From the IMG/VR virus record IMGVR_UViG_3300032116_000747, positions 1-34,132 of that record: a stretch of DNA of 34,132 bases; one strand, given 5' to 3'. The translations under genes and the position numbers were made by a program. Positions within the stretch are counted from its first letter, which is position 1; every line of letters begins with the position of its first letter. This document shows, in pieces, positions 1 to 34,132 of the stretch. The stretch is from a virus. The notes beneath the pieces are model-generated. The model did no database searches. It was given only the letters and a program-made list of their open reading frames with translations, and had not been told where the DNA came from.

Positions 1-211
1 GTTCATTGCCAAAATGTTTATCCAAAAATGTTCTAGGATAAGTTGCGACGTGTTTGTAATTATCTCGTTGTGATGATTCTGGCAGTTCACGCCATACAAC
101 TTTAATACCATCTCGTTTTGCAGCTTCAGCCACTTCTCGACCTATGCCATTAAAAGAAGATGCACGGCCGGTGTATTCATACACTGATAAGTATTCATCA
201 ACACTCCTCAT
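1..211 (-). CDS. Unrecognised protein, 3' end cut by window edge (possibly thioredoxin/glutaredoxin-fold)
   Basis: An open frame starts with ATG at 211, overlaps the end of queD by 14 nt and runs off the left edge, giving 70 visible residues that begin MRSVDEYLSVYEYTGRASSF. The overlap and the continuous frame support a real last gene of the nrd-fol-que operon. The visible part has a beta-helix-beta look: VYEYTGRASS, a charged helix (EVAEAAKRDG), a strand (IKVVWREL), then ATYPRTFLDKHFG. The last piece resembles the TVPQIFIDGKHIGG segment of glutaredoxins, including a proline where the cis-Pro would sit. However, no CPxC motif is present; the equivalent position reads RASSFN. A glutaredoxin-like fold is a guess from this pattern and its place beside ribonucleotide reductase. 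It may instead be an unrelated small protein. Confidence 0.55.
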   Translation of the reverse strand, partial: MRSVDEYLSVYEYTGRASSFNGIGREVAEAAKRDGIKVVWRELPESSQRDNYKHVATYPRTFLDKHFGNE

Positions 212-680
212 AGATACTTGAATTTTTATCGTTTTCGAAACATTCTACTTTAATCACTTTGCAACGACCTGCATCTGTTTTGGATAATACTTCATTGAAA
301 TGATCAAATACTAATTTAGCATTACTTTCAGCACCCATCTTTTCCAAGAAGTGTACTTTGCAAATGCCTTCCATTGCCATTGATTCAAATAAATCGCGAT
401 ATGGATCATCTGCTTGAATTAGAGTTGTATGATCCCACATATGATCCATCCAATCTTTAAGACCATTGCCTTTTGGTGGAGTCTTGAAACCTCCATAATC
501 AACAATCCAATTCATATCATCAAGTTGATTTTCTTCTAATGGTTCGTTAGATGCAAACCATACTTTAAACTTTAATGCATAACCATGTAGCAATTCACAA
601 TGCGAATGTGATGCTTTCCATTGACGAATTGCCACTGAATAGTTATCAAATACCTTTGTTGAAATATATCTTTTAGCCAT
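198..680 (-). CDS. queD: 6-carboxytetrahydropterin synthase (QueD/PTPS family)
   Basis: The 160-residue product fits the QueD/6-pyruvoyltetrahydropterin synthase family. QueD converts dihydroneopterin triphosphate, made by FolE, into 6-carboxytetrahydropterin in the preQ0/queuosine pathway. Visible features are the SHCELLHGY segment with the catalytic-type Cys28 and His32, MNWIVDYGG (residues 56-64), the WDHTTL motif with Asp83 and His84, and a C-terminal ECFENDKNSSIYEE segment in the place of the family's substrate-binding Glu region. The His usually found before R/Q-W in the first zinc-ligand position appears to be Ile18 (VAIRQW), and the classical HGH is HGY. HGY occurs in one QueD subfamily as I recall, but Ile18 looks unusual. 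The ATG at 680 lies inside the last codons of folE (8 nt overlap), with AAAGG upstream, so the two genes are translationally coupled. Confidence 0.85.
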   Translation of the reverse strand: MAKRYISTKVFDNYSVAIRQWKASHSHCELLHGYALKFKVWFASNEPLEENQLDDMNWIVDYGGFKTPPKGNGLKDWMDHMWDHTTLIQADDPYRDLFESMAMEGICKVHFLEKMGAESNAKLVFDHFNEVLSKTDAGRCKVIKVECFENDKNSSIYEEC

Positions 681-1380
681 GAGTGTAACCTTTCACAAAT
701 TGATAAAATTCTGAACGAGCATTACCATCTTCTAAAAATGCTCCTGTGAGTTTTGCTGTTTTCATTGATGCACCGCGGTGCTTAACACCTCTACATGATA
801 CACAATTATGAGTTGCTTCAATCATTACAGCAACGCCTTTGTTATCTGTAATAAGTTCGTCAACTGCGTGTTGAATTGCTACTGTTAATTGTTCTTGAAT
901 TGCACCGCGTCTGCCAAAGTGTTCTACTACTCGATTCAATTTACTTAAACCTACTACATTGCCATTCTCTGCTGGAATATACGCAATATGAACTAAGCCT
1001 TCAATAGTTTGGTGGTGATGTGAACACATACTTGTCAATGGAATGCCGCCTTCAAATACAATACCATCATAACCATCACTCGGAAATGATGTGATATCAG
1101 ACATTGGCTCATAACGACCTTTCCATAAGTCATTAACATATGCCTTTGCTACTCGTTTAGGTGTATTATCTGAATTCGGATCATTTTCCCAATCTACTCC
1201 TAATGCTTTAAGAAATTCACCATAATAGAATGCTGCCATTTTAATAATATGCTGCTTCTCATCTTCAGTTAATCGAGCATCGGGGCCTTCGATAGCTTGT
1301 TTATTAGCTAATTGCGTAGAAATACCATTAGCAAAACCTGATTTTACTAATTCTAAATTTTGTCGTTGTTTCTCTGTCAT
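673..1380 (-). CDS. folE: GTP cyclohydrolase I
   Basis: The 235-residue protein has the full FolE signature. It hydrolyses GTP to 7,8-dihydroneopterin triphosphate, the entry step for both folate and 7-deazaguanine (preQ0) synthesis. Zinc ligands are Cys119 and His122 in SMCSHHH, and Cys193 in THNCVSCRGV. The GLSKLNRVVEHFGRR block (144-158) and QEQLT (162-166) match the family's substrate-binding core. Length is close to bacterial FolE (about 220). The start has a GAAAGAAG ribosome-binding sequence. Overlap with queD says this phage uses the product for the deazaguanine branch, which in phages commonly supports modification of DNA guanines. QueE and QueC are not in the window, so the end product cannot be shown. 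Confidence 0.95.
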   Translation of the reverse strand: MTEKQRQNLELVKSGFANGISTQLANKQAIEGPDARLTEDEKQHIIKMAAFYYGEFLKALGVDWENDPNSDNTPKRVAKAYVNDLWKGRYEPMSDITSFPSDGYDGIVFEGGIPLTSMCSHHHQTIEGLVHIAYIPAENGNVVGLSKLNRVVEHFGRRGAIQEQLTVAIQHAVDELITDNKGVAVMIEATHNCVSCRGVKHRGASMKTAKLTGAFLEDGNARSEFYQFVKGYTHG

Positions 1381-1401
1381 GTTATAACTTCTTTCAATAA
1401 T

Positions 1402-1430
1402 ATAATAGTAAATTTATTTGGTATTTCCAA
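1402..1430 (-). promoter_or_regulatory. Candidate sigma70-type promoter for folE-queD
   Basis: In the 51-nt gap after nrdA, the minus strand reads TTGGAA (plus 1425-1430), a 17-bp spacer, then TATTAT (plus 1402-1407). These match the -35 TTGACA at 4 of 6 and the -10 TATAAT at 5 of 6 with ideal spacing. It is the only sizeable gap between nrdA and the edge, so a separate promoter for the pterin genes is plausible. AT-rich DNA gives chance matches, so this is suggestive only. Confidence 0.35.
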
Positions 1431-1431
1431 C

Positions 1432-3240
1432 CTACCCATCACAACTTAAACAATCCGGGTCCATTGCTCGTGCTGCAATATCACCTCGCAAAACTGATTC
1501 GGTGCGCATATAATAAAGTGTCTTGATTCCTTGTTTCCAAGCTTCAATATGAATTTGATTAATCCATTTAGGAGAAACTTCCGATGGAAATGCTAAATTC
1601 AAACTGACTGATTGATCTACATATTGTTGACGTATGCCGGCTTGTTTAACAAGTTCCAATTGATTGATTTCTTTGAATGTTTTAAATACATCTTTTGACC
1701 AATCAATTTCTTTGTTTTGGAAAGCTGTTTCTGATATTTCATCGCGATGCATTAATTTTCCGGCTACGAAACCCCAATTATCTAATTCATTAAGGCCTTG
1801 TACAGAGCCGCCATCTTCTAAAATTTTATCCCATGTCTCTTTTGTATTGATTCCAATCTTACGAAGAGCTTTTTCTAATTCGCGATTCTTACGAATAAAT
1901 GTACCTTTTGAAGTTTGTTCTGTAAATACATTTGCTGCCCATGGTTCAATACCTGCAGAAACATTGCCTGATAATTTTGAATTCGATACTGTAGGTGCAA
2001 TTGCTCTTAAGTGAGTGTTACGCATACCGGTTCCAACACACCATAATGGCTCTCCATATTCATTTGCCATATCTCGGCTTGCTCTTTCAGATTCAATTTT
2101 AATTTGACTGAAGATTTTGCGTGTTTCAAATTGTGCAGGCAATCCTTCGAAAGCCATTCCTTTTTGTTGCAAATATGTATGCCAACCTAAAACTCCTAAA
2201 CCTAAAGCACGACCTTTTTCCGCACTTCTAACAGAGTTTTCAAAGCCTCGCATATTCTTGGCCCTTTGTATAAATTCTTCTAGGACGCCGTCTAAAAACC
2301 AGGTTGCTGTGTATACTAGGTCGGTATCTTTCCATTCATCATATTTTGCAATGTTCAAAGACGACAAACAACAAACAAATGAGTGTGATTCATCAGTATG
2401 CAAAGTAATTTCAGAGCAAATATTTGTCATGAATACTTTTAATCCATTTGTTTTATATGCATCTGGATTCTGTTTGTTTACATTACCCTTAAACATGATA
2501 TATGGTTCACCTGTTGCTTTACGCTTTTGAAGTACTTTACCCCATTTTCTACGTGCTTCGGGTTCGCCTTCTTCTAATTTACGCATAAATTTATCTGATA
2601 CAACTACACATTGGTGCATATTCAAACATTGACGATTTACATCGCCCTTTGGTTCGCGGATTTCTAACCAATCTTCAAAGTCCGAATGATCTATATTTAA
2701 ATTAACAGATGCAGCACCTCTACGTACCGATCCTTGATTTGTTGCTAAAATAGTAGAATCATAAATCTTAGCAAATGGAACTACGCCATCCGATGTACCA
2801 TTTTGTGAAATTTTGCTACCTGCGGGACGAATCATATTCATTCCGATACCTACTCCTCCGCCATGTTTAGCAAGAAGCATCATTTCTAAATTTTTGCCGC
2901 CAATATCTTGAATTGAATCTGCAACATCGATACCAAAACATGAAATTGGTAAACCTCGATCTGTACCTGTATTAGAAAGAACTGGCGTTGCTAGATTCAA
3001 CCAACCTCTCCATATATAATCAAAAAACTTAGATGCTAATTGTGGTTTATCTAAACGACGTGCTACAGCTGTTGCAACGCGCCAATATGCATCTTTCGGC
3101 TTTTCGCCAGCTAACAAATATCCTTTTGAAATTGTTTTTACATATATTTCAGTGTTACCCCATTCTGGAAAATCGACTCCTAATTCCCAACCCAATTCTT
3201 CTGCGTAATTTTTCATTGTTTTTTCTTTTCTTGTTACCAT
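1432..3240 (-). CDS. nrdA: Class Ia ribonucleoside-diphosphate reductase, large (alpha) subunit
   Basis: NrdA reduces ribonucleoside diphosphates to deoxy forms, together with NrdB encoded just upstream. From the ATG at 3240, active-site residues are Cys101 in LPISCFG, Asn273-x-Cys275-x-Glu277 in TNICSEI, and Cys290/291 in FVCCLSSLN. The radical-transfer Tyr pair is in TLYYMRTES, and the C-terminal redox pair is CLSC (597-600). At about 602 residues it is much shorter than E. coli or T4 NrdA (about 750), because the N-terminal ATP-cone that senses overall dATP is missing. The sequence starts almost directly in the catalytic N-terminal helical region. The ATG at 3240 overlaps the nrdB stop (ATGGTAA). 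An ATG at 3216 and a TTG at 3252 are alternative starts. Confidence 0.96.
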   Translation of the reverse strand: MVTRKEKTMKNYAEELGWELGVDFPEWGNTEIYVKTISKGYLLAGEKPKDAYWRVATAVARRLDKPQLASKFFDYIWRGWLNLATPVLSNTGTDRGLPISCFGIDVADSIQDIGGKNLEMMLLAKHGGGVGIGMNMIRPAGSKISQNGTSDGVVPFAKIYDSTILATNQGSVRRGAASVNLNIDHSDFEDWLEIREPKGDVNRQCLNMHQCVVVSDKFMRKLEEGEPEARRKWGKVLQKRKATGEPYIMFKGNVNKQNPDAYKTNGLKVFMTNICSEITLHTDESHSFVCCLSSLNIAKYDEWKDTDLVYTATWFLDGVLEEFIQRAKNMRGFENSVRSAEKGRALGLGVLGWHTYLQQKGMAFEGLPAQFETRKIFSQIKIESERASRDMANEYGEPLWCVGTGMRNTHLRAIAPTVSNSKLSGNVSAGIEPWAANVFTEQTSKGTFIRKNRELEKALRKIGINTKETWDKILEDGGSVQGLNELDNWGFVAGKLMHRDEISETAFQNKEIDWSKDVFKTFKEINQLELVKQAGIRQQYVDQSVSLNLAFPSEVSPKWINQIHIEAWKQGIKTLYYMRTESVLRGDIAARAMDPDCLSCDG

Positions 3241-4229
3241 AAATCTGACCAATCTTCACCTTCATTTGCTTTGCTATAATCTGTTGGACGTACTGCAAAG
3301 AAATCAGTGTGGGTATGTCCGCCCGTTAGATGATAAAACCAATCTAACTGTTCCGCTGATTTTACATTGTATGAAAAAGTAGATTCATATCCAAGCTCAG
3401 TTAATTTTTCATTTGCTCGCTTACGAATAAAATTCTTTAAATCAGTCTTTTTAAGATTCTCTAAATCTCCTTGTTCAAACATTTTGTCAATAAATTGTTC
3501 TTCCATTTGACCCATATATTCGGCTGCTTGTTCAACCGATGTACGAACTGCGTCTTTTAGTTCCGGATATTCTTCACACATATGACGAAATAATTGACAC
3601 CCCATTTTTGAATGAAGTGATTCATCTCGTACTGACCATTTCATTTGTTGACCAATACCCTTTAACATGTTGCGCATTTGAAATGAATACAATACAGCAA
3701 ATGATGAATAAAGTGATACTCCTTCAGCAAATGCAGAAAAGATTGCTAATGAACGAGCTACTTCTTGTCGAGCTATAGGATTTGATGCTAAATCTTTATG
3801 AGTCCACTCTGCAGATGTTGAAGTTAAAAATTCAAACTTTTCAGCAATTGCTGGTTCATGAAGAAATGCTTCAAAATTTTCTAATCCTAATGTTTCATTA
3901 AGATATGAATATGCGGTTGCATGAATTGTTTCTTGCGACCCAAACATCATTGCCATTTGCTTAATCTCATGTTTCGGAAACCATTTAGTTACCATGGTAG
4001 TCCAATAATCAGATACAGCACATTCTGTTTGAGCAAAACCCAACAAAATGTTACCGACCAAATTCTTTTCGTGTGTTGCTAAATTTTCATTCCAATCTTT
4101 AATATCGCCTTGCATTGGAATTTCCGTATGCAACCAAAATGCTTGTGCTTGTTTTAACCATCCTTCATTGTAATAAACAGGATATTCAAATGGTTTAAAC
4201 GGAATTCGATCTTCAAATAGTTTTGGCAT
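3234..4229 (-). CDS. nrdB: Class Ia ribonucleoside-diphosphate reductase, small (beta) subunit
   Basis: This 331-residue protein supplies the tyrosyl radical for NrdA. The di-iron site is visible: Glu69 in AQTECAV (Glu rather than the Asp of E. coli), Glu100-x-x-His103 in QETIHATAY, Glu169 in AFAEGVSLY, and Glu203-x-x-His206 in RDESLHSKM. The radical Tyr is present as Tyr107, four residues after His103, so this is not a Tyr-less variant. The C-terminal acidic/aromatic tail (EDWSDLW) fits the peptide that docks into NrdA. The start has an AAAGGA ribosome-binding site. A partial copy of the intergenic element (ATATTTA, plus 4239-4245) sits just in front of it, and a terminator closes the upstream helicase unit, so nrdB probably begins a new transcript running through nrdA. 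Confidence 0.96.
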   Translation of the reverse strand: MPKLFEDRIPFKPFEYPVYYNEGWLKQAQAFWLHTEIPMQGDIKDWNENLATHEKNLVGNILLGFAQTECAVSDYWTTMVTKWFPKHEIKQMAMMFGSQETIHATAYSYLNETLGLENFEAFLHEPAIAEKFEFLTSTSAEWTHKDLASNPIARQEVARSLAIFSAFAEGVSLYSSFAVLYSFQMRNMLKGIGQQMKWSVRDESLHSKMGCQLFRHMCEEYPELKDAVRTSVEQAAEYMGQMEEQFIDKMFEQGDLENLKKTDLKNFIRKRANEKLTELGYESTFSYNVKSAEQLDWFYHLTGGHTHTDFFAVRPTDYSKANEGEDWSDLW

Positions 4230-4270
4230 CGTGTCCTTTAAATATGTTAATAACTTAATTTTTTTAGATG

Positions 4271-4295
4271 AAAAAAGGAAGGCCGAACACCTTCC
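4271..4295 (-). terminator. Intrinsic terminator after the helicase gene
   Basis: On the minus strand, GGAAGG, a 7-nt loop and CCTTCC are followed by six T (plus 4271-4276). It lies between the helicase stop and the nrdB start and would end the replication-gene transcript. Confidence 0.75.
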
Positions 4296-4308
4296 CTATT
4301 CATTTTAT

Positions 4309-4316
4309 ATAAATAT
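4309..4316 (-). promoter_or_regulatory. Intergenic ATATTTAT element (copy 1)
   Basis: ATATTTAT on the minus strand, 5 nt past the helicase stop and before the terminator. It is one of seven exact copies in intergenic gaps of this window. The opposite strand reads TATAAATA, the T4 late promoter core. Its function is unknown. Confidence 0.3.
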
Positions 4317-4320
4317 ACTT

Positions 4321-5676
4321 TTATCCAAATTGTCCACCGAGATCTTTGAACTTTTGGGCTAAATTTTTCTTCATCATGTTTTCGCCAGTCTTCATGATTT
4401 GTGTGGTCTGTTTTCCTTGAGTTGTTTGTGGTTCAAAGAATTCAAATTGACCATTATTTGTATTGATCTTACTCGGTAACGTAATACCATCTGGGCCAAA
4501 TCGATTCTTAATAACATGACCTCTACCAGTGCCTGACATCTTATCTTCTACTTTACGAGACAATGACATCAAGAAGTCAGCAACCATTACTTTCCCATAT
4601 GACGATGCAATCTTATCTGCTTCAATAATATCTTCTTCTAAGGCGCTTCTTCCTGCTTGCGATGCAGTCCATACTGGAATTTTATACTCGCCCGCCATTC
4701 CACGCAGCTCCTCGTATAAGTCCTCTAAGGCTTCGTGTTTGTCCTTTTTAGTATTTACTTTGAGCAAATCACCATAATCTACTACAATTAAATCGGGCGG
4801 TTTGCCTTGCATTATGGTTTTTTCAATATGAGCTTTCAATGCCATTACTCCAACTGACTTTGTTGGATAATATTTAACAATCAATGATCCAGATAAAGTT
4901 TTCATTTTTTCTTCAACTGTATCTTGATGATGTTTTAATGTCTGTGCATTAATACCAGTTAATACGGAATCATATCGTTGACCTACATAATTTTCATTAA
5001 GCTCTAATGTATAATGTATAACTGTCTTGCCTGCTCTGACCGCATTTGCACCAATGTTAATAAGCATCCATGATTTACCAATACCTGCAGGTGCCATTAC
5101 TACTCCTAATTCGCCCGGAGCCAATCCTCCATCCATTAAGTCATCAATAACATCCCATCCGGTGGTAATTGTATGTCGAGCTGCTTCATTGTAACGAGAT
5201 GCTACATCATTAATATAATCTAAACCAATATTAGTGTCAGCGCCAGCTTTCATGGCACTATCCATTTTGCTTTTTATTTCATCATAATTACCCATTTTTA
5301 ATAGGTTAACAGAATCCATAATAGCTCGCTTAATTTCTTGATTCTTACAAAACTTAAGAATTTCATCTTTTACAAATGATAAATCATCTGACTCCATGTA
5401 TCGAAACACTTCTTTGAGTTGTTCTAATACTGCAGTTTTAAGAATATCATTTTCAATTTCAGTAACTTTTACTTTGAGAACATCTTTAGACGGTGGTGCT
5501 TTATATTGTCGAAAATGTTCTAATATCACATCAAGCAACCAACTATTTGAATCTGATTCAAAATAATCAGCTTGAATAATATCTGCAATTTGTTGTAAAA
5601 ATATTCTATCCGTAAACATCGCGGATAATACCTTCACTTGGAAGCCATACCCGTATTCACTTAGTTTGTCAGTCAT
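4321..5676 (-). CDS. Replicative DNA helicase, DnaB/T4 gp41 type
   Basis: The 451-residue protein is a RecA-fold hexameric helicase that unwinds the fork 5' to 3'. It has Walker A APAGIGKSW (195-203), catalytic Glu225 in YTLELNE, Walker B LIVVD (296-300) with YGDLL after it, and the H3/sensor motif TASQAGRSA (337-345) typical of DnaB/gp41. A helical N-terminal domain (1-150) matches the primase-contacting collar of DnaB-like helicases. A separate primase is not visible in the window. The ATG at 5676 has no Shine-Dalgarno; the leader is A/T only and carries TATAAATA 5-12 nt upstream. It sits downstream of the 5'-3' nuclease and upstream of a terminator, so it is the last gene of the replication unit. 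Confidence 0.93.
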   Translation of the reverse strand: MTDKLSEYGYGFQVKVLSAMFTDRIFLQQIADIIQADYFESDSNSWLLDVILEHFRQYKAPPSKDVLKVKVTEIENDILKTAVLEQLKEVFRYMESDDLSFVKDEILKFCKNQEIKRAIMDSVNLLKMGNYDEIKSKMDSAMKAGADTNIGLDYINDVASRYNEAARHTITTGWDVIDDLMDGGLAPGELGVVMAPAGIGKSWMLINIGANAVRAGKTVIHYTLELNENYVGQRYDSVLTGINAQTLKHHQDTVEEKMKTLSGSLIVKYYPTKSVGVMALKAHIEKTIMQGKPPDLIVVDYGDLLKVNTKKDKHEALEDLYEELRGMAGEYKIPVWTASQAGRSALEEDIIEADKIASSYGKVMVADFLMSLSRKVEDKMSGTGRGHVIKNRFGPDGITLPSKINTNNGQFEFFEPQTTQGKQTTQIMKTGENMMKKNLAQKFKDLGGQFG

Positions 5677-5680
5677 ATAT

Positions 5681-5688
5681 TATTTATA
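5681..5688 (-). promoter_or_regulatory. T4-late-like TATAAATA in front of the helicase gene
   Basis: An exact TATAAATA in the sense orientation, 4 nt before the helicase ATG. A transcript starting at the usual distance from it would be leaderless or start inside the gene. The match may be chance in an AT-rich gap. Confidence 0.2.
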
Positions 5689-5715
5689 TAAGGAAAAAAT
5701 CCTTGGAACCAAATA

Positions 5716-6768
5716 TTATTTGTGTGTTTGTTTTGCAAATGCATTCAAAGACAACCAAGTGTTGTTTAACCACTCTGGTAAATTTTTCATTATGGCCCAC
5801 ATCTTATCTTCATAGAACAATCGTTGAAATTCTGAACGATTTAATTCTGATATAGGCTGTTCCATGATGCCTCGAATTTTGCTAGCTGTTTGAGCTGGAA
5901 TATCTAATAATTTGATATTCATTAGTTGATAGTTTTGTTCAATGATTCTTGCATTATCTAAAATCTTTTGGTATGATTTAGATTCTTTAAGATTGTTTCG
6001 ACTTTTATCTAATAACTCATCAACCGAATATTCTGCAGGCTGTGCTAATTCTGGAATTAATTTTAATATAGTCTTTGGACCAATACCATTTACCCCAGGA
6101 ATATTATCAGATGCATCTCCCGTAAATGATCTATAAATAACCATATTGTTCGGATGCACTCCAAATTCTTCTTGTACTGCTTCTACATCATACATTTTCT
6201 TTTTGATAGGAGACCAAACTCGTATGCGATCATCTACCAATTGGTAGAAATCTCTATCCGTAGAAACAACGGTAATCTTTTTGCAAGTATCTTCATACAT
6301 TTGTGCAATATACGCAATTGCGTCATCTGCTTCAATGCCATCTATGGCCATGAATGTTACTGGCAAGTTATCTAAATAAGAAACTAAACGACTAAATTGA
6401 TGTCGCATCGATTCTTGTTCATCTTCAATAGTTGAATCATGATGATCGTGTCTACGAAGCTTTGTTTTATTAGCTCGATTTGCTTTGTAATCACCATAAA
6501 TTTTTTTGCGTTTAGCAGATCCACCTCTGCCATCAAACACAATAACACAACGTGTAGGTTTAAAGTCTCGTATCGTTTTACCTACTGAATATAAAAATCC
6601 AGTAATGCCGCCGATATGATCACCATCTTCATTATAAGCAGGTGTTGCTCCAAAACTTCTAATAAAGGTATTGAGTCCGTCAAATACCATGAGATGATCA
6701 TTAACATCTAACGGACTCGAATTCCTTTCTTGTTGTAACTGTTTGAATAATTGTTGATACTTATTCAT
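5716..6768 (-). CDS. 5'-3' exonuclease / flap nuclease (T4 RNase H, PolI 5'-nuclease family)
   Basis: The 350-residue protein has the FLAP-nuclease acidic cluster: Asp30 in VFDGLN, Asp79 in IVFDGR, Glu146-x-Asp148-Asp149 in GIEADDA, Asp171-x-Asp173 in STDRDF, and Asp218/Asp221 in FTGDASDN. These are followed by the helix-3-turn-helix DNA-binding motif GVNGIGPKTI (225-234). The stretch 77-105 with many Lys/Arg is the usual substrate-gripping arch. In T4 this enzyme removes RNA primers from Okazaki fragments; here it would complement the polymerase, which has no 5'-nuclease part. Its ATG overlaps the uvsX stop (TAATG), and GAAGGA precedes it closely. Confidence 0.93.
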   Translation of the reverse strand: MNKYQQLFKQLQQERNSSPLDVNDHLMVFDGLNTFIRSFGATPAYNEDGDHIGGITGFLYSVGKTIRDFKPTRCVIVFDGRGGSAKRKKIYGDYKANRANKTKLRRHDHHDSTIEDEQESMRHQFSRLVSYLDNLPVTFMAIDGIEADDAIAYIAQMYEDTCKKITVVSTDRDFYQLVDDRIRVWSPIKKKMYDVEAVQEEFGVHPNNMVIYRSFTGDASDNIPGVNGIGPKTILKLIPELAQPAEYSVDELLDKSRNNLKESKSYQKILDNARIIEQNYQLMNIKLLDIPAQTASKIRGIMEQPISELNRSEFQRLFYEDKMWAIMKNLPEWLNNTWLSLNAFAKQTHK

Positions 6769-7931
6769 TATCCTTCTTCATCGATGAATTCGTCTGTGAT
6801 TATTACATCATCAATACCACCATCAATTCCAGCTTGATATTTGAATATGTAAGCATCGCAAATTCTTCTATATAACCTATCTTTTGCTTCCGGATTATTA
6901 ATAACCTTTTCAACAAAATCTTTACTTTGGAATTTCATTTCACCAAACGTTTCACCTGTTTCATGATCAACATCTTCTAATGTATACCATGCACCTGATT
7001 GTTTGACTAAATCAAAATTCTTCATGATTGATAACCAACCGCCGTAATTGTCAATACCACTATCATAGTAAATTTCATAATCTACTTTGCGATGCGGCGG
7101 ACCCATACGATTTTTAACTACCTGCACATTCGTTTTGCTTCCTACAACTTGTTCTACGCCGCTAACTTTAGCTTTGATCATTCCTGTATTTTTAAGACGA
7201 AGACGAACTGATGCATGGAATGGAATTGCCTTACCACCTGCAGTTGTCCATTGGTCTCCAAATGATACGCCTAATTTGGTACGTAACTGATTTGTAAAGA
7301 TGAGACAAATACGCTCACGTGCAATCCAATTGGTTACTTTACGCATTGCCTTTGATAAGATGATTGACTTTGAAGTTGCATAACCATCTTTATCATATTC
7401 AGCTGACATTTCGATTTTTGTAGATGCACCCATAATTGAGTCTACTACAATTGTAACTAAACGATCTTTATCTGATTTGCGAACTCCTTCTACAATTGTT
7501 TCAATAGTTTCAAAGATTTCTTCAATTGTCTCTAATGGAACATATAGCATTGTTTTTAAATCAACACCAATAGCCGTTAGGAATTCGGAGCTAGTGGCAG
7601 ATTCTGTATCAATATAAACAGCCAAGCCGCCTTTCTTTTGCGTTTCTGCTAAAGTGTGTGCTGCTAATAATGATTTACCTGATGCTTCTAATCCTGTAAT
7701 TTCAGTAATCCGACCTACGGGAAATCCGCCATATGGTCGGTTTGAAATTGCTAAATCTAACATTGAACACCCGGATGAAACCCATTCGGACACATTACTT
7801 GGAGAATCTTCATCGCCATCTAGAAAGAATGCAGTTTTAAGATTTTGACCTTTAAACTGCTTATTGATACTTTCAGCTAATGTATTTGCTAGAGTGTCTG
7901 TCAATTCCAGTTTACTTTTACCTTTTGCCAT
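6768..7931 (-). CDS. uvsX: UvsX/RecA-type recombinase
   Basis: This 387-residue strand-exchange ATPase has a Walker A GLEASGKS (80-87), a YIDTES segment (107-111, with Glu110 in the catalytic-base position) and a Walker B VTIVVD (159-164). The L2-type DNA-binding region TNQLRTKLGV with FGDQWTTAGG follows. The C-terminus is acidic (DVIITDEFIDEEG), as usual for RecA-like proteins with autoregulatory tails. Length equals T4 UvsX (about 390). It pairs new DNA ends with homologous duplex in recombination-dependent replication. It sits in a gp32-uvsX-nuclease-helicase series that makes functional sense. The start has a strong AAGGAG. Bacterial recA is a less likely name given the T4-like neighbours. 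Confidence 0.93.
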   Translation of the reverse strand: MAKGKSKLELTDTLANTLAESINKQFKGQNLKTAFFLDGDEDSPSNVSEWVSSGCSMLDLAISNRPYGGFPVGRITEITGLEASGKSLLAAHTLAETQKKGGLAVYIDTESATSSEFLTAIGVDLKTMLYVPLETIEEIFETIETIVEGVRKSDKDRLVTIVVDSIMGASTKIEMSAEYDKDGYATSKSIILSKAMRKVTNWIARERICLIFTNQLRTKLGVSFGDQWTTAGGKAIPFHASVRLRLKNTGMIKAKVSGVEQVVGSKTNVQVVKNRMGPPHRKVDYEIYYDSGIDNYGGWLSIMKNFDLVKQSGAWYTLEDVDHETGETFGEMKFQSKDFVEKVINNPEAKDRLYRRICDAYIFKYQAGIDGGIDDVIITDEFIDEEG

Positions 7932-7946
7932 TTTTATGACTCCTTC

Positions 7947-8717
7947 TTAATTAAAAAGATCATTAAATGCATCAGCAACATTGTCTACTTTAGTAGCTGC
8001 TGGCTTTGATGCAGGTGCAGATGCGGGTGCAGATGCTGGCTCTGATTCTTCAACATCAGAATCTGCATTTTCTGGATTCATCCATTCTGCTAATGCTTTT
8101 TCTAATTCATCATAAGATGGCTCAGGAAATAAATCAGTGATTTCAGGTTGATTCATGATTTTTTGTGCAATCTCTTTATCTTCAGTTGCTGGCTGAGTAT
8201 TAGGTTTAACTCGGATTGCTGTTTTTGGATATGCTCCAGCTCCTTCTGCAGGTGTAAATTCTACATCAATATCTCGACCATTCATTAAGTCTGTGATATC
8301 GCCATAGTCTGCATCAGAAATAATTGATAACAATTCAGTGTAAATTGTTTTACCAAAACCCCAAAACTTTACGCCTTCAGATTCTTTGCCACGAATAATT
8401 ACGGGAACATAAGTACGCATCTTGGGTTCAATTTTACGACCCATTAGCCAATCTTCTTTATCGCCAGTCTTTTTAAGTTTGTCTGCAAATTCTACAATTG
8501 GATCTGCATTACCAAATGTAATTGGAGATAACATTGATTTTTTACTAATGTCATAGTGGAAGTACAATTCTAGGAAAGGATTGTCTTTGCGATGCACGTA
8601 AGGAACGATTCGAACTCGTGTCTTGCCTGCCTCAGGCTTCCATACGTTGTTTTTCTTGTCATCGGTTTTGTTTAATTGATTAAGTTTTGCTTTGATAGCG
8701 TCAAGGTTAAGTGCCAT
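7947..8717 (-). CDS. Single-stranded DNA-binding protein, T4 gp32-like
   Basis: The 256-residue protein has the layout of gp32-type SSBs. A short basic N-terminus (LDAIKAKLNQLNK) would serve cooperative self-binding, followed by an OB-fold core rich in aromatic and basic residues (KTRVRIVPYV, LELYFHYDI, GVKFWGFGKT). A flexible Pro/Ala linker (SAPASAPASKPAA) then leads to an acidic tail ending ADAFNDLFN, the usual docking site for replication partners. No cysteine occurs anywhere, so the zinc site of T4 gp32 (His and three Cys) is absent. The gene has a 108-nt AT-rich leader region with promoter-like elements and a strong AAAGGAG, in keeping with high expression. It is first of the SSB-UvsX-nuclease-helicase block. 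Confidence 0.85.
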   Translation of the reverse strand: MALNLDAIKAKLNQLNKTDDKKNNVWKPEAGKTRVRIVPYVHRKDNPFLELYFHYDISKKSMLSPITFGNADPIVEFADKLKKTGDKEDWLMGRKIEPKMRTYVPVIIRGKESEGVKFWGFGKTIYTELLSIISDADYGDITDLMNGRDIDVEFTPAEGAGAYPKTAIRVKPNTQPATEDKEIAQKIMNQPEITDLFPEPSYDELEKALAEWMNPENADSDVEESEPASAPASAPASKPAATKVDNVADAFNDLFN

Positions 8718-8766
8718 AAGTACTCCTTTAGTTAATTAAGTTAATAAAATATAAAAATATAATTAC

Positions 8767-8794
8767 AATATAAGTAATTAATTGGTTAATTCAA
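8767..8794 (-). promoter_or_regulatory. Candidate sigma70-like promoter of the SSB gene
   Basis: The minus strand has TTGAAT (plus 8789-8794), a 16-bp spacer and TATATT (plus 8767-8772), about 50 nt before the start codon. It would drive the SSB-uvsX-nuclease-helicase unit. The surrounding 108-nt gap is nearly all A/T, so chance matches are possible. Confidence 0.35.
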
Positions 8795-8810
8795 AGTAAA
8801 ATGTTAAATT

Positions 8811-8826
8811 TATTTATAATAAATAT
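8811..8826 (-). promoter_or_regulatory. TATAAATA plus ATATTTAT element (copy 2) upstream of the SSB gene
   Basis: The minus strand carries ATATTTAT (plus 8819-8826) directly followed by TATAAATA (plus 8811-8818), the exact T4 late promoter core in the sense orientation. The SSB gene may therefore have both an early and a late start. This is inferred from motif only. Confidence 0.35.
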
Positions 8827-9212
8827 CAGTTCCAAGTAAATTTCTTAAAGAATACTAATTCAATAACGCGGAATCCTGCATCATCTGTTAGGATGAATGA
8901 ATTCTGATAATTACTCCAATCTAATTGATATGTTTTGTCTAATACACCATTGTTTACTGCTCGTATAACTTCATTAAGAGCATTAACTGTATATAATGTA
9001 TTGGTTTCTTTTTTACGGTGTATGCTAATTGTATTCTGACCTCTTTGTGTAGTTGCATCTGCATTATACGTACAATATAAATTGTCTGCAGCTTCTGCGT
9101 TAGCAAATACAAATATTCTGCGTTCTGGTATTACATAACTTTGTTGTATGTAATCGGTTACTATGTTTAAATCTGATTTATGTGCAAATGTGCAAAGTAA
9201 TTGTGTTTTCAA
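8826..9212 (-). CDS. Conserved phage protein of unknown function
   Basis: A 128-residue protein starting at a TTG (9212) three bases after the stop of the preceding gene. GGAT just upstream acts as ribosome-binding site, and no ATG is available in frame near there. The central block NTISIHRKKETNTLYTVNAL (80-99) and the WSNYQNSFIL segment look strongly conserved and resemble unnamed proteins I recall from marine T4-like phages, but no function is known to me. There are no membrane segments or catalytic signatures. Its place between a putative nuclease and the SSB suggests a replication or recombination role. Confidence 0.8.
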   Translation of the reverse strand: MKTQLLCTFAHKSDLNIVTDYIQQSYVIPERRIFVFANAEAADNLYCTYNADATTQRGQNTISIHRKKETNTLYTVNALNEVIRAVNNGVLDKTYQLDWSNYQNSFILTDDAGFRVIELVFFKKFTWN

Positions 9213-9215
9213 TGA

Positions 9216-10481
9216 TTATCCTTGTTGTTGTAAATATGGGTAATTTTGAGATGCTGGCACTGATCGCAATACAAATCTATATCTTCCCTGTGATAACGAA
9301 TCAATTACAAATGCTTCTGGATTTGCTATATGAGGTTGTGGATTTCTTTTATTATAATAAATTAATCCTAAAATTTCTTTAAAGAAATTTTCTTTAATAG
9401 CAGTTAATTCAGAAATAAATTCTCTAGGTTCTTTAATAAACAAATTTCGTTCTACTCGTTTAAACCAAAGAACTGCATTAGTATTAATATTATCAATTGG
9501 TTCTCCAATTCTTACGCCGGTAGGATTTTCTTCACCAGCTCCTAGCTTAATTTTTTCAGCGTCATCATCTGAAATCCAATATGATTGAGTTTCGCCGCCG
9601 GCTGCGACAGTTAATCTTGTATCTCTAACATCAGTATCTAATTCGGTTTGGTAAAAGATTTCGTGTAATTCTTTAAATCCTTCATACCAATTATAAAATG
9701 CAGATTTTTTCCATTCCATTCCGGCTGATAATTTATCACCTTCAATACTTTCAATAAATCTCGTTTCAAATATCATTATTAATTTTTTTAAAGATTCAGC
9801 TGATTGAGGACTTACCATATGTTTTAAATATGTATATGGATCGCCAATTGTTTTAAATGGTAATACGATATCTTTATAAAATTCTTGAATCTGACCTGTT
9901 AGTTTAAATTTAGTAGCTGCACCTTCTTTTGCAGGGTCAAATTTTCCTTTTTCTAATTCTTTAACTTCCCATTGACCGTTTGGCATAACGATATCATGAT
10001 ATTCCGTACCACCTGGTTTTGAATCTTTAACGCCTAATAATATCGATACTTCTCCATTTCCCATTCCACCTCTAGCACCGCCAACGTTTACTAAAAAGAA
10101 ATCTTGAAATGCCTTCCATCCTTCTTGTACAAATGAATCAATTGAATGCACTCTAAAATTTTTATTAAAGTTATGTTTTTGATCATCGGAGAGTGATTTA
10201 TATACAGAAAAAATTTGTGTATTTACTTCATCAGGCAAACCAATTGATTTTATTTGTTTAATAATAGAATAATTATCTTCTTGTTGCGTTTCTTGTGATG
10301 TAGAATCTGTAGGTAGTTCGTTTAATCTTTGTGCTCGTTCTACAATTTGTTGAGCTTGATTAGATGATATATTTGCAGTCTCTAATAAGACATCATATAA
10401 TATTTTGTAATCTTTAGCACATGTTGGATACCCTTTGGGCAAACGAAAACACCACTCTGTTAAAATTAAATCAATGTTCAT
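9216..10481 (-). CDS. Unknown protein with a possible PD-(D/E)XK nuclease core
   Basis: A 421-residue protein, ATGA-coupled to the polymerase gene upstream. Residues 133-180 read as a candidate restriction-type nuclease core. A glycine-rich GGARGGMGNGE with Glu144 is followed by Asp163 in YHDIVMPNG and Glu172-Val-Lys174 in QWEVKEL, in the order Glu, Asp, ExK of PD-(D/E)XK enzymes. The rest is mostly helical with no recognised motif; a Gln-rich low-complexity stretch lies at 60-70. If real, the nuclease would sit between polymerase and SSB genes and could serve recombination, packaging or host DNA breakdown. The motif reading is mine and has not been tested by a profile search. Confidence 0.7.
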   Translation of the reverse strand: MNIDLILTEWCFRLPKGYPTCAKDYKILYDVLLETANISSNQAQQIVERAQRLNELPTDSTSQETQQEDNYSIIKQIKSIGLPDEVNTQIFSVYKSLSDDQKHNFNKNFRVHSIDSFVQEGWKAFQDFFLVNVGGARGGMGNGEVSILLGVKDSKPGGTEYHDIVMPNGQWEVKELEKGKFDPAKEGAATKFKLTGQIQEFYKDIVLPFKTIGDPYTYLKHMVSPQSAESLKKLIMIFETRFIESIEGDKLSAGMEWKKSAFYNWYEGFKELHEIFYQTELDTDVRDTRLTVAAGGETQSYWISDDDAEKIKLGAGEENPTGVRIGEPIDNINTNAVLWFKRVERNLFIKEPREFISELTAIKENFFKEILGLIYYNKRNPQPHIANPEAFVIDSLSQGRYRFVLRSVPASQNYPYLQQQG

Positions 10482-11800
10482 AAAGAAATAGTTTTTATTT
10501 TATCATAAATATCGCCAACCTTCACTTTTACTGGAAAATTGCCTTGTTCTAATACTGCTTTGATTTGAGGCAGTAACTCTCGTGCTTCTTGATAATTTAC
10601 ATCAAACAATACCGAGTCATATGTATATAGAATCATACAACTGGTATATGATTGCAACATTTCTTGTACTTGTTGCAATTTGCGTACTGATACTTCGGTT
10701 TCTACTGCTTGCAAATAATAGTTAAAAAGTTTATTTGCTGTCATGTTTTGCAAACCTTCACGACAAATATTGCGTTTCAATATCGGTGTTTCTACGCAAC
10801 CGGTTTTTTTCCATTTGTTCCATATCTTGTATACAAAATCATTTACTTGTGCAAAAAATGGAATACTTAAAAATTCTCGATCAATTCCTCCATATAACAA
10901 ACGGAATGTAATTGATTTGCTTTCATCTCGTTGTTCATCTGTAATTTCGTCTACTCCAAAATAGAATCGACCTAAATAATCGTGTATGGATGATGTTGGT
11001 AATTCATAACCAATCATTTTTGCAATGAGCCGTACGTGATATGAATCGAAGTCCATTTCGACTAATGCACCTCGCTCAAATCTACTATGAAATGCAGCGC
11101 GCGTACCATCTTCTTTATTCATTGCAGCAAAGTTGAATCCTCGAAATGCATTACTAGGACGGCCGGTTGTTGTGTGATAATGATATTGAGAATATACTCG
11201 GCCATCATGTATCAATTCTGGCATTCGGAATGTTTCGTCTACTGCTAAACCAGCTGATTCTATTGTTGCAAACGTTTTAGGATATGTGTCATTGAATTGC
11301 AAATATGAATCAGTTAATTTTGCATTTACGCACATCGGCCAAGCATAGTGACGTATCTTTTGACACATTGCCATATGTTGTTGTAATGGCACAATACAAT
11401 TAACTGCATCTAATGCAGTGTGTCTGCGCCAATAAAATTGATGTGCTGCCGTTACATAATGTGATTCGTCATATGCCTCGCCATATGTATACCACCACAA
11501 TGTTTTTACATCCCATACGGCATTGTTTCCACCGGTTTGTAGCCATCGCTTCTTGTCATGAACAAAGATATTCTGCAGAGCCATAAACTCCGGGACAAGT
11601 TCTGAAAAGCCCCTTAGTTGTTCAGTATGATACATAGGAATCATGCGTTCTACATCATCTTCTGTATAGATGTATATTGCACATAAACGATTGACTGCAG
11701 GATGATTTGTGGGACTACAGTATATAGGTACTAGCAAAGTTTTTCTATCTTTGATATACTGTAACGTTTGTTGTGCCTCTTCTATAGTATCCACTATCAT
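10478..11800 (-). CDS. Compact family A DNA polymerase with degenerate 3'-5' exonuclease region
   Basis: The 440-residue protein contains the family A palm/fingers. There is a TTTGRPSN motif (210-217), motif A EMDFDSYHVR with Asp250, motif B Arg291-x3-Lys295-x3-Phe299-x3-Tyr303-Gly (RDESKSITFRLLYGG) and motif C TYDSVLFDV with Asp395. Compared with E. coli PolI, the steric-gate Glu after motif A is His255, and the HDE of motif C is Tyr-Asp-Ser. Residues 20-150 resemble an exonuclease fold (NIFVHDKKRWL, then WDVKTLWWYTYG), but the first DxE is missing (LLVPIYCSP), so proofreading is probably lost. The thumb is also very short. There is no clear Shine-Dalgarno. This is the likely replicative polymerase of the phage, in place of T4's family B gp43. 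Confidence 0.88.
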   Translation of the reverse strand: MIVDTIEEAQQTLQYIKDRKTLLVPIYCSPTNHPAVNRLCAIYIYTEDDVERMIPMYHTEQLRGFSELVPEFMALQNIFVHDKKRWLQTGGNNAVWDVKTLWWYTYGEAYDESHYVTAAHQFYWRRHTALDAVNCIVPLQQHMAMCQKIRHYAWPMCVNAKLTDSYLQFNDTYPKTFATIESAGLAVDETFRMPELIHDGRVYSQYHYHTTTGRPSNAFRGFNFAAMNKEDGTRAAFHSRFERGALVEMDFDSYHVRLIAKMIGYELPTSSIHDYLGRFYFGVDEITDEQRDESKSITFRLLYGGIDREFLSIPFFAQVNDFVYKIWNKWKKTGCVETPILKRNICREGLQNMTANKLFNYYLQAVETEVSVRKLQQVQEMLQSYTSCMILYTYDSVLFDVNYQEARELLPQIKAVLEQGNFPVKVKVGDIYDKIKTISL

Positions 11801-11824
11801 TATATGGATAATAAGAAAATTTTA

Positions 11825-12448
11825 TCACGAATCCAATCTATTAATATCAACGGGAATATAAAATGTACTATCGATATAAAATTCTGACAAGTTAGTTAAA
11901 TATGTAAATAATTCAGGTATTTGATCAGCTGCAGTTATAATAGATTGACGATTTTTTGTTATTACGCCTGGAGTATATACATTATTAACTGTCGTATCTT
12001 GTAAATTTCCTGTTATGTGCCATGTAAGTAAAACTGCAGTATATAACGTCCTATCAATTTTTTGATTAATCCAATCATTATATTGTTGCTGGTCAATTTC
12101 TATTACATTATATTCATTAAGTTTTTTTATAAAATATCTAGTTAATATGCCGGAATCTATTACTGACTTATTAATAGTTGGAGCTGATGAATTTGGTGTT
12201 TGTGATGCAACTCTAATATTTTTTAAATTTTTATACGAATCAACTGTTGTATTATTTTTAACATATTTTATCAGTTGTTTTGATAATCTAATATTCCATA
12301 CCGATTCGGTATAAATTTCATTTGTAGTAGTATAACGATGATATGGACCTTTATATTCTTTACGATCTAATGTCATGTACTCTTCACCAAACGTATAAAG
12401 GTTATTCATCGTTTCATCGGTGGTATAATATGATTTTATTCTTGCCAT
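11825..12448 (-). CDS. Structural protein candidate of unknown function, end of baseplate cluster
   Basis: A 207-residue protein that follows the hub gene by one base. The N-terminus holds NLYTFGEEYMTLDRKEY and KGPYHRYTTTNEIYTES. This 'YT-G-E, EY-G-YH-Y' pattern recurs, as far as I recall, in unnamed virion proteins of marine T4-like phages. The remainder is Asn/Thr/Tyr-rich with a short helical part around 100-150. No catalytic motif, signal peptide or membrane segment is visible. Codon and composition style matches the tail genes upstream, not the replication genes that follow. A baseplate or tail-associated role is inferred from position. Confidence 0.7.
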   Translation of the reverse strand: MARIKSYYTTDETMNNLYTFGEEYMTLDRKEYKGPYHRYTTTNEIYTESVWNIRLSKQLIKYVKNNTTVDSYKNLKNIRVASQTPNSSAPTINKSVIDSGILTRYFIKKLNEYNVIEIDQQQYNDWINQKIDRTLYTAVLLTWHITGNLQDTTVNNVYTPGVITKNRQSIITAADQIPELFTYLTNLSEFYIDSTFYIPVDINRLDS

Positions 12449-12449
12449 G

Positions 12450-14744
12450 TTATTCTATACTAGGTCGCATTATACATTTTAATTCAGTTAACCACTGTCC
12501 GGTATTGGATACATTATGTGATACATTTAAAATACTAAATACCGTATTCATTCTATATCTCATTGGCAATGCTTCAAATTGTACAACGTCGCCGTATCTA
12601 AAACCATTGATGCCATCTATTGTAATCGTAGCTTCAAATGGAAATATCGGAGCTGACATTAATTGTGAAGTACGAAAATCAGCAAATGGTTTTTTTATAT
12701 ATTCTGCTAATGCTTTATATAAAGATTGTTGTAATTCAGGAACATTTGGGGATAAACCAAATTGTATTTTTGCAGTTGCTAGATCTGATACGACTTTCTC
12801 ATGATCATCTCTATATCTTTGTATCAATGTATTGATTTGATCTTTATTTTGCGCACTATACATAAAATTAATATATGGTGCAACTTTAGAATTTGATACT
12901 TGATCCCCGCTATTCATTACATATGATAAATTTTTAGCATTTTCTGGTAATTTTGCTGATAATGTAAATGATTGAACAATACTGCCATTTGGATGATTTG
13001 AAAACATTGGTATTGAATATGGAATTACATTTGCAGTAGATGTAGTTTTTTCTAAAATATAATTAGCATCCATTAATAATAACTTTGTTGGATCATCCGG
13101 ATGTGATACTAATTTTAAATTAATGGCGCCGGCGGTAGCTTGATTGATTATAGTTGCAATCAATGTTATAAATGTTGATACTGAAAAGTCTTTTGTTTGC
13201 TTGGCAGACAAATTTGTAATTAGATCTTGTATAACTTCAATATTTATAAGAATTCTAGATGGATAATAACGACCGTATGTACTATTTTTATCATAAACAC
13301 CAGACCATTCTTTCCACCCACATGATTCTAAAGTTGTTTTAGATATATTCTGAGCAATTAGATCATTATTAATTCCTCCAAAATATACTAAATCACCATA
13401 AGTATTGCAATCAGGTGGTTGTACGCTTAATAAACTAGGAAATTCAGTAACAGGAGTTACATTAGTATTAGCATATGGTTGTTTTGGTAATAATAAAATA
13501 TCATCAGGCGTACTAGAAACCAAACTTTCAAAATAATTGCTATAACATAATTGATCGGTATGTATAATTTCCGGAGAAGCAACACTACCTGTTAATTTAG
13601 TAGTAACATAAAAATTTATAAAATGTATTAATGACCCCATTGTAATATATCTAGTATAATTTGTTTGCGGGCCAGTTGTGGTCGATTGATTTACATATGC
13701 AGGATATGGTTCGCCAATTAATATAAACCGATCAGTATTTGCTGGATTATTTGCTCCTTTGATAGTAAATGGCAACATATATGTAGCTTGTTTTTCTAAA
13801 CCAGGAACTTTGCTTTCAAAATCTTTTTTTACTTCTTCAATTTGATTGTATAATATTTGATAAAATTCCGGGCGAGCTGCTGCTTTTACATCATCAGGTG
13901 ATGCCGGTGTTTGTTTTGTTTTATCGGTAGTTTCTTCCGTTTTAATAAACATAGACACATCTGTATAAACATTGCTAGTACCAGTTAATGATATTGAAGC
14001 TTCAATAGTACCATCATTAGTATATTGAAAATCAAATGATGTAATAAGACCTTCAAAACTAACAGCATTCATTCTGCTAATTTTTTTTTCAAATTCTTCT
14101 ACATCCCAATTTGGATAAAGTTCTTTTATTTTATCTTTATTTGGTAAAACTTTTGGAGTTAGTAATCCATCTGTATTTCTTCTAGATACTATTGCCGATT
14201 CTGGATGTTCTATATCAATACTTGCGTAGCGTCCGGGACGAAACCAAATTTGTTCTACATGATCTAAATCAACCAATGGATTTGGAATTATAAACTTTAC
14301 CGTTGCTTTATTTAATAAACCCATCGAATGATCGCCAATATTGATACTAACATCAGTTAAATATGGACCAGTTCTTCTACTAGTATCTAGTATAGATTTT
14401 TCTCTAACATAAGCATTTCCTAATATAATATCTGGATTTTTTGGATCTAGATTTATATCTCGTTCTGTATAAAAATCAATTTCTTGTTGATTAACTTGAC
14501 GATCGGATAAATAGCCATTTGGTCCGGATGGTAAATACCGGCCGGTTTGTACTTGAATTCCGCCTAAAGTTCCTACGATAGCAGTTGCTGAGTTATTACC
14601 AGTATATGCTGTAACTTGAGCATTTGCAATTTTACCTAACATGAAGTTCAATGCTGCTTCGCTTCGGTCATAAAAACCAGAGCGACCTCGTGCGTTTAAT
14701 TCTTGACGCAAATTAGCATCTACTTCTGTATAAAATATATTCAT
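12450..14744 (-). CDS. Baseplate hub protein, gp27 / late-control-D-like
   Basis: The 764-residue protein has features of contractile-tail hub proteins. Residues 125-195 contain LTDVSINIGDHSMGLLNKATV and DHVEQIWFRPGRYASIDIEH, where the hub barrel 'alkkAtv...l..l..lymRPG..v.vewG' pattern is found. The last 75 residues (ATITIDGINGFRYGDVVQFE, then ILNVSHNVSNTGQWLTELKC) match the usual C-terminal 'G-i-GD-f...-H-i...-W-T-l' ending of gpD/gp27/VgrG-like hubs. In the virion it would form the ring that joins tail tube and spike. It overlaps the gp53-like gene by 4 nt (ATGA). It is larger than T4 gp27 (391), with a long middle insert (about 270-600). Confidence 0.72.
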   Translation of the reverse strand: MNIFYTEVDANLRQELNARGRSGFYDRSEAALNFMLGKIANAQVTAYTGNNSATAIVGTLGGIQVQTGRYLPSGPNGYLSDRQVNQQEIDFYTERDINLDPKNPDIILGNAYVREKSILDTSRRTGPYLTDVSINIGDHSMGLLNKATVKFIIPNPLVDLDHVEQIWFRPGRYASIDIEHPESAIVSRRNTDGLLTPKVLPNKDKIKELYPNWDVEEFEKKISRMNAVSFEGLITSFDFQYTNDGTIEASISLTGTSNVYTDVSMFIKTEETTDKTKQTPASPDDVKAAARPEFYQILYNQIEEVKKDFESKVPGLEKQATYMLPFTIKGANNPANTDRFILIGEPYPAYVNQSTTTGPQTNYTRYITMGSLIHFINFYVTTKLTGSVASPEIIHTDQLCYSNYFESLVSSTPDDILLLPKQPYANTNVTPVTEFPSLLSVQPPDCNTYGDLVYFGGINNDLIAQNISKTTLESCGWKEWSGVYDKNSTYGRYYPSRILINIEVIQDLITNLSAKQTKDFSVSTFITLIATIINQATAGAINLKLVSHPDDPTKLLLMDANYILEKTTSTANVIPYSIPMFSNHPNGSIVQSFTLSAKLPENAKNLSYVMNSGDQVSNSKVAPYINFMYSAQNKDQINTLIQRYRDDHEKVVSDLATAKIQFGLSPNVPELQQSLYKALAEYIKKPFADFRTSQLMSAPIFPFEATITIDGINGFRYGDVVQFEALPMRYRMNTVFSILNVSHNVSNTGQWLTELKCIMRPSIE

Positions 14745-15040
14745 CGTTCGTTATTCGTATCAATGATATTTTGTTGTATGTTTAACTTATTTGGTATTCG
14801 TAATCTAGTATTAGGTGGTACTACATATGTACCTTTACCTAATCCGTTTGCTATAGCAATAATCCACCACATTGATTCATCTTCATAAAAAATATATGCT
14901 AATCTATCTAAGCGATCTTGTGTTGTTGTTTGTATGTATATATCATCCGATTCTAATGGTTGTGCTGGAATTATAACGGTTGTTAAATATCGTTTTAAGT
15001 CTGGATTTTTAATTATTCTAGCTGTTGAATAACGATTCAT
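14741..15040 (-). CDS. Baseplate wedge protein, gp53-like
   Basis: The 99-residue protein reads like a minimal T4 gp53/LysM-type wedge component. QDRLDRLAYIFYEDESMWWIIAIANG (41-66) parallels the gp53 segment in which a helix is followed by 'YWVLLMCN', and PNTRLRIP (77-84) ends the fold. T4 gp53 has about 196 residues, so this is a short version. It would clamp neighbouring wedges around the hub encoded next. It has a strong AAAGGA and sits between the tube-cap-like and hub genes. Confidence 0.72.
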   Translation of the reverse strand: MNRYSTARIIKNPDLKRYLTTVIIPAQPLESDDIYIQTTTQDRLDRLAYIFYEDESMWWIIAIANGLGKGTYVVPPNTRLRIPNKLNIQQNIIDTNNER

Positions 15041-15053
15041 GATATATCCTTTA

Positions 15054-16880
15054 TTATATTTCTGGGTTTCCTCTTAAACGATTTTTAATTTTAGTTCTAG
15101 AAACTTTAAAACGTTTTGCTGCATCGAGTATATTTAAATTTCCTTTAGTATCACTTAACCAGTTATCATCGCCGGTTATTGGTTGAGCTTCATCTCCAGC
15201 AAATCGTTTTGCTAATGTATAGAATCTACCGCCTTTTTGTGGTAGATAATCAGAAATAACATTGAATTGCATCTGTACTGATACTTTAAAAGGAACTTGC
15301 ATCATGTTAGGATCATTTTCTATGTTTATTTCCCACGGTGCATCTCCTACATCATATGTATATGACACTGATGTTAATACAACTGGTTGTTGCACAAGTA
15401 AATCGCCTACAGTTAATCGCATCCATGGGCCTTCCATTGCAATTGAGTCTGGATTATAAGTTGGTGCAGTATATCCAGCTAATGCATTTAATTTTCGATA
15501 TATTGGTTGCATCTCATCGCGATCAGTTGCATATACTGTAAAACTTATTGACATATCTCGACCATAACTAGTATAAACATAATTAGGATCTGCGCGGCCT
15601 ATCATTTGTACCGGTGACCAGTTTGCAGTAAATGAATCATCTAATCCTGTTAATACTGCTCTAAATACTAGTATATCATCTTGATCTAATAAATTGCCGG
15701 CTTGTAATTTAGGCCCAGTCATATAAAATTTAATGAAATCCTGTGTAATACCTAATGGATTCAAATTAACACCTAAAATACTTTCTGCAGAAAATATTCT
15801 ATCCGGATTCCATAAGTATGCATCATTTAATCTTCGTTTACCAAAGTCAATAACATTAACTTTATCTCCACGAAAAGGTGTTGCTAATTCTATAGGATTA
15901 ATTGTTCTAGCAAATTTTCCAGCTGCTGCATCTGCAACCGGTGAGTCTAATCTATCAGCTCGTATTCCTGGTTGCCATTTTTTTGCAACATGACTACGCA
16001 TTGTGAAATCTTTTCTAGATGCAAAACGATTATCATGTTCACCCCAACCATATCCGCTAGTACCAAGGCCATCTAAATTGAATAAACTATATGGTCCAAT
16101 TGGCGTTGCTGCAGCTGCAGAATATATACCTGCTTTTATCGAGCCTCGAAATGCAGCACTAAATCCATCTAATCTAACAGATTGAGCATATGATAAAAGT
16201 TGATTACCGACTCCAACCTCAGAATCTAAAGATATATTTAATTTAGATCTAAAATCTGGATATAAAACTGGAGTATTTATATTACTGTTTGGGAATAATT
16301 TATTTGTTAACTTGTTTAATGGTAATGTTCTATATGTTCCAGATAATGTATCATCAAAGCCGTTTATTAATGCAGCTCCGACTTGTCCAATTTGCGGAAT
16401 GCCTATCAACGAGCCAGCAGCTAATGAAGCTAAACCTAATACATTATTTATAGTTGTGTTTAAATTAACATTTGTATGTACATATTGACTTGGTGTCCAA
16501 TTGATTATATCAACATTTCCTACTTCATTGATTTTTTCTTGATTAACCAACGCACTATCTGCAGAATATACGATACCAAATCCATCTTGCGGTCTTCTAT
16601 AGTATAACCCGCCTAAGCCTGGCAATACTTCAGATCCATTTGCAGTTGTTGGATTTGTAAATATTGTATCGGGTAGAATATTAAAAGGTCGTTTGAATTG
16701 TATTTTAGATTGTGCACTATTAGTTGGATTTTTCATTACCGGGTCAGGCAATATATTAAATGGTCCCACAAATTGTGCTTGATTTACAGCTAGATTAGTT
16801 ACATTCGGAAACAATATATCTGGTAATATATTAAAAGGAGCTGTAAATTGCGAGGGTGACTGAGTAGTTGGATTTGGCAT
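15054..16880 (-). CDS. Baseplate/tube-cap-like structural protein (gp48/gp54-type) with N-terminal repeats
   Basis: The 608-residue protein has three 25-residue repeats at 3-79, each with PFNILPD. A Gly/Ala-rich, hydrophobic middle follows (about 150-190, LASLAAGSLIGIPQIGQVGAA), then a C-terminal tube-like domain (about 370-560). The C-terminal part includes TGPKLQAGNLLDQDD, YGRDMSISFTVYATDRDEMQPIYRKLNAL and VLTSVSYTYDVGDAPWEIN. This order (beta strands, 'Y.r.M..i..kLn.L', then 'y..d....W') is that of T4 gp54/gp48-class proteins that start or cap the tail tube on the baseplate. It lies right after the tape measure, with GGAG overlapping that gene's end. The family assignment is by position and motif look; gp48 and gp54 cannot be told apart here. 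Confidence 0.65.
   Translation of the reverse strand: MPNPTTQSPSQFTAPFNILPDILFPNVTNLAVNQAQFVGPFNILPDPVMKNPTNSAQSKIQFKRPFNILPDTIFTNPTTANGSEVLPGLGGLYYRRPQDGFGIVYSADSALVNQEKINEVGNVDIINWTPSQYVHTNVNLNTTINNVLGLASLAAGSLIGIPQIGQVGAALINGFDDTLSGTYRTLPLNKLTNKLFPNSNINTPVLYPDFRSKLNISLDSEVGVGNQLLSYAQSVRLDGFSAAFRGSIKAGIYSAAAATPIGPYSLFNLDGLGTSGYGWGEHDNRFASRKDFTMRSHVAKKWQPGIRADRLDSPVADAAAGKFARTINPIELATPFRGDKVNVIDFGKRRLNDAYLWNPDRIFSAESILGVNLNPLGITQDFIKFYMTGPKLQAGNLLDQDDILVFRAVLTGLDDSFTANWSPVQMIGRADPNYVYTSYGRDMSISFTVYATDRDEMQPIYRKLNALAGYTAPTYNPDSIAMEGPWMRLTVGDLLVQQPVVLTSVSYTYDVGDAPWEINIENDPNMMQVPFKVSVQMQFNVISDYLPQKGGRFYTLAKRFAGDEAQPITGDDNWLSDTKGNLNILDAAKRFKVSRTKIKNRLRGNPEI
16644..16874 (-). repeat. Three 25-residue (75-bp) repeats in the tube-cap-like gene
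   Basis: Residues 11-29, 36-54 and 61-79 read QFxxPFNILPDxxFxNxTN with an exact 25-residue period, and the preceding NPTT at 3-6 starts the first unit. DNA of the three units differs at many third positions while PFNILPD is invariant, so the peptide is under selection and not a recent duplication. Confidence 0.9.
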
Positions 16881-16884
16881 TTTG

Positions 16885-18594
16885 TTAACTCCAATATGGC
16901 GCGTTTATTCCGCTATTACTTGTTAGTGCGTCAGTTTGACGATTTATTGCATTAACGATTGCCGCGGCGAATGCTGACATATCTCCACCTTGTCCTGCAG
17001 TTGGTGATGCTAAAAGTGCATCATTCGGACTTAATGCAAATGATCCTTCTGGACCTGTTACAACTCGACCGCCGCCCGGACCCATAAATAAGTCCCCAGT
17101 CGGTTCTGCTTCTGTAGATAGTTCTACATTTCCAGACGTAGTTATAGACCATGGACCTGTAATTGTAGCGTTTGAAAGCGCAGTACTAAAAGCAGTCGCC
17201 GTATCAAATATCCCGGATAGAGAGCTAGCTCCTGCCATGGCTGTGCCGGCGATATTAACATTAGCATCTGTATTAAACATCTTTTGTAGTTGCTCATTAA
17301 CTGCAGCTTGACCAGCTAATGCTTTTTCAGATCTCAATCCGGCTTCAACACCTAATGCTGATGCTCCTATGCCACTGATCATTATTCCTGTTGATACCAT
17401 TTGATCTAAAGAATCAGCCATTCGTTGATCCGTAGTTCGCGTATCTTGAGCTTTTTCTAATTTTGCTAAGTATTCTGCTTTTGCTGCGTCATCTAATTTT
17501 TGAAATTCCGGCAAGGCTTTTACAGCTTCATTCATTTTTTCAGCCGACATATCCATTAATGTTTGGCCGCCAATTTGTGATAATAATTCTTGTTGCTGAA
17601 GTGTTCTTGATACAGTTGCTTCATCAGTACCCAATAATTGAGCCATTTGTTGGCGAGCAAATAAATTATTTTTAAGAGTTTTACCTTCTTGTTTAATAAT
17701 TTGATTCATTAATTCGGCTTGTTTAACGCCTTCGCCTTGCAAGGTAGCTTGTCGATATGCATTCGTTAAACTTTCTCCACTAACTTCGTCAACTAATCTA
17801 CGTCCTGATAGTAATTGATATTCAATTTCTTGACCAATACTTGATTCAATGTTTAATAAATTTTGACCGGTCTTATTTAAATCAGCCATAGTTAAACCTA
17901 ATGCTTTAGCTTTAACTATTGCTAAACTTAATTTTTGCGGAACCTTACCATATTGTAATTGTAAATCTTCTGTTAAATTTGCAGTGTCTGCAATTAAATC
18001 GCGTGCTGATACTTGTATACCATAATTTTTAGTTAATGCTTCAGCCATTGCGCCATATCTAACTAACATTTCATCAGATTGTTTACCTACACCAGCTGAA
18101 TAACGTATGAATTTATTGGCTTGTTCCGCGGATAATTTTAAATTATTTTGTATTAAAGTTTGCGTAGTATATAAAAATTTCTGAGTAGTTTCAGCTGCAC
18201 CCTTTACCCCGGCAAATCCGCCGATGAGTGCTTTAAGATCTTGTCGATATTTACGTAATTTATTTCCGCCAACGCCTAATGATTTAGACATATTGTCTAA
18301 TTCTGCACCTAGAACTGTTGCATTTTCTATATTTAAACCAAATGACTGTTGAAGACCTTTATTTGCTTCTTCTAAAAAATTAGTTTTACTAACGGCAGCG
18401 CTGTAATTATCTGCTAAATTTCTAATTTCAGCATTAACTTTACCTAATCCACCTATTAATATATTGTTGCTATTTGTTAATCCAGTTGTAGCAACATCCA
18501 TGTTACCATATGCATTTGCTAGATCATCCCAAATACCACCTTGTTTCGGTTGTTGTTTTAAACGCTGTATGATATGTAGATTGTTATTGCTCAT
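16885..18594 (-). CDS. Tail tape measure / baseplate hub protein (gp29-like)
   Basis: The 569-residue protein is mostly helical. Coiled-coil-like regions at 40-140 and 290-400 are rich in Ala/Gln/Asn/Leu, a weak hydrophobic segment lies at about 407-425 (GIMISGIGASALGVEAGL), and a Gly/Pro-rich tail ends in a helix (AFAAAIVNAINRQTDAL). Length is close to T4 gp29 (590), which sets tail length; with the usual 1.5 angstrom per residue it implies a tail near 85 nm. The gene follows the frameshifted assembly gene and precedes the tube-cap gene, the standard place for the tape measure. There is no Shine-Dalgarno: the ATG is 5 nt after an ATATTTAT element. Confidence 0.75.
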   Translation of the reverse strand: MSNNNLHIIQRLKQQPKQGGIWDDLANAYGNMDVATTGLTNSNNILIGGLGKVNAEIRNLADNYSAAVSKTNFLEEANKGLQQSFGLNIENATVLGAELDNMSKSLGVGGNKLRKYRQDLKALIGGFAGVKGAAETTQKFLYTTQTLIQNNLKLSAEQANKFIRYSAGVGKQSDEMLVRYGAMAEALTKNYGIQVSARDLIADTANLTEDLQLQYGKVPQKLSLAIVKAKALGLTMADLNKTGQNLLNIESSIGQEIEYQLLSGRRLVDEVSGESLTNAYRQATLQGEGVKQAELMNQIIKQEGKTLKNNLFARQQMAQLLGTDEATVSRTLQQQELLSQIGGQTLMDMSAEKMNEAVKALPEFQKLDDAAKAEYLAKLEKAQDTRTTDQRMADSLDQMVSTGIMISGIGASALGVEAGLRSEKALAGQAAVNEQLQKMFNTDANVNIAGTAMAGASSLSGIFDTATAFSTALSNATITGPWSITTSGNVELSTEAEPTGDLFMGPGGGRVVTGPEGSFALSPNDALLASPTAGQGGDMSAFAAAIVNAINRQTDALTSNSGINAPYWS

Positions 18595-18599
18595 TTACA

Positions 18600-18607
18600 A
18601 TAAATAT
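18600..18607 (-). promoter_or_regulatory. Intergenic ATATTTAT element (copy 3)
   Basis: Begins directly after the stop of the frameshift extension and lies 5 nt before the tape-measure ATG. It fills nearly all of the 13-nt gap. Confidence 0.3.
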
Positions 18608-18841
18608 TTATCTACGAGGATTTTGGGGTGTGTTTTTGTTTGTAGATTTAGTTCGTTTTGAATTTTCAGCGGCTTTTTGTGTTCGTTCATTTTCTTCTTC
18701 AATCAATTTATTTATTTTCTTGATGTAAAAACGACGCAAAAATAATGGCATATGATAAATATCATCCCAGCTTAGTCGTCCGGCACAGTACCACAATATT
18801 TCAAAAATACTTTCGTGAAATTTTACACGGTCAGCTGGTTT
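18608..18841 (-). CDS. C-terminal extension of the hub assembly protein, reached by +1 frameshift
   Basis: This is a 77-codon frame in the +1 phase relative to the gp26-like gene, beginning at the AAA after the slip site and starting KPADRVKFHESIFEILWYC. It contains LSWDDIYHMPLFLRRFYIKKINKLIEEEN and a basic, Asn/Lys-rich tail. This 'w.dIy.mPiflR.fy.kki' pattern resembles small hub-assembly (gp51/chaperone-like) proteins of T4-like phages. The frame can be extended upstream to an ATG at 18913, but the added 24 residues lie wholly inside the gp26-like gene, look unlike protein, and that ATG lacks a Shine-Dalgarno. Translation by frameshift as a 330-residue fusion is therefore more likely than independent initiation. 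Confidence 0.68.
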   Translation of the reverse strand, partial: KPADRVKFHESIFEILWYCAGRLSWDDIYHMPLFLRRFYIKKINKLIEEENERTQKAAENSKRTKSTNKNTPQNPRR

Positions 18842-18848
18842 AAAACCA
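18839..18848 (-). other. Candidate +1 programmed frameshift site (TGG TTT TAA A)
   Basis: The gp26-like frame ends ...TGG TTT TAA. The four T let tRNA-Phe slip from TTT to the overlapping TTT, after which AAA is read in the +1 frame. A slow stop codon in the A site with a run of T in the P site is the same logic as prfB (CTT TGA). Confidence 0.65.
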
Positions 18849-19601
18849 AAGAAGGTCTGCTCCAATTTGAAATGGGGCGATGAAGGTGCTCCCATCTTCA
18901 CCTTCAAATTCATACTGATAATTTAACCCCGGAGCTTTTAATGTTACGTATTTTCTAAATTCTTTAGCATCGCCGGCTAAAAATGAATAACGTATAAAAT
19001 CTTTGATTTCTTCGTGATTTCTATTGCCATTTACTTCTTTAATGTAATTTAATAAAAAATCACTAACAGTATTAAAATCGTTAGTTGTTAAATTATATGA
19101 AAATTTTATGATATCACCGGCATTCGTTTTGTATTCAAATTCTCCATTATCATCTGAAACTAAATCGAAAGATTTTGGTTGAATTTTCTTTAAATCAACT
19201 TTTCGTTCATATTGTTTGCCGTTTTTATTGTCTGTTACTACTACTGGATAATCAGATCCGTATGAAACAATTCGAGCATTAATAATTAAACCATCGCGGT
19301 CCAATTCAGCAATATCTGATATAACAACGTCTGTTAATACTAATGATTCTAGTAATTTTTCAAACACAACTCCTTCGCGAATATAACTTATATTAGTTAA
19401 AATATCTTCATCATATGCAGTCATATACCGCATTTCTACTTGACCAGAAGCTAATGGATGCGATTTTGGATAAATTACTCCGCCGCTTGGTAAATTTACA
19501 ATGATACTTGGTAACTTGCTTTGTTGACGTTTTTCGAAACGTTGTTTTGCAATATTAATTATATCCGGATTGCCTAATCTTGTTGTATTTGTATTACTCA
19601 T
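18840..19601 (-). CDS. Baseplate hub assembly / tail chaperone-like protein (gp26-like)
   Basis: The 253-residue protein has LPSGGVIYPKSHPL (54-67) followed by EMRYMTAYDEDILTN and a helical 'FEKLLESLVL' block. This is the arrangement of T4 gp26-type hub assembly proteins ('lPSgg.yy....v.vr.mt..ee..l'). The C-terminal half has alternating strands and a helix with FIRYSFLAGDAKEFRKY. The zero frame ends GADLLWF at 18840 with TAA; the +1 frame continues 77 codons, giving a probable longer form. It is expressed from its own start with AAAGG, right after the tail-tube terminator. Its product would help assemble the hub around the tape measure encoded next. Confidence 0.72.
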   Translation of the reverse strand: MSNTNTTRLGNPDIINIAKQRFEKRQQSKLPSIIVNLPSGGVIYPKSHPLASGQVEMRYMTAYDEDILTNISYIREGVVFEKLLESLVLTDVVISDIAELDRDGLIINARIVSYGSDYPVVVTDNKNGKQYERKVDLKKIQPKSFDLVSDDNGEFEYKTNAGDIIKFSYNLTTNDFNTVSDFLLNYIKEVNGNRNHEEIKDFIRYSFLAGDAKEFRKYVTLKAPGLNYQYEFEGEDGSTFIAPFQIGADLLWF

Positions 19602-19615
19602 ATATAACCTTTATT

Positions 19616-19623
19616 ATAAATAT
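19616..19623 (-). promoter_or_regulatory. Intergenic ATATTTAT element (copy 4)
   Basis: Lies between the tail-tube terminator and the gp26-like start, 14 nt before the ATG, and is continued by AATAAAGG. The opposite strand reads TATAAATA. The order terminator, element, ribosome-binding site suggests transcription initiation, but the direction is uncertain. Confidence 0.35.
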
Positions 19624-19633
19624 GTAAGAACAT

Positions 19634-19658
19634 AAAAAATGGGGGCAAAAGCCCCCAT
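19634..19658 (-). terminator. Strong intrinsic terminator after the tail tube gene
   Basis: On the minus strand, ATGGGGGC, a TTTT loop and GCCCCCAT are followed by a run of T. The G/C stem stands out in this AT-rich DNA. It closes the tail-tube transcript. Confidence 0.9.
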
Positions 19659-19669
19659 AATAATATAAA

Positions 19670-20191
19670 TTAGAAATTTAAGAATGCCCAATCATATCGA
19701 AGTGTCATTGAAATTTCTTGAACTGCATCACTTGACCAATCATATGTGCCAAAATTAGAGTCAACTATAAATGCACCTTTTAAGATCCATTCTTCAATTA
19801 CTTCTCCTAATGGAGACAGTTGATGTAAACGTATTTCTTTTTTATAGAATGATGAATAGCCATCTCTACCTGTTGCAGATTCATGATGTAAACGTACCCA
19901 TTCCATTACTGCTTGTGCGCCAGATGGAACAATTGCATCATAAAGTGTTACTTCAATCGAGTTCCATTCAGATTTGCCTTTAACATAACGTTTAACATTG
20001 ATCATGTCTAAAGCAACTTCGCCGTTTGTCATTGACGGTTTAGCAGAAGTTTTAATAAGATATGACGGAATGCCTTGTACTTCCATGATAAACTGATGTT
20101 GACGTTTCGGTTCCCATGAAAATGCAGTATCAAACATTTCATTTTCAGAAGCATAAGCCAAATTTTGATTTATTTGTTGTTCTAATGCCAT
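19670..20191 (-). CDS. Tail tube protein, gp19-like
   Basis: The 173-residue protein begins MALEQQINQN at the ATG at 20191, which has AAGGA 7 nt upstream. An open frame extends 11 codons further to 20224, but that start lacks a ribosome site and overlaps an ATATTTAT element. Sequence style is that of contractile tube subunits: FIMEVQGIPSYLIKTSAKPS, then VKRYVKGKSEWNSIEVTLYDAIVPS, AQAVMEWVRLHHE and a C-terminal IVDSNFGTYDWSS...EISMTLRYDWAF. Length equals T4 gp19 (163). Hexameric rings stack inside the sheath and conduct DNA. Terminators on both sides make it a single-gene unit, as expected for a protein needed in hundreds of copies. Confidence 0.92.
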   Translation of the reverse strand: MALEQQINQNLAYASENEMFDTAFSWEPKRQHQFIMEVQGIPSYLIKTSAKPSMTNGEVALDMINVKRYVKGKSEWNSIEVTLYDAIVPSGAQAVMEWVRLHHESATGRDGYSSFYKKEIRLHQLSPLGEVIEEWILKGAFIVDSNFGTYDWSSDAVQEISMTLRYDWAFLNF

Positions 20192-20213
20192 TTTATATGT
20201 CCTTATTTTTAAT

Positions 20214-20221
20214 ATAAATAT
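20214..20221 (-). promoter_or_regulatory. Intergenic ATATTTAT element (copy 5)
   Basis: Between the sheath terminator and the tail tube start, 22 nt before the ATG. The opposite strand reads TATAAATA. Confidence 0.35.
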
Positions 20222-20231
20222 CAACGTAAAT

Positions 20232-20262
20232 AAAAAAAGGTAGAACCGAAATTCTACCTTTT
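20232..20262 (-). terminator. Intrinsic terminator after the tail sheath gene
   Basis: An 11-bp stem (AAAAGGTAGAA with TTCTACCTTTT, plus 20235-20245 and 20252-20262) with a 6-nt loop. The minus-strand T run is plus 20232-20238. T also follows in the plus direction, so it could act both ways. Confidence 0.88.
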
Positions 20263-20283
20263 AAACTTTTTATTTTAAAAATA

Positions 20284-22749
20284 CTATTCAGGGAAACTTG
20301 CTCCGGTTGGTTGAATATTGAAATCTAAAATAATGAATTCAGCCGTACGAGTCGGTTGAAGGAATATTTGTCCGTATAAAATATTTTGGTCAATTAAATC
20401 TGGTGTATTATTTGATTGATCCATTACTACTCGGAATGCATATAATCCTTGCTGAGCTCTTACTTGTTCCATGTATGGATTAACGATGCTTAAGAATCTG
20501 TTTCTCGTCGCTGATGTATTTTGTTCAAATACTAAATAACGAGTTGAAGATGCAATAAATTTCTTAACTGTAATTAATAAACGGCGCACATTTACGCGGT
20601 CTAATGCGCTCGGGCGAGCCTGTAATGTCTTTTGCCCCCAAACACATACTCCATCATTTAAGAAGTTCGCAATAGGGTTAATACGAGCTTGATACAATGA
20701 ATCTCGATCTGATTGACTCAATCTCTTATATGTATCAGTTACTTGTGTTAATCCTCCACGATTTAAACCAGCTGGCGCATACCATGGTGCTGATACTGCA
20801 TCGTTAAATGCTAATACTCCAGGAACCATTACTGATGCTGGTACCCATAATGGAACATTTTTACTTGGATTGATAATTCTCAACCATGGCCAATAAGTTG
20901 CTGCATAGCTACTATCAACTGTTGTTACTTGATTAATTACGGTATCAGTACTGTCTGTTAATGCATTTGAATCCATTACATAAAATGTATCTTGACGAGT
21001 TTCAGCCATGTTTCTAGCAATCTGCGTAATATATGGATGTAAACTATGAATGATACCTGGCGTTAACAACATGTTCATATCATAATAGTCGGTATTTGAT
21101 AACAATGTAAATGCTTTGTTATATGATACAGCACCAGTTGCAGTTGATGTTGAACAATCAAATCCAAATGTATTCGTTGCAGTAATATACTGTCCTGCAT
21201 ATTTTTTTAGATTTGGTTTAGCTCCATCAAAACCTCCTTGAAAACCTACAATAAATTTACGAGTGTCAAGTGATACATTAGTTGATAACGTTCCCGTTGT
21301 TAATGCTTCTTCCAATGAACCTGAATATGCAGATGTTAATGACGGGAAAGCTGCTTGTAAAGATTGACTAACATTTCCTAAATAAAAATCTGCGTTGCTT
21401 CCAGTTGAGGCATTTGCTACAACGATTGGAGCTAAATAATTCAAATTGTTTTGTTTAGTAAAATCAAATCCATGATAATTATTTGAACTATATGCATTAT
21501 TTAATACCTGTGATGTAACATATGATGTAGCTAATAAATTAGTCGATGACACATTTGGAACCGGTGAATATAATGCGCGGAAACCAAATGGAATTAATGT
21601 TTTATCATTTGTTTTATTTGCAACAGCATCTGTTACTTCAACTCGTATATATTTAGATAAATTTGGATAATCTCCATTTACTACAATGTTATTATTAGCA
21701 TCTAACGTTTGAAAGCGGTCGCCAATTACGCGAGCAATATAACGAGGAGAATCTGGATCTAAATTTACATTCAAGAATTGTTCAACACGATCTGGAGTAG
21801 AATCAGTATCATTTGATGTATATGGCGAATTTGCAATACCTGGTATTACTGTATTAACTCTACGAACTTCTACTGTAAATGTTCCATATCCATTTGGATC
21901 AGAAACTTCTGATGATGTTCTTACATCTCGAATACCAACCTTTGTTTCATAATTAACTGAAGTACCATGAGATAAAGTATGAAAACGGAATAAGTTTTTA
22001 ACAGCACTACCAATTTTTTGTGATGTAATCCATGGTGTATTCGCAGTTTGATAATCTTGACGTAAATCTAAACTAGATATAATACCTAACGTTGTTGTTA
22101 CAGCACCTAAATTTGCAAATGAAGCAGTAGCTGCGCTATTTTCATATTGAACATATACTGGATAGTCTGTTGATTTAGGTGAATTGCCAAATACTTTTGT
22201 TAAGTATTTATTGCTTGAATTTACAATAGATGATGAAATTGCAGCGCCTTCTGCTTCTAAAAATGCACCCGTAAATCCAATTGCAGAATCTGATGCTGCT
22301 ACATATGATCCTGAAATTTTTAATGCAAATGATCCAGACCCTGCATCAAGCAAAACTGAATCTTCAAATAATGCTGTTGTACCATCTGTTGTTACAGCTT
22401 GAGTTGGATGTAACACGTGTGTTATTTCAGAAACAGATGCTGATGTTGCAATGATTGCTAATGCGCCATTAGTTAATCGATATCCATCTTCATATAATAA
22501 ACGTGTTACTGTAATTACATTTCCATTTCGCAAATAATCTTGTACAACAAATGGAACATATGAATCATCAGTGTATGATCCAAATATTTGTTCAAATTGT
22601 CCAAAAGATGTAATTTGCGTAGGAACTAATGCAGGTCCTTTTACTGTAGGTCCTACTACTGATGCACCAATTTGTGCAACGCCGCCGGCTAAAAACGATT
22701 GATCTACTTCGTTCGTAAATACGCCTGGCGAAACTATTCTTTCTGCCAT
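20284..22749 (-). CDS. Tail sheath protein, gp18-like
   Basis: The 821-residue protein has the sheath N-terminus (ERIVSPGVFTNEVDQSFL, then GASVVGPTVKGPALVP and ITSFGQFEQIFGSY). It also has the conserved C-terminal core: NFLNDGVCVWGQKTLQ, LDRVNVRRLLITVKKFIASS and DLIDQNILYGQIFLQPTRTAEFIILDF. The C-terminal strand takes part in the inter-subunit mesh that drives contraction. The variable middle (about 100-450), rich in Ser/Thr/Asn, makes it longer than T4 gp18 (659) and probably forms outward-facing domains. It has AGGAG before the ATG and its own terminator. Confidence 0.95.
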   Translation of the reverse strand: MAERIVSPGVFTNEVDQSFLAGGVAQIGASVVGPTVKGPALVPTQITSFGQFEQIFGSYTDDSYVPFVVQDYLRNGNVITVTRLLYEDGYRLTNGALAIIATSASVSEITHVLHPTQAVTTDGTTALFEDSVLLDAGSGSFALKISGSYVAASDSAIGFTGAFLEAEGAAISSSIVNSSNKYLTKVFGNSPKSTDYPVYVQYENSAATASFANLGAVTTTLGIISSLDLRQDYQTANTPWITSQKIGSAVKNLFRFHTLSHGTSVNYETKVGIRDVRTSSEVSDPNGYGTFTVEVRRVNTVIPGIANSPYTSNDTDSTPDRVEQFLNVNLDPDSPRYIARVIGDRFQTLDANNNIVVNGDYPNLSKYIRVEVTDAVANKTNDKTLIPFGFRALYSPVPNVSSTNLLATSYVTSQVLNNAYSSNNYHGFDFTKQNNLNYLAPIVVANASTGSNADFYLGNVSQSLQAAFPSLTSAYSGSLEEALTTGTLSTNVSLDTRKFIVGFQGGFDGAKPNLKKYAGQYITATNTFGFDCSTSTATGAVSYNKAFTLLSNTDYYDMNMLLTPGIIHSLHPYITQIARNMAETRQDTFYVMDSNALTDSTDTVINQVTTVDSSYAATYWPWLRIINPSKNVPLWVPASVMVPGVLAFNDAVSAPWYAPAGLNRGGLTQVTDTYKRLSQSDRDSLYQARINPIANFLNDGVCVWGQKTLQARPSALDRVNVRRLLITVKKFIASSTRYLVFEQNTSATRNRFLSIVNPYMEQVRAQQGLYAFRVVMDQSNNTPDLIDQNILYGQIFLQPTRTAEFIILDFNIQPTGASFPE

Positions 22750-22774
22750 TTAATACTCCTATGATTTTTTAATA

Positions 22775-22782
22775 ATAAATAT
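22775..22782 (-). promoter_or_regulatory. Intergenic ATATTTAT element (copy 6)
   Basis: Just past the stop of the small coiled-coil gene and 25 nt before the sheath ATG. It is followed by TATTAAAAAATC and the sheath ribosome-binding site. Confidence 0.35.
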
Positions 22783-22786
22783 GGGT

Positions 22787-23068
22787 TTATTCTGTCAAAC
22801 CAGAATCTGGAGTAAATGTTCCATCAGCTATATTGATTTGCCCATCACCATACCGTTCACGCATTTTGTCAAGTAATTCTTGTTCCTGTTTGCGAAGCGC
22901 TTCAAATTCCGTGTAAAATCGTTCTTGTTCCGAATTTAAATATTCTAAACGTCGATTAATTGCAATTTGTTCTAATGAAATACTACCCAATGCATTTGCG
23001 TTAGTTGCAAATGAGTTGCGAAGATTTTGCAATTCATCTAGATGTTCTTTGTCTAATTTTCTTGTCAT
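22787..23068 (-). CDS. Small coiled-coil protein of unknown function
   Basis: The 93-residue protein is almost entirely charged helix. Residues 1-72 (for example LEQIAINRRLEYLNSEQERF, then ALRKQEQELLDKMRERYG) give heptads fit for a coiled coil. A short conserved-looking ending follows, YGDGQINIADGTFTPDSG. The RYGDGQI-type ending recurs in unnamed T4-like phage proteins as far as I recall. It has AAAGGA directly before the ATG and is the last gene of the cassette starting at 26162, just before the sheath. It may be a structural or assembly factor. Confidence 0.8.
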   Translation of the reverse strand: MTRKLDKEHLDELQNLRNSFATNANALGSISLEQIAINRRLEYLNSEQERFYTEFEALRKQEQELLDKMRERYGDGQINIADGTFTPDSGLTE

Positions 23069-23076
23069 TTTTTCCT

Positions 23077-23631
23077 TTATTTTGTTTTTAATGTATTTAA
23101 ATTGTTTTGTATAGCTGTTTTATACATTTCTGGCATATCTTGTTGTTCTAATTCTTTGAATAAAGAAATAGATTCATCCCATAACCCAATCCACCAAGAA
23201 CTAACAGCTTGTTCAAATCGTAAACCTAATATTCCTGGATATTCTATATCAGTTCGTGTAGCTGCAGGTTCCGTTGCATGTTCTTGTCCTAAAACTGACA
23301 TGGTATATGATTCTTGCCAATCGCGGTTGCGTTCATATATTCTTGCAAGTAAAAAATATGCTTCTGGTCTTTTAGGTTTTAAAGAAACTGCACGCAATAA
23401 AATACCTTTAATTGTAAAGATACGATCGCCTTGGCGTTCAAAACACAAAGCCATACGTAATGATGCTTCATATTGTAAATTTACATCATACCCAAATTCA
23501 ATGCTACGTAAATAGAATCCAGCAGCTGATGCTGTTTGTCCTTGTTGTTCATATGCATATCCTAGATTAAAATTAACTTCTTGGTTTCTAGGTTCTTGTA
23601 TGTATCGTTGCAACCAATATTCTATTGTCAT
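23077..23631 (-). CDS. TPR-repeat protein
   Basis: The 184-residue protein has at least three tetratricopeptide units. Visible are NFNLGYAYEQQGQTASAAGFYLRS-type residues (21-44), ASLRMALCFERQGDR (57-71) and PEAYFLLARIYERNRDWQESY (89-109), with the W/L-G-Y-A-F-A-P spacing. TPRs hold protein partners. Its start overlaps the stop of the 844-residue enzyme by 4 nt (ATGA), so the two are co-translated and probably work together. TPR proteins often accompany glycosyl- and methyltransferases in surface-decoration loci. No signal peptide is visible. The specific partner is unknown. Confidence 0.85.
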   Translation of the reverse strand: MTIEYWLQRYIQEPRNQEVNFNLGYAYEQQGQTASAAGFYLRSIEFGYDVNLQYEASLRMALCFERQGDRIFTIKGILLRAVSLKPKRPEAYFLLARIYERNRDWQESYTMSVLGQEHATEPAATRTDIEYPGILGLRFEQAVSSWWIGLWDESISLFKELEQQDMPEMYKTAIQNNLNTLKTK

Positions 23632-26162
23632 GATTTACTTTCTGGTGTTACTGCATTTTCACATCCTTGACATAATGCAAAACATTGCAATGGACGTGGA
23701 ATTACATCTTCATAATCTTGTTCGTAGATGTTTCCTGTAATATGTTTTAAGCCATAATCCATACAACATAATGAAACATCACCATTTGGTAAAACTACAT
23801 TGTGATATAAATCTTCAATGCATCCGCAAGTCATTGCTTTATCGCCATGATCCATGTGTTGAAATCTATCTTTGTATTTTTCTAATTCTGGTTTAATAAT
23901 GGCTTCGCCTAACAAATTGCCGGCGCGAGACCAAAATGTTGGAATGTGGGTTTCTGGCCATAAATGTTTAACTGATTCATGCGGTTTTCCCATGCACATA
24001 ACATAAAAGCCTTGAATATGATTTTCTAATTCTTTAAAACGTTCGAATACTTGAATTAATCTAGGAGTAATAGGATGTTTTGCAATTCGTTCTTGATCTG
24101 GAATATGCAAACAAAAACCTCCATTTGGTCCACTTACAAATTTAATATCTTTGATGCGTTCAACATCTTCGAGAGTCATTCCTACACCCGTGCTAAAAGC
24201 TGATATTGGATGTCCTTGTTGTGATGCATAAATCAACATGTCCGTACATCGTTTGTTTAGCCATGGCTCAGTAAATCCAGAAAATGTTACGCGTACTTCT
24301 TTTGGTAATTTATCAATAACATGTTTAAAGTTTTTAAAAGTCATTGTTTTATCTGACTTATAGACATTCAACAATGTTTTTTGCGGACAAAATGCACAAT
24401 CAATTACACAACCTTTAGGTGGTATCGACGTTGTAAATTCTAAAGTTGGCCATTCTGTTAATCGCCAATATTCTTTTTTCTCCGCTTTACGATTATCAAT
24501 GTAAAGAGCTATTTCATTATAATATTCAATAAAATGATCATTCCATAAATCCCATTTAATATCTACCCCATCCCAAGAATAAACATCGAATGTATGAAAT
24601 TGTTTTAAATAAGTATCGCGAAACGTTCTAAATTTTTCTTTTAGTTCAGGCGTTGATAAATGCCATTCTCCTACAATCTTTTTTACATTTTGTTTGATCC
24701 ATGATACGCGCTCTGGAGTAAAAATATCATATTCTCCACCTTCACAATCAATTTTCATGAAATCAATTTGGGTTACATTGTATTCTTTTAAGAATGTATC
24801 AAATGTAATTGCATCAGCGGTTGCTGTTCTACCGTGAGTTTCAACAACATCTGAAAAATACAATCCTTTAAATTCAGTTTCGCCATCAACATTGTTTATA
24901 CCTTTATTAATTAAAGTAACATTGTTATGATGACCAATATTTTTCTTCATTGTATCAAACAATGTAGGCTTTGGTTCAAAACAATAAACATGTTTAGGTT
25001 GTTTGTCTAATATTGAAAATGTAAATGGTCCTACTGATGCGCCGATGTCTAAAACAACGTCATCTTGTTCGACAGGAAATTTTTCTGTGTAATCTTCTCG
25101 TACAAAAATTTCTTCAGTAACCGTTTCTTGAAACCATGCATTTTCTGCAATTTCTCCCCAATCAAATGAAGCTTGTTGTTTTTCTCGTTCAATGAATGAA
25201 TCAAAGAACGTTTGGGGCATTTTAAGGATATATGCTGCATTATCTTGAAAGCCGAATGATATTAATAAATCATCTCCGTGTTCTGTTAAGCCGCAGCAAA
25301 ATTCAATCTCGCCACCCATAAAACTAAATGGTTGTGAAACGTGCTCAATATTCCAATCTGCATCCCAGATTACAAAACGATGAGTATATTTTCCATCTTT
25401 TTGATCAAGTTTATTTTTAAATAAATCAACTTCGTGGATAATGCAAATGCGTTTTCCTTTATAAGGAATAACTTGAGAACTACCACGCATATCTTGATGT
25501 TGACCAGTACCTGGTTTTAATATGCGTTGCCAACATTCTAAAGTCTCTGAATCTCCTTCTATTACCTCGGTTGGGTTAGTCCATTTAACCATGTGCCCGG
25601 GCATATCTTCTACAACCATCCAATTCTTTTCACAATATGATGTTTGATCATATGGATGTTTGATGCGACTTCTTTTGATTTCCGTAACAGAACCATCTTT
25701 AACTTCAAGTTCAGACATTTCCATACGTCCTTCACCATTAGTTGTAGTGTCTCTGCGAACTCCTACTAAATACAATTTATCATTCCAACGAGTTAATCGA
25801 CCATCTTCTAATCCAACAAAGTCCCATAATGGAGTTTTATCAAAACGACTTGTGTCAATTTTTGTGTATGATTTTAATTGTAAGTCTGCGGTTAATTCAC
25901 AAAACCAATTTGTAGTTCTAAGATGTTGATCTGCTTCTGGATGAAGATATGCTAACGGTCCCCACCGATTAATAAAAACTTGATTGTTTTCTGAATGATA
26001 TAAGGTATAATTTACATGACGAAGATTCATGATTAATTTGCCATTATCATTGTAGATAGATGGATTCATTAATCCAGTACCGCCAGTAACATCATTGGGA
26101 AGTGTTATAGGATGTATTGATCCTCCGTTACGCGTAACAGTTTTAACAAAGTTTGAATTCAT
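23628..26162 (-). CDS. Triple-domain protein: GH130/GH43-like propeller + FkbM methyltransferase + radical SAM
   Basis: The 844-residue protein has three recognisable parts. (1) Residues 1-325: a five-blade-propeller-like region with GLEDGRL (117-123), RGSSQVIPYKG (226-236), HRFVIWDADW (261-270) and IEFCCGL..ISFGFQDNAAY (286-311). This resembles GH130/DUF377-type glycan enzymes or binders. (2) Residues 350-555: an FkbM-type SAM methyltransferase, with motif I VLDIGASVGPF (370-380), CFEPKP (394-399) and DFMKIDCEGGEYDI (467-480). (3) Residues 572-844: a radical SAM domain with Cys585-x3-Cys589-x2-Cys592 for the 4Fe-4S cluster, and Cys-rich C-terminal sites (779, 781, 799, 800, 827, 831, 834) like SPASM auxiliary clusters, including LPNGDVSLCC. 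Substrate unknown; its place between fibre and sheath genes suggests modification of a virion protein or glycan. It has a weak ribosome site. Confidence 0.85.
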   Translation of the reverse strand: MNSNFVKTVTRNGGSIHPITLPNDVTGGTGLMNPSIYNDNGKLIMNLRHVNYTLYHSENNQVFINRWGPLAYLHPEADQHLRTTNWFCELTADLQLKSYTKIDTSRFDKTPLWDFVGLEDGRLTRWNDKLYLVGVRRDTTTNGEGRMEMSELEVKDGSVTEIKRSRIKHPYDQTSYCEKNWMVVEDMPGHMVKWTNPTEVIEGDSETLECWQRILKPGTGQHQDMRGSSQVIPYKGKRICIIHEVDLFKNKLDQKDGKYTHRFVIWDADWNIEHVSQPFSFMGGEIEFCCGLTEHGDDLLISFGFQDNAAYILKMPQTFFDSFIEREKQQASFDWGEIAENAWFQETVTEEIFVREDYTEKFPVEQDDVVLDIGASVGPFTFSILDKQPKHVYCFEPKPTLFDTMKKNIGHHNNVTLINKGINNVDGETEFKGLYFSDVVETHGRTATADAITFDTFLKEYNVTQIDFMKIDCEGGEYDIFTPERVSWIKQNVKKIVGEWHLSTPELKEKFRTFRDTYLKQFHTFDVYSWDGVDIKWDLWNDHFIEYYNEIALYIDNRKAEKKEYWRLTEWPTLEFTTSIPPKGCVIDCAFCPQKTLLNVYKSDKTMTFKNFKHVIDKLPKEVRVTFSGFTEPWLNKRCTDMLIYASQQGHPISAFSTGVGMTLEDVERIKDIKFVSGPNGGFCLHIPDQERIAKHPITPRLIQVFERFKELENHIQGFYVMCMGKPHESVKHLWPETHIPTFWSRAGNLLGEAIIKPELEKYKDRFQHMDHGDKAMTCGCIEDLYHNVVLPNGDVSLCCMDYGLKHITGNIYEQDYEDVIPRPLQCFALCQGCENAVTPESKS

Positions 26163-26175
26163 ATAACTTATTATA

Positions 26176-26189
26176 TGAAATATATTTCA
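26176..26189. promoter_or_regulatory. Perfect 14-bp palindrome upstream of the triple-domain gene
   Basis: TGAAATATATTTCA lies 13 nt before the ATG at 26162. It could be an operator, or a variant of the intergenic ATATTTAT element. It is too short and AT-rich to be a terminator. Confidence 0.25.
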
Positions 26190-26203
26190 ATAATCCAAAA
26201 TAA

Positions 26204-27607
26204 TTATCTACCTAACATTGAGTTGTATGTTTGAAGAATTGTATTAAGTTCAATAACACTCTCGGAGCCTATAAAGTTTCCAATAAATGCAAATTGATAG
26301 TTTTTCGTAGCACCTCCAATTATAAAGACTGAATCGATATATAAAGGCCATTGACCGCCAAAGATTACCGGAGACTGCAGATTGCCTCCAGAAATAACAG
26401 ACACGCGGTTTAAACCTGATTGTTGAGCTCTAAATAATCCAGATAATCCTACCGAGCCAGCTGAATCATTACTAGTATATTCGGTAGCGCCAGCGGTCCA
26501 ATATACTTTATTTAATCCATTAACTTGGCGATTTGCTCCAAAATCCCATGCTCCATAGATACCTGTATCTAAACGTAGATCTCGAAAATCTTCTACATTA
26601 TTCGTATTAGTATACATTCCATATGCAAACTGTACGTTATTGAATGAATTAGTGTACGGTCTAGTGCTTTGAGCAATACCATAATTTGCTTGTGACCCAT
26701 TTCTATCATGTATCCAATTGCCACTAAAATTTAAATATTCAGATGGATTGCTTAAAGACCATTTATTTTGTTCTGCAGTTTCTCCTGCAAATGGATAATA
26801 GTCTAGATTTACGGCTGAACTACCTAGTTGAGATGTAGATGTTAGTATCGCTTTTTGTAAGTATTCTAAAGCAGCGATGCGCGTTGGGTCAGTAATGCCA
26901 GAATTAGCTAAGAATGTATTTAACTTACTGTCTGATACTCGTATTTCAACATATTCAGTAGTTGTTCCTACATCATCTGTTGCACTAACTTCTAAACGTA
27001 TAGTTGTAAATAAAACAGTATTATCTGGCATGAAATACGGCTGCGTATCTATGATATCGCCTTTACTGTTTGTGAACGGGAATGGCCCTTGTGTTTGAAT
27101 TAAACCGCCATCTGAATAAAACTTATATAGATATGAAATATTCCCAGTTCCGGTCCAAGTACCTCTTGTTATATTTGGAGCTGATACTCCAGAAATTAAT
27201 TCACCTATTCCGAAACTAGGTGCAGCGGTTGCTGTTGGTCCTGCTGCTGGTGGTTCTTGAGGAATTAGGTCTTTTGTTTCAGAATTCCAATAAAAGTACA
27301 ATAAGTTTCTTCCTGTATTGACTACATAATACCCAGTGTCTGCAAAATTTGTATCACTGCCGCAAAAATCTTCTGCATAAAAACGATTATCATTACCAGC
27401 TTCAATATTAAAAATATCTGGCGAATTTGCTGCAGCTATCAAACTAATCTCACTATATGTCGTCTCAAACCTATCGCATGTTGGACCTGCAGTTGGCCAA
27501 CCTGGGATTCCGGATGTTGCTAAGCCGCCGATATTAATAACACTAGTAATATTTGTCCCAGCAATTTGAGAAATAGAACTTAATGGTATTCCTGATATAT
27601 TTGCCAT
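26204..27607 (-). CDS. Putative tail fibre-associated protein with Ig-like domain
   Basis: The 467-residue protein is rich in Ser/Thr/Asn/Gly, without signal peptide or membrane segment. Residues 1-118 form an N-terminal part of unknown fold (GIPLSSISQIAGTNITSVINI, with a CDRF...EDFCGSD cysteine pair). Residues about 120-225 look like an Ig/fibronectin-type beta sandwich (PNITRGTWTGTGNISYLYKFY, then TIRLEVSATDDVGTTTEYVEIRVSD). The remaining 240 residues are aromatic- and Asn-rich, as in receptor-binding tips. It starts one base after the collagen-like gene, so it belongs to the same transcript. The exact role is unknown; an adhesin or fibre accessory is inferred. Confidence 0.7.
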   Translation of the reverse strand: MANISGIPLSSISQIAGTNITSVINIGGLATSGIPGWPTAGPTCDRFETTYSEISLIAAANSPDIFNIEAGNDNRFYAEDFCGSDTNFADTGYYVVNTGRNLLYFYWNSETKDLIPQEPPAAGPTATAAPSFGIGELISGVSAPNITRGTWTGTGNISYLYKFYSDGGLIQTQGPFPFTNSKGDIIDTQPYFMPDNTVLFTTIRLEVSATDDVGTTTEYVEIRVSDSKLNTFLANSGITDPTRIAALEYLQKAILTSTSQLGSSAVNLDYYPFAGETAEQNKWSLSNPSEYLNFSGNWIHDRNGSQANYGIAQSTRPYTNSFNNVQFAYGMYTNTNNVEDFRDLRLDTGIYGAWDFGANRQVNGLNKVYWTAGATEYTSNDSAGSVGLSGLFRAQQSGLNRVSVISGGNLQSPVIFGGQWPLYIDSVFIIGGATKNYQFAFIGNFIGSESVIELNTILQTYNSMLGR

Positions 27608-27608
27608 A

Positions 27609-29498
27609 TTATAATGCTATCCATGTATTATCCGGGTCAAATCTTACAATTATTTTATCAGATGCATCATAAATGTTATGCCCAATTAATCTAACAAAAC
27701 GACCTGAACCGGTTGGGGCAATTTCAGTTACATATCCAGTATTTGTTGTAGAAACATATAAAGGTCTTCCGGAAGGTGCCGTCCCGCCGAATTGGTCGTG
27801 GTATGTTGTTGAATAAATACCGTTTAATAAAACAGTAGTTACACCTTCAGCACCTGCACTTTCAACACATATACCTAATAACTTAGTTGCGGTTTGTGTA
27901 TCTGCATCTGCAGGTTCCCAATTATTATTTGTAGTTAAATGTAAAAGTTGACCTGGGGTTACGGAACTTACTGCAGAAACATCAGCTTCGCCAATTATTA
28001 GTCCATTAAAATAAACTTGGTCGGTCCAGTTTTGTAAATCGGCATATCTATTAACTGAACTTACACCTTGTCTAATAACAGGGCCACCGCTGATTAGGTT
28101 TATATCGACGCCACCACCATAAAAAGTATTCCCAGATTGCCATCTTAAAGTTCCAGAGTTACCATTTATTTCAGTACTAGAAACTAGTGTCAATGTGCTT
28201 CCGTCAAATGTTAAATTTGATTCAGCAACAGCTGCACCAGCACCATCAGATGTTAACATTTCGTTATTAGATCCAGGAATAGATCCACCGCCACCGGAGA
28301 TACCTTGAATACCTTGCGTACCAGTTGTACCTTGTGTTGCTGTTCCAACTGCTCCTTGCGTACCAGTTGTACCTTGTGCTCCCGTGGTTCCTTGCGTAGC
28401 AGTACCTACGGCACCTTGTGCTCCCGTGGTTCCTTGCGTAGCAGTACCCGTAGTACCTTGGGCACCAGTTGTTCCTTGTGTACCAGTTCCTCCAGTTGCA
28501 CCCTGTGCACCTGTTCCTCCTGTATTTCCTTGCGCACCAGTAGCTCCTTGCGTACCTGTGCCTCCAACATTACCTTGTGTGCCTACGGCACCTTGCGTAC
28601 CCGTTCCTCCCGTTCCTCCAGTTGCACCTTGTGTACCAGTTGTTCCTTGTGCTCCAGTGCCTCCAACATTACCTTGGGTGCCTACGGCACCTTGTGCTCC
28701 AGTGCCTCCAACATTACCTTGGGTGCCTACGGCACCTTGTGCTCCAGTGCCTCCAACATTACCTTGGGTGCCTACGGCACCTTGCGTACCTGTGCCTCCA
28801 ACATTACCTTGTGTGCCTACGGCACCTTGCGTACCCGTTCCAGTTGTTCCTTGTGCTCCAACAACTCCCTGAGCACCTATCGCACCCTGTGTTCCTGTTG
28901 TACCTTGCGTACCATTCGTACCAGCAGTACCTTGCGAGCCTACTGCTCCTTGGGCACCGGTTGTACCCTGCGTACCATTAGTTCCAGCAGTACCCTGTGT
29001 TCCCGTACTACCAGCAGTACCCTGTGTTCCCGTACTACCAGCAGTACCTTGTGTACCTGTAGCACCTTGTAAACTTAATGCGGTATTATATGATAATGCT
29101 TTTGTTGAAGTATTAAATACAACAACATTTGTATCTGAAGTAGACCCTAATGATACTGCTTTAATTGATCCACTTAATTGCAGTGTATTATTTGATCCAG
29201 AAATTACAATTGCTTCTGCACCAAATTTACCTAGTTTAACTGTATTATCAGCAAATGCTTCAATAACCGGTAATCCTGCAACGGTATTGACACTAAACAA
29301 TGAATCAGACAAATCATCAGACACGGAAAACAGTGTACCGTTATTTCCATTAACAGTGAATATGTCTGTTCTACCGGTTGATCCAGATCCAAACAACGTT
29401 AGTGATCCCGATGCTTCTTGTATCAAAGTTTGTTTGAAGTTTGCTGAGCTTGTGAAGCTCATTATACTGGATCCAGGTGTTATTATAATATCTGCCAT
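27609..29498 (-). CDS. Collagen-like tail fibre protein
   Basis: The 629-residue protein has a beta-rich N-terminus (1-143, probably virion attachment), a Gly-X-Y collagen-like shaft (about 145-403, some 85 triplets such as [15 protein letters not shown]), and a C-terminal head (411-629). The head begins NLTFDGSTL and contains [19 protein letters not shown] and a [10 protein letters not shown]...VLLNG fold, reminiscent of small phage decoration (DUF2190-type) domains. The shaft has essentially no proline, so stability would rest on Thr/Gln contacts and trimerisation by the flanking domains. The gene precedes the Ig-like protein gene without a gap. Weak AAAGAT before the ATG. Confidence 0.88.
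28651..28830 (-). repeat. Four tandem 45-bp units in the collagen-like shaft
   Basis: Units at 28651-28695, 28696-28740, 28741-28785 and 28786-28830 encode [15 protein letters not shown]-type 15-residue blocks. The first two are identical, the third differs at its last base, and the fourth at a few bases. A related unit lies at about 28551-28595. Near identity at third positions means recent expansion. Confidence 0.92.
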
Positions 29499-29507
29499 GT
29501 TTTATCT

Positions 29508-29846
29508 TTATTCTCTGTTGGGCATTGGTTGTGTCCACTCAGGTGTTGCTAATAACTCTAATATTTCTTGATGGTTGTATTCCGTATATTCTTCAGAATA
29601 AATTGCAGGTCTTCCGTAAACGCCGGCAGTTACTGTGTAGCTAGATTCTTCTCTAGTCTCTGGATTTGGTACTGTTACTACGTAGTCTTCTGGCACTATG
29701 TTGATTTCATATTTAATGAATGTTTTAGTACCATCAACTGATGTGCGAAGTTGTCCCAGGCCTGATTCTAATACTTGTGTAAAATCTACTGATCCCGTCA
29801 ATGTTGTCGGAATTACTAACCATCTTCTATTTTCAAATGTACTCAT
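29508..29846 (-). CDS. Small protein of unknown function in the fibre cluster
   Basis: The 112-residue protein begins MSTFENRRWLVIPTTLTGSV. It is beta-rich in the first 80 residues (TKTFIKYEINIVPEDYVVTV) and ends in an acidic helix (EEYTEYNHQEILELLATPEW). I do not recognise the family. It sits between a LamG-type protein and the collagen-like fibre, ends 9 nt before the latter, and could be a fibre adaptor or chaperone. There is no good ribosome site; an ATATTTAT element lies 5 nt before the ATG. Confidence 0.72.
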   Translation of the reverse strand: MSTFENRRWLVIPTTLTGSVDFTQVLESGLGQLRTSVDGTKTFIKYEINIVPEDYVVTVPNPETREESSYTVTAGVYGRPAIYSEEYTEYNHQEILELLATPEWTQPMPNRE

Positions 29847-29851
29847 ATAAT

Positions 29852-29859
29852 ATAAATAT
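29852..29859 (-). promoter_or_regulatory. Intergenic ATATTTAT element (copy 7)
   Basis: Fills most of the 12-nt gap between the LamG gene stop and the ATG at 29846. The opposite strand reads TATAAATA. Confidence 0.3.
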
Positions 29860-31064
29860 TAGGATAGGTTAAAACGTGTTTTATATTTATTGTAGTTTTG
29901 AGTTATTTCGCTTGCTGTGAGAACGCGGTTATATACTTTTACTACTGCTATCTCTCCATTATAAAAATAACCGTTAGAGTTGTAGGATCCAATATATTGA
30001 TTACCCTGGTTTGTATTTAATGTAACATTTAAACCATTACTATTCATTAAAGTACTATTTAGGTATACTCTTTTATCACCGGCTGTATACGTACCTACTA
30101 CATGATTCCAAGCATTAGCTGTCATATTACTTGATCCAAAGTACATTGAGTCATAAGTACCTCCGTAGGCTGTTCTCCATACTATATTACTTCCTTCCAT
30201 AAAGAGGCTGTACTGTGTATTAACTGCTCCTTTTTCGAACCAAAATCCATTTTGAGAGGTTGAATATGGCTTAACGATAACTTCAACAGTTACTGTTTGT
30301 ATATCAAATACATTTGACGAAGGTATATTAATATAATCATTCGTACCATCAAATACCATTTGAGCATTTGAATCAAAAGATACATTAGATAAATCAATAG
30401 TTGAATTACCTATTAATGGTAGTAAAGAACCAGATACACTACGTGACGTTTGTGTAAATGGAGTTTTATGTGGTAAAAATTCTACCTGAGGGTTTTTATA
30501 TAAAATATAACCCGTATTACCAAATCTAGGTCCACATCCCCCAGGATATAGAAACATCGCCTGAGTACCGGAACCTCCGGTTGGGCCTAGTGTTAAAGTT
30601 ACAGTCTGCCAAACTCCAGTTAACGAATTTGGGGCACTAACTCCGCCCCCCAATGCTGAACCTCCGTAATTTTCAAAATTAGCTAAATAAGAATTTTCAA
30701 TAGTGGTTCCAGGGCTTACATAATAATCAAAAGAAAACGTAGCATATTTACCTGAAGGTATAGTAACTGTATTGCCATGGTAATGGCAACCATTACTGCC
30801 TAAGTTATATTTATAAACTACATCATTTGGTTGTATTGTATACCCCCCAAAAGTTTGACCATATCCTAAACGAATAAATCCAGTAGTTCCTTGGATATCA
30901 AAATTTACAGCATTGTCAGCTGCACTACCTTGTCCAGTAGTTCCATAATGTTTAAATACATTTGTAGTAGGTTCACCCAAATATGAATTATAGGTGTCTC
31001 CAACATCATACATAAACACCGAACCCGATGTTACTACTTTTCCAAATCCATTCGCTACTGCCAT
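29859..31064 (-). CDS. Tail fibre/adhesin with carbohydrate-binding-like and LamG domains
   Basis: The 401-residue protein has an N-terminal jelly-roll-like region (about 55-200). PSGKYATFSFDYYVSPGT and LTGVWQTVTLTLGPTGG are typical of carbohydrate-binding modules. A LamG/concanavalin A-like domain follows (236-401: MVFDGTNDYINIPSS, VEVIVKPYS, NAWNHVVGTYTAGDKRVYLNS, VKVYNRVLTASEI) and ends in QNYNKYKTRFNLS. The same C-terminal signature occurs in the two genes upstream, so these are paralogues. Such domains bind glycans on host surfaces. It is closely spaced with the preceding gene (3 nt). Confidence 0.82.
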   Translation of the reverse strand: MAVANGFGKVVTSGSVFMYDVGDTYNSYLGEPTTNVFKHYGTTGQGSAADNAVNFDIQGTTGFIRLGYGQTFGGYTIQPNDVVYKYNLGSNGCHYHGNTVTIPSGKYATFSFDYYVSPGTTIENSYLANFENYGGSALGGGVSAPNSLTGVWQTVTLTLGPTGGSGTQAMFLYPGGCGPRFGNTGYILYKNPQVEFLPHKTPFTQTSRSVSGSLLPLIGNSTIDLSNVSFDSNAQMVFDGTNDYINIPSSNVFDIQTVTVEVIVKPYSTSQNGFWFEKGAVNTQYSLFMEGSNIVWRTAYGGTYDSMYFGSSNMTANAWNHVVGTYTAGDKRVYLNSTLMNSNGLNVTLNTNQGNQYIGSYNSNGYFYNGEIAVVKVYNRVLTASEITQNYNKYKTRFNLS

Positions 31065-31067
31065 ATC

Positions 31068-32360
31068 CTAACTTAAATTGAAACGTGTTTTATATTGATT
31101 GTAGTTTTGTTGCACTTCTAATGCTGTTAATGCTTTATTATATAATTTGTGTATTGAGATATTACCATAATAAGGAGATCCTCCCAAATCTTGTCCTATG
31201 TTATATCTATGTCCACCAGATGGTGTAATTGTATTGCTGTGTGATATAGTTATCGTTTGTATTAGATTACCGTTAACATAGTGTGAAGCTTGGTTTGCAC
31301 TTCGATTCACAGTCACTACAATGTGGTAGTTTGTGTTTGGTTGATAAGCACCATAGGTACCAAAAGTCTGCCATTGTTGAGAGCTATTGTGGTTTAAAGC
31401 TAGTACCGTATTGGCACCAGACATATTAACATATAAAAACATACCAACCAAACTATCACCTCTAGCTTCTACTAACATTCCATTACTTGCACCAGCAGCT
31501 GCTTTATTGAAAACAAACTCTAAACTAAAATTTGATGTGCCTAAACTATAATTGGATGGATTAGATACGGTTAAGTAATCATTTGTACCATCAAACTCTA
31601 TTCCGCCTCTAGCTTTAATAGGTAGTCCGAAGTTCATATGTGCTACTTGTGAAGAATTTGTTGTATAATTTTCATATACCCATCCAAAAGCATTACCTGG
31701 TTGCAGTCCCGGCTTTCCTATTAAAATCCATTCGGGTGCAGCTACATAGTCGCTATCTAAAGCAGTTCCCGTAGGCATTCCTAAATCATATAGTATAGTT
31801 CGTAAATCTGAAGTATATCTATCTGCTCTATGTGAGCCCATTATAATATACGTACAATTAGGGAATGTTGCTTTTATTGTATTATAATCAGAAATAAACA
31901 AACCTATTTCATATAAATATCCAGTTTCAGCTCCTGAGTAATTATCATAACAATGTCCTCCTAATCTTGCTCCTCTAAAATATGTTGTAGCTTCATTATC
32001 AATCCAAGAATTAGTATCATTATTATACACCCATAAATGTAATGCTCTTGAAGCATCATATAATTTCCCTCCAGATCTTACGTCATATCCAGGCGTTATT
32101 CCTTGCCTATAAGCAGCATCTCCTCCATATGAACCTTCTGGATAGTCTATTGCTATTGCAGTAAAATAATTTCTAGCAGATAAAGTCATTCCATTTACAA
32201 AAGGATATATAACACCATTTAATAGATTTTTAACACCTTGATTACTTCCATTGAAACCACCACAACCTAATGGAGTGATTCCATTAGAAGTATCATGAGT
32301 ATCAATAGCAAATACTAAATTACTCTCTGATGTGATATTTGGTCCTGCGTGTGTTGGCAT
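31068..32360 (-). CDS. Tail fibre/adhesin with ILEI/FAM3-like and LamG domains
   Basis: The 430-residue protein shows three regions. Residues 1-100: start of a LamG-like sheet (ESNLVFAIDTHDTSNG) interrupted by an insert. Residues about 105-235: a segment with the order of an ILEI/FAM3 domain, LHLWVYNNDTNSWIDNEATTYF, then YIIMGSHRADRY, LRTILYDLGMP and APEWILIGKPG. Residues 253-430: LamG (GIEFDGTNDYLTVS, LEFVFNKAA, YHIVVTVNRSANQASHYVNG, YNKALTALEV), ending QNYNQYKTRFNLS. ILEI-type domains are known to bind glycans and occur in some phage tail proteins. The last 30 bases of the gene are close to those of its neighbour. Confidence 0.8.
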   Translation of the reverse strand: MPTHAGPNITSESNLVFAIDTHDTSNGITPLGCGGFNGSNQGVKNLLNGVIYPFVNGMTLSARNYFTAIAIDYPEGSYGGDAAYRQGITPGYDVRSGGKLYDASRALHLWVYNNDTNSWIDNEATTYFRGARLGGHCYDNYSGAETGYLYEIGLFISDYNTIKATFPNCTYIIMGSHRADRYTSDLRTILYDLGMPTGTALDSDYVAAPEWILIGKPGLQPGNAFGWVYENYTTNSSQVAHMNFGLPIKARGGIEFDGTNDYLTVSNPSNYSLGTSNFSLEFVFNKAAAGASNGMLVEARGDSLVGMFLYVNMSGANTVLALNHNSSQQWQTFGTYGAYQPNTNYHIVVTVNRSANQASHYVNGNLIQTITISHSNTITPSGGHRYNIGQDLGGSPYYGNISIHKLYNKALTALEVQQNYNQYKTRFNLS

Positions 32361-32361
32361 A

Positions 32362-32958
32362 TTATAATCCGAATCTTGATTTTTGTGTTAAATAATTTTG
32401 TTCACTTTCTTTTGCTGTTATGGTTCTATTATATACCATTATTTTAGAAACAGTTCCTATTAAATTCCAATCTCCACCATATAAAAACCAATTAAGTTGA
32501 TTCCAAGTACTAAAATTTACATTTTTAGCTTCCCACATATGATAATTACCATTTCTAGCACTTATATTTGGATCTGTTACAACGTTTAAATCTACATAAT
32601 TTATCGGAGATCCTGAATTTTCACTATAGTATCCACTACCTGGGTATGCAGCGGAAATGTAATAGGCTCCACTGTTTCCTTTAACCCAAAGTTCTTGAAC
32701 ATCTGTTGTTTTATAAAATATAACAACTGTACATAAAGCATTATTAGTTACCATATTAGCATAAGTAAATCCTTGTGTACCATTTAATACAAACGCTGTA
32801 CCGTTATGTGTAGGAGAATTTACAATCGTATGATGATACCCATTACCACTTATGTCATACCACGTAGTACCAGTTCCCGGATAAGAATTTTTATCAGCAG
32901 CATCTAAAGATAACACTAACCCATTAGTAACTAAAGCAGGACCATAATTCAATGCCAT
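32362..32958 (-). CDS. Single-domain LamG-like tail protein
   Basis: The 198-residue protein begins in the common phage LamG form (LVLSLDAADKNSYPGTGTTW, then YDISGNGYHHTI) and ends SKIMVYNRTITAKESEQNYL with the C-terminal RFGL. It is shorter than the two paralogues that follow, being one lectin-like sandwich with no added domain. It has a strong AAGGAG that overlaps the last codons of the collagen-like gene upstream. Probably a fibre tip or a small glycan-binding accessory. Confidence 0.82.
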   Translation of the reverse strand: MALNYGPALVTNGLVLSLDAADKNSYPGTGTTWYDISGNGYHHTIVNSPTHNGTAFVLNGTQGFTYANMVTNNALCTVVIFYKTTDVQELWVKGNSGAYYISAAYPGSGYYSENSGSPINYVDLNVVTDPNISARNGNYHMWEAKNVNFSTWNQLNWFLYGGDWNLIGTVSKIMVYNRTITAKESEQNYLTQKSRFGL

Positions 32959-32961
32959 CGT

Positions 32962-34132
32962 TTACTCCTTATCAAATTCTGTAACTAGTTTATCCACATC
33001 TTTACGTTCTGCAAACACGGTATAGAAACAATTTACAACGTCGTTACTTGCAACGGTGATATAGGTATCAGTTATTTCTTCCACCCATAAGTCCTGAGCT
33101 TTGCCCACCGCAGTTAAGTTTACTGTAATTGAATCTTCATGCACTAATGCATACCAATAATCTGGTAATTCTATGCGTGTTGTGCCTTGCAATCTACCAC
33201 GAACGTATACTGAGTGTTCTGGGCCTTCTAATACACCATATTGTAATTTTTTACCTGCTTTAGTTGGGTGATCAATAATAAATGACTTAACCGTACCTCG
33301 AATAGTTCCATTTACATTCAATGTAGATCCATCGAAGGTCATATTAGCTTCACCATTAAATGGAGTTGCACCGCCGGTTGCAGTAACTACATAATTATTT
33401 ACGTTATTTGTTATTGAAGTAGTAGCATTTGTACCTTGCGTACCTTGTGTACCAACGGTACCTTGCGTTCCAAGAATACCTTGGATTCCTTGTGCTCCTG
33501 TAGCACCCGTAGTCCCCTGAGTACCTACAGTACCTTGTATACCGGTCGTACCCTGAGTACCAACCGTACCTTGTGCTCCCGTGCTACCAGTTGCACCTTG
33601 TGCTCCGATGACGCCCTGAGCTCCCGTAACGCCCTGCGTTCCAAAAATACCTTGGATTCCCTGAGCACCCGTTGCACCTTGCGTTCCCGTAACACCTTGG
33701 ATTCCTTGCGTTCCTGTCGTACCTTGAGTACCAACCGTACCTTGACTACCAGCCACCCCCTGAGCTCCGGTGGCGCCTTGCGAGCCTACGGCTCCTTGCG
33801 TACCAACGTTGCCTTGTGCTCCTACCGTACCTTGCGTACCAAGAACACCTTGGATTCCTTGTGCACCGGTGGTGCCCTGCGTACCCGTAACGCCCTGAAT
33901 GCCTTGCGAACCAGTTAGCCCCTGAACGCCTTGGACTCCTTGTGCTCCTGTAGCGCCTTGCGTACCTGTAATGCCTTGCGAGCCTACGGCTCCTTGTGTT
34001 CCCGTCGTACCTTGCGTACCAAGAACACCTTGGATTCCTTGTGCACCCGTCGTGCCTTGTGAACCAGTTGCACCTACCGTACCTTGTGCTCCAGTAACGC
34101 CTTGCGTTCCCAATGTTCCCTGAGCACCAGTC
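32962..34132 (-). CDS. Collagen-like tail fibre protein, N-terminus beyond the window
   Basis: The reading frame stays open to the right edge, so the true start lies beyond 34132. About 230 residues of Gly-X-Y shaft are visible (GTQ, GAQ, GVT, GIQ, GVL), with the recurring blocks GAQGIQG and GTQGTTG. A C-terminal head of about 155 residues follows: NMTFDGSTLNVNG, then KSFIIDHPTKAGKKLQYGVL, EGPEHSVYVRGRL and LPDYWYALVHEDSITVNLTAVG. This head recurs at the ends of structural proteins of marine viruses, as I recall. The linker TFDGSTL is shared with the other collagen-like gene, so the two are related. Confidence 0.88.
   Translation of the reverse strand, partial: TGAQGTLGTQGVTGAQGTVGATGSQGTTGAQGIQGVLGTQGTTGTQGAVGSQGITGTQGATGAQGVQGVQGLTGSQGIQGVTGTQGTTGAQGIQGVLGTQGTVGAQGNVGTQGAVGSQGATGAQGVAGSQGTVGTQGTTGTQGIQGVTGTQGATGAQGIQGIFGTQGVTGAQGVIGAQGATGSTGAQGTVGTQGTTGIQGTVGTQGTTGATGAQGIQGILGTQGTVGTQGTQGTNATTSITNNVNNYVVTATGGATPFNGEANMTFDGSTLNVNGTIRGTVKSFIIDHPTKAGKKLQYGVLEGPEHSVYVRGRLQGTTRIELPDYWYALVHEDSITVNLTAVGKAQDLWVEEITDTYITVASNDVVNCFYTVFAERKDVDKLVTEFDKE

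Follow-up and report, generated by a model that had tools for sequence, protein, structure and literature searches.

A propeller, FkbM methyltransferase and radical SAM fusion at a phage tail locus as a candidate fused form of a glycan-tailoring cassette

What would a phage do with a single gene that joins a glycan-type β-propeller to a methyltransferase and a radical SAM domain, and that lies among its tail genes? The gene occurs in IMG/VR virus record IMGVR_UViG_3300032116_000747, of which positions 1 to 34,132 (the window, 34,132 nucleotides) were analysed. It occupies positions 23628-26162 of the minus strand as a complete open reading frame with an ATG start, encoding 844 residues. A preliminary description, made from the sequence alone, had read three modules in this frame and all three are recovered: FkbM by profiles, the propeller and radical SAM folds by AF2 models and Foldseek. 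The FkbM and radical SAM family assignments and the fold of the propeller are firm. We propose that the protein is one fused form of a tail-locus cassette for glycan assembly and tailoring, likeliest acting on the adjacent Thr-rich collagen-like fibres (probability about 0.52). A role in glycan tailoring we hold to be quite likely, and the fibre as its target is our best guess, with the odds about even.

The genes around the fusion are all on the minus strand. Upstream of it are a 467-aa gene with no assigned function (26204..27607) and then a tail fibre gene (27609..29498) whose collagen-like Gly-X-Y repeats lack Pro and are rich in Thr and Gln. A second collagen-like fibre gene (32962..34131), cut by the window end, holds 78 consecutive Gly-X-Y units and is also Thr-rich; both fibres are candidate substrates. 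Downstream, the gene for a 184-aa TPR protein (23077..23631) starts within the fusion gene, overlapping its stop by 4 nt, and is followed by a 93-aa ORF (22787..23068) and by the 821-aa tail sheath (20284..22749). The window also holds T4-like replication genes, and its replicative helicase is nearest to that of Microcystis phage Mel-JY01 (48% identity). Late-promoter-like motifs (TATAAATA, CTAAATA) occur at chance level and none marks the fusion gene; the frequency of sigma-70-like sites is likewise no higher than chance.

Fifteen further IMG/VR contigs carry the fusion in copies 84-100% identical, a few of these cut by contig ends, and in contigs with the same fusion the place of the 467-aa gene is taken by relatives of differing length. 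For the fusion dN/dS is 0.05-0.11, and over its three domains 0.03-0.13, indicating strong purifying selection in each of them; a frame kept on this many contigs at such low dN/dS is not a chance product. The siting between fibre and sheath genes, already remarked in the preliminary description, persists at tail loci even in relatives where the modules are separate genes. Two long relatives, G046 (160 kb, sheath 70% identical) and G047 (173 kb, sheath 64% identical), share the backbone without the propeller. In both, the 93-aa ORF and the sheath come after a fibre gene or region, zero or one 153-aa ORF intervening. This empty site places the cassette precisely at the junction of fibre and sheath and indicates that the lineage can do without it; the 93-aa ORF, kept in cassette-free relatives, forms the right border of the accessory insertion.

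The N-terminal domain (residues 1-330, 25173..26162) matched no Pfam or NCBIfam family, and Pfam GH130 (PF04041), which was positive in four control genomes, gave no hit over cut-off in the window. Searches of PHROGs with the fusion returned no name other than 'methyltransferase' and sequence searches of the PDB, profiles included, nothing specific. The fold emerges from structure prediction. An AF2 model built from 67 homologues (pLDDT 90, pTM 0.91) is a five-bladed propeller, and its first 34 Foldseek matches in the PDB, with E from 1e-9 to 1e-6, belong to GH130 or GT108 or are putative glycosidases of the same kind. GH130 mannoside phosphorylases head the list, with the GT108 mannosyltransferases of Leishmania among the best matches; GT108 enzymes depend on GDP-Man. 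Profile-profile comparison, in which the GH130 profile came from proteins in the genomes of one bacterial family, places the GLEDGR of the propeller on the GH130 GxEDxR motif. The alignment takes in NP (33-34), R48, W..GLEDGR (117-122) and a terminal F.G...D307. Invariant in 67 phage propeller sequences are N33, R48, E119-D120, R122, K179, H243, Y259 and D307. The Asp of the GxED motif is essential and invariant in GH130, and the BT3780 residues used for the pocket comparison come from the same study (PMC4599007). H243, Y259 and R136/R137/R226 are conserved, in a region where alignment with the basic phosphate-binding residues of the phosphorylases is unreliable.

The propeller thus resembles GH130/GT108 enzymes (for example Listeria Lin0857 and the Leishmania MPT family) in its five blades, in GxEDxR with the invariant Asp, and in the aligned NP, Arg and C-terminal Asp positions. 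It differs from them in sharing only 9-15% identity, in falling under the Pfam GH130 cut-off, in its extra conserved motifs YCEKNW and GFQDNA, in its fusion to FkbM and radical SAM domains and in being almost only viral. Fold and pocket make it a candidate phosphorylase or glycosyl (mannosyl) transferase. Giant viruses have proteins of related fold, some annotated fucosyltransferase, pyruvyltransferase or LicD, and these likewise point to glycan work. Propellers also occur in phage spikes, and the model has weak fold matches to tail proteins, so that the domain might be a non-catalytic sugar-binding or structural part of a virion adhesin and the whole protein a virion component. We consider this very improbable: none of the 67 sequences departs from the Glu-Asp, Arg, Asn and Asp of the GH130 pocket, the best PDB fold matches are all enzymes, and fusion to two SAM enzymes ahead of a TPR gene is not adhesin-like.

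The middle domain (residues 333-560, 24483..25166) is an FkbM-family SAM methyltransferase with the motifs VLDIGASVGPF and DCEGGEYD. It passes the family cut-offs both in Pfam (PF05050, 6e-15, 56.2 bits against 22.7) and in NCBIfam (TIGR01444, 73.4 against 37.7 bits), but departs from FkbM-family methyltransferases in being fused to a propeller on one side and to a radical SAM domain on the other.

The C-terminal domain (residues 561-844, 23631..24482) scored 25.3 bits with Pfam Radical_SAM, slightly short of the 29.5 cut-off, and 23.6 with SPASM against 21.5, the match spanning the first half of that motif. Of the profile hits foreseen for the fusion, then, FkbM and SPASM exceeded their cut-offs, Radical_SAM fell just under and GH130 was absent, both of the latter folds being recovered by the models. 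An AF2 model of the radical SAM region (pLDDT 84, pTM 0.86) has a partial TIM barrel. The motif that would hold the SAM cluster, C585x3C589x2C592, is invariant in alignment A4, and seven C-terminal Cys (779, 781, 799, 800, 827, 831, 834) could be located as the preliminary description had listed them. The full SPASM motif, CX9-15GX4C-CX2CX5CX3C-C, holds two auxiliary clusters (PMC6231123). When it was sought in the fusion, only the first four ligand positions were present and the second half was missing. These four form the Twitch pattern C781x12G794x4C799 ... C831x2C834, invariant in 37 sequences. The 'SPASM-like' reading is therefore right as to fold and cysteines and wrong as to a full SPASM: judged by its cysteine pattern, the domain carries a one-cluster, BtrN-like Twitch (half-SPASM).

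Foldseek ranks BtrN first and DesII second against the PDB. The partial TIM barrel, CX3CX2C and one auxiliary-cluster site CX12GX4C ... CX2C are common to BtrN-type Twitch enzymes and the phage domain; the latter differs in its low identity to BtrN (about 14%), in being the C-terminal module of a phage fusion and in having a candidate substrate only. BtrN acts on an aminocyclitol and DesII on a sugar. CteB, SuiB, anSME and SkfB are also among the matches and fibres with repeat peptides are adjacent, which would fit a radical SAM enzyme that modifies a peptide within a virion protein, by a RiPP-like or sulfatase-maturase-like crosslink, epimerisation or formylglycine formation, the other domains working on the same protein. 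The preliminary description had hinted at peptide modification. That hint is weakened, and such a role now seems improbable: no PqqD/RRE domain was matched by Pfam in the fusion or its neighbours, a non-exhaustive look near the fusion found no RiPP precursor peptide, and the two nearest folds act on sugar-type substrates. With a one-cluster Twitch and no RRE found, there is no reason to prefer peptide chemistry to sugar chemistry. A defence role was also considered and rejected, PADLOC giving only viperin through the radical SAM core (20.9 bits).

The TPR protein is the constant partner of the propeller. Among 88 propeller clusters (clustered at 90% identity) a TPR adjoins or is fused to the propeller in 79: directly downstream in 77, mostly with overlapping genes, and in the same ORF in 2; in another 4 it lies within four genes. 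The co-translation with a TPR gene noted earlier thus agrees both with the 4-nt overlap and with the pairing in relatives. The propeller was confirmed in at least 595 IMG/VR stretches; only two INPHARED phage records hold the propeller and TPR pair, and plasmids yielded no propeller cassette. Seven MAG loci with a propeller all carry the pair and several are plainly phage contigs, so a clear cellular source of the propeller was not identified.

Around this propeller-TPR core other modules are exchanged: a second (FkbM-like) methyltransferase, FkbM, radical SAM, DUF6445 and glycosyltransferases. The ORF architectures seen include PROP-FKBM-RSAM, PROP-FKBM, PROP-RSAM, TPR-FKBM-RSAM, TPR-MT2-FKBM-RSAM, TPR-RSAM, FKBM-DUF6445 and others, the radical SAM domain being joined to the propeller in some relatives and to the TPR protein in others. 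In a tree of radical SAM domains the fusion studied here falls in one clade, and the propeller-radical SAM fusion seems to have arisen at least twice. In DUF6445 an H-x-D ... H ... R pattern is conserved like that of 2OG-Fe(II) oxygenases, suggesting that it is dioxygenase-like. In some relatives GT17, GT25, GT2, WavE or TylF-like methyltransferase domains occupy the same places, which supports a glycan role. The gene is a clade-specific fused version of a widespread modular viral cassette. The architecture is accordingly no one-off, since the same modules are spread over separate or differently fused genes elsewhere, and the earlier picture of a self-contained system becomes doubtful where relatives add glycosyltransferases, methyltransferases and DUF6445.

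Known cases of DNA hypermodification involve glycosyltransferases and radical SAM enzymes of phages, and glycosylated or altered bases would protect phage DNA against restriction. Glycosylated phage DNA is among the cases cited in PMC12619734. For the present cassette we regard this as a far-fetched explanation, as its links are with tail genes rather than with genes of nucleotide metabolism, and the cassettes examined showed neither a base hydroxymethylase nor a DNA-binding module.

The fibre is brought in as a target by its neighbourhood. Of 70 propeller loci, 33 have a collagen-like ORF, defined as (Gly-X-Y)x12. At the helicase loci of the window's relatives the count is 0 of 66 (Fisher p 2.5e-12), and where relatives of the radical SAM domain stand alone it is 0 of 11. 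Pfam collagen repeats occur in 13 of 14 large cassette-bearing records, the exception being a 63.8-kb record, and in 0 of 6 cassette-free relatives, both long ones included (four of the six are fragments). The association is one-way: a sample of 44 records drawn with a collagen-like DNA pattern had 42 without the propeller and 2 with it, four added positive controls all being matched. Collagen-like repeats are thus common without the cassette, which is not needed for collagen. Shared lineage may account for part of the association, since the cassette-free relatives belong to one lineage. At the X and Y positions the repeats of the window have 34% Thr and 0% Pro. O-glycosylated Thr stabilises proline-poor collagens, as in Riftia cuticle collagen, which makes Thr-rich, Pro-less fibres a plausible target. 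Median Thr-richness is 31% near propellers versus 13% without; it was rejected as a specific mark of the cassette, since it is high in some propeller-free phages too. Of the two acceptors proposed at the outset, sheath or fibre, the collagen enrichment favours the fibre and leaves the sheath with less support.

The main competing explanation is that the cassette alters a host surface glycan (O-antigen, LPS or capsule) against co-infection or re-adsorption of progeny. Bacterial polysaccharide loci often contain FkbM enzymes, and WavE (LPS) and GT25 domains occur in the cassettes of relatives. For glycosyltransferases of the pelagimyophage host recognition cluster, where there are radical SAM cassettes too, the portion of PMC7029224 consulted proposes LPS modification. 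The host surface can be the target of other genes in tail-fibre clusters, which counts against a fibre target. Three points make a host-surface role unlikely here: (i) the cassette is co-oriented within a run of virion-structural genes, and its place between fibre and sheath would suggest late expression, whereas superinfection exclusion usually acts early; (ii) the TPR partner and the strong linkage to collagen fibres point to a phage-encoded protein acceptor; (iii) no membrane or lipid-carrier enzymes were identified among the cassettes examined.

If the cassette does assemble glycans on fibres, the propeller would act as an inverting hexose transferase, as its fold and conserved Asp120 suggest, the hexose probably being mannose and the donor GDP-mannose or mannose-1-phosphate. 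The FkbM domain, judged by its family, would O-methylate the transferred sugar. The radical SAM-Twitch domain, from its fold and cysteines, could take hydrogen from the sugar so as to oxidise, deoxygenate or epimerise it, and the TPR protein might present or dock the polypeptide acceptor. The likeliest acceptors would be the Thr-rich collagen-like tail fibres whose genes lie immediately upstream, giving a virion with an unusual glycan. Transferase activity, donor and acceptor of the propeller are all putative. As to the donor, DSL-LC02 is reported with GDP-mannose dehydratase and GDP-fucose genes (PMC10611076). PF16363 (GDP-mannose dehydratase-family) genes occur in several cassette-bearing records; their presence in one cassette-free relative rules them out as diagnostic of the cassette.

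On this proposal aquatic phages would diversify their tail fibres with a shuffled enzyme kit that includes radical SAM glycan chemistry, and an otherwise unannotated propeller family would gain a role. Hypervariable host-recognition islands would be explained in part, collagen-like fibres would be tied to glycosylation, and a new source of glycan-modifying enzymes would be at hand. A wider and more doubtful suggestion, which we put forward tentatively, is a widespread, previously unrecognised class of virus-borne O-glycosylation with fold relatives in giant viruses, in which a GH130-fold transferase would furnish collagen-like tail fibres, rich in Thr and free of proline, with glycans that are methylated, radical-modified and probably based on mannose.

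Glycosylated virions as such have precedent, Freeman et al. 2023 reportedly having described them for mycobacteriophages. As cited in PMC12363180 and PMC12619734, phage glycosyltransferases there modify structural proteins, capsid and tail tube; the fibre target of our cassette is putative. Those accounts report the mycobacteriophage system, unlike the fusion, without a GH130-like propeller or radical SAM module. The pelagimyophage host recognition cluster resembles the cassette in being a hypervariable island at the tail fibres that holds both glycosyltransferases and radical SAM cassettes, and differs in that the sections seen of its description (PMC7029224) do not set out the propeller-TPR core or the fusions. 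A search of the open-access literature turned up no account of a phage cassette of GH130-like propeller, TPR, FkbM and radical SAM, in line with the initial claim that no such architecture had been described; as far as we found, the cassette is widespread yet undescribed there. The closest named phages are DSL-LC02 (OR032571) and S-SCSM2R (PQ898602), both with homologous propeller and TPR genes and with the modules distributed otherwise over genes than in the fusion. DSL-LC02 has TPR-FkbM-rSAM plus DUF6445 beside fibre genes; the cassette of S-SCSM2R is without a radical SAM domain, and its record lists Synechococcus WH7803 as host. Since the DSL-LC02 genome is metagenome-assembled, S-SCSM2R is the practical model phage.

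Relatives of the radical SAM domain of the fusion also occur as stand-alone proteins at eight loci (L138, L139, L140, L141, L143, L144, L159 and L025; ~60% identity to the domain). Their neighbourhood is conserved and differs from that of the fusion: a gene of 311-321 aa lies upstream (DNA polymerase B-like in L025), a 240-aa protein of unknown function is encoded downstream, and fibre genes are absent. The stand-alone proteins possibly have a function other than that of the fused domain. A near-identical copy of the fusion itself (L017:7958-10385, IMGVR_UViG_3300008267_001883) is interrupted within FkbM, where a deletion and frame change leave two ORFs, PROP-FkbM and rSAM; this split reflects either an assembly error or a real pseudogene.

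DUF6445 is another module of the cassette. Its genes, L036:18109-18702 among them, share a conserved motif, YH-x-D ... H ... sRL, that is typical of 2OG-Fe(II) dioxygenases. The GenBank annotation of L036:18109-18702 as an FkbM methyltransferase looks wrong.

Propeller-TPR pairs are also present on seven MAG contigs (L194-L200), binned as Chitinophagaceae, Verrucomicrobia, cyanobacterium, Bacteroidetes, Rhodobacteraceae, Pirellulales and Woesearchaeota. Since fibre or sheath genes accompany the pair in L196-L198, these bins probably contain phage contigs and their host labels are therefore untrustworthy.

Elsewhere in the window, the minus strand of 10478-14744 holds three ORFs: one of 440 aa that is DNA polymerase A-like, and two others of 207 and 764 aa. 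The 764-aa ORF matches nothing in Pfam or PHROG, which marks this replication region as divergent. A strong hairpin with T-runs (20235-20262), between the sheath gene and the next tail gene, is likely a terminator.

Among the BFVD matches, the propeller fold lies inside 450-1300 aa proteins of giant viruses (Pithovirus, Solivirus, Satyrvirus, Indivirus and Mimivirus LCMiAC02), some of them annotated as glycan-modifying (fucosyltransferase, polysaccharide pyruvyltransferase, LicD).
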